Below, piece after piece: positions 1-64,000 of a stretch of 64,000 nucleotides of DNA. The first letter of the stretch is position 1. Every line of letters starts with the position of its first letter. Made by a program: the position numbers and the translations under genes. The notes under the pieces are model-generated. The model was not told where the DNA came from, searched no databases, and saw only the letters and a program-made list of their open reading frames with translations. Source of the stretch: Streptomyces sp. NBC_01317 (GTDB lineage: Bacteria; Actinomycetota; Actinomycetes; Streptomycetales; Streptomycetaceae); NCBI RefSeq assembly GCF_035961655.1, contig NZ_CP108393.1, positions 3,703,501 to 3,767,500 on the forward strand. Direction: 5' to 3'.

Positions 1-519
1 GCCCGGCTTCCGTACCCCGCGCATGGTCATGCACATGTGCTCGCACTCGATGACCACGATCACTCCCCGGGGATCCAGGATCTCCATCAGCGAGTCGGCG
101 ATCTGGGTCGTCAGCCGCTCCTGGACCTGCGGGCGGCGCGCGTACACGTCCACCAGCCGGGCCAGCTTGGACAGTCCGGTGATCTTGCCGTCGGCGGACG
201 GGATGTAGCCCACGTGCGCCACCCCGACGAACGGCACGAGGTGGTGCTCGCAGGAACTCATGACCTCGATGTCCTTCACCAGGACCATCTCGTCGTGCCC
301 CAGGTCGAACGTCGTCGTCAGGACATCCTCGGGTGTCTGCCACAGCCCCGCGTATATCTCCTTGTACGCGCGGGCCACCCGCTCCGGGGTCGCTCGCAGA
401 CCGTCGCGGTCCGGGTCCTCGCCGATGGCGAACAGCAGCTCCCGCACCGCATTCTCCACCCGCTTCTCGTCGTACTCATGGATCGGGCTCTCCCCGTCCA
501 GAGTCACCGGGTCGGTCAT
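1..519 (-). CDS. folE: GTP cyclohydrolase I, 3' end cut by window edge
   Basis: Converts GTP to 7,8-dihydroneopterin triphosphate, the first step of folate/pterin synthesis, in the cytoplasm. 173 residues are visible from the ATG at 519; the usual length is about 200, so the C-terminus lies outside the window. The zinc ligands are present: Cys90 and His93 in [10 protein letters not shown] and Cys163 in ECEHMC. It follows ftsH on the same strand, separated by a strong hairpin, so it probably has its own promoter in or after that gap. The ftsH-folE order is usual in Streptomyces. Confidence 0.96.
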
Positions 520-556
520 GTATGTGCCTCGTTCCTGTGCCGTCCTGTGGGCGGGC

Positions 557-606
557 AAACGAATGCCGCGCCCCCACAGGCTAAAACCTGGGGGACGCGG
601 CATGCA
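557..606 (-). terminator. Terminator-like hairpin between ftsH and folE
   Basis: A long inverted repeat around a CTAAAA loop: GCCGCGCCCCCACAGG on one side and CCTGGGGGACGCGGC on the other, with one bulge. It lies just downstream of the ftsH stop on the minus strand. No U-tract follows, as is common in Streptomyces terminators. Confidence 0.7.
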
Positions 607-632
607 TTCCGGGCCTTCTCGACGGTCCGGGA

Positions 633-2669
633 TCAGCTCTCCGGGCGGTCCTCGGGGATCGCTTCGGTCGGTGTCTCACCGGTCGTCACGGAGGGCAGGC
701 CACCGTTCGAACCGTTGGCGCCGATCGCGCCGTTGGTGAGCGCCAGCTCCTTGGGTGAGAGCACCGGCGGACGCGTCGAAGGCGTACGACGCGAGGAGCC
801 GGTCCACGCCGGGCGGGCGGGGCGCCGAACGATGGTGGAGAAGATCTCGGCGATCTGCTCCTTGTTCAGCGTCTCCTTCTCCAGGAGCGCGAGGACCAGG
901 TTGTCGAGAACGTCGCGGTTCTCGACCAGGATCTCCCAGGCCTCGTTGTGCGCGGTCTCGATGAGCTTCTTGACCTCTTCGTCGACCAGCGCCGCGACCT
1001 CTTCCGAGTAGTCGCGCTGGTGGCCCATCTCACGGCCGAGGAAGGGCTCGGTGTTGTCGCCGCCGAACTTGATGGCGCCGAGCCGCTCGGTCATGCCGTA
1101 CTGGGTCACCATGGCCCTGGCGGTCGCCGAGGCCTTCTCGATGTCGTTGGCGGCGCCCGTGGTCGGGTCGTGGAAGACCAGTTCCTCGGCGGCGCGCCCG
1201 CCCATCATGTACGCGAGCTGGTCGAGCATCTCGTTGCGCGTGGTGGAGTACTTGTCCTCGTCGGGCAGGACCATGGTGTAACCCAGGGCCCGGCCGCGGG
1301 ACAGGATGGTGATCTTGTGCACCGGGTCGGAGTTCGGAGACGCCGCGGCGACCAGGGCGTGTCCGCCCTCGTGGTACGCGGTGATCTTCTTTTCCTTCTC
1401 GGACATGATCCGGGTCCGCTTCTGCGGGCCCGCCACCACACGGTCGATCGCCTCGTCCAGCGCGTGGTTGTCCACGAGCTTCTTGTCGCCGCGCGCGGTG
1501 AGCAGCGCGGCTTCGTTCAGCACGTTCGCCAGGTCGGCGCCGGTGAAGCCGGGCGTACGACGGGCGACCGCGCCCAGGTCGACGTCCGGGGCGACCGGCT
1601 TGCCCTTCTGGTGGACCTTGAGGATCTCCAGACGGCCCAGCATGTCGGGGCGGTCGACGGCGATCTGCCGGTCGAAGCGGCCCGGGCGCAGCAGCGCCGG
1701 GTCGAGGATGTCGGGCCGGTTCGTGGCGGCGATCAGGATCACGCCGCCCTTCACGTCGAAGCCGTCCATCTCCACGAGCAGCTGGTTCAGCGTCTGCTCG
1801 CGCTCGTCGTGGCCACCGCCGAGACCCGCGCCGCGGTGCCGGCCGACGGCGTCGATCTCGTCGACGAAGACGATCGCCGGGGCGTTCGCCTTGGCCTGCT
1901 CGAAGAGGTCACGCACGCGGGACGCGCCGACACCGACGAACATCTCGACGAAGTCGGAGCCGGAGATCGAGTAGAACGGCACCCCGGCCTCCCCCGCGAC
2001 GGCGCGGGCGAGCAGCGTCTTGCCCGTACCGGGCGGGCCGTACAGCAGCACACCCTTCGGGATCTTGGCGCCGACGGCCTGGAACTTCGCCGGCTCCTGG
2101 AGGAACTCCTTGATCTCGTGGAGCTCCTCGACGGCCTCGTCGGACCCCGCCACGTCGGCGAACGTCGTCTTCGGGGTGTCCTTGGTGATGAGCTTGGCCT
2201 TGGACTTCCCGAACTGCATGACGCGGGAGCCGCCGCCCTGCATGGAATTCATCAGGAACAGGAAGACCACGACGATCAGCACGAAGGGCAGCAGCGAGAA
2301 CAGCACCGAGAGGAACGGGCTCTGCTTCGACGGCGAGACCGTGTAGCCCTTCTTGATGTCGCCGCTGTCGAACTTCGCCTGAAGCGTCTTGGCCAGGGTC
2401 GAGCCCTGGCTGCCGATGTAGCTCGCCTGGATCTTGCTGCTGTCCTTGACCTTCACGCCGGACTTGAGCTCGGCCTTGATGATCTGATCGTCGCCGGTCG
2501 TCAGTTTGACCTGCTGGACCTGGTTCTTGTTGATCGCCTGGATCACCTGGCCGGTGTCCACTGTCTTATAGCCGCCCGACGAGCCGACGACCTGCATCAA
2601 CACGACCACGGCGAGGACGGCCAGCACGATCCACATGACCGGCCCACGGAAGTATCGCTTCACGTCCAT
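633..2669 (-). CDS. ftsH: ATP-dependent zinc metalloprotease FtsH
   Basis: Membrane-anchored AAA+ protease that degrades damaged and regulatory membrane and cytosolic proteins. 678 aa. Two N-terminal membrane segments (about residues 10-28 and 120-140) flank an extracytoplasmic FtsH_ext domain. The AAA+ module has Walker A GPPGTGKT (211-218), Walker B VFVDEID (267-273) and the second region of homology [17 protein letters not shown]. The zinc site HEGGH is at 433-437. The C-terminal tail is low-complexity and Gly/Asn/Ser-rich, as in other actinobacterial FtsH. It is transcribed after hpt and tilS on the same strand, the standard Streptomyces order. Confidence 0.98.
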
Positions 2670-2852
2670 CCATACGGAGCGAGAACGCTCCGTCCCTCCT
2701 GCCCGTAGGTAAATGCCGCTGTGAGAAAAGACTGTTCTTCGGACGGTACCCCAGCATTGTCACCCGCGACCGCACGGGACGGCTGACAAACCGGCCTTCC
2801 CATGCTCCAACGGCGGGAGGGGGGCCGGGGTTCCCGTCCGGGGCCGAACGGT

Positions 2853-3416
2853 TCAGCCGCCGTACACGTGCGGTGCGAGTGTGCCGACAAAAGGCATGTT
2901 GCGGTACTTCTCGTTGTAATCCAGGCCGTATCCGACGACGAACTCATTCGGAATGTCGAAACCGATCCACTTCACGTCGATCGCGACCTTTGCGGCATCC
3001 GGCTTACGGAGCAGGGTGACGACCTCCAGCGAGGCCGGCTCCCGGGAGCCCAGGTTGGACAGCAGCCACGACAGGGTCAGCCCCGAGTCGATGATGTCCT
3101 CGACGATCAGGACGTGCCGGCCCTTGATGTCGGTGTCCAGGTCCTTGAGGATCCTGACCACGCCGGAGGACTGCGTGCCCGCCCCGTACGAGGAGACGGC
3201 CATCCAGTCCATCGTCACGGGGGTGGACAGAGCTCGCGCCAGATCCGCCATCACCATCACGGCGCCCTTGAGCACCCCGACGAGAAGCAGATCCTTGCCC
3301 GCGTACTCCGCGTCGATCTTCCCGGCCAGTTCGGCCAGCTTCCCGTCGATCTCTTCCTTGGTGATGAGTACCGATTGAAGATCGGTGCCCAAGTCCTTGT
3401 CGTCCACCCGCATCAC
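2853..3416 (-). CDS. hpt: Hypoxanthine phosphoribosyltransferase
   Basis: Purine salvage enzyme that makes IMP or GMP from hypoxanthine or guanine and PRPP. 187 aa, normal length. The PRPP-binding loop [14 protein letters not shown] is at about 102-115, and the flexible-loop region [11 protein letters not shown] at 75-85. The start is ambiguous between GTG (3416) and the adjacent in-frame ATG (3413), because the sequence reads GTGATG. It lies 42 bp after the tilS stop, so tilS-hpt are probably co-transcribed, an arrangement widespread in bacteria. Confidence 0.96.
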
Positions 3417-3458
3417 TTTCGTCGTCGCCAGGAGACCAGCGCCACAGATGCTGTCGTC

Positions 3459-4514
3459 TCAGCCCTGCCGGATGACCAGTCTGCCACCCTGCCTCCTGGC
3501 CTCCACGCGGCCGGGCAGGTTGATGGCTCCCTGGCCGCGCCAGCCCGTGATCAGGCGGTCGACCTCCTCGATGTGCCGGGCGAACAGCGAACCGGCCGGG
3601 GCGCCCGCGGCGATGACCGCCGTACGCAGCACGCGGCGGCGGACGGCGGGCGGCAGCGCGTACAGCTTCGCGCACTCCAGCAGGCCCGACGCGTCCCGTA
3701 CGGAACGGTCCGCGTCGGCCGCCCAGGCGTCCAGGGCGTCCGCGTCGTCGCGGGAGAGCCGTGCCGTACGGGCCAGGGCCTCCACCACGCCCTTGCCGAG
3801 CGCCTTCTCCAGGGCGGGCAGCCCCTCGTGGCGCAGCCGGGAGCGGGTGTAGGCCGGGTCGGTGTTGTGCGGGTCGTCCCAGACGGGGATCGACTGCACC
3901 AGACAGGCCTTGCGGGCGGTCTGGCGGTCGACCTGGAGGAACGGGCGGCGGTACCGGCCGGCCGCCCCCGAGACGGCCGCCATACCGGAGAGCGAGCGGG
4001 TGCCCGAGCCACGGGCGAGGCCCAGCAGCACGGTCTCCGCCTGGTCGTCGCGGGTGTGGCCGAGGAGGACGGCGGCGGCGCCGTGGCGCTCCGCGGCGGC
4101 GTCCAGCGCCGCGTACCGCGCGTCGCGGGCGGCGGCCTCGGGGCCGCCGTCGCGGCCGACCGTCACCGCGACGGACTCGACGGGGTCGAGCCGCATGCCG
4201 CCCAGGCGGGCCACGACCTCGGCGGCGCGGAGGTCCGAGCCGTCCTGGAGGCCGTGGTCGACGGTGACGGCGCCGGCGCGGACGGAGAGTCTGGGGGCCT
4301 CGAAGGCGAGGGCCGAGGCGAGCGCCATGGAGTCGGCGCCGCCGGAGCAGGCGACGAGGACGAGCGGGCGGTCGTCGGCGACGAGCGTCGAAGTGCGGTG
4401 GGGGGTGGTGACGCGGGACGTCTCGGGCCGCTCGGTGAGGACGTCGTGCAGTACGTCGTGGAGTACGCGGCGGACCGCCAGGCGTATCGCCGCGACCGCA
4501 GGATGGGGACCCAT
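3459..4514 (-). CDS. tilS: tRNA(Ile)-lysidine synthase
   Basis: Modifies C34 of tRNA-Ile(CAU) to lysidine so that it reads AUA, using ATP and lysine. The PP-loop motif SGGADS is at residues 57-62, and the N-type ATP pyrophosphatase core continues with [20 protein letters not shown] and the RPFL...R motif. The ATG at 4514 is chosen because GAAGGG lies 9 bases upstream. The frame stays open to 4580, but the extra 22 residues are not family-like. That gives 351 aa, normal for actinobacterial TilS. It heads the tilS-hpt unit. Confidence 0.95.
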
Positions 4515-4702
4515 GTCCGGTGCCCTTCGTGATGTTTTTCGGGGGGGTGCCTCGGTCGGAGACCGGCCTGAGACCGTCACGCAGAGTGCGTAGATGGTGA
4601 CAGATCCGAGCCATTACCCGAGCATGGCACGCCTACCCCTGGCTCACGGTCCCTCGGACGGGTGATTACTGAGGCGTACTTCTGCCGTCGGCGGGATCCG
4701 GG

Positions 4703-5839
4703 TCAGGAATCTGTCTTACGGTGCACCCTCGCCACCCAGTCCGCGGGCTTGGCGATCTCGGCCTTGGTGGGCAGGGTGTTGGGCGAGGTCCAGACGCGGT
4801 TGAAGCCGTCCATGCCGACCTCGTCGACCACGGCGCGCACGAACCGCTCCCCGTCCCGGTACTGGCGCAGCTTGGCGTCGAGCCCCAACAGCTTGCGCAG
4901 CGCCTGGTCCAGCCGGCTGGCTCCGCTGGCCCTGCGCTGCTGGAACTTCTCGCGGATCTCGGCGACGGACGGCACGACCTGCGGTCCGACGCCGTCCATC
5001 ACGTAGTCCGCGTGGCCTTCGAGCAGGGACATGACGGCGGTGAGGCGGCCGAGGACCTCGCGCTGCCCGGGGGTCTGGACCAGCTCGACGATGCTGCGGC
5101 CGTTGTCGTTGTCGTTGTCCTCGCCCTCGGGGCGGCTGCCCGTGAGGGACTGGGCCGCCTCCCTGAGCCGTTCCACGACGGTCATGGGGTCGACGTCGGT
5201 CTCGGCGAGGAAGGACTGGATCTCGCCCTGGAGGTGGTCCCTGAGCCAGGGCACACCGGTGAACTGCGTGCGGTGCGTCTCCTCGTGGAGGGCCACCCAG
5301 AGCCGGAAGTCGTGCGGGTCGACGTCCAGTTCACGCTCGACGTGGACGATGTTGGGGGCGACGAGCAGCAGCCGGCCGCCGCCGTCGGCACCCGACGGCA
5401 GGTCGCGGGTGGGCGGGGCGAACGTCTCGTACTGGCCGAGGACCCGGGACGACATGAACGACAGCAGCATGCCCAGCTCCACGCCGGTCACCTTGCCGCC
5501 GACCGCGCCGAAGACGGCGGAGCCGGGGCTGCCGGAGCGCCGCTCCTGCATCTTCTCGAACAGCGGCTTGAGCAGCTCGCGGAACCCGGCGACGTTGGCC
5601 CGCACCCAGCCGGCCCGGTCCACGACCAGCACGGGGGTGTCGGCGGGCTCGTGCCCCTCGGGGATCATCCGGGTGTACCCCCGGACGTGCTCCTCGGAGG
5701 CCTTGGCGTGCCGCCGCAGCTCGGCGACGATCTCGCGCGCCTCGTCCCGCGTCACTTCCGGGCCGGGCCGCGCCAGGCGGATCGCGGTCGCGACCGCGAG
5801 GTTCCAGTCGACCATCTCTGCACCACCGATGCTCGTCAT
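4703..5839 (-). CDS. Zinc-dependent metalloprotease, DUF2342 family
   Basis: 378 aa, cytoplasmic by sequence (no signal peptide). It matches the actinobacterial DUF2342 family, sometimes annotated as coenzyme-F420-associated. A metzincin-like HEETH is at 185-189, with a downstream EGHADY at 274-279 that could supply the third ligand (Glu) of a gluzincin-type site. The substrate is unknown. It sits between dacB and tilS on the same strand, its conserved position in Streptomyces. The start ATG at 5839 gives MTSIGGAEMVDWN; ATG at 5815 is an alternative. Confidence 0.85.
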   Translation of the reverse strand: MTSIGGAEMVDWNLAVATAIRLARPGPEVTRDEAREIVAELRRHAKASEEHVRGYTRMIPEGHEPADTPVLVVDRAGWVRANVAGFRELLKPLFEKMQERRSGSPGSAVFGAVGGKVTGVELGMLLSFMSSRVLGQYETFAPPTRDLPSGADGGGRLLLVAPNIVHVERELDVDPHDFRLWVALHEETHRTQFTGVPWLRDHLQGEIQSFLAETDVDPMTVVERLREAAQSLTGSRPEGEDNDNDNGRSIVELVQTPGQREVLGRLTAVMSLLEGHADYVMDGVGPQVVPSVAEIREKFQQRRASGASRLDQALRKLLGLDAKLRQYRDGERFVRAVVDEVGMDGFNRVWTSPNTLPTKAEIAKPADWVARVHRKTDS

Positions 5840-5917
5840 GCGTCAACCGTACGTGGTCGGCGGCGGAGTCGTCAGGGGACGACGGGGGCCGTACGGCGGA
5901 GCCGCCGGGGGACAACA

Positions 5918-5933
5918 GGCCCCGCACGGGGCC
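5918..5933 (-). terminator. Short hairpin after dacB
   Basis: A perfect 7-bp GC stem (GGCCCCG / CGGGGCC) with a two-base loop, 12 bases past the dacB stop on the minus strand. It is short, so the call is tentative. Confidence 0.4.
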
Positions 5934-5944
5934 GTCCGGGGGCC

Positions 5945-7363
5945 TCAGCGGGGGCCGAGGGCGGCGGAGAGGCGGTCCAGGGCCGTCTGGGCGGGGTCGG
6001 GCGCGGGGGTCGCGCCGGCCAGGAACGCGAAGGCCAGGAGCCGTCCCCCGGTGTCCACGACGGTGCCCGCGAGGGTGTTCACGCCGGTCAGCGTGCCGGT
6101 CTTCGCCCGAACGAGTCCCCTGGCCGGTACGTCGCCCTCGTACCGCCCCCGCAGGGTGCCGCTGAATCCGGCGACGGGCAGTCCGGTCAGGACGGGGCGC
6201 AGCTCCGGGTGGTCGGGGTCGGCGGCCCGGGCCAGCAGGGCGGTCAGCAGGGAGGCGCCGACCCGGTCCTTGCGGCTCAGTCCGCTGCCGTCGGTGAACC
6301 GGGCGTGGCCGAGGGGCAGTTCCAGTTCCTCGATCTGTTCGGTGACGGCCCGTCCGGCGCCCGCGAAGCTCGCCGGTTCGTCCTCGGCGAGGGCGGTCTG
6401 GCGGGCCAGGGACTCGGCGAGGTCGTTGTCGCTCTCGGTCAGGGTCCGCTCGACCAGCGCGGACAGCGGCGCGGAGTACGTCCTGGCCAGGGGCTTCGCG
6501 CCCTTGGGGGCCCGGTGGGGGCCGGTGGTGTCGGTGATCCTGACGCCCCGGTCGCGCAGCAGCCCGGCGAAGACGTCGGCGGCGTCGCCGGCCGGGTCTC
6601 CGCTACGAGGGGCGGGCCCGCTGGTGGAGTGGTCGAGGCGGCCCTCGTCGGCCATCAGGGCGACGACGGGGGCGATGTTGTCGTTGGGGCCGATGGGGTG
6701 TTCGCGGGGGCCCGAGTAGAGGGAGACGTCGTAGCCGATCTCGACGGCGGCGATCCCCCGGTCGCCGAGGGCGCGGGCGGTGTCGTCGGCGAGGGCGCCG
6801 AGCCGCCGGGTGTCGAGGGAGGCGTCGCCGCCGCCGACGAGGGTCAGCTTCCGCGCGTCGCGGCCGGCCACGACGGTGGTGGGGATGCGGTGTTCGGGGC
6901 CGAGCGCGGAGAGGGCGGCGACCATGGTGGCGATCTTCACGGTGGAGGCGGGGACCATCGGGGTGTCGGGGCTCCTGCCGTACAGCCGCCGGCCGGTGGC
7001 GACGTCGATGACGTCCGCCGTACGGACCGTGCCGAGCGCGGGGTCGTCCAGGAGCGGCCCGAGCTTCTTCCCGAGCTTCTCGGCGAGGCCGGCGGGCAGC
7101 CGGGCGGCGGCCGGGGCCGCACCGCCGAGCGCGGCGAGGACCGCCGGGGCGCTGGGGGCGGGGGCGGGCTGCCGGGCGGGGCCGTGCGCGGCCGGCGGGC
7201 CGTGATCTGCGCCACCTGTACGGTCCTGGGCGGCGGCCCAGCGCCGCTCGGCCTTACGCTGGCCGGAGTCCCATGGGCCCGCGAGCGAGACGGCTCCGGC
7301 GGCGAGCACCAGGCCGACGGCGACCGAACCCGCCGTGAGCTGCCACACTTTCGGCTCAAGCAC
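5945..7363 (-). CDS. dacB: D-alanyl-D-alanine carboxypeptidase / endopeptidase (PBP4 type)
   Basis: Low-molecular-mass penicillin-binding protein that trims or cleaves peptidoglycan cross-links outside the membrane. 472 aa with an N-terminal membrane anchor (about residues 8-30) and a Pro/Ala-rich linker. Penicillin-binding motifs are in order: SxxK in PASTVK (Ser140, Lys143), SxN in [10 protein letters not shown], and KTG in AKTGTL. The GTG at 7363 is preferred because AAAGGGG lies 10 bases upstream; the frame is open to 7408. It is divergent from ppa, a conserved pairing in Streptomyces. Confidence 0.94.
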
Positions 7364-7536
7364 GGCTGACCAGCCCCTTTCGCGAACACACACCTGCGTG
7401 GGGGACACTTAATCACTGCGCCTTGCCACGAGCACGGCACCCCGGCCAACGGCGGCCCGTCCGGCCGCGGCACGGGGTGCTTCTCCGTGAGGCCGCAACC
7501 TCACCGTACGCATGTGTTGATCATGGAGGAGCACCC

Positions 7537-8034
7537 GTGGAGTTCGACGTCACCATCGAGATCCCTAAGGGTTCGCGGAACAAGTACGAGGTGGACCACG
7601 AGACCGGTCGGATCCGCCTTGACCGTCGTCTCTTCACCTCGACCAGCTACCCGGCCGACTACGGCTTCGTCGAGAACACCCTGGGTGAGGACGGCGATCC
7701 CCTGGACGCCCTCGTCATCCTGGACGACCCGACGTTCCCCGGCTGCCTCATCAAGTGCCGCGCGATCGGCATGTTCCGGATGACCGACGAGGCGGGCGGC
7801 GACGACAAGCTGCTGTGCGTCCCGGCGTCGGACCCGCGGGTGGAGCACCTGCGCGACATCCACCACGTGTCCGAGTTCGACCGCCTGGAGATCCAGCACT
7901 TCTTCGAGGTCTACAAGGACCTGGAGCCCGGCAAGTCCGTCGAGGGCGCCGACTGGGTCGGCCGCGCCGAGGCCGAGGCCGAGATCGAGGCCTCGTACAA
8001 GCGTCTTGAGGCGCAGGGCGGCGCGCACCACTGA
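7537..8034 (+). CDS. ppa: Inorganic pyrophosphatase
   Basis: Hydrolyses pyrophosphate to two phosphates, pulling biosynthetic reactions forward. 165 aa, a family I enzyme. The signature DGDPLDALV is present, as are the metal-binding acidic residues downstream. The GTG at 7537 is preceded by GGAGGA (6-base spacing), which decides the start; the upstream open frame is not coding. It is monocistronic, with a hairpin immediately downstream. Confidence 0.97.
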
Positions 8035-8058
8035 CCGCCTGACCGTGTACGGCCGTAC

Positions 8059-8090
8059 GGGCGGCGCATCCCTCCGGGGGTGTGCCGCCC
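8059..8090 (+). terminator. Hairpin after ppa
   Basis: GGGCGGC...GCCGCCC arms with additional inner pairing around a TCCG loop, 25 bases past the ppa stop and before the next gene. Confidence 0.6.
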
Positions 8091-8135
8091 ATCCGTGTGT
8101 AAGGGGGACGGGGGACTACAGGAACGCAGGACGAC

Positions 8136-9788
8136 GTGGAAGAGAGCGGGAAGCAGACAGTGGTGGGCGAGTCGGACGGTCCTGAGGACCGCAAGCCTCC
8201 TTCGGACGAGGCGCGCAGTGCCTTCGCCCCGCCCCTCGGGGTGGACAGGCCGCGCGCGTACGGTCTGCCGTCCCAGGCGGGTGCGCCGTCCCAGGCGGGT
8301 CTGCCGTCCCAGGCGGGTCTGCCGTCCCAGGCGGGTCTGCCGTCCCAGGCCCTCACCCCGGCGGAGGGCACGCCCCTCGTCCGGTTGACGAAAGAGGCGC
8401 CCTGGCAGGACCGGATGCGCACCCTCCTACGGATGCCGGTCGGCGAACGGCCCGTACCGGAGACCGTGCAGCGGCACGACGACGCGGGCCCCGCCGTCCC
8501 CCGGGTCCTGGACCTGACGCTGCGTATCGGTGAGCTGCTGCTCGCGGGCGGCGAGGGCGCGGAGGACGTCGAGACGGCGATGTTCGCGGTCAGCCGCGCG
8601 TACGGACTGGCCCGCTGCGAGCCGACGGTGACCTTCACCCTGCTGTCGATCTCGTACCAGCCGTCGCTGGTGGAGGACCCGGTGACGGCCAGTCGGACCG
8701 TACGGCGCCGGGGGACGGACTACACGCGGCTCGCGGCGGTCTTCACGCTCGTGGACGACATCACGGCCGAGGACACGGACGTCACGCTGGAGGACGCGTA
8801 CCGACGGCTCGCGGTGATACGGCGCAACCGCCACCCGTACCCGGGCTGGGCGCTGACGCTGGCGAGCGGGCTGCTGGCGGGGGCCGCGTCGGTGCTGGTC
8901 GGCGGTGGTCCCGTGGTGTTCGTCGCGGCGGCGCTCGGGGCGATGCTCGGCGACCGGCTGGCGTGGCTGGCGGCGGGGCGCGGGCTGCCGGAGTTCTACC
9001 AGTTCGTGGTGGCGGCGATGCCGCCGGCCGCGATGGGGGTGGCGCTGACCCTGCTGGGGTCGGCCGTGCACTGGGACGGCCGGCCGTCGGCCGTCATCAC
9101 CGGTGGTCTGTTCGCGCTGCTGCCGGGGCGGGCGCTGGTGGCCGGGGTGCAGGACGGGCTGACGGGGTATTACATCACCGCGGCCGCGCGCCTGCTGGAG
9201 GTCATGTACTTCTTCGTCGCGATCATCATCGGTGTGCTGCTCGTGCTCTACCTGGGGGTGCAGCTCGACGCGCAGCTGAACCCGGACGCGGCGCTGAACA
9301 CCCCCGAGCGGCCGGTGGTACAGATCCTCTCGGCCGTCGTGCTGAGCTTCGCCTTCGCGATCCTGCTCCAGCAGGAACGTTCCACCGTGCTGATGGTCTC
9401 CGTCAACGGCGGGGTGGCGTGGGCGGTGTACGCGGCCATGCACCACACCGGGGGCATCTCGCCGGTGGCGGCCACGGCCGTGGCGGCGGGTCTGGTGGGG
9501 CTCTTCGGACAGCTCTTCTCGCGCTACCGCTTCGCGTCCGCGCTGCCGTACGTCACGGCGGCGATCGGTCCGCTGCTGCCCGGCTCCGCCACGTACTTCG
9601 GGCTGCTGGGCCTCGCCCAGAACGACCTGGACCACGGGCTGGCGTCCCTGTCGAAGGCGGCGGCGCTGGCGCTGGCGATCGCGATCGGGGTGAATCTCGG
9701 CGGGGAGATCTCCCGGCTGTTCCTCAAGGTGCCGGGAGCGGGCCGGGCGTCCGGCCGCCGCGCGGCCAAGCGGACGCGCGGCTTCTGA
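8136..9788 (+). CDS. Threonine/serine exporter family protein (ThrE-like)
   Basis: 550 aa integral membrane protein of the ThrE/DUF1212 family, which exports Thr/Ser in Corynebacterium; the substrate here is not shown. After a hydrophilic N-terminus of about 110 residues comes the family core (LDLTLRIGELLLAGGEGAEDVETAM). About ten hydrophobic segments follow from residue 240, with a second DUF3815-like half (VMYFFVAIIIGVLLVLY onward). The start is GTG at 8136. The N-terminus contains five LPSQAG-type hexapeptide repeats. It is convergent with the DedA gene, with only 28 bp between. Confidence 0.9.
   Translation: MEESGKQTVVGESDGPEDRKPPSDEARSAFAPPLGVDRPRAYGLPSQAGAPSQAGLPSQAGLPSQAGLPSQALTPAEGTPLVRLTKEAPWQDRMRTLLRMPVGERPVPETVQRHDDAGPAVPRVLDLTLRIGELLLAGGEGAEDVETAMFAVSRAYGLARCEPTVTFTLLSISYQPSLVEDPVTASRTVRRRGTDYTRLAAVFTLVDDITAEDTDVTLEDAYRRLAVIRRNRHPYPGWALTLASGLLAGAASVLVGGGPVVFVAAALGAMLGDRLAWLAAGRGLPEFYQFVVAAMPPAAMGVALTLLGSAVHWDGRPSAVITGGLFALLPGRALVAGVQDGLTGYYITAAARLLEVMYFFVAIIIGVLLVLYLGVQLDAQLNPDAALNTPERPVVQILSAVVLSFAFAILLQQERSTVLMVSVNGGVAWAVYAAMHHTGGISPVAATAVAAGLVGLFGQLFSRYRFASALPYVTAAIGPLLPGSATYFGLLGLAQNDLDHGLASLSKAAALALAIAIGVNLGGEISRLFLKVPGAGRASGRRAAKRTRGF
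8265..8354 (+). repeat. Five tandem 18-bp repeats inside the exporter gene
   Basis: Units CTGCCGTCCCAGGCGGGT, five copies in frame. The second copy begins GCG and the last diverges at its 3' end. They encode L-P-S-Q-A-G repeats in the cytoplasmic N-terminus. Near-identity of the units suggests recent slippage expansion. Confidence 0.95.
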
Positions 9789-9816
9789 TCCCTGACGAGC
9801 GGCGTCGGCCGGGCGG

Positions 9817-10521
9817 TCAGCGCTTCGCGTGGCGGCCGCGGCCGCCGGTCTCCGGGGCGGTGTCCGGGACGGGACGGCCGGCCGTGGAGCCGCCCTCCTT
9901 CTTGGACTTGGAGCGCGCCCGCAGGAACTCGATGGCGATCGGCAGCACCGAGATCAGCACGATCGCGATCAGGATCGTCTCGATGTGCTGGTGCACGAAG
10001 TCGATCTTGCCGAGCGCGGCGCCGAGCAGCGTGACACCCGCTCCCCAGAGCGTGCCGCCGATGATGTTGAAGGTGATGAACGAGCGGTAGTTCATCCGGC
10101 TCACACCGGCGATGATCGGCGTGAACGTCCTGACGACCGGCACGAAGCGGGCCAGGACCAGCGACTTGGGACCGTACTTCTCGAAGAATTCGTGCGCCTT
10201 CTCGACGTTCTCCTGCTTGAAGAGCCGGGAGTCCGGGCGCTTGAACAGCGAGGGCCCGACCTTGCGGCCGAAGAGATACCCGACCTGGTCCCCGATGATC
10301 GCCGCCAGCACCACCAGCACGCAGACGAGCCACAGCGGGTGGTCGAGCGTGCCCGCCGTGACCAGCAGGCCGGTGGTGAAGAGAAGCGAGTCCCCCGGCA
10401 GGAAGAAGCCGATGAGGAGGCCGGACTCGGCGAAGACGATGGCGAGGACACCGATCAGTCCGAAGGTCCCGATCAGATAGTCCGGGTCCAGCCAGCTGGG
10501 TCCGAGCGCAAGGGTGGTCAC
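9817..10521 (-). CDS. DedA family membrane protein
   Basis: 234 aa from the GTG at 10521, which has AGGAG 10 bases upstream. DedA/SNARE-associated family: likely lipid-carrier flippase or membrane-homeostasis protein (C55-P or phosphatidylethanolamine translocation in characterised members). It shows the typical re-entrant FLPGDSLLF near residue 40 and the conserved ARFVPVVRTFTPIIAG with essential arginines. There are about five hydrophobic segments and a basic, Gly-rich C-terminal tail. It is divergent from the ClC-type gene. Confidence 0.93.
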   Translation of the reverse strand: MTTLALGPSWLDPDYLIGTFGLIGVLAIVFAESGLLIGFFLPGDSLLFTTGLLVTAGTLDHPLWLVCVLVVLAAIIGDQVGYLFGRKVGPSLFKRPDSRLFKQENVEKAHEFFEKYGPKSLVLARFVPVVRTFTPIIAGVSRMNYRSFITFNIIGGTLWGAGVTLLGAALGKIDFVHQHIETILIAIVLISVLPIAIEFLRARSKSKKEGGSTAGRPVPDTAPETGGRGRHAKR

Positions 10522-10735
10522 GGGTTCCGGACTCCTGTGTCGTTGGTCGGTCGATCGTCGAATCGGCGTGGTCGGCCGCGCACAAGCTATCAACGCCTAC
10601 CCGCGCTCCCTGGTTCCACCCGCCCCCATGAGATCCGCCCCGGTCACAGGGGGGCGAACGACCCCGGGAACGGCCCGCCGTCCCCCCGGTCCCGGCCGGC
10701 GGTTCTTTCCACCCGCCATGCCCTCTTTTGCAGGG

Positions 10736-10760
10736 GTACGGGACGTCCGTCCCCGTACGG
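10736..10760. promoter_or_regulatory. Inverted repeat just upstream of the ClC gene
   Basis: GGTACGGGACG followed by TCCGTCCCCGTAC forms an imperfect palindrome ending 7 bases before the GTG. It could be an operator or a leader hairpin; no regulator is identified. Confidence 0.3.
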
Positions 10761-10767
10761 TGGGCGC

Positions 10768-12054
10768 GTGGCCCCCGACGCTCCGCCGACCGGCACCGCG
10801 CCGGCGCCCGCGCCCTCCGCGCGCACGCTGCTGCCCCTGGTCGTCCCCTCGCTGGTGACCGGCGTGCTCGCCAGCCTCGTCCTCCTGGGGGTGAGCGGGC
10901 TCGCGGACCGGCTCAAGGACGTCCTGTGGAAGAGCCTCCCCGACGCGCTCGGGGTCGGCCGGTACTCCTCGCTCTGGATAATCGTGATGCTCACGGCGAC
11001 CGGGCTGGCGGTGGGGATCGTCGTACGTCAGGTGTACGGGCACGCGGGGCCCGACCCGGCCACCACCGGCCTGGTCGACAAGCCGATGCCGGCGGGGGTG
11101 GTGCCCGGGCTGCTGGTCGTGACCGTGCTGGCGCTGGCGGGCGGGGTGAGCCTCGGCCCGGAGAACCCCATCACGGCGGCGAACATCGCGCTGACCTACT
11201 GGCTCGGCCGCAAGGTGGCGCCGAGGGCGCCCGCGCTGCTGTGGATCTCGCTGGGCGCGGCCGGCACGATCGGCGCGCTGTTCGGTACGCCGGTGGCCGC
11301 CGCGCTCGTCCTCTCCGAGACGCTCGCGTCGCGTCCCGGTCCCGGCTCGCTGTGGGACAAGCTGTTCGGTCCGCTGATCGCGGCGGGGGCCGGCGGGCTG
11401 ATGACCGTACTGATCGACCATCCGACGTTCGATCTCGATCTGCCGGACCATTCCGGCACCCACTGGAGCGACGCGCTGGCCGCACTGGTGATCACACCGG
11501 TCGCGGCGGCGCTGGGCCTGGTGATGGTCTACGCCTTCCCGTACGCCCACACGGCCTTCCAGCGCCTCCGGCACCCCGTTCTGGCCCTGACGGTCGGCGG
11601 GCTGCTGCTGGGCCTTCTGGGGGCCCTGGGCGGCCGTCTGACGCTTTTCAAGGGGCTGGACGAGGTGAAGACCCTGGCCGCCGATCCCGACGGCTGGTCG
11701 GCGGGGCGGTTCGCGCTGATGGCGGTGGTGAAACTGGCGGCGGTGCTCGTCGCCGCCGCGTGCGGTTTCCGGGGCGGCCGGATCTTCCCCGCGCTCTTCG
11801 CGGGGGTGTCGCTCGGGCTCTGCGCCCACGCCCTGGTGCCGGGCGTGGACACCACGGTCGGGGTGGTCTGCGCGGTGCTCGGGATGCTGCTCGCGGTCAC
11901 CCGGCAGGGCTGGCTCAGCCTGTTCACGGCGGCCGTGCTGACCGCCGACCCGAACCTGCTCCCGCTGCTGTGCGTGGCGCTGCTCCCGGCCTGGCTGCTC
12001 GTCACCGGCCGTCCACAGATGCAGGTGCGGGAGGACGGGACGGCGCTGCGGTGA
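10768..12054 (+). CDS. ClC-type chloride channel / H+ antiporter family protein
   Basis: 428 aa, about ten membrane segments. Annotated as ion channel protein in related genomes. ClC family features: GPENPITAANIAL resembles the selectivity-filter G(K/R)EGP helix in degenerate form, LFGTPVAAALVLSE matches the conserved GxFxxPxxGxLFxxE element, and CGFRGGRIFPALFAGV matches the GGxFxP element. The GTG at 10768 starts the family-like part; the very long upstream frame is not coding. Its stop is 138 bp before a glutamate decarboxylase, which suggests a joint role in proton and chloride balance during acid stress, as for E. coli ClC and GAD. Channel versus antiporter cannot be decided. Confidence 0.85.
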   Translation: MAPDAPPTGTAPAPAPSARTLLPLVVPSLVTGVLASLVLLGVSGLADRLKDVLWKSLPDALGVGRYSSLWIIVMLTATGLAVGIVVRQVYGHAGPDPATTGLVDKPMPAGVVPGLLVVTVLALAGGVSLGPENPITAANIALTYWLGRKVAPRAPALLWISLGAAGTIGALFGTPVAAALVLSETLASRPGPGSLWDKLFGPLIAAGAGGLMTVLIDHPTFDLDLPDHSGTHWSDALAALVITPVAAALGLVMVYAFPYAHTAFQRLRHPVLALTVGGLLLGLLGALGGRLTLFKGLDEVKTLAADPDGWSAGRFALMAVVKLAAVLVAAACGFRGGRIFPALFAGVSLGLCAHALVPGVDTTVGVVCAVLGMLLAVTRQGWLSLFTAAVLTADPNLLPLLCVALLPAWLLVTGRPQMQVREDGTALR

Positions 12055-12081
12055 GACACGTGCCCCGCGTGTGCCGCTTCA

Positions 12082-12115
12082 GTACGACTGCTCCGTTCGT
12101 ACGACTGCCCCGTTC
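12082..12115 (+). repeat. Two tandem 17-bp repeats upstream of the glutamate decarboxylase
   Basis: GTACGACTGCTCCGTTC followed directly by a copy with one change (CCC for CTC), in the 138-bp gap before the gene. It is a possible activator or repressor site; only the repeat itself is seen. Confidence 0.6.
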
Positions 12116-12192
12116 GTCCGTCCCGCCGGGCGTCCCGCGCCGATCCTCCGTATCCTCGCCGAGGGGGCCTTTCCCACGCCGAGGAGACCGCA

Positions 12193-13629
12193 GTGTCACT
12201 CCACCGAGGAGCCCCGCCGTCGCCGGACGGGTCGGAGCAGCACTCCGCCGAGATGCGCAGGCTGTCGCTCAACCCCTTCTACGGGTCGGCGGATCCGGTC
12301 GGTGACATGACCTCCGCGCCGCCGCTGCACCGGCTCGCCGACGGTCCGATGCCGCCCTCCACGGCGTACCAGCTGGTCCATGACGAGCTGCTCCTCGACG
12401 GCAACTCCCGGCTCAACCTCGCCACCTTCGTCACCACCTGGATGGAGCCCCAGGCGGGGATCCTGATGGGTGAGTGCCGGGACAAGAACATGATCGACAA
12501 GGACGAGTACCCCCGTACCGCCGAGCTGGAACGGCGCTGTGTGGCGATGCTCGCCGACCTCTGGAACGCCCCCGACCCGGTGACGGCCGTCGGCTGTTCC
12601 ACGACCGGGTCGAGCGAGGCCTGCATGCTCGCGGGGCTGGCGCTCAAGCGCCGCTGGGCCACCCGTAACGCCGCGCGCTACCCGGCGGCGGCCCGGCCGA
12701 ACCTGGTGATGGGGATCAACGTCCAGGTCTGCTGGGAGAAGTTCTGCAACTTCTGGGAGGTGGAGATGCGGCAGGTGCCGATGGAGGGCGACCGCTTCCA
12801 CCTCGACCCGCAGGCCGCCGCCGACCTCTGCGACGAGAACACCATCGGCGTGGTCGCCATTCTCGGCTCGACCTTCGACGGGAGTTACGAACCGGTCGCC
12901 GAGCTGTGCGCCGCCCTGGACGCCCTCCAGGAACGTACCGGCTTCGACATCCCCGTCCACGTCGACGGCGCCTCGGGCGCCATGGTCGCCCCCTTCCTCG
13001 ACGAGGACCTCGTCTGGGACTTCCGGCTGCCGCGCGTCTCGTCCATCAACACCTCGGGGCACAAGTACGGCCTGGTCTACCCGGGGGTGGGCTGGGCCCT
13101 GTGGCGCTCACCCGCCGAGCTGCCCGAGGAGCTGGTGTTCCGGGTGAACTACCTGGGCGGCGAGATGCCCACCTTCGCGCTGAACTTCTCCCGGCCGGGC
13201 GCGCAGGTGGTCGCGCAGTACTACACGTTCCTGCGCCTGGGGTGGGACGGCTACCGGGCCGTCCAGCAGACGGCGAGGGACATCGCCACGAACCTGTCCG
13301 CGCGGATCGGGGCGATGGCGGAGTTCCGCCTGCTCACCCGGGGGGACGAGCTGCCGGTCTTCGCCTTCACCACGGCCCCCGGAGTGACGAACTTCGACGT
13401 CTTCGACGTGTCACGGCGGCTGCGCGAGCGCGGCTGGCTGGTGCCCGCGTACACCTTCCCCGCCAACCGCGAGGATCTCGACGTCCTGCGGATCGTCTGC
13501 CGCAACGGCTTCTCGGCGGACCTCGGCGAGCTGCTGATCGACGACCTGGAGAAGCTGTTGCCCGAACTGCGCGCCCAGGAGCACCCGCCGGCCCGGGACA
13601 AGACGGCGGCGACGTCGTTCCACCACTGA
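12193..13629 (+). CDS. gadB: Glutamate decarboxylase
   Basis: PLP enzyme converting glutamate to GABA and CO2 and consuming a cytoplasmic proton. 478 aa, close to the usual 466. The PLP lysine is Lys291 in NTSGHKYGL; SGAMVAPF and the N-terminal GNSRLNLATF motif are also present. The start is GTG at 12193 with GAGGAG upstream. No dedicated glutamate/GABA antiporter is next to it, but a ClC-type protein is directly upstream on the same strand. The C-terminus lacks a clear calmodulin-type extension. Confidence 0.95.
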   Translation: MSLHRGAPPSPDGSEQHSAEMRRLSLNPFYGSADPVGDMTSAPPLHRLADGPMPPSTAYQLVHDELLLDGNSRLNLATFVTTWMEPQAGILMGECRDKNMIDKDEYPRTAELERRCVAMLADLWNAPDPVTAVGCSTTGSSEACMLAGLALKRRWATRNAARYPAAARPNLVMGINVQVCWEKFCNFWEVEMRQVPMEGDRFHLDPQAAADLCDENTIGVVAILGSTFDGSYEPVAELCAALDALQERTGFDIPVHVDGASGAMVAPFLDEDLVWDFRLPRVSSINTSGHKYGLVYPGVGWALWRSPAELPEELVFRVNYLGGEMPTFALNFSRPGAQVVAQYYTFLRLGWDGYRAVQQTARDIATNLSARIGAMAEFRLLTRGDELPVFAFTTAPGVTNFDVFDVSRRLRERGWLVPAYTFPANREDLDVLRIVCRNGFSADLGELLIDDLEKLLPELRAQEHPPARDKTAATSFHH

Positions 13630-13683
13630 GGGACGGCCGTACGGGCCCGGCGACGGCCCCGGACCCGTACGGCGGCGGTACCT

Positions 13684-14520
13684 CTAGCGGCTCAGGCGGC
13701 CGAACCGCCGTACCGCCAGGGGGAAGAACACCAGGAACAGGGCCACCGGCCACGCCACCGCCAGCAGGGCCGCGTGTTCGGCCGGCCAGGAGCCGCTTGT
13801 CGCGACCGGGTTGCCGAAGAGGTCGCGTACCGCCGTGGCCGTGGCCGACAGGGGGTTCCACTCGACCACTGCGCCCAGCCAGCCCGGCATGGACTGCGGC
13901 GTCGCGAAGGCGTTGGAGAGGAAGCCGACCGGCCAGACGAGGATCTGGACCGCCTGCACCATCTCCGGGCGGCCCGCCACCATCGCCAGCTGGATGCCGG
14001 CCCACAGCATCGCGAACCGGAACAGGAGCAGCAGCCCGACGGCGGCCAGGAAGGCGGCCGGACCGTCGTGCCAGCGCCAGCCGATCGTCCAGCCGACGCC
14101 GATCATGACCACCAGGCCGGCCGCGGACTGGATCATGTCCGCGACGCTGCGTCCCACCAGGACCGCCGACGCCGCCATCGGCAGGGAGCGAAAGCGGTCG
14201 ATGACACCCTTGTCGAGGTCCTGGGTGACGGCGAGCATCGTCGCTTCGAGGCCGAAGGCCATCGTCAGGGCGAGCATGCCGGGCACGAGGTAGTCGACGT
14301 AGTCCCCGGCGAGGCCCCGGCCGCCGCCGATCAGGAAGCCGAACATCAGGAGCAGCATCACCGGGAAGGCCAGGCCCACGACGATCTGGACGGGCTGCCG
14401 CGCCCAGTGGGCGAGTTCGCGCCGGGTCATGGTCCACGAGTCGGTGAGAGCCCGGCCGAGCCGGTTGCCGGCGGTGGGAGCGGGGACGGGGACGGTCGGG
14501 GTCGCGTCCAGGGTGGTCAT
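13684..14520 (-). CDS. ABC-2 type transporter permease (DrrB-like)
   Basis: 278 aa with six hydrophobic segments and the ABC-2 signature region near 100-170 ([27 protein letters not shown]). It forms an exporter with the ATPase directly upstream: the ATPase stop and this ATG overlap as ATGA, so translation is coupled. This DrrAB-type architecture is common for drug or lipid efflux; the substrate is unknown. It is probably controlled by the PadR regulator upstream. Confidence 0.93.
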
Positions 14521-15503
14521 ACGAGAGCCTCCCGCTGCTGGTCGTGGTGGCCCGGGGTGTCCCCGCCGGTGAGGTGGAGGAAGACCTCGTCCAGCGTCGG
14601 CCGCCGCAGTGCGATGTCCTCGGCCTCGATGCCCGCCGCGCCCAACGCCCGTACCACCTCGGTCAGAACGGCCATCCGGTCCGTGACGGGCGCGCTCAGC
14701 AGGCGCCGGTCCACGTCCGTGCCGACGGCGTACGTGCCCGCCGCTCCCGCCAACAGCCTTGCTCCCTCACCGAGTCGACCGGCGTCCCGCAGGACGACGT
14801 CGATCCGGTCGCCGCCGGTCGCCGCCTTGAGCGCGTCCGCCGTGCCGTCCGCGACGACCCGGCCGCTGTCCACCACCGAGATGTGGTCGGCCAGTTGGTC
14901 GGCCTCCTCCAGATACTGGGTGGTGAGGAGGACGGTCGTCCCGCCGCCCACCAGCGAGCGCACCGCGCTCCACACCTCGGCCCGGCCGCGCGGGTCGAGT
15001 CCGGTGGTCGGCTCGTCCAGGAAGAGCACCTCCGGGTCGGTGATCAGCGAGGCGGCGAGGTCGAGCCGCCGCCGCATGCCGCCGCTGTACTGCTTGACCG
15101 CCTTGCGCCCGGTGTCCCGGAGGCCGAAGCGGTCGAGCAGTTCGCCTGCCCTGGCGCCGGCCCGCCGGGCGCCGAGCCGGTGGAGCCGTCCGAACATCTC
15201 CAGGTTCTGACGGCCGCTCAACTCCTCGTCCACCGCGGCGTGCTGGCCGAGCAGCCCGATCCGCCGCCGTACCTCGGCCCCCTGGGTCCGTACGTCGAAG
15301 CCGGCCACCCGCGCCACCCCCTCGTCGTGCCGCAGCAGCGTGGTCATGACCCGTACGGCCGTGGTCTTGCCCGCGCCGTTGGGCCCCAGCACGCCGTGCA
15401 CCGTGCCGCGCGCGACCGTCAGGTCGAGACCGTCCAGCGCCCGCTTGTCGCCGTACCGCTTCCGTACGCCCTCCATGACGATCACATCGGTCAGGTCAGC
15501 CAC
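14517..15503 (-). CDS. ABC transporter ATP-binding protein (DrrA-like)
   Basis: 328 aa from the GTG at 15503, which is preceded by GGAGGAG (7-base spacing); the frame also allows 15518. Walker [10 protein letters not shown], signature [12 protein letters not shown], Walker [13 protein letters not shown] and the H-loop TTQYLEEAD are all present. The C-terminal part resembles the DrrA-specific domain ([14 protein letters not shown]). It powers the permease encoded 4 bp overlapping. The promoter lies at 15549-15577. Confidence 0.95.
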
Positions 15504-15527
15504 CAGCGTCTCCTCCACCCCAGGTAG

Positions 15528-15583
15528 TCAAGTTTGACCATCACGGGAAAGATATCCCCTGGCGGCATGTTGGTCAAACTTGA
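15528..15583 (-). promoter_or_regulatory. Sigma-70-type promoter between two copies of a putative PadR operator
   Basis: On the minus strand TTGACC (15577-15572), a 17-base spacer and TATCTT (15554-15549) form a near-consensus HrdB-type promoter for the ABC genes. The -35 box is inside TCAAGTTTGACCA (15583-15571), and the reverse complement of the same 13-mer lies just beyond the expected start site (15528-15540). Each copy holds the core TCAA-GT-TTGA. The first copy abuts the padR stop. This is a textbook repression layout; PadR as the binder is inferred. Confidence 0.75.
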
Positions 15584-16225
15584 TTAGCTGGTGTCGCCCT
15601 CGTGCGTGACACCCGTCGCGTACGGATTCTCCTCACCCTCGCCGAGCACCCCGATGAACGGCTCGCCCTCCCCCGCGAAGGTGTACGCCCCGCCCTCGAC
15701 GCGCGCGATCAGCCCGCGCGTCCACTCCGCGCCGGTGTCCGCCGTATGCACCCAGAGGTTCATGATCTCGCCGATGTGCCCGAGTTGCTCGGGGCCGGCC
15801 TCGGGTACGTAGTTCTTCGTCACCGTGTCCCGCCAGGCCTCGATCGCGGCCACCCGCTTCCCCAGCAGGTCGACCACCTCCGCCCGCGGCAGGTCGAGGA
15901 CGAAGCCGAGAGCGGCGGACAGCACGTCCACGTTCTGGTCGTACGCCGTCAGCGACTCGCGGAGCAGCCTGAAGTACTCCTCGTGCCCCGCCCCGGTGAT
16001 CTCGTACTCGGTACGCGGCGGCCCGCCCGCCGTGCTGGGCGCCACCTCGTGGGCCAGCAGCACGCCCTGCTTCGCCATCTGCTTGAGGGCGTGGTAGATC
16101 GAGCCGGGCTTGGTGTTGGACCACTCGTGCGCGCCCCAGTACTCCAGGTCGTTGCGCACCTGGTAGCCGTGGGCCCGCCCGTGCTGGCGCACCGCGCCGA
16201 GCACGAGCAAACGGATCGCTGACAT
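15584..16225 (-). CDS. PadR family transcriptional regulator
   Basis: 213 aa. N-terminal winged helix of the PadR type (IRLLVLGAVRQHGRAHGYQV, then PGSIYHALKQMAKQGVL) and a C-terminal Vir_act_alpha_C-like helical domain (residues about 95-170) for dimerisation. It lies upstream of, and on the same strand as, the ABC exporter pair and probably represses it until a ligand binds. The promoter region between them carries two identical inverted 13-mers. Confidence 0.92.
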   Translation of the reverse strand: MSAIRLLVLGAVRQHGRAHGYQVRNDLEYWGAHEWSNTKPGSIYHALKQMAKQGVLLAHEVAPSTAGGPPRTEYEITGAGHEEYFRLLRESLTAYDQNVDVLSAALGFVLDLPRAEVVDLLGKRVAAIEAWRDTVTKNYVPEAGPEQLGHIGEIMNLWVHTADTGAEWTRGLIARVEGGAYTFAGEGEPFIGVLGEGEENPYATGVTHEGDTS

Positions 16226-16305
16226 GGCTCCAGGCTATGGCCCTGGTGGGGCACACCCCGCGCCAGCCCCGGGGCGAAGGCTCAGGCCGGCCCCGAGAGG
16301 AAAGC

Positions 16306-17763
16306 TCAGAACGGGAACCGCGAGCGGCCGTACTGCACCGAGATCCACTTCTGGGTGGTGAACGCCTCGATCATCGACTCGCCGTTCAGCCGCCCCGACC
16401 CCGAGTGCTTCTCGCCGCCGAAGGGGACGATCGGCTCGTCGTGGACCGTACCGTCGTTGATGTGGATCATGCCGGTACGGATACGGTGCGCGATCCGCAC
16501 CCCGCGCTCGATGTCCCCGGTGTGCACGGCCCCGCTCAGGCCGTACGGGGTGTCGTTGGCGATCCGTACCGCCTCGTCCTCCCCGTCGAACGGGACGAGG
16601 AGCGCCACCGGGCCGAAGATCTCCTGCCCCAGGACGGGCGAGTCGGCCGCCAGGCCGGTCAGCACCGTCGGGGAGACGAGATTGCCGACGGTCGGGCCGC
16701 GCAGCAGCGCCGTCGCGCCGGCCGCGACGGTCTGGTCGACCGCCGCCGTCACGGCGTCGGCCTGCGAGGAGTTGATGAGGGGGCCGATGTGGGTCGCCGG
16801 GTCCGCCGGGTCACCGACCTTCAGCGTCCTCACCTTGGCGACGAACTTGTCGGTGAACTCCTTCTCCACCGACCGGTCCAGCAGGATGCGGTTGGCCGCC
16901 ATGCAGACCTGGCCCTGGTGCACGAACCGGCTGAACACCGCCGCGTCCACCGCGTAGTCGATGTCGGCGTCGTCCAGGACGATGAGCGCGCTGTTGCCGC
17001 CCAGTTCGAGGACGGCGCGCTTGAAGTTCTTGGCGCAGACGGTGGCGACGTGCTGTCCCACCTTGTCCGAGCCGGTGAAGGAGATGACCGCGGGTACGGG
17101 GTGGTCCAGCAGCGCGTCGCCGATCTCGGCGATGTCGGTGATCACGACGTTCAGCACGCCGGGCGGCAGGCCCGCGTCCTCGAAGACCTTCGCCACCAGG
17201 GATCCGCCGCAGATCGGGGTGTTCTGGTGGGGCTTGAGGACCACGGCGTTGCCGAGCGCCAGCGCGGGCGCGACCGATTTGAGCGACAGCAGGAACGGGA
17301 AGTTGAAGGGGCTGATGACACCGACGACCCCGACCGGCAGCCGGTAGACGCGGTTCTCCTTGCCGTCGACCGGCGAGGGCAGTATTCGGCCCTCGGGGCG
17401 CAGCGACAGCTGGATCGCCTCGCGCAGGAACTCCTTGGCGAGGTGCAGTTCGAAGGCGGCCTTGAGCCGGGTGCCGCCCACCTCCGCGACGATCGTCTCG
17501 GCGATCTCGTCCTCACGGTCCTCGACCACCCGCAGGGCGCGCTCGAACACCAGCCTGCGCGTGTACGGGTTGCTCTCGCCCCAGGGCACCTGCGCGCGTT
17601 CCGCCGCACGGTAGGCCTGGTCGACCTCCGCCACCGAGGCCACCGTGATCGCGGCCAGCTTGTCCCCGTTGTACGGGTTGAAGTCGATGATGTCCCAGGA
17701 GCCGCTCCCGGGCTTCCACTCACCGTCGATGTACTGGTGGGCGAGGCTGGTGAAGAAGGACAT
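16306..17763 (-). CDS. Aldehyde dehydrogenase (NAD(P)+), benzaldehyde-type
   Basis: 485 aa ALDH superfamily enzyme oxidising an aldehyde to its acid. Catalytic Cys287 is in GQVCMAANR, general base Glu253 in ELGGNS, and Asn in SPFNFPF. The sequence style (PLxQEIFGPVALLVPF, NDGTVHDEPIVPFGGEKHSGSGR) resembles vanillin/benzaldehyde dehydrogenases rather than betaine aldehyde dehydrogenases; the true substrate is unknown. It is monocistronic, with a gene-free gap on both sides. ATG at 17763. Confidence 0.93.
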   Translation of the reverse strand: MSFFTSLAHQYIDGEWKPGSGSWDIIDFNPYNGDKLAAITVASVAEVDQAYRAAERAQVPWGESNPYTRRLVFERALRVVEDREDEIAETIVAEVGGTRLKAAFELHLAKEFLREAIQLSLRPEGRILPSPVDGKENRVYRLPVGVVGVISPFNFPFLLSLKSVAPALALGNAVVLKPHQNTPICGGSLVAKVFEDAGLPPGVLNVVITDIAEIGDALLDHPVPAVISFTGSDKVGQHVATVCAKNFKRAVLELGGNSALIVLDDADIDYAVDAAVFSRFVHQGQVCMAANRILLDRSVEKEFTDKFVAKVRTLKVGDPADPATHIGPLINSSQADAVTAAVDQTVAAGATALLRGPTVGNLVSPTVLTGLAADSPVLGQEIFGPVALLVPFDGEDEAVRIANDTPYGLSGAVHTGDIERGVRIAHRIRTGMIHINDGTVHDEPIVPFGGEKHSGSGRLNGESMIEAFTTQKWISVQYGRSRFPF

Positions 17764-17834
17764 GAGACTCGACCCCTCGTCGCAGGACTACCGCGTAACC
17801 GATGTCACTGATGTCACGTCATCATACTTCTGTA

Positions 17835-18704
17835 TCAGCAGAGTTCGAGGAGTCCACGAAGCAGATCGCGGCTCTCACCGGGGCCGGGACTGTCCTGGTG
17901 GAGCCGCTCCATCACCCGTTCGTAGTGGGCGATCTCTTCGCGCTTGTCCAAATAGAGGGCGCTGGTGAGCTGTTCGAGGTAGACGACGTCGGAGAGGTCC
18001 GACTCGGGGAAGCTCAGCATCGTGAAGGCACCGGTCTCGCCCGCGTGGCCGCCGAAGCTGAACGGCATCACCTGGAGTGTGACGTTCGGCTGCTCGGAGA
18101 TCTCGATGAGGTGCCTCAACTGGCCCTGCATCACGGAGCGGTCGCCGTACGGGCGGCGCAGCGCGGCCTCGTCCAGCACGGCGTGGAAGCGGGGCGCCCG
18201 TTCGGAGACGAGCACTTTCTGGCGCTCCAGCCGCAGCGCGACGCGCCGGTCGATCTCGGCACACTGCTTCTCGGGGTCGCGCATCCCGCGTGTGACCACG
18301 GCGTGGGCGTACGCCTCGGTCTGCAACAGGCCGTGCACGAACTGCACTTCATAGATACGAATGAGTGAGGCGGCGCCCTCCAGACCGATGTAGGTCGGGA
18401 ACCAGCCGGGCAGCACGTCGCTGTAACTGTGCCACCAGCCCGCGACGTTGGCCTCCCGGGCCAGGCCGAGGAGAGCTCCGCGCTCCCGCTCGTCCGCGAC
18501 CCCGTAGAGGGTCAGCAGGTCCTCGATGTCTCTGGCCTTGAAGCTCACCCGTCCCAACTCCATACGGCTGATCTTGGACTCGGATGCGCGGATCGAGTAG
18601 CCGGCGGCCTCACGTGTGATGCCGCGCGTCTCGCGCAGGCGCCTCAACTGTGAGCCCAGCAGAATGCGCCGCACTACGGAACCGCCCGATTCGGCTGCGG
18701 TCAC
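17835..18704 (-). CDS. HTH regulator, XRE-type with DUF5753 (Scr1/WhiJ-like)
   Basis: 289 aa from the GTG at 18704, which has GGGGAGG 9 bases upstream; the longer in-frame starts lack a good site. An N-terminal helix-turn-helix (LRRLRETRGITREAAGYSIRASESKISRMELG) is followed by DUF5753 (EVQFVHGLLQTEAYAHAV...VMPFSFGGHAGETGAFTMLSFPE). These Streptomyces regulators normally work with a small DUF397 protein and a HATPase, both present here at 19620-19883 and 19041-19535. Its upstream region holds the GTGCACGTGCATCTGC motif. Confidence 0.9.
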   Translation of the reverse strand: MTAAESGGSVVRRILLGSQLRRLRETRGITREAAGYSIRASESKISRMELGRVSFKARDIEDLLTLYGVADERERGALLGLAREANVAGWWHSYSDVLPGWFPTYIGLEGAASLIRIYEVQFVHGLLQTEAYAHAVVTRGMRDPEKQCAEIDRRVALRLERQKVLVSERAPRFHAVLDEAALRRPYGDRSVMQGQLRHLIEISEQPNVTLQVMPFSFGGHAGETGAFTMLSFPESDLSDVVYLEQLTSALYLDKREEIAHYERVMERLHQDSPGPGESRDLLRGLLELC

Positions 18705-18895
18705 GTCTCCAACCCTCCCCATCACAAGTGGTTCACCGCAGGGCACCCCCGAGCCCCAAGCCCCGGATTCTGCCATCAAAACGCTTCAGCGCGTACTCAT
18801 TCGATTACGGAAAGAAGAAGGCTTTACGGAGAGCCTAAAAGTAGTCGGTGGGAGAAATGTGAAAGAACCGTCACGTGAAGGGACAGGTCCGGCAC

Positions 18896-18923
18896 GTGCA
18901 CGTGCATCTGCCCTTGCATCTGC
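18896..18923 (+). promoter_or_regulatory. Operator-like motif, site A
   Basis: GTGCACGTGCATCTGC at 18896-18911, followed by TTGCATCTGC at 18914-18923. It is in the divergent gap between the HTH regulator and the ATPase. The 16-mer recurs exactly, inverted, at 19938-19953, and a three-fold variant is at 21431-21470. Apart from this site nothing else was recognised in the 336-bp gap 18705-19040. Confidence 0.6.
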
Positions 18924-19040
18924 CGTACGCATTCGGAACCATGGTCCCCGCGCACCTGTGTGCTCGTTCGTGATTGACGTGTTGTGACGCTGGACCACCG
19001 CGCAGTATCGCTACGGCCGCGAATCCCGGGAGTGCCTCGC

Positions 19041-19535
19041 ATGGGGACGAATGGATCGACCATGCTCGAGCCTTTAAGGCAGGGGCTTCCCCCCATCGAT
19101 CCCGCAGGGGTGGCCAGCTCGGCGTCGTGCGCCCTGCCCGCCCGCTACGAGGCGGTGCGCGGGGCCAGGCAGTTCACCCGGACCACGTTGGACCAGTGGG
19201 AACTTGACGACCGCTTCGACGATGTCGCGCTTGTCGTGTCCGAACTCGTCACCAACGCGCTGCGGCACGCCCTGCCCGCGGACACCCCGCGGGAGCCTCA
19301 GGACTCCCCCGTACGCCTGCACCTGATGCGGTGGAAGTCGCGTCTGGTGTGCGCGGTCCGCGATCCCAGTCATTCGAGCCCGGTGGCACGGGAGACGGAC
19401 GAGGACTGTGCGGCGGAGTCCGGCCGGGGCCTGTTCCTGGTCGACTCCTTCAGCGACACCTGGGGTTGGCACCCGCTGGCGGGTTCGCTGCACGGAAAGG
19501 TGGTCTGGGCGCTCTTCCAGCTCCAGACCGACTGA
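19041..19535 (+). CDS. ATP-binding protein, HATPase/anti-sigma type
   Basis: 164 aa with a GHKL ATPase fold of the RsbW type: N-box VSELVTNALRHAL (about residues 62-74) and G-box ESGRGLFLVDSFSDTWGW. No kinase DHp domain. In Streptomyces such proteins pair with Scr1-type HTH and DUF397 proteins; the biochemical role is mostly untested, with anti-sigma kinase activity the family assumption. ATG at 19041 has GGGAGTG upstream; in-frame codons exist from 18984. Confidence 0.88.
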   Translation: MGTNGSTMLEPLRQGLPPIDPAGVASSASCALPARYEAVRGARQFTRTTLDQWELDDRFDDVALVVSELVTNALRHALPADTPREPQDSPVRLHLMRWKSRLVCAVRDPSHSSPVARETDEDCAAESGRGLFLVDSFSDTWGWHPLAGSLHGKVVWALFQLQTD

Positions 19536-19619
19536 CCCACCGAACGACGGACACGAGGGTGGCCGGAACGCATGCGTTCCGGCCATACTCTCCGGGCGAT
19601 TTCGCCCGTTTCGGCGCTC

Positions 19620-19883
19620 TCAGCCCTCCGCGATCAGGTGGTCGAACTCGCCGTCCTTGATACCGAGCAGCATCGCCTCGATCTCGGCCGGCGTGTACAC
19701 CAGCGCGGGGCCGTCCGGGTGGCGTGAGTTCCGTACCGCCACCTCCCCACCAGGCAGCTTGGCGAACTCCACGCAGGATCCCTGGGAGTTGCTGTGCCTA
19801 CTTTTCTGCCAGACGACGCCGTGCAGCTCTGTGGCCGCAATGCCGTTGTACACGTGGTGCACAGGTCGCTCCCCGAGTTGCAA
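19620..19883 (-). CDS. DUF397 domain-containing protein
   Basis: 87 aa. The DUF397 core is clear: WQKSRHSNSQGSCVEFAKLPGGEVAVRNSRHPDGPALVYTPAEIEAML, then the C-terminal GIKDGEFDHLI. Family members are small partners of DUF5753 HTH regulators. It is convergent with the ATPase gene. Its upstream region contains the inverted copy of the shared 16-mer. Confidence 0.92.
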   Translation of the reverse strand: MQLGERPVHHVYNGIAATELHGVVWQKSRHSNSQGSCVEFAKLPGGEVAVRNSRHPDGPALVYTPAEIEAMLLGIKDGEFDHLIAEG

Positions 19884-19937
19884 GGTGCAAGTGTCAACTT
19901 TCCCGGATCATAGCTGTGTTCATGTGCGCATGCATGA

Positions 19938-19953
19938 GCAGATGCACGTGCAC
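19938..19953 (-). promoter_or_regulatory. Operator-like motif, site B
   Basis: Reads GTGCACGTGCATCTGC on the minus strand, identical to site A, 55 bp upstream of the DUF397 start. A related CACACGTGCACGTGCGC follows at about 19980-19995. Nothing else was recognised in 19884-20178. Confidence 0.6.
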
Positions 19954-20178
19954 GCGGGGTGGTCCTTCGGTTACTCCTTCACACGTGCACGTGCGCTCTC
20001 CTGGAACAGACGCACAGAACGGCTTTCTGGCTCCAGTGTCCAGGTAAAGATCGAGGGCATCACACCGGCCCCACGGGTCGCACAGGTCACACAGGTAACG
20101 CGGATGGGGCTCCCTGCCGGGGTACGAGCCCTCCCGGGAGGCCCGGTGGACGCCGGGGCCCGGTGGACGCTGAGGGCC

Positions 20179-21405
20179 CTAGGGTCCGTCCGTACCCGGG
20201 CGGATCCGGCCGCGGCCGGCAGACGTACCCCTGCCGCCGGGCACCCGCGCCGCGTCCGCCGCCGAGGTGCCGTGGGTCCAGCCCGCCTCGTCCGTCACCC
20301 CGCGGACGCGGGTCGCGACCGTCTCGGGGAACATCCGGTCGGTACGGTCCTCGACCGCCACGTCCCGCGCGGCGAGGACCGGGAGGAGGGCGGCGCCCCC
20401 CGCGTCACCGGATTCGTCACGCGCGTCCGCCGTCACCTGGTCGGCCGCCGCGGCCAGGCGTTCGCCGAGGCGGTGCGCGTACGCCATCAGGAAGGACTGA
20501 CGGAAGGTCTTCGTCCGCTTGCGGCCCGCCGCCCGCTGCTCCGCCTCCGCGCGGGTCATCGCCGCCGTCCCCTGCACCAGCAGCGAGGTGTGGAGCAGTT
20601 CGACCGCCGCCAGGTCGGCCTCGAAGCCGACCACGGTGGAGAAGCCGTACGCGCTGTTCCACACCGCACGGCAGCGGTTGGCGGTGGCGACGGCGTCGAG
20701 CAGGATCGCCTTCGCCGTCTCGTACGGCGCGTCCACCCCGATCCGGCACGCGCCGGGCACATCGCCCCGCATCGTCCGGTCGGCGAGCAGCGCGTCGTCG
20801 ATGCTGTGCCGGGCCATCAGCTCCTGCGCCTTGGCGGTCAGTGCCTCGGCCTCCGGCGGGTAGCCGGTCACCTCCGCCTTCGCGAGCAGCGCGCGGATCC
20901 GGGTGAGCATGCGGGGCTCGCCCTCGGCGGGCGGCAGATGGAGGGGCGTGCCCGGTACGGGACCGACCGGTTCGACGGCGGGCAGGCGGATGAGCAGCCG
21001 GTACAGCTCCAGTACGGCGGTGGCGTGGGAGAAGCGGTCGGCCCGGGGCGTCGCCGGTGCCCGCGCCGACCCGGCGGTGAGGTCCGCGAGCTGGCCGGAC
21101 CAGCGCGGCGGGAGCCGCTCGTACCGCCGCGTTTCCGCCGTGATCAGCTCGGTGACGAGCCGTACGTGCGGCTCGTCGAGATCGCGGCGGACCAGCCGTA
21201 CGACGTCGGCGGGCTGCCAGCCGCGCTCCCAGGCCAGCCGTACGAACCCCTCACCGCGCCGGCGCAGCTCGGCGTCGGCGGTGGGGTCGGCGGCGAGGAG
21301 GGAGGCGCCGGTGTCGACCCCTTCGCTGCCGTCGCTCCCCGGGCCGCCGCCGGCCAGGAGGGCGGCGAGGGCCAGCTCGACGGTCCGTGTGCCGGCCTCG
21401 CTCAT
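20179..21405 (-). CDS. DUF2786 domain-containing protein
   Basis: 408 aa, soluble. The DUF2786 segment is near residues 163-205 (LTRIRALLAKAEVTGYPPEAEALTAKAQELMARHSID), followed by a conserved region (CRIGVDAPYETAKAILLDAVATANRCRAVW). Some DUF2786 proteins are linked to plasmids or phages; the function is unknown. The C-terminal 30 residues are Gly/Arg/Thr-rich and disordered. Three motif copies lie 26-65 bp upstream of its start. Confidence 0.88.
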   Translation of the reverse strand: MSEAGTRTVELALAALLAGGGPGSDGSEGVDTGASLLAADPTADAELRRRGEGFVRLAWERGWQPADVVRLVRRDLDEPHVRLVTELITAETRRYERLPPRWSGQLADLTAGSARAPATPRADRFSHATAVLELYRLLIRLPAVEPVGPVPGTPLHLPPAEGEPRMLTRIRALLAKAEVTGYPPEAEALTAKAQELMARHSIDDALLADRTMRGDVPGACRIGVDAPYETAKAILLDAVATANRCRAVWNSAYGFSTVVGFEADLAAVELLHTSLLVQGTAAMTRAEAEQRAAGRKRTKTFRQSFLMAYAHRLGERLAAAADQVTADARDESGDAGGAALLPVLAARDVAVEDRTDRMFPETVATRVRGVTDEAGWTHGTSAADAARVPGGRGTSAGRGRIRPGTDGP

Positions 21406-21430
21406 GCCACTGCCCTCCCCGTACCTGCGC

Positions 21431-21470
21431 GTGCGTATCTGCGCGTGTGCATCTGCCCGTGTGTATCTGC
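21431..21470 (+). promoter_or_regulatory. Operator-like motif, site C (three direct repeats)
   Basis: GTGCGTATCTGC, GTGTGCATCTGC and GTGTGTATCTGC start at 21431, 21445 and 21459, an exact 14-bp period. They lie in the divergent gap between the DUF2786 gene and the acetyltransferase. They share GTGNATCTGC-like cores with sites A and B. Confidence 0.6.
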
Positions 21471-21549
21471 CCGAAGGATCAATGATCCCAGACCGGGTGT
21501 GCGGCTAGCGTGGGCGCCTCCGTATCCGCGTCCGAGGAGAGGACCGACC

Positions 21550-22110
21550 GTGGGCGAGAACAAGCGGCGCATGCTGGCCGGGGAGTGGTACATCGCGGAC
21601 GACGAGGAGCTGGGCGCGCAGACCGAGCGCCGCTTCGCGCTCTGCGCGGCGTACAACGCGAACGGAGGGGCCGAGCATGCCGAGCGCGCGGGGATCCTGG
21701 CGGAGCTGCTCGGTTCGGTGGGTGAGCGGGTGAACATCCGGCCGCCGTTCCACTGCGACTACGGCACGTACATCAGCGTCGGTGACCGTACGTTCGTCAA
21801 CTTCAACGCGGTGTTCCTGGACGCGGCCCCGATCACCGTCGGGGCCGACGTCCAGATCGGCCCGAACGTCCAGCTGCTCACGCCGCTCCACGAGCTGGAC
21901 ACGGAACGGCGGCGGGCGGGCTGGGAGAGGGCGGCGCCGATCACCATCGGGGACAACGTCTGGCTGGGGGGCGGGGTGATCGTCTGTCCGGGGGTGACGA
22001 TCGGCGAGAACACGGTGGTGGGGGCGGGGGCCGTGGTGACGAAGGACCTGCCGGCCGGGGTGCTGGCGGTGGGGAATCCGGCGAGGGTGGTCAGGGCGCT
22101 GACGGAGTGA
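21550..22110 (+). CDS. Sugar O-acetyltransferase (maltose/galactoside acetyltransferase type)
   Basis: 186 aa. An N-terminal Mac domain (MLAGEWYIADDEELGAQTERRFALCAAYNA) is followed by a left-handed parallel beta-helix of hexapeptide repeats (ITVGADVQIGPNVQLLTP, ITIGDNVWLGGGVIVCPGVTIGENTVVGAGAVVTKDLP). The catalytic His is expected in the TPLHELD loop. It transfers acetyl from acetyl-CoA to a sugar hydroxyl. The GTG at 21550 is the family-like start (MGENKRRMLAGEWY). Confidence 0.93.
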   Translation: MGENKRRMLAGEWYIADDEELGAQTERRFALCAAYNANGGAEHAERAGILAELLGSVGERVNIRPPFHCDYGTYISVGDRTFVNFNAVFLDAAPITVGADVQIGPNVQLLTPLHELDTERRRAGWERAAPITIGDNVWLGGGVIVCPGVTIGENTVVGAGAVVTKDLPAGVLAVGNPARVVRALTE

Positions 22111-22154
22111 CGGAGCAGGGGGCGGGGGAATGTGCCCCCGCCCCCGCCGATTTA

Positions 22155-22204
22155 CGGCCGTACGGCCCTACCGCCCTACCGCCCTACCGCCCTACGGCCC
22201 TACG
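22155..22204. repeat. Tandem CCCTACCG repeats between convergent genes
   Basis: Four to five copies of a nine-base unit (CCCTACCGC, drifting to CCCTACGGC). They end at the stop of the oxidoreductase and sit between two convergent genes. Confidence 0.8.
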
Positions 22205-23114
22205 GCACGATCACCAGCTTGCCCGTCGGGTGGCCCTCCTCGCTCCTCGCCTGCGCCTCCGCCGCGCGGGACAGCGGAAACGTCTCGGCGATCCGGAGGC
22301 GCAGACCGCCCTCGACCGCCAGCCCGGCGTTCCGTACCAGCGAGTCCCGCTTCCACTCGTCGTCGGGCGCGCCGGACGTCATCGTCACCCCGTACTCGGC
22401 CGCCTCCCCGTCCGCGATGGTGACGATGCGGTCGGTCGTACCGCCGCGCAGTTCGATCGAGTCGGGCAGCGCTCCCTTGCCGGCCGCGTCGAACACGGCG
22501 TCCACGCCCTGGGGCGCGACCTTCCTGACCCGCTCGACCAGACCGTCGCCGTACGCCACGGGCACGGCGCCCAGGGAGCGCACGTAGTCGTGGTTCGACG
22601 GGGCCGCCGTACCGATGACGTTGACGCCGCGTGCCACCGCGAGCTGTACGGCCACCGCGCCGACACCGCCGGACGCGCCGTGCAGGAGCAGGGTCTCGCC
22701 GTCGGCCAGGGCCAGCAGGTCCAGCACCCGGAGCGCGGTCTCCCCGGCGATCGGGATCGCCGCGGCCTCCTCCCAGCCGAGCCCGGCGGGCTTGGGCGCG
22801 ACGACGTCGGCGAGGGCGTACTCGGCGTACGAACCGGTGGCGCTCCACCCCAGCACCTCGTCGCCGACGGCGTACTCGGTCACTCCCTCACCGATCTCGT
22901 CGACGACACCGGCGAATTCGAGGCCCGGGACATACGGCAGCGGGGTGGGGAAGAAATCTTTCAGCCATCCGTGGCGGATCTTGTAGTCCATCGGGTTGAC
23001 GCCTGCGGCCTTCACGGCGACGCGGACCTGGCCGGGGCCCGCGTGTGGTTCGCCGATGTCCTTGAGGTGCAGGACCTCGGGGCCGCCGAACTCCTCGAAC
23101 TGGATCGCCTTCAT
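22200..23114 (-). CDS. NADP-dependent oxidoreductase, zinc-binding dehydrogenase (quinone reductase) type
   Basis: 304 aa MDR-superfamily enzyme. GroES-like N-terminal half (GQVRVAVKAAGVNPMDYKI), then a Rossmann fold with LLLHGASGGVGAVAVQLA. No catalytic-zinc Cys/His set is visible, so it is a zinc-free quinone oxidoreductase or enone reductase type. ATG at 23114 has GGAG upstream; the 21 extra upstream codons are His/Pro-rich and not family-like. It is divergent from the polymerase gene. Confidence 0.9.
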   Translation of the reverse strand: MKAIQFEEFGGPEVLHLKDIGEPHAGPGQVRVAVKAAGVNPMDYKIRHGWLKDFFPTPLPYVPGLEFAGVVDEIGEGVTEYAVGDEVLGWSATGSYAEYALADVVAPKPAGLGWEEAAAIPIAGETALRVLDLLALADGETLLLHGASGGVGAVAVQLAVARGVNVIGTAAPSNHDYVRSLGAVPVAYGDGLVERVRKVAPQGVDAVFDAAGKGALPDSIELRGGTTDRIVTIADGEAAEYGVTMTSGAPDDEWKRDSLVRNAGLAVEGGLRLRIAETFPLSRAAEAQARSEEGHPTGKLVIVP

Positions 23115-23252
23115 GCGTGTCTCCGTGGGGTGGGGGTGGGGATCGTGTTGTCTACGGAATCGATCGTGCCGCTTCACGGGCCGTCCGGCGGCCGGACCCG
23201 CCCGGCTGCCGGACCTGCCCGGCTGTCAGACCCTCCTGCGAGACTCGATTCC

Positions 23253-24944
23253 ATGACCGAACGATGGGCTGTCGCACCGACGGACGGCGGCGGCGCGCTG
23301 CTCGCTCCGCTGGGCGCCGACGGCCTGCCCGCCGGGCCCGTGCAGCGGGAGCCCGAGCTGGTCGCGGCGGTCAGGGAGCGGCTGCCCGGGGTCGGGCGGT
23401 GGGTGTGGCGGTCGACGGCGGAGACGTATCCGCGCCTGCTGGCGGCAGGGGTACGGGTGGAGCGGTGTTACGACATCGAGGCGGCGGAGCAGCTCCTCCT
23501 CGGCCATGAGGGGCGGCTCGGGGAGCCCCGGTCGGCGGCGGCGGCCTGGGCACGGCTGCACAACGGGCCCGTACCGCCCGATCCGCCGCCGCGCTCGGCG
23601 GCGCCGGGCTCGCAGTCGTCGCTGTTCGAGCCGCACGCGGGCGCCGACATCCCCTTCGAGGGCTTGTTGGAGGTCTACGCGCGGCAGCGGGAGAGACACG
23701 CGGCGGCCGAACACCCCGGACGGATGCGGCTGCTCACGGCGTCGGAGTCGGCGGGCATGCTGGTGGCCGCCGAGATGCACCGCGCGGGGCTGCCGTGGCG
23801 GGCGGACGTGCACCGCGAGGTGCTGCACGAGCTGCTGGGCGAGCGGTACGCGGGCGGGGGTGAGCCGCGCCGGCTGGCGGAGCTGGCGGACGAGGTGTCG
23901 GCGGCGTTCGGGCGGCGGGTGCGGCCGGATCTGCCCGCCGATGTCGTGAAGGCCTTCGCGGGCGCCGGGATCAAGGTGAGGTCGACGCGGCGCTGGGAGC
24001 TGGCGGAGATCGACCACCCGGCGGTGGAGCCGCTGATCCAGTACAAGAAGCTGTACCGGATCTGGACGGCACACGGCTGGGGGTGGCTCCAGGACTGGGT
24101 ACGGGACGGGCGGTTCCGGCCGGAATACCTGCCGGGCGGTACGGTCTCCGGCCGCTGGACGACCAACGGCGGCGGGGCGCTCCAGATCCCCAAGGTGATA
24201 CGGCGTGCCGTCGTCGCCGACGCGGGGTGGCGGCTTGTGGTGGCGGACGCCGACCAGATGGAGCCCCGGGTGCTGGCCGCGATCTCCCGCGACCCGGGGC
24301 TGATGGAGGTGGCCGGGCACGGCGGCGATCTGTACACGGCCCTGTCCGACCGGGCGTTCGCGGGCGACCGCGACCACGCGAAGGTCGCGCTGCTGGGCGC
24401 GATCTACGGCCAGACGTCGGGCGACGGGTTGAAGAACCTGGCGGCGCTGCGGCGCAGGTTCCCGCTGGCCGTGGCGTATGTGGACGACGCGGCGAGGGCG
24501 GGCGAGGAGGGCAGGCTCGTACGGACGTGGCTCGGGCGCACCAGCCCGCGCGCGGCCGGGGCGGAGGACGACGGCGAGGCGGGGATCCCGCAGGACGCGG
24601 GGGAGGCGGTGTCCGTGGACGGTGAGTTCACCCCGGGGTACGCGTCGACGAACGGCCGGGCGCGCGGCCGCTTCACGCGGAACTTCGTCGTGCAGGGCAG
24701 CGCGGCCGACTGGGCGCTGCTGATGCTGGCGGCGCTGCGGCGGGCGACGGCGGGGATGCGGGCGGAGCTGGTGTTCTTCCAGCACGACGAGGTGATCGTG
24801 CACTGCCCGGAGGACGAGACGACGGAGGTGACGGAGGCGATCCGGGCGGCGGGGGAGCTGGCCGGCCGAATCGCCTTCGGCGAGACGCCGGTGCGGTTTC
24901 CGTTCACGACGGCGACGGTGGAGCGGTACTTCGACGCGAAGTGA
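23253..24944 (+). CDS. Bifunctional 3'-5' exonuclease / family-A DNA polymerase-like protein
   Basis: 563 aa, short for a PolA. Polymerase motif A VADADQMEPRVLA (Asp332), motif B with AKVALLGAIYGQTSG, and motif C FFQHDEVIVHC (Asp512) are all present, so the polymerase site looks intact. The N-terminal region resembles a reduced 3'-5' exonuclease fold without clear DEDD metal residues. No 5' nuclease domain. Such proteins accompany full PolA in Streptomyces; a repair role is inferred. ATG at 23253. Confidence 0.88.
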   Translation: MTERWAVAPTDGGGALLAPLGADGLPAGPVQREPELVAAVRERLPGVGRWVWRSTAETYPRLLAAGVRVERCYDIEAAEQLLLGHEGRLGEPRSAAAAWARLHNGPVPPDPPPRSAAPGSQSSLFEPHAGADIPFEGLLEVYARQRERHAAAEHPGRMRLLTASESAGMLVAAEMHRAGLPWRADVHREVLHELLGERYAGGGEPRRLAELADEVSAAFGRRVRPDLPADVVKAFAGAGIKVRSTRRWELAEIDHPAVEPLIQYKKLYRIWTAHGWGWLQDWVRDGRFRPEYLPGGTVSGRWTTNGGGALQIPKVIRRAVVADAGWRLVVADADQMEPRVLAAISRDPGLMEVAGHGGDLYTALSDRAFAGDRDHAKVALLGAIYGQTSGDGLKNLAALRRRFPLAVAYVDDAARAGEEGRLVRTWLGRTSPRAAGAEDDGEAGIPQDAGEAVSVDGEFTPGYASTNGRARGRFTRNFVVQGSAADWALLMLAALRRATAGMRAELVFFQHDEVIVHCPEDETTEVTEAIRAAGELAGRIAFGETPVRFPFTTATVERYFDAK

Positions 24945-24968
24945 GCGGGGCGGGCGCCTCCGACCGCG

Positions 24969-25002
24969 GCGATCCGCCGAGCCCCCCGGCTCGGCGGATC
25001 GC
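24969..25002. terminator. Bidirectional terminator
   Basis: Perfect 15-bp inverted repeat (GCGATCCGCCGAGCC and its complement) with a CCCC loop, between convergent genes. Confidence 0.85.
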
Positions 25003-25041
25003 GATGTCGGTCCTACGGTTGGACGCGTCCGCGGACACGCC

Positions 25042-26319
25042 CTATCGGGCCGTCAGCCACTTCTCGCTGGTGGCGAGGGCGGTGAGCTGGCCGATCGAGA
25101 GCACGGGCGCCTTGCGGGTCGCGTCGGCGTGGAACGCGTCGGCGTTGAGGGCGGAGACCACCACGCGGAGACCGTCGGGGCGCATGGTGTCGGCGGTCCA
25201 CATGACCGCGCCCTTGCCGCCCTTCTCACTGGGCTCCTTGGTCGTCTTCAGGAGCGTGCCGTCCGGCAGGGTCGTCGCGCCCTCGCCGTACAGCTCGTCC
25301 GCGACATCAAGCATGTCGGGCTGCACATTGACCTGGACGAACCCGGCTCCCTTGCCGTCGTCCACGACGGCGTACGCGTACTCGTCCTCCTGGCCGCCGT
25401 GGTCGAGCACCTTCACCCTCTTGGGGAGCAGGGAAAGGAACGTCTCACGGACCGTCCCCTGTACGGTCCCGGCGGACTCGCCCACCCCCGTGCCGCCCGC
25501 CCCCTCCGGGAACTCGGAGGGGCCGACCTTCCGCTCGGCGTCCTTCCCGGGCGGGGCCGTGGGCAGCGCGCGCAGTGGCCCGTTCCATTCCTTCGACGTC
25601 ACCAGGGCCCGCAACTCCGCTGTGCCGAGGGGAGGTTCGGGCCGGGAGACCTGGGCGCCCTTCTCGGCGGGGGCGTTGTACTCGGTGACGTCGACCAGGA
25701 ACCTGCCGTTCATCCGCGTCGCCTGCCACCGCTTGACGCCGTCCTTGAGGTCCGGACCCTCGTACCCCTGGAAGATCCGGAGCGCCGAACCGTCGGGGAG
25801 CTGGGTGTGGGAGCAGGACTCGTACGGTACGAGCACCTGATCCGGGCACTGCATCTGCGGGATCGCGGGCTTTCCGCCCACGCGGGTGAGGACGACGGCG
25901 ATCGCGGCCGGGCCCTTGCCGTCGTCGAAGACCCCGGACACGTCGGCGCTGGGTGTGTCCCCGGCTCCCCTGGCGCTCACCTCGCTCAGCGTTCCCCCGG
26001 GAAGCAGACCCGTCAGGATCTTGGTCAGGTCGGCGCCGGAGAGCCCTGCCTCGGTGGCGGACAGGGCCGGCACGGCGAGGGACGTACCGCCACTCTCCGT
26101 ACCCCCCAGCAGCCCGCCCCCGTACGCCCCGCCGACGCCGATCACGGCCAGAGCGAGCACACCGCCGGTCACGGCGGCCGAACGGCGGCGGGCCACCTTG
26201 CGGCGGCCACGCGCCAGTCCGCCGTCGACCAGGGTGGACCAGTCGGCGGGCTCGAAGGTGTCGCCCGTGGCACGCAGCGCGTGACCGATCTTGTCCTCGT
26301 ACGGCTCTTCAAAGGGCAT
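25042..26319 (-). CDS. Single-pass membrane protein downstream of a SigE-type sigma factor
   Basis: 425 aa from the ATG at 26319. A cytoplasmic N-terminus of about 45 residues is followed by one membrane segment (AAVTGGVLALAVIGVGGAYGGGLLG) and a large extracytoplasmic part. Two similar halves each contain a GTLSEV/LPDGTLL-type segment and a value-like domain (VSGVFDDGKGPAAIAVVLTRVG; YAVVDDGKGAGFVQVNVQP), suggesting an internal duplication. It lies 66 bp after the sigma factor gene and may be its anti-sigma or sensor, but no zinc HxxxCxxC motif is seen. Confidence 0.75.
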   Translation of the reverse strand: MPFEEPYEDKIGHALRATGDTFEPADWSTLVDGGLARGRRKVARRRSAAVTGGVLALAVIGVGGAYGGGLLGGTESGGTSLAVPALSATEAGLSGADLTKILTGLLPGGTLSEVSARGAGDTPSADVSGVFDDGKGPAAIAVVLTRVGGKPAIPQMQCPDQVLVPYESCSHTQLPDGSALRIFQGYEGPDLKDGVKRWQATRMNGRFLVDVTEYNAPAEKGAQVSRPEPPLGTAELRALVTSKEWNGPLRALPTAPPGKDAERKVGPSEFPEGAGGTGVGESAGTVQGTVRETFLSLLPKRVKVLDHGGQEDEYAYAVVDDGKGAGFVQVNVQPDMLDVADELYGEGATTLPDGTLLKTTKEPSEKGGKGAVMWTADTMRPDGLRVVVSALNADAFHADATRKAPVLSIGQLTALATSEKWLTAR

Positions 26320-26385
26320 GGTTGATCCCACTCCTTACTCATGGTTCACGGGACAGAACAGTCCTGAACGGGAGTTCCGCCAGGA

Positions 26386-26958
26386 TCAGCGGTCGGCGAA
26401 CTCGGCGAACACGCCGCCCAGTTGCTCACGCAGCTTGGCCAACGCCCGTACGGATCTGGTCCGTACGGCGGCCGAGCTGCAATTCATCGCGTGCGCCGTC
26501 TCCTCGATGCTGCGGTCCTCCCAGTACCGCAGCACCACCACCGCCCGGTCCTTCGGGGGCAGTTGGCCGAGCGCGGCGAGGAGCGCCACGCGCAGCGCGG
26601 GGTCGTCGCCCGAGTGGGGGACCGTCTCGGGGATCTCCCCGACGGGCTGTTCGGTGGCCGAGCGCCGCCGCCGGTGGGTGAGGAACGTACGGACCAGGAC
26701 GGTCTGGGCGTACCCCGCCGGGTTGTCGATCCGGGCGACGCGCCCCCACAGCGCGTACATCCGGCCGAGCGTCTCCTGCACCAGGTCTTCGGCGAGATGC
26801 GTGTCGCCGCTGGTCAGCAGGCACGCGGAGCGGAAGAGGTGGTTCGTACGGCCGGCGGCGAACTGTTTGAAATCGTCCGCGCGGGCCGCGCGCACGCCCT
26901 CACCGCTCCGACGCCCCCGCCCCCTCATTCCCATGAGGCCCATGGTTTCCCCGTTCAC
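26386..26958 (-). CDS. SigE-family (ECF group) RNA polymerase sigma factor
   Basis: 190 aa. Region 2 (FRSACLLTSGDTHLAEDLVQETLGRMYALW) and region 4 (LPPKDRAVVVLRYWEDRSIEETAHAMNCSSAAVRTRSVRALAKLRE) of an ECF factor of the actinobacterial SigE family. The N-terminus before residue 27 is Gly/Arg-rich, so the true start could be GTG 26958, or an ATG at 26943 or 26934. It is probably co-transcribed with the membrane protein gene that follows. This is not the classical cell-envelope SigE with CseABC neighbours. Confidence 0.88.
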   Translation of the reverse strand: MNGETMGLMGMRGRGRRSGEGVRAARADDFKQFAAGRTNHLFRSACLLTSGDTHLAEDLVQETLGRMYALWGRVARIDNPAGYAQTVLVRTFLTHRRRRSATEQPVGEIPETVPHSGDDPALRVALLAALGQLPPKDRAVVVLRYWEDRSIEETAHAMNCSSAAVRTRSVRALAKLREQLGGVFAEFADR

Positions 26959-27118
26959 CTGGACTGCTCCGGCTTCCCGCCCTTACCTCTCTCTGACGCG
27001 ACGGCGGGGCCGGAATGTTTCAGAGGGATCCGGGGACCGGGGGTCGGGCGCCATCCGGGCGACTCGATTAGGGTGAATAGAGGCACAAAAGGGACGGGCG
27101 GCGACAGGTGGTGGGTGG

Positions 27119-28132
27119 ATGACGGTCCCATGGAGCGGCGCGGGCCTGCCTCCGGCCGCCGAGCTGCGTATCACCGAGGCCCAACGAAGCGGAACGTGGT
27201 CGTCCGCGCTCTCCACGAGCGCCTTCGCGGCGATCCGCTCGGTGGGCTTCGAGCCGGTGGGCCAGGCGATGGGATCGACGGTCTACCAGGTGGGACGCGC
27301 GGGCCGGAACTGGGGGTACTACGACTGCCTCTACCTCGGCGCGGGCTACACGATGTCGACGGCGCCCGGCCAGGTGGCCCTGTCCGGGGACGGCGCACCG
27401 GCGGCCGGGCTCGTTCATGTGTTCGACGAGGCGCGCCGTACTGCTCTCAGCAGGCTGGCGGCGGAGTGCACGGCGCTCGGCGGCGACGGGGTCGTGGCGG
27501 CGGAATTCACCATGGCCCCTTTCCCGTCGCAGCCGAACTGCCTGGAGTTCAAGGTGATCGGTACGGCGGTCCGGGCCAGGGGCGACGTCCGCGCGCCGCG
27601 CCCCTTCACCTGCCACCTGGACGGCCAGGGCTTCGCCAAGCTCGTCGCGGCCGGCTGGGTGCCGGTGGAACTGCTGGTCGGCATGTCGATCGGCGTCCGC
27701 CACGACGACTTCGGCACCCGCTCGCAGGCGTTCTCCTGGAGCAACACCGAGGTCGGCGCGTGGAGCGCGCTGGTCGGGGACGTACGGGCCGACGCCCGGC
27801 ACCAGCTGGAGCTGCAAGGGACCCACGCCGGTGGCGACGGCGTCATCCTCGCCAGCGGTGACCTGCGGATCTGGCGGGAGTCGTGCGTACGGGCGTCCCG
27901 CTACGGCACCGAGGCGGAGGACCACGTGGCCGAGTCGACGATGGTGGCCACGACCATCGCCCGCTTCCAGGCGCGGGCGGAGCGCCCGCCGACGCTCGCC
28001 GTGATGCCGCTGGACCGGCGGGGCGACCGGCTGCGGCGCCGGCTCGCGGCGACGGAGGGCAGTCCGTACGGGGATCCGGCCGAGCGGCGCCGGCTCGTCG
28101 AGGAGCTGGAGGAGCTGGGCGACCAGGGATGA
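27119..28132 (+). CDS. Heavy-metal-binding-domain (YbjQ-like) protein 1
   Basis: 337 aa, soluble. Two YbjQ/PF01906-like units: GFEPVGQAMGSTVYQVG...GGDGVVAAEF...EFKVIGTAV and then AGWVPVELLVGMSIGV...GGDGVILASGDLRI. The C-terminal 60 residues are charged. The second unit is less well conserved. It is the first gene of a three-gene plus-strand cassette. Despite the domain name no metal ligands are evident, so function is unknown. Confidence 0.82.
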   Translation: MTVPWSGAGLPPAAELRITEAQRSGTWSSALSTSAFAAIRSVGFEPVGQAMGSTVYQVGRAGRNWGYYDCLYLGAGYTMSTAPGQVALSGDGAPAAGLVHVFDEARRTALSRLAAECTALGGDGVVAAEFTMAPFPSQPNCLEFKVIGTAVRARGDVRAPRPFTCHLDGQGFAKLVAAGWVPVELLVGMSIGVRHDDFGTRSQAFSWSNTEVGAWSALVGDVRADARHQLELQGTHAGGDGVILASGDLRIWRESCVRASRYGTEAEDHVAESTMVATTIARFQARAERPPTLAVMPLDRRGDRLRRRLAATEGSPYGDPAERRRLVEELEELGDQG

Positions 28133-28201
28133 CGGCAGAAACGGCGACGGACGGTCAGTGGCACGGCACGGCGCGAGCAGCCCGGAAGAAGAGGTGGAGA
28201 C

Positions 28202-29092
28202 GTGAGCGGTGACTACGCGGACGAGGGTACGAACGAGGGTGGCGCCACGGAGGAGGCGCGGAACCCCGGCACCGGCCCCAGCGAACAGGGGGTCCCGGTC
28301 GACGCCATGCGCAGGCTGGCGGCGCTGGAGCCGGGGAAGGCCGGTTCGATCTTCACCAGCGACCTCTCGGTGAACGAGTTCCTGCTTGTACGGGAGGTGG
28401 GCTTCCGCCCCATCGGCCTGGTGCTCGGCAGCTCGATCTACCACGTGGGCATCCAGCTCGGCCGGTGGAACAAGAACCAGGAGCTGGAGACCCTCAGCCA
28501 AGCGATGTACCACGCACGTGAGTTGGCCATGACCCGGATGGAGGCCGAGGCCGCGCAGCTGGGCGCGGACGGCATCGTCGGGGTCCGGCTGAGCGTCGAG
28601 GCACGGGAGTTCGGCAACGACATCGCCGAGTTCATCGCCATCGGCACGGCGGTGAAGTCCGACCACCCGGCGCCGGGCGGCACGGTCTGGCGCAACAACA
28701 AGGGCCAGCCCTTCACTTCGGACCTCTCGGGCCAGGACTTCTGGACCCTGATCCGGGCGGGCTACGCGCCGCTCGGCATGGTGATGGGCACGTGCGTGTA
28801 CCACATCGCGCACCAGCGGATGGGGTCGACGTTCTCCAACTTCGGCAAGAACGTGGAGATCGAGAAGTTCACCCAGGCCCTCTACGACGCCCGCGAACTG
28901 GCCATGGCCCGGATGCAGGCGGAGGCGGAGGAGCTGGACGCGGAGGGGGTCGTCGGCGTCCAGCTGAACGCGCACAACCACCGCTGGGGCGGCCACACCA
29001 CGGAGTTCTTCTCGATCGGTACGGCGGTACGGCCGCTGCGCTCCGACCACGAGATCCAACGTCCGACGATGGTGCTGAGCCTGGACGGGTGA
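28202..29092 (+). CDS. Heavy-metal-binding-domain (YbjQ-like) protein 2
   Basis: 296 aa from a GTG. Two clear, similar YbjQ units: FTSDLSVNEFLLVREVGFRPIGLVLGS...GADGIVGVRL...AEFIAIGTAV and FTSDLSGQDFWTLIRAGYAPLGMVMGT...GVVGVQLNAH...TEFFSIGTAV. The repeated E(L/F)xTL/TQA(M/L)YxARELAMxRMxAEA helix is nearly identical in both. The N-terminal 45 residues are disordered and acidic. It is paralogous to the gene before it and likely co-transcribed. No known reaction. Confidence 0.85.
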   Translation: MSGDYADEGTNEGGATEEARNPGTGPSEQGVPVDAMRRLAALEPGKAGSIFTSDLSVNEFLLVREVGFRPIGLVLGSSIYHVGIQLGRWNKNQELETLSQAMYHARELAMTRMEAEAAQLGADGIVGVRLSVEAREFGNDIAEFIAIGTAVKSDHPAPGGTVWRNNKGQPFTSDLSGQDFWTLIRAGYAPLGMVMGTCVYHIAHQRMGSTFSNFGKNVEIEKFTQALYDARELAMARMQAEAEELDAEGVVGVQLNAHNHRWGGHTTEFFSIGTAVRPLRSDHEIQRPTMVLSLDG

Positions 29093-29096
29093 CACC

Positions 29097-29603
29097 GTGA
29101 CGGAGAGCGGGCCCCACGAGAACGAGCCGGAAGAGAGCCAGCCGGGAGAGAGCGAGCCCGACGAGAACGCCCTCGGCGAGAACGCATCCCGCCTCCCCGC
29201 CGCCGCCCCTGCCGAGTCGGTCGACACGCTGGCGGCGGCGCTGCGCAGGGACGCGGCGGACCTGGAGATCTACGGCCAGGTCCTGAGCGGCTCCCTGGCG
29301 GCGGCGCTCCCGCCCGGGTCGATCACGCTGGACCGCAGGCGCACGCTGTCGGACCGCCTCGCCGGCCGCGAGGGCCGGGTGGAACGCGTGGAGATCGCCC
29401 TGGAGGACGAGCGCCTCACCCTCACCCTGACCCACGGCCACCCGGTGGCGGAGGTCGCCAAGGTGGTCCGCGGCGTGGTCCTGTCCCGCACCCCGGTTGC
29501 TTTTGACGAATGGACCCGCCGCCTGGCCGCGGCCATGGCCGCCCGCTCCCGCTCCGACGCCGAGGCCCGCGCGGCCCTGGAGAAACTGATCCTGGAGGGC
29601 TGA
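29097..29603 (+). CDS. Hypothetical protein, third gene of the YbjQ cassette
   Basis: 168 aa, GTG start 4 bases after the previous stop, so translationally linked. The first 45 residues are acidic and Pro/Glu-rich. The rest is a compact domain (VDTLAAALRRDAADLEIYGQVLSGSLAAALPPGSITLDRR...VERVEIALEDERLTLTLTHGHPVAEVAKVVRGVVLSR). I do not recognise a named family with certainty. Its alternation of Arg-rich helix and amphipathic strands suggests a soluble partner of the two YbjQ proteins. Confidence 0.75.
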   Translation: MTESGPHENEPEESQPGESEPDENALGENASRLPAAAPAESVDTLAAALRRDAADLEIYGQVLSGSLAAALPPGSITLDRRRTLSDRLAGREGRVERVEIALEDERLTLTLTHGHPVAEVAKVVRGVVLSRTPVAFDEWTRRLAAAMAARSRSDAEARAALEKLILEG

Positions 29604-29668
29604 CCGCGCGACGGGCGTCGGAGCGATGAGGAGCAACGTACAAGCAATGACGGAACGGTGACGGTACG

Positions 29669-31177
29669 TCAGGCGCCGGTCAGGACCTCCGCCGCCGCGA
29701 CCCCCGAGGCCGCCGTCGCGCCGTGGGTGAAGATCTGGACCGCGCCGGGGGCGGTGGAGCCGGGCAGGCCCATCTCCACCACGATCGCGTCGGGGCGGGC
29801 CGCGGTGAGGTCCGCGAGGGCGCGTCCGATCCACTTGTTCCGGGAGGCGTCCCGTACGACCACCACGATCGGACGGCCCGACGCGGGTGCCAGCGCGTGC
29901 TTCTCCAGGACGGTGGAGTCGGCCTCCAACTGCTGGTGGTGCACCCGTACGAAGGTGGTTCCCGGCAGCCGCTCGCGCAGCGGTACGGCGACACCCCACG
30001 GCGTCTCCTTGCCGATGGCCAGGTTGTTGGAGGGCACCAGCTCCACCACGTGGGGAGCGGCGGTCAGCGGGAGAACGCCCTGCGTCGAGCCGCTCGTACG
30101 GATCGCGCGCCGGGCGGCGATGAAGCCGATGTCGCCGCTGACGGGGTTGACCGGGACCCCCTGGCCCAGACGCGTGGACCACTCGGCGAATTCGGCGACC
30201 CGGCGGGACGCCTCCACCAGGCGGTCCTCGGCGAGGTCCCCGGCGGACACCGCGCGGACGAGGGCGTCGGCCAGGAGGCCGACGGTGGACTCCTCGGCGT
30301 TCTCCCCACCGACGCAGATGGCGTCGGCGCCGGCCGCGACGGCCATGACCGTGGCGCCCTCGATCCCGTAACGGTTCGCCACCGCGCCCATCTCGATGGC
30401 GTCGGTGACGATCAGTCCGTCGAAGCCGAGTTCCTTGCGGAGCAGGTCGTTGAGGATGCGGCTGCTGAGGGTGGCCGGCAGGTCGGGGTCGTACGCCGGT
30501 ACGAGGAGGTGGGCGCTCATGACCGCGCGTACCCCCGCCTTCAGGGCGGCCCGGAACGGGGGCAGCGCCTGCGCGGCGATCTCGTCCAGGTCCGCGTCGT
30601 ACGTGGGCAGGCCGTGGTGGGAGTCGACGGCGACGTCCCCGTGGCCCGGGAAGTGCTTGGCGCAGGCGGCGACACCGCCCGACTGGAGTCCCTGGATCCA
30701 CGCGGCGGCGTGCCGGGAGACCAGTCCGGCGTCGACGCCGAAGGACCTGACGCCGATGATCGGGTTGTCGGGGTTGGAGTTGACGTCCACGCTGGGCGCG
30801 TAGTTGAGGCTGACGCCGGCCGCGTGCAGCTGGCGGCCCAGGTCGCGCGCGACGGACTCGGTCAGCTCGGGGTCGTCGACGGCGCCGAGGGCGAAGTTGC
30901 CGGGGCGGGTGGAGCCGGTCGAGGACTCGATGCGGGTGACGTCCCCCGCCTCCTCGTCGATGGCGATGATCAACGAGGGTTTCTCGGAGCGGAGTTGGGC
31001 GGTCAGGTTGGCGACCTGCTCGGGCGACACGATGTTGCGGGCGAAGAGCACGACGGAGGCCAGGCCGTCACGGATGTCGCGCAGGACCCAGTCGGGCGCT
31101 TCGGTACCCACGAACCCCGGCTGGAGGACGGAGAGCGCGAGTCGCCGCAGCTCTTTGCTGTGCTTGCTGGAGGACAT
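29669..31177 (-). CDS. Glycoside hydrolase family 3, beta-N-acetylglucosaminidase (NagZ type)
   Basis: 502 aa, no signal peptide, so cytoplasmic. The NagZ signature KHFPGHGD followed by VDSHHGLP (the His/Asp acid-base dyad) and the nucleophile Asp in VTDAIEMGA are present. It would release GlcNAc from chito-oligosaccharides or muropeptides. A C-terminal GH3_C-like domain extends it beyond the E. coli NagZ length. A DasR-like operator overlaps its start site, fitting GlcNAc-regulated expression. No sugar ABC transporter genes accompany it here, although such genes often do in Streptomyces. Confidence 0.92.
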   Translation of the reverse strand: MSSSKHSKELRRLALSVLQPGFVGTEAPDWVLRDIRDGLASVVLFARNIVSPEQVANLTAQLRSEKPSLIIAIDEEAGDVTRIESSTGSTRPGNFALGAVDDPELTESVARDLGRQLHAAGVSLNYAPSVDVNSNPDNPIIGVRSFGVDAGLVSRHAAAWIQGLQSGGVAACAKHFPGHGDVAVDSHHGLPTYDADLDEIAAQALPPFRAALKAGVRAVMSAHLLVPAYDPDLPATLSSRILNDLLRKELGFDGLIVTDAIEMGAVANRYGIEGATVMAVAAGADAICVGGENAEESTVGLLADALVRAVSAGDLAEDRLVEASRRVAEFAEWSTRLGQGVPVNPVSGDIGFIAARRAIRTSGSTQGVLPLTAAPHVVELVPSNNLAIGKETPWGVAVPLRERLPGTTFVRVHHQQLEADSTVLEKHALAPASGRPIVVVVRDASRNKWIGRALADLTAARPDAIVVEMGLPGSTAPGAVQIFTHGATAASGVAAAEVLTGA

Positions 31178-31215
31178 CGGGTGGGCCTTCCGGTAGTGCC
31201 GGATGACCCGGCCCC

Positions 31216-31262
31216 TTGGTACAGACCAACGGATATTCGCCTAGCTCAATCGACAGTGTCAA
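31216..31262 (-). promoter_or_regulatory. Promoter and DasR-like (dre) operator of the GH3 gene
   Basis: Minus strand: TTGACA (31262-31257), about 18 bases, GAATAT (31238-31233). Just downstream is TTGGTCTGTACCAA (31229-31216), matching 10 of 12 bases of the DasR core TGGTCTAGACCA. It overlaps the expected start site, as for repression by DasR. Confidence 0.65.
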
Positions 31263-31450
31263 GACACCCCCTCGGCCCCGGCCGCCGAACTCATGCCGCC
31301 CGTGCGCCCGTTCTCGTCACCCCACCGACACCAACCGTGACCACCGAATAACGAGGCCATTCTCGTAACCTCTTCGGCACTATCCGTGACCGCCAAACCG
31401 GAATCGCATCACCTTGTTAGCGCACCCGGAATCCTTGCCCCTTTCTACAG

Positions 31451-31480
31451 TTGACACGGAGCCGCTGGTCTAGTCCAATT
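31451..31480 (+). promoter_or_regulatory. Second DasR-like operator with a plus-strand -35 box
   Basis: TTGACA at 31451-31456, then GCTGGTCTAGTCCAAT (31464-31479), 11 of 12 matches to the dre core TGGTCTAGACCA. The operator occupies the spacer and -10 area. It points toward the oxygenase operon 200 bp further on. Apart from the two operator regions nothing else was recognised in 31178-31682. Confidence 0.6.
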
Positions 31481-31682
31481 TGTGTGGCGCGAGTTCGCCA
31501 GGGGACACGGGGGTCGCAAGGGGCTTGTGAGGCGGACTACCTCTGACGGGACCGTGCGCCGGACTCACCGCTGTGCGTATCAACTCCCGTACTGACAGCG
31601 ACAACTGACCGACGATGTGTCCCGCCGCGGGTTCGGGCCGGGAGCCATCCGCTCAAGGAAATTCGAGCATTGGAGCGACTGT

Positions 31683-32747
31683 ATGTCGGAGCCTGACAAC
31701 TATCTCTATCGAGCGCCTTCGGACGTCCCGTATTTCAGCTCGGACGGCGAAACCTATCTCGCGCAGACGCAGTTGCGGGATCTCCGGAAAACACAGAAGC
31801 TCCGCGTGCTGTCCGAGGAGGACTTCGCCTTCTGGCAGACGTACGGCTACATCGTCGTGAAGGAGGCGATCCCGGCCGTTTCGGCGAAACGCCTCCTCGA
31901 TTTCGCCTGGGAGTTCCAGGGACTTGACCCCGAGCGGCCCGAAACGTGGTACGAGGAAAAGGAGTTCCGCTCCGACCTCGACCGGGAACTGCACATCTAC
32001 GGCTTCGTGGAGGCGTACCACCACCAGCTCATGTGGGACAACCGCCAGACGCAGCGCGTGTACGACGCGTTCGCCGACGTGTGGGACTGCGAAGAGCTGT
32101 GGGTGAGCCTGGACCGGCTCAACCTCAACCCGCCCAACGTCAGGAACCGCGACCGCGCGCACATCGCCCCCACGGAGCGCGGGTTCGACATCGACCTCCA
32201 CTGGGACGTCGACACCACGCTCGGGGTGCTGCCGCAGCGGGTGCAGGGCATCATCGCGCTGAACGACACCAGGCCGGACCACGGCGGCTTCCAGTGCAAC
32301 CCGGAGCTGTTCCGGCAGTTCGACCCGTGGCGGGTGGCCCAGCCCGCGGACCGGGACCCGATCAGGCCCGCCGTCGACCGTACGGAATTCCCGGTGATCC
32401 GGCCCGAGTTGGAGGCCGGCGACCTGCTGATCTGGAACGGTCTGCTGGCACACGGAGTCGCCCCCAACACCTCGGAGAACGGGGTCAGGGCGGTCCAGTA
32501 CCTGACGATGATGCCCGCCCTGGAATCGCATCAGGAACTGCGCCGTTCGCGCGTCGACTCCTGGCGCCATCTCCGTACCCCGGAGTGGAACAAGACGCTG
32601 GTCGGCGACGCCACCCAGCACGAATCCCTCCGGTACGGAGCCGCCGGGCTGACCGACCTGGGTGCCAAACTGCTGGGTCTTGAATCCTGGGGCAAGCAGG
32701 ACCGCGAACTGCCGACCGGGGACCGGGCATGCGCAGAATCTGTCTGA
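31683..32747 (+). CDS. Phytanoyl-CoA dioxygenase family Fe(II)/2-oxoglutarate oxygenase
   Basis: 354 aa. A cupin-fold oxygenase with the facial triad His173-x-Asp175 (DIDLHWDVDT) and His257 (LLAHGVAPN), and the 2-oxoglutarate-binding Arg269 (NGVRAVQYL). It would hydroxylate or otherwise oxidise a small substrate with O2 and 2-oxoglutarate. ATG at 31683 has GGAG 7 bases upstream; the frame is open from 31617. It is the first gene of a five-gene operon and overlaps the next gene by 19 bp. It is more similar in style to natural-product oxygenases than to fatty-acyl enzymes, which is an inference. Confidence 0.88.
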   Translation: MSEPDNYLYRAPSDVPYFSSDGETYLAQTQLRDLRKTQKLRVLSEEDFAFWQTYGYIVVKEAIPAVSAKRLLDFAWEFQGLDPERPETWYEEKEFRSDLDRELHIYGFVEAYHHQLMWDNRQTQRVYDAFADVWDCEELWVSLDRLNLNPPNVRNRDRAHIAPTERGFDIDLHWDVDTTLGVLPQRVQGIIALNDTRPDHGGFQCNPELFRQFDPWRVAQPADRDPIRPAVDRTEFPVIRPELEAGDLLIWNGLLAHGVAPNTSENGVRAVQYLTMMPALESHQELRRSRVDSWRHLRTPEWNKTLVGDATQHESLRYGAAGLTDLGAKLLGLESWGKQDRELPTGDRACAESV

Positions 32748-34048
32748 CCCTTCCGACCAACAGGGCCTGCGCCGAGACGATTTCGGCCATCGCCGAAGAA
32801 GCGGCTTACGCGGCAGGGCAGTTCGACGTCGAGGTCCACCTGCTCATCCTCGACTCGTCCGACGCGGCCACCTTCGCCGAACACGCCCGGGTCGTACGCG
32901 GGGTCTCCGACGTACCGCGGGTGATCACCCATCATCTGGACGAGGCGGAACAGCGGGACTTTCTCCGGCGGGTCATCAACCGGGCGGGCTCCGTCAAGCC
33001 GGAGCTGCTGCTCGACCTCATGCTGCCCGCCCGTCTTTCGTACGGCGCGTGCACCAATCGCGCGTTCCTCATCGCCACCGCTCTCGGCTGCGAATCCGTC
33101 CACCGCCGGGATTCGGACAGCCGATATCAGGCCGTCGACGGGGTGCCGGTCTTTCCCGTCCACCACGAACTCATGTCGCTCGGAAAGCGCGCGGCCGACG
33201 CGGCCGACGGCGTGGACGAGAGCACGCTCGATCCCCGCCACGCGGACAAGCCCGTGACGATGGTGGGCAGTTCGTTCGTCGGCGAGATGTCCGTCGACAT
33301 CGACGAGATGTACCGGCTCGACCGGGACGTCTACTACGACGTGGTCAGCCTGTGGGCGCCCGGCCAGTGGTCGGCGGAGGAGAAGAAGAAGCTCGCCGAC
33401 GAGTCCTTCCGGGGCGCCGGCACCGAGGCCTTCACCGAGGACCACGCGACGCTGACCGTGGTCGACCCCATGCACGTCGACATGTGCAACATCGCTTTCC
33501 ACCAGGTGCACGAATCGGTGCCGCTGCCGCCCGCGACCGACACCATCGGCAGCGACTACTTCCTCCTGCACCTGGTCCAGAATTCCACGCTGCCCGGCGT
33601 CCTGCACAACCGCAACATCGTGAACTTCTACACCGGTGAGCGGCGGACGGACGCCGGATTCCTCGCGTACCAGACGAGGTTCGCGAAGTTCTTCCTGTCG
33701 ATGCTCTACTTCAATTTCATCTACGCCAAAATGGCGGCGGCCGGCGAGACGCTGCTGGACGAACAGCACCGGGTACACGTCCCCACGATCGCCGAATTCG
33801 CCAGGGAGAGCGCCGCGCTCGACCGTACGGAAAACGTGGAGCGGCTGGACACCCTCGACCGGTCCTACCGGAAACTGGGCGGCAGATACGCCGAGTTCGC
33901 CGACGTCCTTCTCGCGGGTCGCGAGCGGCTTCTGGACGAGGCCCGACAGGACATCAATGATTTCGCGCTGCTGATCGAGGCATGGGCCCCGCTGACGCAC
34001 GCGAGCCGAGCCACGAGCCTTTACCGGCTCGAACGGCAGTCTGGCTGA
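32729..34048 (+). CDS. DUF6271-like protein with a GT-A-like motif
   Basis: 439 aa, no signal peptide or membrane segment. I recall this as the uncharacterised DUF6271 family (not searched). It starts with a beta-strand RRICLTLPTNR, then VEVHLLILDSSD, and has RRDSD at 126-130 after GACTNRAFLIATALGCESVH, a layout like nucleotide-sugar or nucleotidyl transferases of the GT-A fold with a DxD metal site. The C-terminal third is helical. It overlaps the oxygenase gene by 19 bp and precedes the decarboxylase, so it probably acts in the same pathway, perhaps activating or conjugating the substrate. Confidence 0.7.
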   Translation: MRRICLTLPTNRACAETISAIAEEAAYAAGQFDVEVHLLILDSSDAATFAEHARVVRGVSDVPRVITHHLDEAEQRDFLRRVINRAGSVKPELLLDLMLPARLSYGACTNRAFLIATALGCESVHRRDSDSRYQAVDGVPVFPVHHELMSLGKRAADAADGVDESTLDPRHADKPVTMVGSSFVGEMSVDIDEMYRLDRDVYYDVVSLWAPGQWSAEEKKKLADESFRGAGTEAFTEDHATLTVVDPMHVDMCNIAFHQVHESVPLPPATDTIGSDYFLLHLVQNSTLPGVLHNRNIVNFYTGERRTDAGFLAYQTRFAKFFLSMLYFNFIYAKMAAAGETLLDEQHRVHVPTIAEFARESAALDRTENVERLDTLDRSYRKLGGRYAEFADVLLAGRERLLDEARQDINDFALLIEAWAPLTHASRATSLYRLERQSG

Positions 34049-34056
34049 ACCTGTCG

Positions 34057-35265
34057 ATGACGCACGAGAACATATCCATGCTCACCGCCCTGGCCGCCGC
34101 CACCGATGACCGGATCATCTTCGATCTCACGGGAATTGAGGCGAGTTACGACGTCGTCACCCGCGAACTCCCGCACGTCGCCGTCCGCTTCGCCATGAAA
34201 GCCTGTCCCGTGGACGAGGTGATCTCCTGCCTCGCGGAAAGAGGAGCGGGAGTCGACGCGGCCAACCCGAACGAGATCGCGCAGGCGATCAACTCGGGTG
34301 TGCCGCTCGAACGCATTCATTACGGCAACACCATCAAGTCCGACCGGAACATCCTCGACGCACACCGTCTCGGCATCAGGGACTTCGCGACCGACAGCCT
34401 GGAAGACGTCACGGCGATCGCGGAGAACGCCCCCGGCGCCCGCGTGTTCTGCCGGCTGGCGACCGACGGGCAGGGCGCGCTCTGGGGCCTCACCAACAAA
34501 TTCGGCTGCTCGGCCGCCGACGCGGTGCTCGTACTGGAAAGGGCCCGGGAGACGGGTCTGACCCCGTCCGGGCTGTCCGTGCACGTCGGTTCGCAGCAGA
34601 TGACCGCCGAAGCCTGGCGCAGCGCCTTCGACAAGCTGGTCGACGTGCTCGAAGTCCTGCACGGGCGGGGCATCTTCCTGGACCACGTGAACCTCGGCGG
34701 AGGTCTGCCGGCGCTCGGCTACCTCAACAAGCGGGGCGAGCGGCTGGACCCGCCGCTGGACAAGATCTTCGCCGTCATCCGGGAGGGCATGCGGCGGTGC
34801 CGCGAAGTGCCGGGGCACGACCTGGGGTTCATCGTGGAGCCGGGGCGGTATCTCGTCGCCGACCACGGGGCGATCCGGGCGCACGTCTCCCGGCTGTCCA
34901 CGCGGCGGACGCCCGGCGGGGAACACGAGCACTGGCTGTATCTGAGCTGCGGGAAGTTCAACGGCCTGTACGAGATGGACGAGTTGCAGTACCGGCTCAC
35001 CTTCCCGACGCACACGGACGCCGTCCACATACCGGCCGTGGTCGCGGGACCCACCTGCGACAGCGACGACGCCTACTCCCGCGAGCACGGGCTGGTGCGC
35101 GTTCCCCGTACGGTCGCGTCCGGCGACCCGGTCTGGGTGCTCTCCAGCGGTGCGTACGCCATCAGTTACATGACGCAGGGGTTCAACGGCTTCAGTCCGC
35201 TGCCCTACACGTGCATACGCGGCGACCGCCACCTGGCGGGGGCGAGCGGGGAGGCGAGGAAGTAG
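34057..35265 (+). CDS. Type III PLP-dependent amino-acid decarboxylase (ODC/LysDC/DapDC fold)
   Basis: 402 aa alanine-racemase-fold decarboxylase. PLP lysine Lys48 in FAMKACP, HVGSQ, phosphate-binding NLGGGLPA, VEPGRYLVA, CDSDDAYS (the catalytic Cys loop shared at the dimer interface) and the C-terminal GAYAISYMTQGFNGF. The substrate (ornithine, lysine, or a modified amino acid) cannot be read from sequence. The ATG at 34057, 8 bases after the previous stop, is preferred; upstream in-frame codons overlap the previous gene. It likely removes CO2 from an amino acid that the oxygenase or GNAT also handles. Confidence 0.88.
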   Translation: MTHENISMLTALAAATDDRIIFDLTGIEASYDVVTRELPHVAVRFAMKACPVDEVISCLAERGAGVDAANPNEIAQAINSGVPLERIHYGNTIKSDRNILDAHRLGIRDFATDSLEDVTAIAENAPGARVFCRLATDGQGALWGLTNKFGCSAADAVLVLERARETGLTPSGLSVHVGSQQMTAEAWRSAFDKLVDVLEVLHGRGIFLDHVNLGGGLPALGYLNKRGERLDPPLDKIFAVIREGMRRCREVPGHDLGFIVEPGRYLVADHGAIRAHVSRLSTRRTPGGEHEHWLYLSCGKFNGLYEMDELQYRLTFPTHTDAVHIPAVVAGPTCDSDDAYSREHGLVRVPRTVASGDPVWVLSSGAYAISYMTQGFNGFSPLPYTCIRGDRHLAGASGEARK

Positions 35266-35871
35266 ATGAACCACGACGTGCGCGTACGCCCGGTCTCCGA
35301 AGGTGACTGGGACGGGATCGTCGCGCTGGAATCCGGTGCGTACGCCGCCCTCGGGCTGTCCGAGGAGCGGAGTGCCCTGGAGTCCAGGGTGCGCGCGTCG
35401 CCGGGCACCTGCTTCGCCCTCGATGCCGAACAGCGGCTCGCGGGCTATGTGTTGGCGCTGCCGTACCCGGAGCACGGGTATCCGGACCTGACGCGCGCGG
35501 AGGAAGCGGCGGCGGTACGCGCACACCACTCGAACCTGCATCTGCACGATCTCGTGATCGAGGAGGGGCTTCGGGGCAGGGGGCTCGCGAAGACCCTCCT
35601 GCACCACCTCCTCGCGACGGCGCGGTCGGAGGGGTACGAGCGGATCTCCCTGATCGCCGTCAACGGCAGCGACACCTTCTGGGCGGCGAACGGATTCACC
35701 GCCCGCCCCGGGGCCGCTCCCACGGAGGGGTACGGACCGGGCGCGGTGTACATGTCCAGGGCTGTACCGGCAGGGGCCTCGCCGGCAGGGGCCTCGCCAG
35801 CTGGGGCCGTACAAGAAGCAGCCGTACCAGCAGCGCCAGCCGTACCAGCAGCACAAGACGAAGTGGGCTGA
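35266..35871 (+). CDS. GNAT family N-acetyltransferase
   Basis: 201 aa, ATG directly after the decarboxylase stop, so translationally coupled. The acetyl-CoA loop is LVIEEGLRGRGLAKTLLHHLL. The C-terminal 40 residues are PAGAS/AVPAAP repeats of low complexity. It probably acetylates the amine made by the decarboxylase, or gives self-protection; neither is shown. Confidence 0.88.
   Translation: MNHDVRVRPVSEGDWDGIVALESGAYAALGLSEERSALESRVRASPGTCFALDAEQRLAGYVLALPYPEHGYPDLTRAEEAAAVRAHHSNLHLHDLVIEEGLRGRGLAKTLLHHLLATARSEGYERISLIAVNGSDTFWAANGFTARPGAAPTEGYGPGAVYMSRAVPAGASPAGASPAGAVQEAAVPAAPAVPAAQDEVG
35766..35812 (+). repeat. 15-bp tandem repeats in the GNAT tail
   Basis: About three copies of a GCCGGCAGGGGCCTC-type unit encoding PAGAS. 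Confidence 0.8.
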
Positions 35872-35878
35872 TCACACC

Positions 35879-37108
35879 ATGTTCCGTGTTCACGACGATC
35901 CCTTCCGCCGCGCACAGTTGGCGATCGCCGCCCTGTTCAGCTCGCTGGGGTTCCAGTACGCCACCTGGGCCGCGCGGCTCCCCGCGATCAAGACCCACCT
36001 CGACCTGACCGCGGCGGAGGTCGGCCTGCTGCTGATGGCCACCGGCATCGGCGCGGCCGCGTCGTTCCCCCTGGTGGCGGTCCTCATGCGGCGGTTGGGC
36101 TCCCGGCGCCTCGCCCTGGTGGCGGCGCTCGGCCTCGCCCTGCTGCTCCTGGTGCTGGCCGAAGCGCCGAACTACCCCGTCGCCCTGCTGATCATGGCGG
36201 TCGACGGCGCGCTCGTGGCGTGTCTCAACGTCGCCATGAACGCGCAGGGGGCGGAGCTGGAGGTGAGGTACGAGCGCAACGCCATGTCCAAGCTGCACGC
36301 GACGTTCAGCGGCGGCTCGCTGGCCGCCGCGCTGCTGGCGTCGGGCATGAACACCGTGACGTCCACCGTGATCGTGCACTTCGGGGTGGCGGCCGTCCTG
36401 CTCCTGCTGCTGGCCGCGTACGCGCGGCCGGGGCTGCTGGCGCAGGAGCGGCCGGCGGAGGAGAAGGCGGACACGGCGGAGACAGCGGACGCACCGGAGA
36501 AGAAGACCCGCGCCAAGTGGGCCCTGCCGGCCGCGATGACGTTGTGGATGGGCGCCGCGATGGCGTTCGGCACGGTCACCGAGGGCGCGATGAACGACTG
36601 GTCGGCCATCTACCTCAAGGACGTCGCCAAGGCGTCGGCGGAACTCGCGCCCCTGGGCATCGCCGTCGTCTCGGGAATGATGGTCCTGGCCCGCCTCTTC
36701 GCCGACGGCTGGCGCAGCCGCTGGGGCGACGCCCGTATCGTCCGCACCGGCAGCGCACTGGCCGGCGCGGGCCTGGCCGTCGCGCTCCTCACCGGTGGTG
36801 TGGTCCCGGCCCTGATCGGCTTCGCCTGCGTCGGCCTGGGCATCGCGGCCGTGACGCCCTGCGTGTACGTGGCGGCGGCGTCACAGGGCTCGGACGCGCT
36901 GACCCTGGTGGCCACGATGGGGACGGTGGGCCTCCTGGCGGGCCCCCCGGTGATCGGCTTCATCGCGAACGGGAGCGGCCTGGTGTGGGGCATGGGCGCG
37001 GTGGCGGCCTCGGCGATCGTCGTATCGCTGTGCAGCACGCGGATCAGCTGGCCCACACCACAATCGGCGGCGGACCCGGACCCGCTGGACGATCCCCTGA
37101 CGGCCTGA
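35879..37108 (+). CDS. MFS transporter
   Basis: 409 aa with twelve hydrophobic segments and a charged central loop (residues about 190-215, EERPAEEKADTAETADAPEKKTR in two parts). Motif A-like LMRRLGSRRLAL between TM2 and TM3. It resembles YbjJ-type MFS exporters. It is last in the oxygenase-decarboxylase operon, 7 bases after the GNAT stop, and is a plausible exporter of the product. Confidence 0.9.
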   Translation: MFRVHDDPFRRAQLAIAALFSSLGFQYATWAARLPAIKTHLDLTAAEVGLLLMATGIGAAASFPLVAVLMRRLGSRRLALVAALGLALLLLVLAEAPNYPVALLIMAVDGALVACLNVAMNAQGAELEVRYERNAMSKLHATFSGGSLAAALLASGMNTVTSTVIVHFGVAAVLLLLLAAYARPGLLAQERPAEEKADTAETADAPEKKTRAKWALPAAMTLWMGAAMAFGTVTEGAMNDWSAIYLKDVAKASAELAPLGIAVVSGMMVLARLFADGWRSRWGDARIVRTGSALAGAGLAVALLTGGVVPALIGFACVGLGIAAVTPCVYVAAASQGSDALTLVATMGTVGLLAGPPVIGFIANGSGLVWGMGAVAASAIVVSLCSTRISWPTPQSAADPDPLDDPLTA

Positions 37109-37125
37109 CACTTCCCGGGCATGCG

Positions 37126-37161
37126 GAAGCCCCAGGACATTGCACGATGTCCTGGGGCTTC
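37126..37161. terminator. Terminator hairpin after the MFS gene
   Basis: Perfect 15-bp stem (GAAGCCCCAGGACAT and its complement) with loop TGCACG, ending in TTC. It lies between the MFS gene and the convergent SARP gene. It is 26/30 identical in its core to the hairpin next to the tRNA-Thr. Confidence 0.85.
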
Positions 37162-37507
37162 GTGGTCACTCCGCCGGTGTCAGGGTCTTATAGCCATGTG
37201 GTCGCATCCGTCGCCGACAGCAGATCCACGAACCGCAGGACAACGTACGGCATGCATACGTAGGCTCCAACGGGACGTACGCGCTTTGCCCACCGCATCG
37301 CAGCAAATGCACGCGTATCGGAATTCTTGCTTCCGTTAAATATCAAGAGCGCCGTTCCTGATTTCTGAGGGTTTTCCGAGCAGGCACGAGGGCGTGGCGA
37401 ATTCGGCAGCCGCAGCCCGCATCACGTGATCGAAAGAGTAGCGCGTGACGAGAGCCGCCATCTACCCGCACACCGGCCCGCCGACCCAGCGGCGGAAACA
37501 GGCGACC
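37162..37507. other. Gene-free gap between convergent genes
   Basis: 346 bp, visibly less GC-rich than the genes (for example the stretch near 37320-37370). No credible coding frame, RNA or repeat was recognised. Confidence 0.6.
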
Positions 37508-40500
37508 TTATCCCCCGAAACCCCTCGCCCGCCGCAGCGAGGAGAGCGCCTCCAAGGCCCGCTCCTCCTCACCGCGAGCACCGCTCCGTTTGCAGAGCGT
37601 GAGTGTTTCCTCCAGGCGAGCCTCGGCCCGCTCCAAGCGCCCACTGTCCAGTTCGGCCTGCGCCAGGTCGTAGAGGACGCCGGCCACCTCACCGGTGGCG
37701 CCGATTCTCCTCAGCACCGCCAGGGCGGCAATGAGCTGGGCCAACGCCTGCTCACTGCGACCAGTCATCCGGTACGCCCTGCCGATGCCGGCGAGAGCGA
37801 TACCCTCCCCGCGCACGTCCCCCACGCCGCGGAGCACCGGTAACGCACGGGCATACAAAGCGAGCGCTTCGTCCGTCTTCCGGCGAGGGGTCAGCACGCT
37901 CGCGAGGTTCATCCAGAGTGTGGCGCGATCACCCCTGCTCCCCATGGTCTCCGAGACCTCGATCGCTTCTCGATAAGCCCGCTCCGCCGCTTCCAGATTT
38001 CCCATCTGCTGTTGCAGTTCGGCGAGATTGTTCAAGGTGCGATATCTTCCCCTGTCGTCGCCGGCATCGGTAAAACCGGCAAAAGCCCGCAGGAAGTATT
38101 CAAGCGCGACCTGATTCTGCCCAAGATGAAGATGTGTGATGCCGAGTAAATTCAGACTGCGCGCCACTTGTAATCGATCGTTCGATCGCAGTCGCAAATC
38201 AAGGGAGCGTTCCTGGAGCGTCTGAGCCAGTACGTACTGCCCGGTGTGCCACAGCGGGATCGACAACTGGTGAACCGCTTCGCTTTCCAGATCTTCATCC
38301 TTCAACGACCGCGCGATACCCAGCGCCTCACGCGCCATCGCGTACCCCTCGTCGTACTGGCCACTGTGAGCACACACCGCACCCAGATCCAGCAGAGCCC
38401 GCGCCCGCGCACCGTCGTCCCCGACGGCCCGCCAGTGCGCGACGGCACGACGCAGCAGGGGCTCGGCCACCTCCAGATGGCCCTCCAGATCCAAGAACCC
38501 CGCCAACACATGCGTGTGCAGCGCCAGTTCGGCCTCGGAGCCGTACCGCCGCGTCCAGTCCAACGCCCTCAGCAGATTCGCGCCCTCGGTGATCAGCCAC
38601 TGCTCGGCCGCCTGCGCGTCCGCGATCTCCGGCTCCCGCGTGGCGGAGTGGCCACCACCGTCGGCGTCGACAACGATCCGGCAGCGGAACGGATAGGCCA
38701 ACCGGTCGGCCCGGTCCGCGACCCGTACATAGTGATCGACAAGACGCCGAAGTGCCTGCTCCGAGGCCCCTTCGACTTCGCCGCCGGAAGCGGAATCAGA
38801 ATCCCCCGTATGGTCGCTGAGCGTTCGGGCGTATTCGCGCAGAAGATCGTGAACCGTGAACCGGTGCGGCGACGGCTCGGAAATCAGGTGGTGAGCCTGG
38901 AGTTCCTCCAGCGCACGTTCGGTCTCCTCGAAGGAGAGGTCGGCGAGGGCCGCCACCGCGTGCGTACCGAACTGCACGCCGAAGTGCAGTCCGACCTGCC
39001 GGAAGACAAGCTGTTGCACAGGCGTGAGTGCGCGGTACGACAATCCGAAAACATGGGACAACGTCCTCTCTCCGTCCCGCATTTCTGAGAGGTGCTCCAT
39101 CCCGCTCGTCAACTGCTTGAGCAGGTCGGACGTCGTCCACGACGGCCGGGAAAGCAGACGGCTGGCCACAAGCTCGACGGCCAGCGGCAGATATCCACAA
39201 ATGCGAACGATCTCCGCCGCATCCGAGGCCAGGACAGTACGCCGGCCCCCGAGCCGCTGCGCGAAGAGCGCGACGGCGTCCTCACGCGGCAGCACGTCGA
39301 GGGAGACGGGCCGCACACCGGGCAGACCGGGAAGCCGCTGCCGACTGGTCACGATCACCGCCGTCGGGGACGCCCCGGGGAGCAGAGGCCGGACCTGGGC
39401 GGCCCCCGCGGCGTCGTCCAGTATCACCAGCATGCGGCGGTCCCGCACCGTGGTGCGCCAGAGCGAGACCAACCCGTCCAGATCCTTGGGCAGTTCGCCC
39501 GGCGGGGTGTCGAGCAGGCGCAGCAACTCCGTGAGCGCGCGGACGGCCGTCAGCGGCTCACGGTCCGGGGCATGGCCGTGCAGATGCAGATAAATCCGGC
39601 CTTCGGGGAACTCCTCGCGCAGTTGATGCCCGAGATGCACTGCCATCGACGTCTTCCCGATGCCCCCCATGCCGTCGATGGCCTCGATGGTGACCACCGG
39701 CGCCGAGGTACGGCTCGTCTCGGAGAGCGCCGCCGTGAGCAGCCGCAGTTCGTCGTGCCGCCCCACCCAGGGGACATCACGCGGCAAGTTGTCAGGAACC
39801 CGGTTTGTCGTCCGGGAAGGGGTACGCCTGCCGATCCCGGACTGCCCCAGCAGCGCCGCCGCCGGGGTTCCTGAGAGGATTCCCTGATGGACGCGGTGCA
39901 GGCGACGGCCCGCGTCGAGGCCGATGTCACGGACGACACGCTGCCGCGTCCTCTGCACCAGCTTGGTCGCCTCGGCGGAGCGGCTGCTGCCGTACAGGGC
40001 GAGGGCCAGTCGCTCGACCAGGGCCTCGTCGACCGGATGCTCCTCGACCAGAGGCAGCAGTACGGGTACGGCCTCCGCGAACTTCCCTGCCCCCATGAGG
40101 ATTTCGGCCCGGACCATGGCGGCGGTGAGGCTGCTCTCGGCGACCGTGGCACGCAGATGACCTGCCCAGTACGCGGAAATCCCCGCCAGGGCCTCGCCGC
40201 GCCAGAGGCCCGCCGCCAGGTCCAGCAGGCGAATGGCCTCGTCCTCGTCGTCGCTGTCCTTCAGAGAGCGGGCCTGGTCGACATAACTCGTGTAGCGACG
40301 CAGGTCGACCCGGTCCGGATCGACCTGCATGACATACGAGTTGGTCCGGCTGTTGATCGCGGGCGCGTCACCCCCGGCGATCCGAAAGGCTTTTCGGATA
40401 CGCGATACGTGGGCGTGCAGCGCTTCTCTGGCTTTGGCCGGCGGGTTGTCGTCCCAGATCCGGTGGATCAGCGTATCCACACTCACCGTACGACTGGCAT

Positions 40501-40609
40501 CCCAGGCCAGAGCGGCGAGCGCCAGGCGGGTCTTGGTGGAACCGAGATCATTGCGTCGGCCGAGGGCCCGTACTTCGACCGATCCTGAAAGTCGAATCTC
40601 GAACTCCAC
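37508..40609 (-). CDS. AfsR/SARP family regulator with NB-ARC and TPR domains
   Basis: 1033 aa. N-terminal OmpR-type winged helix (residues about 10-90, DTLIHRIWDDNPPAKAREALHAHVSRIRKAF), BTAD domain (95-245), NB-ARC ATPase with Walker A GMGGIGKTS at about 313-321 and VILDDAAGAAQVRPLLPG, then about ten TPR units in the last 400 residues. This is the full AfsR architecture. In-frame TTA codons occur at 37841, 38147 and 38171 (at least three), so translation should depend on the bldA tRNA. It is convergent with the oxygenase operon and divergent from another STAND gene, and may activate one of them. Confidence 0.93.
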   Translation of the reverse strand: MEFEIRLSGSVEVRALGRRNDLGSTKTRLALAALAWDASRTVSVDTLIHRIWDDNPPAKAREALHAHVSRIRKAFRIAGGDAPAINSRTNSYVMQVDPDRVDLRRYTSYVDQARSLKDSDDEDEAIRLLDLAAGLWRGEALAGISAYWAGHLRATVAESSLTAAMVRAEILMGAGKFAEAVPVLLPLVEEHPVDEALVERLALALYGSSRSAEATKLVQRTRQRVVRDIGLDAGRRLHRVHQGILSGTPAAALLGQSGIGRRTPSRTTNRVPDNLPRDVPWVGRHDELRLLTAALSETSRTSAPVVTIEAIDGMGGIGKTSMAVHLGHQLREEFPEGRIYLHLHGHAPDREPLTAVRALTELLRLLDTPPGELPKDLDGLVSLWRTTVRDRRMLVILDDAAGAAQVRPLLPGASPTAVIVTSRQRLPGLPGVRPVSLDVLPREDAVALFAQRLGGRRTVLASDAAEIVRICGYLPLAVELVASRLLSRPSWTTSDLLKQLTSGMEHLSEMRDGERTLSHVFGLSYRALTPVQQLVFRQVGLHFGVQFGTHAVAALADLSFEETERALEELQAHHLISEPSPHRFTVHDLLREYARTLSDHTGDSDSASGGEVEGASEQALRRLVDHYVRVADRADRLAYPFRCRIVVDADGGGHSATREPEIADAQAAEQWLITEGANLLRALDWTRRYGSEAELALHTHVLAGFLDLEGHLEVAEPLLRRAVAHWRAVGDDGARARALLDLGAVCAHSGQYDEGYAMAREALGIARSLKDEDLESEAVHQLSIPLWHTGQYVLAQTLQERSLDLRLRSNDRLQVARSLNLLGITHLHLGQNQVALEYFLRAFAGFTDAGDDRGRYRTLNNLAELQQQMGNLEAAERAYREAIEVSETMGSRGDRATLWMNLASVLTPRRKTDEALALYARALPVLRGVGDVRGEGIALAGIGRAYRMTGRSEQALAQLIAALAVLRRIGATGEVAGVLYDLAQAELDSGRLERAEARLEETLTLCKRSGARGEEERALEALSSLRRARGFGG

Positions 40610-40838
40610 CAGCGTCCTTCCGCCGGTCCGGCCTCTCCTGGCCGGGTATCCGAGGATGTCACGCGGTAGTCATGCGTGGCCATCAAGGCCCCATTTAAGT
40701 CCGAAATTGATTCATCTAAGAACGATTCCGTTCAGCCGCCCCCGAGGCAGGGGAAGGACTCCACGACGGTCACTGACGAAGCGCGTCCGGTGCATATGCT
40801 GTTGGCATGAGCCGGGCAGTGCGTATGGGGGTACGGAC

Positions 40839-43424
40839 GTGGCATTTCCTGAATCCGGCACACCGGAAGCATTGTTATCGGCCATGGCCTTGTGTGCCAG
40901 GGACCGGGAATCCCTCGCGTGGCGGGAATTGGCCCACGTTCTCCGCGCGACGGCTCGGGTGGATCAGGGGGTGGCCGAGTTGTGGCGCGCGGTGGAAACG
41001 GCCACGGCCGCTGTCGGAGTCACCCCGGCGATGGCGCAACTGGCCTGGGCGGTCGCCGCGTTGGCTTCGCGCGATTCCGGCACGGAGGCGGCGGTGACCG
41101 ACTGGCTCCGGCGGCACACCCCGCCCACGGTCAGCAGGGACGATGCGAACCCGGACCGCACGAACCCGGACCGCACGGACTCGAACCGTACGGACTCCGA
41201 CCGTGCGGACTCCGACCGTACGAACGCGGATCGTACGAACGCCATCGGCGGGGCCGCCGTCATCCACGGCCCGGCCGTGCAGGCACGCGACATCCACGGC
41301 GGCATCCACGTGCACCATTCCGCCCCACAGGACAGACCCCGGCCTCCGGCGCCCCGCCAATTTCCGCCCGTACGACGGCAGTTGGTCGACCGGGAGAGCG
41401 ACGTACGAGCCCTGGACGCCCTCCGCGCGCAGCATCCTCCGCACACCCACCAACTCCTGGTGGTCAGTGGCTTCGCGGGCGTCGGGAAAACAACACTCGT
41501 CTCCCGCTGGCTGCGTGATCAGGCGGACAGCTTTCCCGACGGCCAGCTGTACGCCGATCTGGGCGGCCACGCCACCGGCGGAGAGGCCGGGGAAGGCAGG
41601 GAAGGCGGGGAGACCAGGGAGGCCGGCGGGCCGGTTGTCCGGCCGGTTCGCCCCACCGCCGTACTGGAAGGCTTTCTGCACGCCCTCGGGGCCGCCTCCG
41701 TACCGGCGGACCTCGCCCAACGAATCGCCCTCTGGCGCTCGTTGACCGCGGACCTGCGGCTCGGCGTCTTCCTGGACAACGCATACACGGCGGCGCAGGT
41801 CCGCCCGCTCCTGTTCGGTTCAGCGACGGGCCTCACGGTCGTGACCAGCAGAAACCATCTCACCGGGCTGCTGGTCGACGGCGCGGCCCTCCACCGGCTG
41901 GGAACCCTCACCACGGAATCGGCCGTCAAGCTGCTGGCCGCCGGCGGTGGCGGCAGCCGCGTCGCACAGGACCCGGTCGCGGCACGCGAGGTCGTCACCC
42001 TGTGCGCCTGCCTCCCCCTCGCGGTCTGCCTGGCGGCCGCACAACTCGCCGTCCGTCCGAACCGTTCCGTATCCGCCCTCGCCGCGAGCCTGTCCCAGGG
42101 ACAGGGGTCGCTCGACGCCCTACGTATCGATGGAGAAGCCGTGGTGCGTACCGCACTTGACCTCTCGTACGAACTGCTGCCGCACGACAGCGCGACGCTC
42201 TACCGGCGGATGGGTCTGCTGCCCACGGACCGCTACGACCTCTTCTTGCTGACCGCGAGCACCGCCGACAACACCACCACCGCGGAGGCCGTCGAACTGG
42301 CCCTCGACGCACTGCTGGAAGCGAATCTCCTGGAGGAGACGGGCTCGGGCGTCTACCGCTTCCACGACCTCGTACGCCCCCACGCGCGGCGGCTCGGCAC
42401 AGCGGAGGAATCCGTTGCGCGGTACGAGCACACACTGCGCCGGTACGTGGCCTGGTGCCTGGCCACCGCGAGCGAGGCGGAGACGATCCTCACGCCCAGC
42501 CACCGCATGCCGATCTCTGACTATGCATCAGATTCACCTGACGCACCGGCTGTTGTACCGACCCCCCTCGCGGGGCCGGCCGAGGCGCTGGACTGGCTCG
42601 ACACCCACCGTGACGGTCTGATGGGCGCCGTACGGCACTGTGCGGATGCCGGATGGCACACCGCCTGCTGGCGCCTGGTGGACGTGATGTGGCCTTTGTT
42701 CCTACGCCTCCGGCCCACGGACCTGTGGATCGAGGCACACCGCGAGGGCCTCGCGGCGGCGCGCGCGAGCGGGTCCAGAGCGGGCGAGGGACGCATGCTG
42801 ACCTCGGGTGCGATCGGCCTGCGCACCGCCGGCCGGTACGCGGAGTCCGCCGACTGGTACACGCAGGCGCTGGAGCACGCGACGTACGACGGAGACGTAC
42901 GACAGCAGGCGCAGGCACTCAACGGTCTCGGCCACCTCAGCCTGCTGACCTCACAACTGGACGAGGCGCGCGGGTACTTCGAGAACGCCCTGCGGCTACG
43001 GGAGTCCATCGGATACCTGCGCGGGGCCGCACTTTCCCGAAGACGCTTGGGGGAGACCGCCCTAGCGGCGGGCGAACTCTCCACGGCGGCCGATTACTTG
43101 GTCCGCGCACATGCCGAACTCGACGCGCAGGAAGAGCACTACGAGGCCGCCCGCGCTCTGGCCCTCCTCGGACACGTCCTGGCGTCCGACGGCGATCACG
43201 AAGGGGGCACGGCGCGGCTGCGGGAGGCGCTGGGGATGTTCCGTGGAGCCGGCGCCCGGTCGGAACACTGGCAGGCGCGTTCCCTGGAATGGCTCGGACA
43301 GGCCGCCGAACAGCGGGGCGACGGGGAGGAGGCCGGTCGCTGTTACGAGGCGGCCCGGGAGCTGTACGGGCGGCAGGACCCGGCCGACGCGCGGCGCGTG
43401 GACGACCGGCTGCGGCACCTGTGA
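40839..43424 (+). CDS. STAND ATPase (NB-ARC) with TPR repeats and a small N-terminal domain
   Basis: 861 aa from the GTG at 40839; the long upstream frame is antisense to the SARP gene. An N-terminal helical domain (about 1-95), a repetitive DRTNP linker (104-133), the motif GPAVQARDIHGGIHVH common before NB-ARC in actinobacteria, Walker A GFAGVGKTTL (about 210-219), TVVTSRNHLTGL, a winged helix and C-terminal TPRs. No SARP DNA-binding domain, so it is not a classical pathway activator. Codon 13 is TTA (40875-40877). It may be a signalling or anti-phage STAND protein, or a co-regulator. Confidence 0.88.
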   Translation: MAFPESGTPEALLSAMALCARDRESLAWRELAHVLRATARVDQGVAELWRAVETATAAVGVTPAMAQLAWAVAALASRDSGTEAAVTDWLRRHTPPTVSRDDANPDRTNPDRTDSNRTDSDRADSDRTNADRTNAIGGAAVIHGPAVQARDIHGGIHVHHSAPQDRPRPPAPRQFPPVRRQLVDRESDVRALDALRAQHPPHTHQLLVVSGFAGVGKTTLVSRWLRDQADSFPDGQLYADLGGHATGGEAGEGREGGETREAGGPVVRPVRPTAVLEGFLHALGAASVPADLAQRIALWRSLTADLRLGVFLDNAYTAAQVRPLLFGSATGLTVVTSRNHLTGLLVDGAALHRLGTLTTESAVKLLAAGGGGSRVAQDPVAAREVVTLCACLPLAVCLAAAQLAVRPNRSVSALAASLSQGQGSLDALRIDGEAVVRTALDLSYELLPHDSATLYRRMGLLPTDRYDLFLLTASTADNTTTAEAVELALDALLEANLLEETGSGVYRFHDLVRPHARRLGTAEESVARYEHTLRRYVAWCLATASEAETILTPSHRMPISDYASDSPDAPAVVPTPLAGPAEALDWLDTHRDGLMGAVRHCADAGWHTACWRLVDVMWPLFLRLRPTDLWIEAHREGLAAARASGSRAGEGRMLTSGAIGLRTAGRYAESADWYTQALEHATYDGDVRQQAQALNGLGHLSLLTSQLDEARGYFENALRLRESIGYLRGAALSRRRLGETALAAGELSTAADYLVRAHAELDAQEEHYEAARALALLGHVLASDGDHEGGTARLREALGMFRGAGARSEHWQARSLEWLGQAAEQRGDGEEAGRCYEAARELYGRQDPADARRVDDRLRHL
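41148..41237 (+). repeat. Six 15-bp repeats in the STAND gene linker
   Basis: Six imperfect units encoding (N/D)(P/S/A)(D/N)R(T/A), just after the N-terminal domain. They form a flexible polar linker. Confidence 0.9.
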
Positions 43425-43453
43425 GCGGTGCCGCAGCCGGTGCCGGATTCCTA

Positions 43454-44586
43454 GTCTTCTGAGTCAGGAATTCTGTTCAGATGTTTAGACTTGGCCTGTG
43501 GCACGTACTGGACGGCCGAAGGCCGAGTTGGTTCTGTCGGACGAGGAGCGGGCTGCGCTCGAGGGGTGGGTGCGGAGCCGTTCCACGCCGCAGGCGTGGG
43601 CCTTGCGCTGTCGGATCATCCTGGCCTGCGCGGAGGGCGCCTCCAACAAGGACGTCGCTGCCCGGCTCGGCGCGACGCCGCATGCGGTGGGCCGCTGGCG
43701 GGCGAGGTTCGTCGAGTATCGGATCGCCGGCCTGGGTGACATGCCCCGCTCGGGCGGTCCCCGGACGGTGAGCGACGAGCAGGTGGCCGCGCTGGTCACC
43801 AGGACGCTGGAGTCGGCTCCGAAGAACGCGACGCACTGGTCGACGCGGTCGATGGCGAGGCGGACGGGCCTGTCGCAGTCGACGGTGTCGCGGGTCTGGC
43901 GGGCGTTCGGTCTGCAGCCGCACCGGTCGCAGACGTTCAAGCTGTCGACAGACCCGTACTTCGTCGACAAGGTCCACGATGTCGTCGGCCTCTGTCTGGA
44001 CCCGCCCGAGCGGGCTCTGGTCTTCTGCGTGGACGAGAAGTCGCAGATCCAGGCCCTCGATCGCTCGCAGCCGGTGCTGCCGATGATGCCCGGAGTGCCG
44101 CAACGCGTCACGCACGACTATGTCCGCGCCGGCACCACCACCCTGTTCGCCGCCCTGGAGGTCGCCACAGGCAAGGTCATCGGTTCCCTGCATCGCCGCC
44201 ACCGCGCCGAGGAGTTCAAGAAGTTCCTCGTCAAACTCGACCGGGAAGTGCCCGACGGCCTCGACATCCACCTCGTGCTGGACAACTACGCCACCCACAA
44301 GACCCCGGCCATCAAGACATGGCTACTGGCCCACCCGCGGTTCCATCTGCACTTCACGCCGACTGGATCGTCCTGGCTCAATCTTGTGGAGCGATGGTTC
44401 GCCGAGCTGACGAACAAACAGATACGGCGAGGCGTCCACAAGACCGTCCAGGCCCTGGAGAAGGACATCCGGACCTGGATCACAGCCTGGAACACCGACC
44501 CCAGGCCCTACATCTGGACCAAGACCGCGGACGAGATCCTCGAACGCCTCGCCTCATATCTGAACAGAATTCCTGACTCAGAAGAC
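43454..44586 (+). mobile_element. IS630-family insertion sequence, complete
   Basis: 1133 bp with terminal inverted repeats of at least 29 bases, perfect on reading, beginning GTCTTCTGAGTCAGGAATTC on each end (read inward), flanked on both sides by TA, the IS630 target. One intact transposase. It is inserted downstream of the STAND gene, immediately beside a palindromic 81-bp element. The symmetric C and G outside the TA leave open whether the true ends are CTAG. Confidence 0.93.
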
Positions 44587-44589
44587 TAG
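43498..44589 (+). CDS. IS630 family transposase
   Basis: 363 aa, single frame and apparently functional. N-terminal helix-turn-helix (ASNKDVAARLGATPHAVGRWRARF), a second HTH (TGLSQSTVSRVWRAFG), then the DDE catalytic core: Asp in CVDEKSQ, Asp in LVLDNYATHK, Glu in SSWLNLVERWF. The last codons lie inside the right inverted repeat, and the stop TAG is completed by the TA target and the following G, outside the element as drawn. Confidence 0.95.
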   Translation: MARTGRPKAELVLSDEERAALEGWVRSRSTPQAWALRCRIILACAEGASNKDVAARLGATPHAVGRWRARFVEYRIAGLGDMPRSGGPRTVSDEQVAALVTRTLESAPKNATHWSTRSMARRTGLSQSTVSRVWRAFGLQPHRSQTFKLSTDPYFVDKVHDVVGLCLDPPERALVFCVDEKSQIQALDRSQPVLPMMPGVPQRVTHDYVRAGTTTLFAALEVATGKVIGSLHRRHRAEEFKKFLVKLDREVPDGLDIHLVLDNYATHKTPAIKTWLLAHPRFHLHFTPTGSSWLNLVERWFAELTNKQIRRGVHKTVQALEKDIRTWITAWNTDPRPYIWTKTADEILERLASYLNRIPDSED

Positions 44590-44669
44590 GGCGTGTCCGC
44601 GAAGTGGCGTCTGGCTCGCGACGCCCGGCACGCCCTCCGGGCGAACGACGCCACTTCGCGGACACGCCC
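44589..44669. mobile_element. MITE-like palindromic element (81 bp)
   Basis: Perfect 23-bp terminal inverted repeats starting GGGCGTGTCCGCGAAGTGGC, 35 bases between, and a TA on each side. The ends resemble Streptomyces IS ends as I recall them, but there is no coding capacity. It could also act as a terminator between convergent genes. Confidence 0.65.
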
Positions 44670-45142
44670 TACTCCCCGCCCCCCTCAAGGACGACGGACC
44701 TCAAGTCCCCCGACGAACCCCCGGCGACAACCCAGGCGTGCGCCACGGAGGCGACAACAAACGGAGGAGCCGGGAAGCGACCGACCGCCGCCCCCGCGGG
44801 CAGGACAACACTCCCGCCACCCCGTGCCCCCAGCGCACACCCACCGCCCCTGTCCGATACGGCGGCGACGAGACACCCCGGCCATCGCGCGACCAGCTGT
44901 TCCGCACGGGCGCGAGCCGCCACCGACGGCAGCGGCGCCCGCGCGACGAGTACATCGGCGTACTCCGCGCGGCGGGCTCCCCCTGGAGCGTCGGGGTTCA
45001 CCAACAGGTGTACGTCACAGGCCTGTTCGCGGGAGAACCCCGACCACCTCCCGTCCAACGGGACGGCCGCATCGACCCGTACACGCACCACACCGCTCCC
45101 CGTCACAGACCTCCATCCGACGGAGGCCCCCACAGCGACCAT
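44669..45142 (-). CDS. Hypothetical protein
   Basis: 157 aa from the ATG at 45142; the frame is open to 45307 but that part overlaps the next gene. Composition is protein-like (VRVRVDAAVPLDGRWSGFSREQACDVHLLVNPDAPGGARRAEYADVLVARAPL) with no family I can name. The stop TAG uses the last base of the MITE-like element plus its TA, so the native C-terminus may have been cut by that insertion. It is last of three minus-strand genes with the glycosyl/phospho-transferase and acyltransferase. Confidence 0.55.
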   Translation of the reverse strand: MVAVGASVGWRSVTGSGVVRVRVDAAVPLDGRWSGFSREQACDVHLLVNPDAPGGARRAEYADVLVARAPLPSVAARARAEQLVARWPGCLVAAVSDRGGGCALGARGGGSVVLPAGAAVGRFPAPPFVVASVAHAWVVAGGSSGDLRSVVLEGGGE

Positions 45143-45273
45143 CCCGCCGAGGGAACCCGTACAGGCGTGGTCCCCACCGAGGAAGCGAACCCACCCCCAC
45201 CTCACGCAGGGCAGTGCCGCCTCGGAGGAGTCTTCCTCACTCCCCGTACGCCGCCCCCCGACAGGCCGGCCCC

Positions 45274-46515
45274 TCACTGCGCCATCCCCAGAGAACCGGC
45301 CTCCCACTGCTCCAGCGGAGAGGGCAGCGGCAGGGGCGGAACGGGCGGCGCGCTGGCGGGTTCGCCCAGCTCCAGCATGGAGTAGATGACCGTACGCATC
45401 CGCTGGTGGAACTCTCCGGGCGCAGACGACAGCAGGGCGGCGACCTGGGCGTACTGCCCCGGACGATGCTGTCGCGCCGCGTACCGCAACTGCTCGTCCA
45501 GCGGATGCCCGGGGGTGACCACCGGCGCGACGGTGGCAAGAAGCGCCGCCGGGGAGTACGCGGCGATCTCACGCCTCGGTCCGGGCGTGAGCAGTACGGC
45601 GGCGTCGGTCAGCGTACTGTACGCCGTAAGGGAGCCATGGTCCCCGATCACCCAGTCGGCCGCGATCAGCAGAGACTGCCAGTCCGCCTCCGGTGGCACC
45701 ACCGAGATCCCGCGTCCACGGCAGCCGGCCAGCCAGCTCCGCACCTGCCAGTTCCCGTGCCCGGAGAAGATGTTCGGGTGGAAGAGGAACGCCACCCGGT
45801 AGTCCTGGCCCGGGAGTTGGCTCAGGAGCTGCGGCAGCAGGGCGTCGATCCGCCCGAAGGTGGAGGTGGGCCCCCAGGTCGAGGTGACCACCACGAACGG
45901 CTGCCCCTCACCGAGCCCCAGCGCCCGCCGGTACTCCTCGCGCCGGGGCATGCCGGCCACGATGCGATCGACGCAGGGGTCGCCCACCACGTGGGCGACG
46001 GCCAGCGCCTCGGGGCACGAGAGCGCCAGTTCCTCCAGATCACGCTCATGCGCGTAGACGATCGCCGCGGGCCCGACGCGCCCCTCGTGCAGCAGATGCT
46101 GACGACTCAGCATCCCCGGCGCCCGCGTCTCCCCCGGCGCCAGCGACGAGGTGTCGGTCAGCAGTTTGGTGTGGCCGGCTCCGTGCGACATCCGCAGAAC
46201 CGGCGCGTTCAGCTCATGCACCCCCCGGGACCCGGCCGCGAGCACCAGGTCGAACTCGGCCCGCAGCGCCTCTTCCCAGGGCACGGTGGCGATCCCCAGA
46301 CTCTCCAGGTACCGCGCGACACCGCCACCGAACGCGTGCGGCGCGGCGGTGAAGACCACCTGGATCCGGAAGTCCGCCTCCAACAGGCAGAAAGCCTCGC
46401 GCAGACGCTGAGCGAAGGCCACGGTGTGGGCAACGACCAACACCTGCTTGCAGTCCGGTACGGTCAGCCACCGGCCTTGCTCGATCAGCGCCGATTGAGT
46501 GGTTTTGACAGACAC
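45274..46515 (-). CDS. CDP-glycerol glycerophosphotransferase-like (GT-B fold) protein
   Basis: 413 aa from the GTG at 46515, with GGGGGAG 4 bases upstream. The C-terminal half has the TagB/TagF-like patterns: SHGAGHTK (about 110-117), VVVTSTWGPTSTFG, FLFHPNIFSGHG and GDHGSLTAYS (291-300), the last matching the acceptor/CDP-binding GDxSS/GDYSS region. No membrane segment. It may transfer a polyol phosphate to a cell-surface or secondary-metabolite acceptor. The membrane acyltransferase upstream on the same strand suggests a joint role in envelope modification. The family assignment is from motifs only. Confidence 0.65.
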   Translation of the reverse strand: MSVKTTQSALIEQGRWLTVPDCKQVLVVAHTVAFAQRLREAFCLLEADFRIQVVFTAAPHAFGGGVARYLESLGIATVPWEEALRAEFDLVLAAGSRGVHELNAPVLRMSHGAGHTKLLTDTSSLAPGETRAPGMLSRQHLLHEGRVGPAAIVYAHERDLEELALSCPEALAVAHVVGDPCVDRIVAGMPRREEYRRALGLGEGQPFVVVTSTWGPTSTFGRIDALLPQLLSQLPGQDYRVAFLFHPNIFSGHGNWQVRSWLAGCRGRGISVVPPEADWQSLLIAADWVIGDHGSLTAYSTLTDAAVLLTPGPRREIAAYSPAALLATVAPVVTPGHPLDEQLRYAARQHRPGQYAQVAALLSSAPGEFHQRMRTVIYSMLELGEPASAPPVPPLPLPSPLEQWEAGSLGMAQ

Positions 46516-46634
46516 AATGCTCCCCCATGCTTGTCGGCTGCGTACAGCAGTCGACGGGGGAATGCCCGACACGTACGACGCTTTCCTTGCAACCACCTTG
46601 CAGCCACCTTGCCCGCCCGCACCTCACCGAAGAG

Positions 46635-46664
46635 GCCCCAGGTCAGGGCGAGATGTCCCAGGGC
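46635..46664. repeat. Imperfect copy of the tRNA-Thr-adjacent hairpin
   Basis: 27 of 30 bases match 48670-48699. Two of the three changes fall in one arm and weaken the stem. It begins 3 bases after the acyltransferase stop on the minus strand. Confidence 0.7.
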
Positions 46665-46667
46665 AGA

Positions 46668-47990
46668 TCAGACGGTTTCCCTCAAAGCGCCCTTGGCATC
46701 GTCCGGTTCTTCCCGGCCCGCCAGGCGGGTTGTCATCACGAGTATGGTGCCCAGGACGAGGGCCAGGGCGGCCGGCACCGGGACCCGTCCGTCGGGGGCG
46801 AAGCCCCGGGTGGCGAAGTAGGCGAAGGCGGCGACGCCGGCTGGCAGACCGAGCCACAGAGGCCAGGCGCGGCGCAGGTCGAAGCGCGGCCGGGTACGTT
46901 CGTACAGTCGCGCCTGCCACCGCTCCAACGGCCTCAACACCACCAGCACACCGACCAGAACCACACCGAGCACCAAGAGCCACGGCACCCGCAGCGCCCA
47001 CCACGCCCCGGACCCGAACACGGGGTCGGGCGCGATCCCGGGCAGGTAGAAGACGGCGGCGACCACCAGCACCGGCAGCATGTGCCACAGGTAGAGCGTC
47101 ATGCTGGCGCCGCCCACGCGGCGCACGGCCCGCCACACCCGCTCGCGGGCGAGGAGCCGCCGTACCGCCGGCGCGGCGAGCAGACACAGACCGACCTGTG
47201 CCACCACCCAGGCCAGCATCGCCGCCGACGGCGGGTCGGTGTTGCTGGGGGTCTGCCCGGTCACCCGGATCAGACTGACCGGGAACGGCCCGAACGTGAT
47301 CAACGCCGCGAACACCAACCCCCCGCCCACCATCAGAGCGACCGCCACCGCGACCGGCCGACGCCCCGTCAGCAGCCCGTCGTACCAACAGAAACCCAGC
47401 TGGTACGCCACGCCCCACACCAGCACGTAGTTGACCGCTCCGACGTACGGCGCCTGCCCACCCATCCCCCACCAGCCGACCACCAGGGCGACGGCGCCCA
47501 TCACCACCGGCACGCGAAGTCCCCAGCGCCGGTGTGCCGCGTGCAGCGGCGGAGTCAGGACGCCGAGGAGCAGGTACACCGGCAGGAACCAGAACTGCAT
47601 CGCCATCGCCCACCCCACCAGAGCCAGGGTGCCCGGATCCACACCAACAACCGAGCACACGCCGACGGCAGACAGCACGAGCCCGCTGTACACAGCCGCC
47701 GGAAGCAACAACCGCAGCCCCCGCCGCCCGACCCACCCAGCAGCCGTACCCCCCGCCGCCCGGGCCCGCACCCAGGAACCACCCGCCGCGTGGCCCCCGG
47801 CCAGAAAGAACAACGGCATGATCTGAAAACCCAGCGTCAGCCACCGCGTCCACGGCTCGACCGCCAACAACTCCGGCGCGTCAATCTCCCCACCGGGCCC
47901 GAGAACCAGCCCAGTGATCACCCAGTGCCCCAGCACCACCAGAACGATCGCCCAGGCACGCACGAAGTCGACATACCGGTCCCTCCCCAT
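46668..47990 (-). CDS. Acyltransferase 3 family membrane protein
   Basis: 440 aa with about ten membrane segments and the family N-terminus DRYVDFVRAWAIVLVVLGHW, where His is the likely catalytic residue, and FLAGGHAAGGSW further on. It O-acylates a sugar or lipid on the membrane. It is followed by the GT-B-like gene on the same strand. The gene lies between two direct copies of a 30-base hairpin sequence (46635 and 48670). Confidence 0.85.
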   Translation of the reverse strand: MGRDRYVDFVRAWAIVLVVLGHWVITGLVLGPGGEIDAPELLAVEPWTRWLTLGFQIMPLFFLAGGHAAGGSWVRARAAGGTAAGWVGRRGLRLLLPAAVYSGLVLSAVGVCSVVGVDPGTLALVGWAMAMQFWFLPVYLLLGVLTPPLHAAHRRWGLRVPVVMGAVALVVGWWGMGGQAPYVGAVNYVLVWGVAYQLGFCWYDGLLTGRRPVAVAVALMVGGGLVFAALITFGPFPVSLIRVTGQTPSNTDPPSAAMLAWVVAQVGLCLLAAPAVRRLLARERVWRAVRRVGGASMTLYLWHMLPVLVVAAVFYLPGIAPDPVFGSGAWWALRVPWLLVLGVVLVGVLVVLRPLERWQARLYERTRPRFDLRRAWPLWLGLPAGVAAFAYFATRGFAPDGRVPVPAALALVLGTILVMTTRLAGREEPDDAKGALRETV

Positions 47991-48667
47991 GCGCCACCAT
48001 GCTGCCCCCCACAGCCCTCACCCGGGCAAACTCCCCCAGGACCGCAACCAACTCGTACCCAACACGACACAAGCCAACGCCGCCCGACCGGGTCGGGAGT
48101 GAGCCCCACCCGCCGGTGAGCCCTACCCGCCGGTGAGGCAGCAGCGGCCGGGGGCCGCTTCCGGGCCTATTGCCTCAAAGCGCTCGCCGTCTTCTTGTAA
48201 GGCATACAGACGGCCGCCGCCACTGCGGCGTTCCCCACAACAAGAAGCATCGACAGTGCAAATCCGCCCACGAAGAGCCTAGTACGTATCACTCGGCCAC
48301 ACTCCCGCTCATGATCGAAACATTCTCAGCGCGGACAGTACTGACCTCAACGCGACCATACAAACTGACAAACCGTCATGCATATTGCGCCGGTCCCCAC
48401 GAGAGCGCCCATGATCCGCATCCAGTCCCGGACAGCCCGCCGACCTGCAAGGAATCTACCCGTGTAGCACCACGGAGTGCCCGGACGATCAAACGGTCCA
48501 CGCCGGCAACGAGCTAGACCATTCCGGCCTGCGGCACCTCCTCGGCGCCTGACCCGACCCGCCCCGGCGGCCTGCCGCGAGGGAGCCGGATCGAGTGGGA
48601 CCAGAACGGAGACCACAGCCGGCCGAGCGGCTCGCGACCCGCGCCGCCGCATCCGGGGGAATAGCAA
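47991..48667. other. Gene-free stretch upstream of the acyltransferase
   Basis: About 680 bp with no convincing coding frame. It holds two tandem 17-bp units (GTGAGCCCCACCCGCCG and a one-base variant) at 48099-48132 and a locally AT-rich patch near 48250-48380 that could contain the acyltransferase promoter. No other structure was recognised. Confidence 0.6.
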
Positions 48668-48701
48668 AAGCCCCAGGTCATGGCGAGATGTCCTGGGGCT
48701 T
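48668..48701 (-). terminator. Hairpin downstream of tRNA-Thr
   Basis: AAGCCCCAGG...CCTGGGGCTT with a GGCGAG loop and one internal mismatch, 7 bases past the tRNA 3' end. Related copies are at 37129 and 46635. Confidence 0.85.
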
Positions 48702-48707
48702 CTACAG

Positions 48708-48781
48708 AGCCGCCTTCGGGATTCGAACCCGAGACCTACGCATTACGAGTGCGTTGCTCTGGCCAACTGAGCTAAGGCGGC
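48708..48781 (-). tRNA. tRNA-Thr, anticodon CGU
   Basis: 74 bases forming a full cloverleaf. Acceptor arms GCCGCCT/AGGCGGC, D-loop AGCTCAGTTGG, anticodon loop CTCGTAA (anticodon complement at 48745-48747), T-arm GGTTCGAATCC. CCA is not encoded. Reads ACG codons. It marks the edge between accessory and conserved regions. Confidence 0.97.
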
Positions 48782-48878
48782 GTGCCGTCCGGACCATACT
48801 GCGGTCAGCGGCGGGGCCAAGTCTACACAGTTTCCGGGGGTGCTCCTCACCCCCTGGGTGCTGGGGTGTTTTTGCAGG

Positions 48879-50411
48879 TCAGGAGCACTTTGTGGCGGGT
48901 TTGGGGGGTGTGCCCTCCAGGATGTAGGTGTTGATCGCCGTATCGATGCAGTCGCTGCCCCGGCCGTACGCCGTGTGGCCGTCACCGTCGTACGTGAGCA
49001 GGGTGCCCGAGGAGAGCTGGTCGGCCAGGGAGACCGCCCATTTGTACGGGGTCGCCGGGTCGCGGGTGGTGCCGACCACGACGATCGGGGCCGCGCCCTT
49101 GGCCTCGATGCGGTGTGCGGTGCCGGTGGCCTTCGTGGGCCAGTACGCGCAGTTCAGGGACGCCCACGCGAGGCCTTCGCCGAAGACCGGGGAGGCCTCT
49201 TCGAAGGAGGGCAGGGCCTCGGTGACCTCGGCGGGGCCCGAGAAGGCCGGCGGGAGGTCCAGGCAGTTGACGGCGGAGTTGGCGAACATCAAGTTCGCGT
49301 ACGAGCCGTCGCTGTCGCGTTCGTAGTACGAGTCGGCGAGGGTGAGGAGCGCCGAGCCGTCGCCCGCCATCGCCGTCGTGAGGGCCTCACGGAGCTGCGG
49401 CCAGGCGGACTCGTCGTACATCGCGGCGATCACCCCCGTCGTCGCCAGCGACTCCGTCAGGGGGCGGCTCTCGCCCGTGGCCACGGGCTTGGCGTCCAGG
49501 GTGTTGAAGAACGCCTTCATCCGTACGCCGACGTCCGCGACGGACTTCGTGCCGAGCGGGCAGTCCGTCTGCTTGACGCAGTCCGCCGCGAAGGAGGCGA
49601 AGGCCGTCTCGAAGCCGGCGGTCTGGTCGCGGTTCAGCTCGCGGGCCGGGAGGGACGGGTCCATCGCGCCGTCGAGGACGAGCCGGCCGGTGTGCTTCGG
49701 GAACAGCTCGGCGTACGTCGCCCCGAGGAAGGTGCCGTACGACGCACCCACGTACGTCAGCTTCTTGTCGCCCAGCGCCGCGCGGAAGACGTCCATGTCG
49801 CGGGCCGCGTCGACCGTGGAGACATGCGGCAGGATCGTGGCCGACCGCTTCTCGCAGCCCGCCGCGAACTTCTTGAACGACGCGGTGAGGAGTGTTTCCT
49901 CGCCTTGGTCGTCCGGGGTCTGGTCGACCTGCGTGTACGCGTCCATCTCCTTGCCCGTCAGGCATTCGACCGGCTCGCTGTCGGCCACCCCGCGCGGGTC
50001 GATGGCCACCATGTCGTACCGCGCGCGGACCGGGGCCGGGTAACCGATGCCCGCGTACGCCTGGAGGTAGCCGACGGCCGAGCCGCCCGGGCCTCCGGGG
50101 TTGACCTGGAGGGAACCGAGGCGTGTGCCGGGGCCTGTGGCCTTCTTACGGGCCACCGCCAGGCTGATCTCCGTCCCGTCCGGCTTCGTGTAGTCCAGCG
50201 GCGCCTTCATCTTGGCGCATTCAAAGCCGGTCACCCCGCACGAACGCCAGGCGAGCTTCTGCCCGTAGAACTTCTTCAGCGCGGCCGGATCCGCCGTCGA
50301 GCCCGCTCCCGTACCCGCCCCCGACGCCGAGTCGGAGCTGCAACCCGAGAGCAGGAGACCGGCCGCCACGAGGGCGGTGGCGGAGATGCGGAAGAGGCGC
50401 CTGGTGTCCAT
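48879..50411 (-). CDS. Secreted alpha/beta hydrolase, tripeptidyl aminopeptidase (TAP) type lipoprotein
   Basis: 510 aa. A lipoprotein signal ends at LLLSGC with Cys24. The alpha/beta-hydrolase part has oxyanion VNPGGPGGSA, nucleophile Ser in GASYGT, acid Asp in TTRDPATP and base His in DGDGHTAYG, followed by the TAP-like C-terminal domain. It would remove tripeptides or process secreted proteins at the membrane surface. It is monocistronic, divergent from nothing; holB precedes it on the same strand. Confidence 0.93.
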   Translation of the reverse strand: MDTRRLFRISATALVAAGLLLSGCSSDSASGAGTGAGSTADPAALKKFYGQKLAWRSCGVTGFECAKMKAPLDYTKPDGTEISLAVARKKATGPGTRLGSLQVNPGGPGGSAVGYLQAYAGIGYPAPVRARYDMVAIDPRGVADSEPVECLTGKEMDAYTQVDQTPDDQGEETLLTASFKKFAAGCEKRSATILPHVSTVDAARDMDVFRAALGDKKLTYVGASYGTFLGATYAELFPKHTGRLVLDGAMDPSLPARELNRDQTAGFETAFASFAADCVKQTDCPLGTKSVADVGVRMKAFFNTLDAKPVATGESRPLTESLATTGVIAAMYDESAWPQLREALTTAMAGDGSALLTLADSYYERDSDGSYANLMFANSAVNCLDLPPAFSGPAEVTEALPSFEEASPVFGEGLAWASLNCAYWPTKATGTAHRIEAKGAAPIVVVGTTRDPATPYKWAVSLADQLSSGTLLTYDGDGHTAYGRGSDCIDTAINTYILEGTPPKPATKCS

Positions 50412-50490
50412 TCCGCGAGCCTAGCCGCCGTGTGACGCGTCCCGTGTTTCCACGCTCGAACGGGTGAATCGCGGGCCGTCCGGTTCCCGG

Positions 50491-51696
50491 TCAGCCCGCC
50501 CGCAGCGACACCGCCATCGCCTCGACCGCCAGCAGCGGCGCCACATTGCGGTCCAGCGCCTGGCGGCAGCCGCTGATCGACTCGATGCGGCGCAGCGTCC
50601 GCTCCGGGGTGGAGGCCCTGGCGACCCGGTCCAGCGCGTCCCGTACGTCCACGTTGGCGAGCTGGACGCGGGAACCCAGCTGGAGGGCCAGCACATCGCG
50701 GTAGAAGCCGGTGAGTTCGGTCAGTGCCAGATCGAGGCTGTCCCGCTGCGTACGGGTCGAACGGCGCTTCTGGCGGTCGGCCAGCTCCTTCATCACGCCC
50801 GCCGTACCGCGCGGCATCCGGCCGCCTGCCGACGCGCCGAGCGCCGCCTTCATGTCCTCCGTCTCCTTGACGTCGACATCCTCGGCGACCTGCTTGGCGT
50901 CCTCCGTCGCGGCGTCGATCAGCTCCTGGGCCGCCCGGAGACAGCCGCCGATGTCGTCGACGCGCAACGGCATCTTCAGGACCGTGGCGCGGCGGGCACG
51001 CGCCCGTTCGTCCGTGGCCAGCCGGCGGGCCCGGCCGATGTGCCCCTGGGTCGCGCGCGCGGCGGCGTGCGCGGCCTCGGGGTCGATGCCGTCGCGCCGG
51101 ATCAGGACGTCCGCCACCGCCGCCACGGACGGCGTACGCAGAACGAGGTGACGGCAGCGGGAGCGGATCGTGGGCAGGACGTCCTCCAGCGAGGGGGCGC
51201 AGAGCAGCCATACGGTGCGCTGCGCCGGCTCCTCCACGGCTTTCAGCAGGACGTTGCCCGCGCCCTCGGTGAGGCGGTCGGCGTCCTCCAGCACGTTGAC
51301 CTGCCAGCGGCCGCCGGCCGGGGAGAGCTGCGAGCGGCGGACCAGCTCACGGGTCTCCTTCACCCCGATGGAGAGCAGGTCCGTACGGATCACATCCACA
51401 TCCGCGTGTGTCCCGATCAGGCTCGTATGGCATCCGTCGCAGAACCCGCAGCCCGGCTCTCCGCCCAGCGCGCGGTCCGGGCTGGTGCACTGGAGGGCGG
51501 CGGCGAAGGCGCGGGCGGCGGTGGAGCGGCCGGAGCCGGGCGGTCCCGTGAAGAGCCAGGCGTGCGTCATCCTCGTCGCCTCGGGGGGTGCGAGGCCCGC
51601 GGCCTCGGCCGTGACACGCGCGTCCGCGTCCCGAGCGGCCGCGGCCAGCGTCGCCTGGACGCGCTCCTGCCCGACCAGGTCGTCCCATACGGTCAT
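50491..51696 (-). CDS. holB: DNA polymerase III subunit delta'
   Basis: 401 aa clamp-loader subunit, AAA+ fold. P-loop position GPPGSGRST (51-59) has Arg in place of the usual Lys, as expected for a non-hydrolysing delta' type. Zinc-binding cysteines in GCGFCDGC. Sensor-type SRCRHLVLR. The central region (residues 240-300) has a less conserved acidic insertion. It lies between tmk and the TAP gene, the typical Streptomyces order. Confidence 0.95.
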   Translation of the reverse strand: MTVWDDLVGQERVQATLAAAARDADARVTAEAAGLAPPEATRMTHAWLFTGPPGSGRSTAARAFAAALQCTSPDRALGGEPGCGFCDGCHTSLIGTHADVDVIRTDLLSIGVKETRELVRRSQLSPAGGRWQVNVLEDADRLTEGAGNVLLKAVEEPAQRTVWLLCAPSLEDVLPTIRSRCRHLVLRTPSVAAVADVLIRRDGIDPEAAHAAARATQGHIGRARRLATDERARARRATVLKMPLRVDDIGGCLRAAQELIDAATEDAKQVAEDVDVKETEDMKAALGASAGGRMPRGTAGVMKELADRQKRRSTRTQRDSLDLALTELTGFYRDVLALQLGSRVQLANVDVRDALDRVARASTPERTLRRIESISGCRQALDRNVAPLLAVEAMAVSLRAG

Positions 51697-51768
51697 GTGC
51701 CGCCATCACCTCCGTGCCGTGCCGGTATGCGTGCCGTACGGCGCGTGGTGTGCCGTACGGAATCCATT

Positions 51769-51800
51769 GTGGGGCCGGGGTCTGACAGTCCCGGCCCCAC
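51769..51800 (-). terminator. Hairpin after tmk
   Basis: Perfect 11-bp stem GTGGGGCCGGG with its complement and a 10-base loop, 45 bases beyond the tmk stop and before holB. Confidence 0.7.
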
Positions 51801-51845
51801 CAAGGTCATCCGCAGGCTGATCCGCGAGGATCCGCCGGAAACCGG

Positions 51846-54800
51846 CTAGCGGCGCCGCCGCCGTCCGCCGTTCTCGTCGCGGTCGTCGTCGTGCGGGCCG
51901 AGCAGTTCGTCGGCCAGGGTCGGGAGGTCGTCCAAGGGGGTCTCCTCCGCCCAGTCCGAACGGCGGCGCGGACGCTCCGCCTCCGGCGGCGCCTGCGCGT
52001 AACCGGGCACCGGGCCCTGTCCGCCGTCCGGATACAGCTGCGGCAGCTCACGCGTGCGCTCGTTGGCACCCTCGGCGACCGCCGGTTCCGGCGTCTCCTC
52101 GCGGAAGAAGCCCGGCGGCACCCTGTCCGCCGGAACGGCATCCTGTACGGGCCGTACCGGCGAAAGGACGGCCGTCTCGTCGGTGGCGCGCACCTCACGC
52201 GCGTCCCTGGCGTCCCGTCCGCCCAGGGGGTCGGGCGTACCCGGCGCGTCCCAAGACTGCCTCGGGTCACGCGGATCCCGCGAACCCTCCGCGTCCCGTG
52301 AACCCGGCGCGTCCTGCGAACCCCCGGTATCCGCCGAACCGTCCCCGCCCCGCGCATCCTCCGCGTCGCTCGAATCCCCTGAGTCCCGCCGATCCTCCGC
52401 GTCCCTCGGACCCTCGGAGTCCCGGCGATCACGCGCGTCCCGCTCCCCCGGCCGGTCCGCGTCCCCCTGCCCGTCGCGTACCGGCGGAATCACCGCCGTC
52501 TCGTCGGCCGCCGGATCCTGGATCCGCGGGATCACCCGGGTCTCGTCCCCCGCCGGTTCCTGGACCTGCGGAATGACCGCCGTCTCCTCGGCGTCGGAGC
52601 CCGCCGTCCGGCGCTCGTCCTCCGGCTCCGGACGGACCGCCCGGACCTCGCGTGTCACCTCGTCCGGAGCGAACTCCGGCTTCTTCAGGAAGCGCGAGCC
52701 CGGTACCGCCGGTGTCGCCACCGTGGTCTCGTGCGGCGGGTACGCCGGAGGCTCGGACCGCGCTGCTTCTACAGAAGGCTGAGCGGATGCCTGAGCAGCC
52801 GCCTGCGCGGCGGCCTCAGCGGCCTCCCGAGCAGCAGCAGCCTCCCGGGCGGCACCCTGACGCGCCGCCTCCTCAGCGGCAGCCCTCTCCGCGACCACCC
52901 GTTCAGCAGCGGCCCGTTCGGCGACAGCCAGCTCAGCGGCGGCTCGCTCGGCGGCCGCCCTCTCCGCCGCAGCGCGTTCCACAGCGGCCCGCTCGGCCGC
53001 CGCCTTCTCCGCCGCGGCCCGCCCCGCGGCCGCTTCCTCCTCCGCCGCCCTGGCCGAAGCCGCCGCAGCGGCCGCAGCGGACTCTTCCGCGAGCCGTCGC
53101 GCCTCCTCGGCCCTCAGCAGCGCCTCCTCCGCCTTGCGCTGCTTCTCCCGGCGCCGCTCCTCGGCCTCGGCACGGAGCCTGGCCTCGTCCTCGGCCTGCC
53201 TCCTGAGACGCGCCTGCTCCGCCTCGTGCGCCTGCTGCTCGGCCTCCCGGCGCCTGCGCTCCTCCTCGGCCAGCCGGCGCTCCTCCTCGGCGCGCTGCCT
53301 GGCTTCCTCCGCCTGCCGTTCGGCCTCGCGCTGCCGCGCCTCCTCCAGCTCGCGGCGCTTGCGCTCCTCCTCCTCGGCACGGAGCTTGGCCAGCTGCGCC
53401 TGGCGCTCGCGCTCCAGCCGCTCCTCCTCCGCCTTGCGCGCCGCCTCTTCCTCGGCCCGGCGCCTGGCCTCCTCGATGGCGGCCCGCCGTGCGTCCTCCC
53501 GGGCCTTCACCTCGGCCTCGGACAGCGGCAGCATCTGGTCGAGCCGGTGCCGTACGACCGTGGTGACGGCCGCCGGCTCCTGGCCCGCGTCCACGACGAG
53601 GTACCGGGCGGGGTCGGCCGCCGCGAGCGTCAGGAAGCCGGACCGTACCCGCTGGTGGAACTCCGCGGGCTCCGACTCCAGCCGGTCAGGCGCCTCCGTG
53701 AAGCGCTCACGCGCCGTCTCCGGGGAAACGTCGAGCAGCACCGTCAGGTGCGGTACGAGTCCGTCCGTCGCCCAGCGCGAGATCCGCGCGATCTCGGTCG
53801 GCGAGAGGTCACGGCCCGCGCCCTGGTACGCGACGGACGAGTCGATGTAACGGTCCGAGATGACGATCGCACCGCGCTCCAGGGCGGGCCGGACGACCGA
53901 ATCGACGTGCTCGGCGCGGTCGGCCGCGTACAGCAGCGCCTCCGCGCGGTTCGACAGACCGGCGCTCGACACGTCCAGCAGGATCGAACGCAGCCGCTTG
54001 CCGACCGGCGTGGCGCCCGGCTCGCGCGTGACGACCACTTCGTGGCCCTTGCCACGGATCCACTCCGCCAACGCCTCCACCTGCGTGGACTTGCCGGCGC
54101 CGTCGCCGCCCTCCACCGCGAGGAAGAAGCCCGACGCGGCCGGGGCCTGCGCCGGGTCGGCGCCGCCCCGCACCGCGTCCCGCAGGTCCCTGCGCAGCGG
54201 TACTCCGGCGCGGTCGTCGGTCTTGGCGAGCACCACCGCCGCCACGGGCAGCAGCAGCGCGCCGACCAGCATGAGCGTGAAGGCGGCCCCGCCGTGCGCG
54301 AAGACGAAGTCCTCGTTGGCGAGGCGGTGCGGGCCGATGGCCGCGGCGAGCAGGGGCGCGATCACCACTCCGGCCGCCACGAAGAGCCGTACGACCGCGT
54401 GGAGATGACCGGTCACGCGCGTACGGAGCGATTCCTCGGTCTCCAGGTCGATCAGCGTGTGTCCGGTGTTCGCCGCGACGCCGGCGGCGAAGCCGGTGAA
54501 CAGCGCGAGGAACAGCACGGTCGCCGTGTCCGGTACGAGCCCCATGGCGAGCAGCGCGATACCGGTCAGCGCGATCGCCAGCGGGAGCAGGCGGCGGCGG
54601 GACAGGGAGGGCAGCACCTTGGCCGCGCCCCGGATGCCGAGCCCGGTGCCACCGGTCAGGAAGAGGACGAGCAGCGCGAACGCGACGGGGCCGCCGCCGA
54701 GGTCCTTCGCGTGCAGGACGGACACGGAGACGGCAGCCGCGATGGCGCCGGCCACGGCGGAGCAGGCGAGGACGAACAGCGGCACGCCGCCCGTCCGCCC

Positions 54801-55901
54801 CTTGCCCGCACCGGAGCCGGAAGCGGAGCCAGAGCCGGAAGCCGAACCGGAGCCGGAAGCCGAAGAAGAACCCGAAACGGAAGCCGAGGGCCGCCGCAGC
54901 CCCTCCAGCGGCGAGCGCGGCCGGGGCGTACGCCCGTCGGGCAGCTCGATGAAGTAGAGCGTCGACACGGAGGCCGCGAAGAGCCCCGCCGCCACGTACG
55001 ACCCGAGGGCCGCCTGGTGCAGCGAGAACCAGTCGATGCCCGTACCGAGCAGATTGCCGATCAGCGTGGCCACGAGCAGCACGGCCGCCGCCGCGGGCAC
55101 GGCCAGGAACGCCGTACGCAGCGAGAGGCGGTGCAGGGCGTCGAAGTGGTCGGGCAGCGGGCGGACCGCCGCGCCCTCCATCGGAGGCGCCGGGAGCAGG
55201 GCGGGAGCCGCGCTCTCCTTGGCGACCGTCCAGAAACGCTCGGCGACCCCGGCCACGAAGACCGTGCTGAGCAGGATGGGCAGGGCGCGGTCGGGGGTCC
55301 AGTCGATCCACAGCGGGGCGATGATCAGGAGTGCGAGGCGTACGACGTCCGCGCCGATCATCGTCCAGCGACGGTCGAGCGGCCCGCCCTCCCGCGGCGG
55401 CTTGCGCGGCTTGGCGCGCTTGCCGGAGGTGCCGCCGCGCGGGGGACGGCCGTCGGCCCCGACGGCCGAAGCACCGGTCCCGTCGCTCTCCCCCGTACCG
55501 GAAGCACCGGAAGCACCAGGAGCAGCAGAATCCGTACCGGTGCCCGTCCTGGGACGCGTGCCGGAACCAGGAGTCACCAACGCCGTCAGCGGTCCCAGAA
55601 GCACCGCCCCGAACAGCACCGTGGCCACGACCCGCGCCCCGAACACCGCCGCGACGGCGAACGCCGCGCCTCGGTATCCCGCGCCGAACGAGCCCTCGGA
55701 GATGGCTGCTTGCAACGACAGCAGCAGAAGCACGAGAACGGCGAGCGCGTCGCCCACACCGCCGATGAGCTGGGCGCCCCACAACCGCCGCAGCGGTGGG
55801 AGGCGCAGCAGTGAGCGTACGGCGCGCTCTCGTGAGTCTGCGGCAAGTGCGTCGGAGTCGGAGGTGGCGCTCACGACCGTTGGCTGCTCGGCTCGCGTCA
55901 T
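51846..55901 (-). CDS. tmk: Thymidylate kinase fused to an MFS-like membrane domain and a long coiled-coil tail
   Basis: 1351 aa; a stand-alone Tmk is about 210. Residues about 25-560 form an MFS-like region with some 10-12 hydrophobic segments, interrupted near 330-366 by SGSGSASGSG repeats. Residues about 585-795 are a complete dTMP kinase: P-loop VEGGDGAGKST, DR(Y) motif ISDRYIDSSVAYQGAGR, lid RERFTEAPDR. Then about 280 residues of Ala/Glu/Arg-rich coiled coil (EEEARRRAEEE type) and an acidic, repetitive tail (RDAEGSRDPRD type). A membrane-Tmk fusion is typical of Streptomyces; the tail is what makes this one long. It phosphorylates dTMP. Confidence 0.94.
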   Translation of the reverse strand: MTRAEQPTVVSATSDSDALAADSRERAVRSLLRLPPLRRLWGAQLIGGVGDALAVLVLLLLSLQAAISEGSFGAGYRGAAFAVAAVFGARVVATVLFGAVLLGPLTALVTPGSGTRPRTGTGTDSAAPGASGASGTGESDGTGASAVGADGRPPRGGTSGKRAKPRKPPREGGPLDRRWTMIGADVVRLALLIIAPLWIDWTPDRALPILLSTVFVAGVAERFWTVAKESAAPALLPAPPMEGAAVRPLPDHFDALHRLSLRTAFLAVPAAAAVLLVATLIGNLLGTGIDWFSLHQAALGSYVAAGLFAASVSTLYFIELPDGRTPRPRSPLEGLRRPSASVSGSSSASGSGSASGSGSASGSGAGKGRTGGVPLFVLACSAVAGAIAAAVSVSVLHAKDLGGGPVAFALLVLFLTGGTGLGIRGAAKVLPSLSRRRLLPLAIALTGIALLAMGLVPDTATVLFLALFTGFAAGVAANTGHTLIDLETEESLRTRVTGHLHAVVRLFVAAGVVIAPLLAAAIGPHRLANEDFVFAHGGAAFTLMLVGALLLPVAAVVLAKTDDRAGVPLRRDLRDAVRGGADPAQAPAASGFFLAVEGGDGAGKSTQVEALAEWIRGKGHEVVVTREPGATPVGKRLRSILLDVSSAGLSNRAEALLYAADRAEHVDSVVRPALERGAIVISDRYIDSSVAYQGAGRDLSPTEIARISRWATDGLVPHLTVLLDVSPETARERFTEAPDRLESEPAEFHQRVRSGFLTLAAADPARYLVVDAGQEPAAVTTVVRHRLDQMLPLSEAEVKAREDARRAAIEEARRRAEEEAARKAEEERLERERQAQLAKLRAEEEERKRRELEEARQREAERQAEEARQRAEEERRLAEEERRRREAEQQAHEAEQARLRRQAEDEARLRAEAEERRREKQRKAEEALLRAEEARRLAEESAAAAAAASARAAEEEAAAGRAAAEKAAAERAAVERAAAERAAAERAAAELAVAERAAAERVVAERAAAEEAARQGAAREAAAAREAAEAAAQAAAQASAQPSVEAARSEPPAYPPHETTVATPAVPGSRFLKKPEFAPDEVTREVRAVRPEPEDERRTAGSDAEETAVIPQVQEPAGDETRVIPRIQDPAADETAVIPPVRDGQGDADRPGERDARDRRDSEGPRDAEDRRDSGDSSDAEDARGGDGSADTGGSQDAPGSRDAEGSRDPRDPRQSWDAPGTPDPLGGRDARDAREVRATDETAVLSPVRPVQDAVPADRVPPGFFREETPEPAVAEGANERTRELPQLYPDGGQGPVPGYAQAPPEAERPRRRSDWAEETPLDDLPTLADELLGPHDDDRDENGGRRRRR

Positions 55902-56082
55902 CCGCCCAGCCTATCCGCAGCCGGTGACAGTCCGTGCGGCCGGTGCGGAGCGGGTGGTCCAGGCGTGGCGATTACCGCCCGGTTGCCCTCCCGCACCCGC
56001 CCATTCGTCCGCTTTTCCGGCCGCTCTCACCCGCACCGGCCGCTCGTACTCGTCCTCGTCGGCCGCTCTTAATCGTCCGCTC

Positions 56083-58947
56083 TTACTCGTCCGACTTGGC
56101 CGACCTCGACGCCGAAGCCGTCGACTTCTTCGCCGCGGTCGCCTTGGTCGTCGCGCTCGTCTTCTTCGCCGTCGTCTTCTTGGCGGCCGTCGCCGTGGTC
56201 TTCTTCGCGACGGCCTTCTTCGCCGTCGTCGCCTTCTTGGCCGGGGCCCGCTTCGCGGGAGCCTTCTTCGCCGTCTTCTTCGCCGGCGACTTGGCGCGCT
56301 TCTCCGCGAGCAGTTCGTAGCCCCGCTCCGGGGTGATCGCCTCGACGCTGTCGTCCGTCCGCAGGGTCGCGTTCGTCTCGCCGTCGGTGACGTACGGCCC
56401 GAAGCGACCGTCCTTCACCACCACGGGGCGCTCGCTCACCGGGTCCGTGCCCAGCTCCTTGAGCGGCGGCTTGGCCGCCGCGCGGCCCCGCTGCTTCGGC
56501 TGGGCGTAGATCGCCAGCGCCTCGTCCAGTGTGATGTCGAAGAGCTGGTTCTCGGTCTCCAAGGACCGTGAATCGGTGCCCTTCTTGAGATACGGACCGT
56601 ACCGGCCGTTCTGCGCCGTGATCTCGACCCCCTCGGCGTCCGTCCCCACCACACGCGGCAGCGACATCAGTTTGAGGGCGTCGTCGATGGTGACCGTGTC
56701 CAAGGACATCGACTTGAAGAGGGAGGCGGTACGCGGCTTGACCGCGTTCTTGCCCGTCTTCGGCGTGTTCTCCGGGAGGATCTCGGTGACGTACGGGCCG
56801 TACCGCCCGTCCTTCGCCACGATCTGGTTCCCCGTCACCGGGTCCGCGCCCAGCTCGAAGTCGCCGCTCGGCTTGGCCAGCAGCTCCTCCGCGTACTCGA
56901 CCGTCAGCTCGTCCGGCGCCATCTCCTCCGGCACGTCGGCACGCTGGTGGCCCTCTTCGTCCTTCTCGCCGCGCTCCACGTACGGCCCGTACCGGCCGAC
57001 GCGCAGCATGATGCCGTCGCCGACGGGGAACGAGGAGATCTCCCGGGCGTCGATCGCGCCGAGGTCCGTGACCAGTTCCTTGAGGCCGCCGAGGTGGTCC
57101 CCGTCGCCGTTGCCCGCGGCCGAGGCGGCGCCGACGTCCTCGCCGTCCCCGCCCTCACCGAAGTAGAAGCGCTTGAGCCACGGCACGGAGTGCGCCTCGC
57201 CCCGCGCGATGCGGTCGAGGTCGTCCTCCATGCGGGCCGTGAAGTCGTAGTCGACCAGCCGGCCGAAGTGCGTCTCCAGCAGGTTGACCACGGCGAAGGA
57301 GAGGAAGGACGGGACGAGCGCCGTGCCCTTCTTGAACACGTAACCGCGGTCGAGAATCGTCCCGATGATCGAGGCGTACGTGGACGGGCGGCCGATCTCG
57401 CGCTCTTCCAGCTCCTTGACCAGCGACGCCTCGGTGTAGCGGGCCGGGGGCTTGGTGGCGTGGCCGTCGACCGTCAGCTCCTCGGCGGAGAGCGCGTCGC
57501 CCTCGGCGACCTGCGGCAGCCGGCGCTCGCGGTCGTCCAGCTCGGCGTTCGGGTCGTCCGCGCCTTCGACGTACGCCTTCATGAAGCCGTGGAAGGTGAT
57601 CGTCTTGCCGGACGCGGAGAATTCCGCCTCGCGGCCGTCGGAGGCGGAACCGACGATCTTGACGGTGACGCTGTTCCCGACCGCGTCCTTCATCTGGGAG
57701 GCGACGGTCCGCTTCCAGATCAGCTCGTAGAGGCGGAACTGGTCGCCGGACAGACCCGTCTCGGCGGGAGTGCGGAAACGATCACCCGAGGGCCGGATCG
57801 CCTCGTGCGCCTCCTGCGCGTTCTTGACCTTGCCGGCGTACGTGCGCGGCTTGTCCGGCAGGTAGTTCGCCCCGTAGAGCTGCGTGACCTGCGCGCGGGC
57901 CGCCGAGATGGCGGTGTCGGAGAGTGTCGTGGAGTCCGTACGCATATAGGTGATGAAGCCGTTCTCGTACAGCTTCTGCGCGACCTGCATCGTGGACTTG
58001 GCCCCGAAGCCCAGCTTGCGCGAGGCCTCCTGCTGGAGCGTCGTCGTACGGAAGGGTGCGTACGGGGAACGGCGGTACGGCTTCGACTCGACGGACCGTA
58101 CCGAGAACGAGGTGTTCTCCAGCGCGGCGGCCAGGGCGCGCGCGTTCTCCTCGTCCAGGTGGAGCGTCTGGTCGGACTTGATGCGGCCGTCGGAACCGAA
58201 GTCACGGCCCTGGGCGACCCGCTTGCCGTCGACCGCGTTCAGCCGGGCGATCAGCGAGGACGGGTCGGAGGCGTCACCGGCGCGGCCGGTGGAGAACGTG
58301 CCGGTCAGGTCCCAGTACTCGGCGGAGCGGAACGCGATGCGCTCGCGTTCGCGCTCGACGACGAGCCGGGTGGCGACGGACTGCACGCGGCCGGCGGACA
58401 GGCCCCGCATGACCTTCTTCCACAGGACCGGCGAGACCTCGTAGCCGTACAGCCGGTCGAGGATCCGGCGTGTCTCCTGGGCGTCGACCATGCGCGTGTT
58501 CAGCTCGCGCGGGTTGGCGACGGCGGCCCTGATCGCGTCCTTGGTGATCTCGTGGAAGACCATCCGGTGGACGGGGACCTTGGGCTTGAGGACTTCCTGG
58601 AGGTGCCACGCGATGGCTTCGCCCTCGCGGTCCTCATCAGTGGCGAGGTAGAGCTCGTCGGACTCGGCCAGCAGCTCCTTGAGCTTTCTGACCTGGGCCT
58701 TCTTGTCGGCATTGACGACGTAGATCGGCTGGAAGTCGTTGTCCACGTCCACACCGAGTCGGCGTACCTCGCCGGTGTACTTCTCGGGCACCTCGGCGGC
58801 ACCGTTCGGGAGGTCGCGGATGTGCCCGACGCTCGCCTCGACGACATAGCCGGGGCCGAGGTAGCCCTTGATCGTCTTCGCCTTGGCAGGCGACTCGACG
58901 ATGACGAGTCGGCGGCCGCCGTGTGCGGCTTCGCTGGTCGGGGACAA
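56083..58947 (-). CDS. topA: DNA topoisomerase I
   Basis: 954 aa from a TTG at 58947 with GGAGAG about 10 bases upstream; the family begins SPTSE..., and the upstream open frame to 59067 is not conserved. Toprim domain at the N-terminus (RRLVIVESPAKAKTIKGYLG, TDEDREGEAIAWH). Active-site Tyr at about 332 in GFITYMRTDST. After the core come five C-terminal GRYGPYV/GRFGPYV repeats and a Lys/Ala/Thr tail of about 80 residues that supports processivity in actinobacterial TopA. No zinc fingers, as usual for the phylum. Relaxes negative supercoils. Confidence 0.96.
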   Translation of the reverse strand: MSPTSEAAHGGRRLVIVESPAKAKTIKGYLGPGYVVEASVGHIRDLPNGAAEVPEKYTGEVRRLGVDVDNDFQPIYVVNADKKAQVRKLKELLAESDELYLATDEDREGEAIAWHLQEVLKPKVPVHRMVFHEITKDAIRAAVANPRELNTRMVDAQETRRILDRLYGYEVSPVLWKKVMRGLSAGRVQSVATRLVVERERERIAFRSAEYWDLTGTFSTGRAGDASDPSSLIARLNAVDGKRVAQGRDFGSDGRIKSDQTLHLDEENARALAAALENTSFSVRSVESKPYRRSPYAPFRTTTLQQEASRKLGFGAKSTMQVAQKLYENGFITYMRTDSTTLSDTAISAARAQVTQLYGANYLPDKPRTYAGKVKNAQEAHEAIRPSGDRFRTPAETGLSGDQFRLYELIWKRTVASQMKDAVGNSVTVKIVGSASDGREAEFSASGKTITFHGFMKAYVEGADDPNAELDDRERRLPQVAEGDALSAEELTVDGHATKPPARYTEASLVKELEEREIGRPSTYASIIGTILDRGYVFKKGTALVPSFLSFAVVNLLETHFGRLVDYDFTARMEDDLDRIARGEAHSVPWLKRFYFGEGGDGEDVGAASAAGNGDGDHLGGLKELVTDLGAIDAREISSFPVGDGIMLRVGRYGPYVERGEKDEEGHQRADVPEEMAPDELTVEYAEELLAKPSGDFELGADPVTGNQIVAKDGRYGPYVTEILPENTPKTGKNAVKPRTASLFKSMSLDTVTIDDALKLMSLPRVVGTDAEGVEITAQNGRYGPYLKKGTDSRSLETENQLFDITLDEALAIYAQPKQRGRAAAKPPLKELGTDPVSERPVVVKDGRFGPYVTDGETNATLRTDDSVEAITPERGYELLAEKRAKSPAKKTAKKAPAKRAPAKKATTAKKAVAKKTTATAAKKTTAKKTSATTKATAAKKSTASASRSAKSDE

Positions 58948-59484
58948 CTTCGCTCTTCTCTCCGGATCGACACTCGGTGGGCCCGTACGCCAGTACGGCA
59001 GAACGGCACGGCGGGACCGGTACGGCCCAGCGGTGACGCTGCTTCGCTGCGGAGTGTGACGGTACAACCCGCCCCCGTGTCAAACGGCAAAAGACCGCAA
59101 CGGCCACTCGAACGGTAACCCGACTCCGGGCATTCCTGCCGCCCGGACCCCCGGGCCCGTCGCGTCGGACCGCTTCCCCGGTGATTCCGGGGCGGGCCGG
59201 GAGGGGGGTCGTGCGCCGGGGGTACGGAGAGGGTCCGGTGCAGGTCCGGCGGGTGCGGGGCACTGTGCGGAGGCGCCTGTCGATCATGGACGGGAGATTC
59301 CGGTCCTCAATCGGAAAGCGGGGCTCGGATCGGCGATCAGATCTCGGATCGAGGATCGGATCGGAGCGCGGGGGTCAGAGCCGGCGATCGGACGGCGGGG
59401 ATCAGACGGCGCGGATCAGAGGAGATCGGACGCGGGCTCGGAGGGGATCGGTCGGTGGGGACCAGAGCGGTTCGGACGCGGGGC
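58948..59484. other. Gene-free stretch upstream of topA with degenerate GATCGGA repeats
   Basis: 537 bp without a credible gene. From about 59300 to 59490 it is filled with drifting GATCGGA / GGATCAGA-type units. The part near 58950-59070 should hold the topA promoter; nothing specific was recognised. Confidence 0.6.
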
Positions 59485-59682
59485 TCAGATGCGGCCGAAG
59501 CACCAGACGCCGAGCGCGAGAAAAGCCACGCCTGAGAGGGTCGCGAGCGTGATGGATGCCGCGGCCCCGACCCCGTGGGCCACCGGCGCGCGGTGCAGGA
59601 CCCGTACCCCGGTCCACAGCAGCAGCGCGGCGCCGAACAGCGCGAAGGCCGTCCCCGCGAAGATCGCCGGCCCGCTCTCCAT
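59485..59682 (-). CDS. Small membrane protein
   Basis: 65 aa, two hydrophobic segments (IFAGTAFALFGAALLLWTG and ITLATLSGVAFLALGVWCFG) joined by a short basic loop. It ends two residues after a Gly-Arg-Ile. It lies between the methyltransferase and topA on the same strand, a place where such a small gene is common in Streptomyces. Function unknown. Confidence 0.75.
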   Translation of the reverse strand: MESGPAIFAGTAFALFGAALLLWTGVRVLHRAPVAHGVGAAASITLATLSGVAFLALGVWCFGRI

Positions 59683-59804
59683 GCCCGCACCCCGTTCACT
59701 CCGTCGTACCCGGCGCCCGTTCCCGAGCGCCGCGACCCAGGAGCCCGAGGCTGGCAGCCCGGGACGTCAGGAGTACGAATTTCGGGTGAACGCCACGCGC
59801 AGGT

Positions 59805-61304
59805 TCACCCGGAAGCCGGTTCCAGGAAGCCCTCCTCCACCAGGAGCCGGATCGACTGCGGCGTACGGTCCCGGAGCAGCACCGGGTCCTCGCCCATGAC
59901 CTGCGCGATGGCGTCCAGGATCCGCCCGGCGCTGAGCGTGCCGTCACAGACCCCGGCGAAGCCCGCCCCGACCGTGTCGACCTTCGTGGCCCGCCGCATC
60001 CCCCGGTGCTGGCGCAGCACCACGTGCTCGGGGTCCTCCGCGCCCGGCAGCCCCACCTGCTCCTGGACGACCTCGGTCGCCAGGACGAAGTGGTCGGCGA
60101 GCAGCGCCGCGTCGTCGTGCGCCCGCAGGTAGTCCTGTCGTTCGAAGTGCGCCTGTACGGCGTCGCCGAGCGGCTGCTCCACCGAGTGCGGCCACTCCTC
60201 CGCGACGACCGACGGCTGCTCGGCGCCGGACTTCCTGAGCGTGATCCAGCCGAAGCCGACCGCCTTGGTCCCACGGGACTCGAACTCGTCGAGCCACGCC
60301 CCGTACCGCGCCGCGTACGCCTCCGGGTCGCTCCGGTGGTCGCCGCTGTCGCGCAGCCACAACTCCGCGTACTGCGTGATGTCCTGGACCTCCCGCTGGA
60401 CGATCCACGCGTCGCAGCCGCGCGGCACCCAGGAGCGCAGCCGCTCCTGCCACTCCTCCCCCTCCATGTGCTCCCAGTTGGCGAGAAACTGCGCGTACCC
60501 GCCCAGGTTCAGCCGGTCCCCCGCCTGCGACACCAGCGTCCGGCACAGATCGTCGCCGGCCATTCCGCCGTCCCGGTAGGTGAGCCGGGCGCCGGGCGAG
60601 ATCACGAAGGGCGGATTCGAGACGATGAGGTCGTACGTCTCGTCCGCGACCGGCTCGAACAGGGACCCCTCGCGCAGGTCGGCCTCGGGCGCCCCGGAGA
60701 GCGCCAGGGTCAGGCGGGTGAAGGCGAGGGCGCGCGGATTGAGGTCGGTGGCCGTCACGCGTGTGGCGTGCCGGGTCGCGTGCAGCGCCTGGATGCCGGA
60801 GCCCGTGCCGAGGTCGAGGGCGCTCTCCACGGGGGTCCGTACGGTGATTCCGGCCAAGGTCGTCGAGGCCCCGCCGACGCCGAGCACGACCCCTTCGTCG
60901 TGGTCCCCCACGCCTCCCGCGCCGCCGACGGCGCACCCCAGGTCGGAAACGATGAACCAGTCCTGCCCCTCGGGGCCGCCGTACGGCCGTACGTCGACCG
61001 TGGCGCGGATCTCGTCCCCGTCCTCGATGATCCAGCCCCCGGCCAGCGCCTCGGGGAGTGCCAGGGCGCCCTCCGCGTGCTCCCGGGCGACGGGGCGCTG
61101 GAGCAGGAAGAGCCGTACGAGCGATTCGAGCGCGGTGTGGCCCTCGGTGGCACGCAGGGCGGGCACGGTCTCGCTGCGGGCCAGCGCGGTGTAGGCCGGG
61201 GCGCCGAGCAGGTCGAGCAGACCGTCGGCGGTGAAGTCCGCGGCGAGGAGGACCTCACGGAGTCGGGACGAGTGGTCGGGCGAGGGAAGGCTGGTCGTAC
61301 TCAC
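59805..61304 (-). CDS. Class I SAM-dependent methyltransferase
   Basis: 499 aa from the GTG at 61304 (MSTTSLPSPDHS). An N-terminal domain of about 150 residues precedes the Rossmann methylase: motif I ALDLGTGSGIQAL, then TDLNPRALAFTRL, and the catalytic NPPF motif IVSNPPFVISPG typical of N- or C5-methylation of nucleobases or glutamine. Conserved in actinobacteria near topA. It could act on RNA, DNA or protein; the NPPF motif argues against O-methylation of small molecules. Confidence 0.88.
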   Translation of the reverse strand: MSTTSLPSPDHSSRLREVLLAADFTADGLLDLLGAPAYTALARSETVPALRATEGHTALESLVRLFLLQRPVAREHAEGALALPEALAGGWIIEDGDEIRATVDVRPYGGPEGQDWFIVSDLGCAVGGAGGVGDHDEGVVLGVGGASTTLAGITVRTPVESALDLGTGSGIQALHATRHATRVTATDLNPRALAFTRLTLALSGAPEADLREGSLFEPVADETYDLIVSNPPFVISPGARLTYRDGGMAGDDLCRTLVSQAGDRLNLGGYAQFLANWEHMEGEEWQERLRSWVPRGCDAWIVQREVQDITQYAELWLRDSGDHRSDPEAYAARYGAWLDEFESRGTKAVGFGWITLRKSGAEQPSVVAEEWPHSVEQPLGDAVQAHFERQDYLRAHDDAALLADHFVLATEVVQEQVGLPGAEDPEHVVLRQHRGMRRATKVDTVGAGFAGVCDGTLSAGRILDAIAQVMGEDPVLLRDRTPQSIRLLVEEGFLEPASG

Positions 61305-61339
61305 CTCACCATTGTGGCGGTTGTCACTGACAACGGCCC

Positions 61340-61374
61340 GCGGCCCGCCGCCCGGAAGGGGCGCGGCGGGCCGC
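61340..61374 (-). terminator. Hairpin after the lipoprotein gene
   Basis: 12-bp perfect stem GCGGCCCGCCGC with its complement and an 11-base loop, downstream of the lipoprotein stop on the minus strand. Confidence 0.65.
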
Positions 61375-61437
61375 GGTGTCGCGAGTCTTCCCCGCGGTGA
61401 CGAGCGTGCGGACGGGGTCACCGGTCCGCGGACGGGG

Positions 61438-62028
61438 TTACGAGTCCGCGGACGGGCTCGCGGCGTCCGAGGCGGACGGCGACGGCTTCTGGCAGCCGGG
61501 CTGCTTCGCCATGGCCTTGCCGACCTCGCCGGACTGGAGCTTCTGGAGCGCGTCGTCACCGCTCTTGCTGAGCTTGTCGAGCTCCTCGGCGACACCGGTC
61601 AGGCCGTCGGCGAACTTCGCCTGGTCCTTGGTGTCGAGCGCGTCGACCTTCTGCTTGAGGCCCGCGTAGGCGGCCGAGGTGGCGTTGAGTTCCTTGACGG
61701 CTTCCTGCTGGGTCGTCGCGCCGTCCTTGACGGGCGGCGCGCCCGCGCCGTTCACGGCGGATCCCAGGGCCTTGTAGGCGTCCGAGATGGACTGGAAGGC
61801 CGCCGAGTCCGTCTTCTGGACGTCGGCCGGCTTGCTGCTGTCCGAGGTCACCTGCTGGATGGAGACGTTGGCGTCCGCGATCTTCTTCAGCTGTGGCTGC
61901 ACCTGGTCGCAGACCTGCTTCGCCCAGTCGTTCACCTTGTTGTCGCTGTCGTCGCCGCTGCTACAGCCGGTCAGCGCCATGAGCAGTGCCGCACCGCCGG
62001 ACAGCGCGGCCACAAGCTTCTTGTTCAC
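61438..62028 (-). CDS. Small secreted lipoprotein
   Basis: 196 aa from the GTG at 62028, with GAAGGGA 8 bases upstream. Signal peptide with lipobox ALTGC (Cys22) for diacylglyceryl attachment. The mature part is helical and Lys/Asp/Gln-rich (QQEAVKELNATSAAYAGLKQKVDALDTKDQ), ending in a Ser/Ala/Asp tail. No enzyme motif; function unknown. Conserved near bldG in Streptomyces from memory. Confidence 0.85.
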   Translation of the reverse strand: MNKKLVAALSGGAALLMALTGCSSGDDSDNKVNDWAKQVCDQVQPQLKKIADANVSIQQVTSDSSKPADVQKTDSAAFQSISDAYKALGSAVNGAGAPPVKDGATTQQEAVKELNATSAAYAGLKQKVDALDTKDQAKFADGLTGVAEELDKLSKSGDDALQKLQSGEVGKAMAKQPGCQKPSPSASDAASPSADS

Positions 62029-62243
62029 CGGTTTGGTCCCTTCCAAGGCTCTCGGCCCCGGAACATACACGCCATGTGGGCTACACCCGCGCGCCGGACG
62101 TCCGGTTCATGTCGCATTGGAGCCATTTGCACCAGCAACAGGGGAGAGACACCTCACCTCGCTGCCCTTCTGTGCGCGGGGCGGTGGGCGACCTGCGCGC
62201 GGGGCGATGGGCGACCGGGCGGACAACGCCCCCCGTAAAACAA

Positions 62244-62272
62244 GAAGAGCCCTGCTCGGCAGGGCCTTTCTT
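62244..62272 (-). terminator. Terminator of the bldG operon
   Basis: Stem GCCCTGC/GCAGGGC with outer A/T pairing. On the minus strand it is followed by TCTTCTTGTTTT, a real U-rich tract. It lies 17 bases after the anti-sigma-type gene. Confidence 0.85.
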
Positions 62273-62288
62273 GAAAGGAATCAGGAAT

Positions 62289-62744
62289 TCACGGCAGCGC
62301 TACGGCGTCGGCCGTCGGCCAGGTCATCCGGATGACGCCACCGTCGTCGTCCGAGGTGACTTCGACGTCGTCGACGAGCCCGCTGATGACCGCGAGTCCC
62401 ATCTCGTCCTCACCGTCGGCGTCATGGTCGTACAGATCGCCGGCCGGCGCTCCGCCGCCCGCCTCCGGGGCTTCGGTGGCGACGCTGCCCGTGCTCGGCA
62501 CCTCGTCGCCGACCTCGATGGAGAAGGTCTTCTCCTCCTCGATGAGGACAACTCTCACCGGGGCGGTGATGCCATGACTGCGATGCAGCCCGACCGCCCG
62601 GCTGCATGCCTCACCGACCGCGAGTCTGACCTCGTCCAACACAGCTTCATCGACGCCGGCCCGGCGCGCCACGGCGGCCGCCACCAGACGGGCCGTCCTG
62701 ACATGTTCGGGCTGGGCGCTGAAGCGGAGTTCAACGGTGGCCAT
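62289..62744 (-). CDS. Anti-sigma factor, RsbW-like ATPase (BldG partner)
   Basis: 151 aa from the ATG at 62744, with GAGGGGG 6 bases upstream. HATPase fold with an N-box-like VRLAVGEACSRAVGLHRS and a C-terminal EDEMGLAVISGLVDDVEV. It follows bldG by 103 bp on the same strand and ends at a strong terminator; bldG and such a gene are co-transcribed in S. coelicolor (known). It is expected to bind or phosphorylate BldG. Confidence 0.9.
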   Translation of the reverse strand: MATVELRFSAQPEHVRTARLVAAAVARRAGVDEAVLDEVRLAVGEACSRAVGLHRSHGITAPVRVVLIEEEKTFSIEVGDEVPSTGSVATEAPEAGGGAPAGDLYDHDADGEDEMGLAVISGLVDDVEVTSDDDGGVIRMTWPTADAVALP

Positions 62745-62847
62745 GCGATCCCCCTCGAACGTACGAGCGTGCAAACTCACAGGACGCGGGCGCCCGGGCA
62801 CACGGCCCGGAGCCCACCGCCCTTCCTCCGGAAGGTGGCGACCGACC

Positions 62848-63201
62848 TCAGTCGGTGGCCGCCACGGCCTCGTCGACCGTGGTGTGGATGGGGAACACCT
62901 TGGTCAGGCCGGTGATCCGGAAGATCTTGAGAATGCGCTCCTGGTTGCAGACCAGGCGCAGCGAGCCTTCATGCGCACGCACCCGCTTGAGTCCGCCCAC
63001 GAGCACGCCGAGACCGGTGGAGTCAAGGAAGTCCACGCCTTCCATGTCGACAACCAGGTGGTAGCTGCCGTCGTTCACCAACTCGACCAACTGCTCGCGC
63101 AGCTTGGGCGCGGTATACACATCAATCTCGCCACCGACCTCGACGACCGTACGGTCGCCACCAGGGCCGGACACATTGCGAGTCGACAGAGACAGGTCCA
63201 C
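62848..63201 (-). CDS. bldG: Anti-anti-sigma factor BldG
   Basis: 117 aa STAS-domain protein needed for aerial growth and antibiotic production in Streptomyces. The phosphorylated serine is Ser61 in [13 protein letters not shown]. The sequence is nearly the textbook BldG ([48 protein letters not shown]), apart from a slightly longer loop near residues 9-15. Unphosphorylated BldG sequesters anti-sigma factors. It is divergent from the helicase gene. Confidence 0.97.
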
Positions 63202-63337
63202 GGATCCTCCAGCACCTTGCTATCGAGCGGTCGCCCCTCGGGTCTCCCCGACGGAGCCAGGGGACGTATCGCCAGCCGCGATGGCATTCAATCACTTACC
63301 AGCAGCCATGCACGACGCCTTGGGACCATTGTCCGTC

Positions 63338-64000
63338 ATGCCAGTGACACACTCGATGCCGATGGCCAGGAATCACCGCCCCCAAGGACCCGCCGAGAGC
63401 GGGGAAAGCCGCCCCTCCCCCGGTACGGTCCTCGACCGGCTCGCCGCGGGGGCGGGCCGTGCTGCGCGCATCACCCATACGGAGCACCTGCCCCCGAGGG
63501 CGGGTCGTCATGCGGTCTGGCCTGATCGCATCCGCGCGGAGGTGATCGACGCGATCCAGCGGGCCGGAATCGATCATCCGTGGGCCCACCAGGCGACCGC
63601 CGCCGAGCATGCCCTGGACGGCGAATCCGTCGTGATCGCCACCGGCACCGCCTCCGGCAAGTCCCTCGCCTACCTCGCTCCCGTGCTGAGCACCCTCCTG
63701 GACGGCTCCGAGGCCCCGAACGGGCGCGGCGCGACCGCCCTGTACCTGGCCCCCACGAAGGCCCTCGCCGCCGACCAGCGCCGCTCCGTCAAGGAACTCG
63801 CCGCCCCGCTGGGCACCCGCGTACGCCCCGCCGTCTACGACGGGGACACGCCCGTCGAGGAGCGCGAGTGGGTCAGGCAGTACGCCAACTACGTCCTGAC
63901 CAATCCGGACATGCTGCACCGGGGGATACTCCCGTCCCACCCCCGCTGGGCCTCCTTCCTGCGCTCCCTGCGCTATGTCGTGATCGACGAGTGCCACACG
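63338..64000 (+). CDS. DEAD/DEAH-box helicase, 3' end cut by window edge
   Basis: 221 residues visible from the ATG at 63338 (ATG also at 63356 and 63362). Q-motif-like HPWAHQATAAEHAL, Walker A ATGTASGKS, motif Ia LAPTKALAADQ, motif Ib TNPDMLH, motif II VIDECHT with Cys in place of Ala/Ala-like DEAH. This is the start of the large YprA/MrfA-like helicase that is divergent from bldG in Streptomyces. Confidence 0.93.
   Translation, partial: MPVTHSMPMARNHRPQGPAESGESRPSPGTVLDRLAAGAGRAARITHTEHLPPRAGRHAVWPDRIRAEVIDAIQRAGIDHPWAHQATAAEHALDGESVVIATGTASGKSLAYLAPVLSTLLDGSEAPNGRGATALYLAPTKALAADQRRSVKELAAPLGTRVRPAVYDGDTPVEEREWVRQYANYVLTNPDMLHRGILPSHPRWASFLRSLRYVVIDECHT

Follow-up and report, generated by a model that had tools for sequence, protein, structure and literature searches.

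A candidate DasR-controlled biosynthetic operon pairing a 2-oxoglutarate oxygenase with a DUF6271 protein in Streptomyces

A compact operon of five genes in the window, by which we mean the whole 64,000-nucleotide stretch of DNA that was analyzed, may direct the production of a small molecule under the control of the GlcNAc/chitin regulator DasR. The encoded proteins would carry out hydroxylation, glycosylation, decarboxylation, acetylation and export, a reading to which we give an even chance. An earlier note on the same DNA assigned no role to the DUF6271 protein and omitted a DasD-like GH3 gene and a DasR operator, which are present in most of the sampled loci. The features of this region are as follows.

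29669..31177, minus strand: GH3 beta-N-acetylhexosaminidase, DasD paralogue (PF00933, 247 bits), divergent from the operon and sixth gene of the neighbourhood
31451..31456, plus strand: TTGACA, possible -35 hexamer read from the sequence, 9 bp ahead of the operator
31466..31477, plus strand: TGGTCTAGTCCA, core of a DasR responsive element (dre), exact match, conserved upstream of the oxygenase gene
31683..32747, plus strand: Fe(II)/2-oxoglutarate oxygenase of the PhyH / Gig2-like (YbiU) type (PF05721, 40 bits), predicted hydroxylation step
32729..34048, plus strand: DUF6271 protein (PF19787, 792 bits), predicted NDP-sugar enzyme of GT-A/GT75-like fold
34057..35265, plus strand: fold-type III PLP decarboxylase (PF02784, 140 bits), related to lysine/ornithine/diaminopimelate decarboxylases
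35266..35871, plus strand: GNAT N-acetyltransferase (PF00583, 46.8 bits)
35879..37108, plus strand: MFS transporter, probable exporter (PF07690, 86.6 bits), conserved last gene
37126..37161, plus strand: stem-loop with a 16-bp stem, 3' of the MFS gene

The five plus-strand reading frames contain no inner stop. The oxygenase and DUF6271 frames overlap by 19 bp, and the later gaps measure 8, 0 and 7 bp. These coordinates and the Pfam matches bear out the five-gene operon described in the earlier note, which was also right that the operon holds no NRPS, PKS or RiPP core. Its strong terminator stands in part: the stem-loop is strong (-36.6 kcal/mol for 37105-37175, z -4.2, equalled by 1 of 200 shuffles), but it has no T tract, and a consensus terminator scan of the window returned no terminator. 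The two regulators said to lie downstream with TTA codons do contain 3 and 2 such codons, but they do not travel with the operon. Among the compared loci, high-identity counterparts occur only in L071, a near relative whose first three operon proteins are 94-97% identical to those of the window, and three others give matches of 30-36%. We therefore dropped these regulators as members of the system. None of the five operon genes nor the GH3 gene has a TTA codon. The decarboxylase gene has a second possible start, an upstream ATG at 33982 inside the DUF6271 gene.

The operon is widespread. DUF6271 occurs in 123 of 392 same-genus genomes and the decarboxylase (E 1e-90) in 89. The two genes lie within 3 kb of each other in 80 genomes; in 4 more both occur at a distance from each other, a count that includes two with the genes split over contigs (G138, G073). 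DUF6271 stands alone in 39 and the decarboxylase in 5. The earlier expectation that the set travels together is upheld by these numbers, with 84 of the 89 decarboxylase genomes also holding DUF6271 (Fisher p 3e-48, without correction for kinship). In a first set of 48 loci, 40 from genomes of the genus sample and 8 found by name, 34 match all five genes by tblastn, including L061, in which just a fragment of the decarboxylase is present. Since the same gene order recurs in other Streptomyces, in Lentzea (L076) and in Kibdelosporangium (L078), we can eliminate chance as the origin of this set. We call the oxygenase-DUF6271-decarboxylase-GNAT-MFS arrangement type A; the 46 type A loci compared below are weighted to high DUF6271 scores and cases of interest and are not a random draw. 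The GNAT gene follows either the decarboxylase or the DUF6271 gene in the compared loci, and in L049, L061 and L139 an intact decarboxylase is missing and the other type A genes are retained. In a second arrangement, type B (nine loci: L060, L062-L068, L077), the oxygenase and DUF6271 genes are followed by a stand-alone condensation-domain protein and accompanied by a divergent amino acid:[carrier protein] ligase-like gene, each in 9 of 9. The members scanned also encode an MFS protein, a small carrier-like protein and a PPTase-like protein; carrier protein and ligase score under the Pfam cut-offs, the ligase reaching 103 bits where NCBIfam requires 357. Twelve of the 39 genomes with DUF6271 and no decarboxylase were inspected, and comprise 8 of type B, 3 without an intact decarboxylase and 1 with a distant DUF6271.

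The case for DasR begins with the operator, which occurs once in the window, between the GH3 and oxygenase genes. The stretch 31464-31479 agrees with the dre consensus A(G/C)TGGTCTAGACCA(G/C)T at 13 of 16 positions, and the pattern was then tested at other loci. Within 600 bp upstream of the oxygenase the operator is found exactly in 30 of 45 type A loci and with at most one mismatch in 34, against a mean of 0.05 loci over 20 rounds of local shuffling. A pattern-free count returns the operator as the commonest 12-mer (19 of 36 non-redundant type A upstream regions; next unrelated word, 4). All nine type B loci carry TTGTCTAGACCA upstream of the oxygenase. The TTGACA stretch, TGTTGACA, recurs upstream in 9 of the 36 non-redundant loci, and a sigma-70 scan of the window found no promoter.

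The 8.07-Mb genome contains the operator twice, at the operon and at G000:C1:2803130, inside a locus that reads dasR, dasABC, dasD, nagB. From synteny, the GntR-type gene next to dasABC-dasD-nagB (G000:C1:2809570-2810403) is presumably DasR. Across 16 type A genomes we counted 55 operator copies, 17 at the operon, 26 within 10 kb of DasD and 12 elsewhere; inclusion of G200 and G190, left out because they have no DasD position, gives 63 sites in 18 genomes with 19 at operons. The operator is at the operon in 18 of these 18 genomes, a set picked mostly for having the site. Eight genomes without DUF6271 hold 16 copies, 9 of them near DasD.

A 2015 study gives the dre consensus and reports an EMSA in which DasR bound the scr5239 site, the core of which is TGGTCTAGTCCA (PMC4398421) and thus identical to the 12-mer core in the window. 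The sites listed in that study include cttggtctagtccata for dasR/dasA and agttgtctagaccagt for ptsH (PMC4398421); the core of the latter is also the type B operator core. Glucosamine-6-phosphate inhibits DNA binding by DasR in vitro (PMC4398421). Judged by these matches, the operon is a candidate DasR target. The same study places a DasR ChIP peak in the SCO6032-SCO6033 intergenic region of S. coelicolor, with cttggtctagtccatt at -154 and -278, and names SCO6032 as a beta-N-acetylhexosaminidase (PMC4398421). In L045, L046 and L050 the identical 16-mer lies at -276 to -278 from the oxygenase with the GH3 gene on the opposite side. From the shared 16-mer, the near-identical spacing and the hexosaminidase gene, and not from the sequence of SCO6033, we infer that the ChIP peak may mark the promoter of the same operon. 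If so, an unexplained peak reported in 2015 would gain meaning at the level of a product.

The GH3 gene divergent from the operon is related to dasD. Its product scores 193.6 bits with NF003740 (beta-N-acetylhexosaminidase), just below the cut-off of 207, its closest PDB sequence is the GH3 beta-N-acetylglucosaminidase 6k5j, and the translation holds KHFPGHG....DSH, which we take to be the GH3 beta-N-acetylhexosaminidase motif. In 26 of 48 loci the gene immediately upstream of the oxygenase is this GH3, separated from it by 258-1082 bp and mostly divergent (on the same strand in L031, L047 and L056-L058); none of the 9 type B loci has it there. By synteny, DasD of the window genome is another gene located elsewhere. 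A tree of 45 rows separates 16 on the DasD side from 29 on the paralogue side with split support of 100/100; 24 of the 29 are labelled linked, a label that includes two cases with the GH3 gene elsewhere and the operon in the genome (L104, L105), and G244 was entered twice. The tree thus classes the cluster GH3 as a paralogue and not an orthologue of DasD. Of the 80 type A genomes, 36 have the paralogue (E 1e-175) next to DUF6271, 4 have it at another place and 40 lack it; beyond these 80, it is found beside DUF6271 in 4 genomes and in 6 that have no DUF6271.

Such a second copy could signify self-protection by target duplication: the product would inhibit GlcNAc-processing GH3 enzymes, and the cluster GH3 would be an insensitive DasD. 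The well-separated clade, the presence of both copies in the window genome, and a GH3 match (E 1e-60) in all 47 genomes checked, with the closer copy mostly at the operon, all agree with this idea. It is nevertheless unlikely, given that half of the type A genomes do without the paralogue, that six genomes carry it without DUF6271, and that DasD, as a catabolic enzyme, would be an unusual antibiotic target. No obvious signal peptide was seen in the GH3 translation, which makes it hard for the enzyme to reach a product once exported; the role of a second, protected DasD, or of trimming inside the cell, would suit it better than extracellular activation.

Other das genes also accompany the operon, in several different arrangements. 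In L135 dasD and nagB flank it, in L031 the whole dasR-dasABC-dasD block precedes the GH3 gene and the operon, and in L137 dasR lies ahead of it; a dasR paralogue of 64-65% identity (L053, L059) or a DasA-like gene (L139) is found at others. A GH3 or das gene lies within 8 kb in 32 of the 46 type A loci. Counting the operator as well brings the number to 37 and leaves 9 loci with neither feature, including two with less than 400 bp upstream and one with a GH3 fragment at the contig end (L136). The das locus (dasR-dasABC-dasD-nagB) has the operator core and a DasD-like GH3 in common with the operon, which sits inside or beside it in L031, L135 and L137; the operon adds its five genes, none of which serves the uptake or hydrolysis of chitobiose. 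The operator, the GH3 gene and the das linkage would also fit an operon outside specialised metabolism, a side path of chitobiose use, for catabolism or storage, that modifies amino sugars freed from chitin. The oxygenase family even overlaps with Gig2-like PF07350 (under cut-off in the window protein and listed for many relatives), the fungal namesake of which is GlcNAc-induced. We consider this explanation very improbable in view of the patchy spread of DUF6271, the exporter, the amino-acid-type decarboxylase, and the carrier protein and condensation domain in the sister cluster, type B.

The proposal of a glycosylation step rests on the DUF6271 model. Over 310 of 371 residues the predicted structure has a sugar-nucleotide GT-A/GT75 fold, with a GT-A core and a GT75-type C-terminal helical region, and it resembles the GT75 NDP-pyranose mutases (MtdL, Hyg20, plant UAM/RGP) at an identity of 14-16%. 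An acidic DSD occupies the place of the GT75 DXD, and H-x-R-N aligns with the stretch containing His287 and Arg289 (PMC9937993). An equivalent of Arg159, the autoglycosylated residue of MtdL, was not located because the hhalign alignment is too weak in that stretch. Unlike the genes of GT75 mutases, the DUF6271 gene adjoins a hydroxylase gene and not that of a separate glycosyltransferase. DUF6271 gave no match to the RGP family PF03214 (a Pfam scan at E 1 gives only DUF6271 and DUF6688), and a profile search of PDB sequences returned no GT75 chain. The hhalign probability against GT75 is 2%, with a PF03214 profile built from four sequences, too few for strength; searches for PF03214 in 100 and 396 genomes gave 2 matches each. 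We propose that DUF6271 is an enzyme of GT75-like fold that depends on a metal and a nucleotide sugar.

A product without sugar is the alternative here, namely a hydroxylated, decarboxylated and acetylated amino acid or amine, with another role for DUF6271 and with the das genes as incidental neighbours. The oxygenase, decarboxylase, GNAT and MFS families are all as this explanation needs them, nine loci have no das link, and sequence profiles place DUF6271 in no glycosyltransferase family. Nevertheless, the predicted fold makes it improbable, and so do the operator and the das linkage, which greatly exceed the shuffled control and occur in several arrangements. The acetylated amine proposed in the earlier note thus agrees with the protein families, but the product itself is an inference, and three loci have no intact decarboxylase. 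Those same loci count against the preferred reading set out below, as do the nine type A loci without operator or das/GH3 genes, the 40 of 80 genomes without the GH3 paralogue, the six with it and no DUF6271, the missing sequence-level GT75 match and the lack of an obvious GH3 signal peptide.

Putative catalytic residues of the oxygenase and the decarboxylase are conserved. At least 95% of 47 relatives share H173, D175, H257 and R269 with the oxygenase; having an HxD...H triad and a 2OG-binding Arg, both assigned by pattern, it is classed as a PhyH-type 2OG/Fe(II) enzyme. An HxD motif argues against a halogenase, and since it is retained here we ruled that function out. A search of viral contigs gave no match to the oxygenase. 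The AF2 model from an alignment of 37 close relatives is poor (pLDDT 49) and therefore supports no substrate class. The decarboxylase has 2plj and 5gjm, lysine/ornithine decarboxylases, as closest PDB sequences and scores far under the curated cut-offs of named equivalogs. It shares with them the domain, the PLP lysine K48 and the C-terminal pair C334-D335, residues kept in at least 95% of 37 relatives, which assigns it to fold type III. Its relatives hint at a lysine- or ornithine-like substrate, a tentative call because the NDG/DDG stretch that faces the substrate amine in those enzymes reads SCGKFNG in the window protein.

Our preferred reading combines these observations as follows. Chitin or GlcNAc use would raise glucosamine-6-phosphate, DasR would leave 31466-31477, and the operon would be transcribed. 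The oxygenase would act on an amino acid, most probably a basic one resembling lysine or ornithine, and hydroxylate it; DUF6271 would add a sugar to the new hydroxyl, the PLP enzyme would decarboxylate, the GNAT protein would acetylate the amine, and the MFS protein would export the product. The GH3 enzyme, as a second copy of DasD, the hydrolase of chitobiose, could keep the GlcNAc-glycoside metabolism of the producer running despite the product, or trim the product. A bolder version is doubtful: a widespread, DasR-switched pathway to a glycoside that mimics chitobiose, made from a basic amino acid by hydroxylation, glycosylation, decarboxylation and N-acetylation and set free while the bacterium feeds on chitin. 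The DasD duplicate would then protect the maker, and DUF6271 would found a glycosyltransferase family of its own within the GT75 fold. If true, the pairing of DUF6271 with a 2OG hydroxylase would be a bacterial small-molecule parallel to hydroxylysine glycosylation.

GlcNAc-like products include allosamidin, nagstatin and bulgecin; for the latter two we found no literature match to the operon gene set. The open-licence literature yielded no such pathway for DUF6271, for the five proteins together or for SCO6032 to SCO6036, in agreement with the earlier note, which knew of no characterised pathway with this exact set. It also yielded no account of an aaCP ligase in Streptomyces clusters and nothing linking DasR to cryptic decarboxylase/dioxygenase clusters. 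Each protein belongs to a described family; as far as this literature shows, the combination, its DasR control and the DUF6271 fold are not in print. If the preferred reading is right, a cryptic pathway in about one-fifth of the sampled Streptomyces gains chitin or GlcNAc as inducer, a regulator whose ligand is known and a candidate resistance gene, and DUF6271 gains its first function. Operator and das linkage would then also tag related clusters such as type B, which finders based on core enzymes may miss.

The order of steps given above is a guess from the gene order and from types B and C. In type C (seven loci, L126-L132), which has neither oxygenase nor DUF6271, the decarboxylase and GNAT genes are joined by one for a glutamine-synthetase-like protein; this protein is related to gamma-glutamylputrescine synthetase, scoring 269 bits where the cut-off is 650. 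Since types B and C each keep one of them, oxygenase with DUF6271 and decarboxylase with GNAT are two reusable pairs. One type C locus (L127) contains an apparent remnant of an MFS gene, as judged by eye.

Alongside the type A operon (oxygenase, DUF6271, PLP decarboxylase, GNAT and MFS), a second arrangement, type B, was found at loci L060, L062–L068 and L077. In these clusters a stand-alone condensation domain accompanies the oxygenase and the DUF6271 protein, together with a divergent aaCP-ligase-like gene and, in the members scanned, a carrier-like and a PPTase-like protein. A ptsH-type core of the putative DasR operator precedes them. The L077 oxygenase is 83% identical to the S. clavuligerus oxygenase P0172, which may also belong to type B.

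Type A operons themselves vary. Genes for an AurF-like N-oxygenase, a dCTP-deaminase-like protein and a GT4 glycosyltransferase occur at two of them:

L138:11507-14638, inserted within the operon
L048:3400-6536, upstream of the operon

L134 is possibly an A/B hybrid. An aaCP-ligase-like gene (87%) lies at L134:16300, approximately 5 kb upstream of the type A operon and close to the contig end.

Loci L049, L061 and L139 retain the type A oxygenase, DUF6271, GNAT, MFS and GH3 (a DasD paralogue) genes, with the decarboxylase absent or reduced to a fragment. At type C loci (L126–L132), which contain neither oxygenase nor DUF6271, a gamma-glutamylputrescine-synthetase-like gene adjoins the decarboxylase and GNAT genes; type C looks like type A decayed or re-used. 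Five genomes without DUF6271 (G311, G044, G060, G241 and G354; L121–L125) encode the GH3 paralogue, at L124 with dasR and a DasA-like gene 6–7 kb away.

Two distant DUF6271 relatives, of 24–26% identity, occupy other gene settings:

L069:9433-10797, DUF6271 relative
L070:9368-10720, DUF6271 relative

The latter adjoins GT2, aminotransferase and asparagine-synthetase-like genes (neighbours named by eye).
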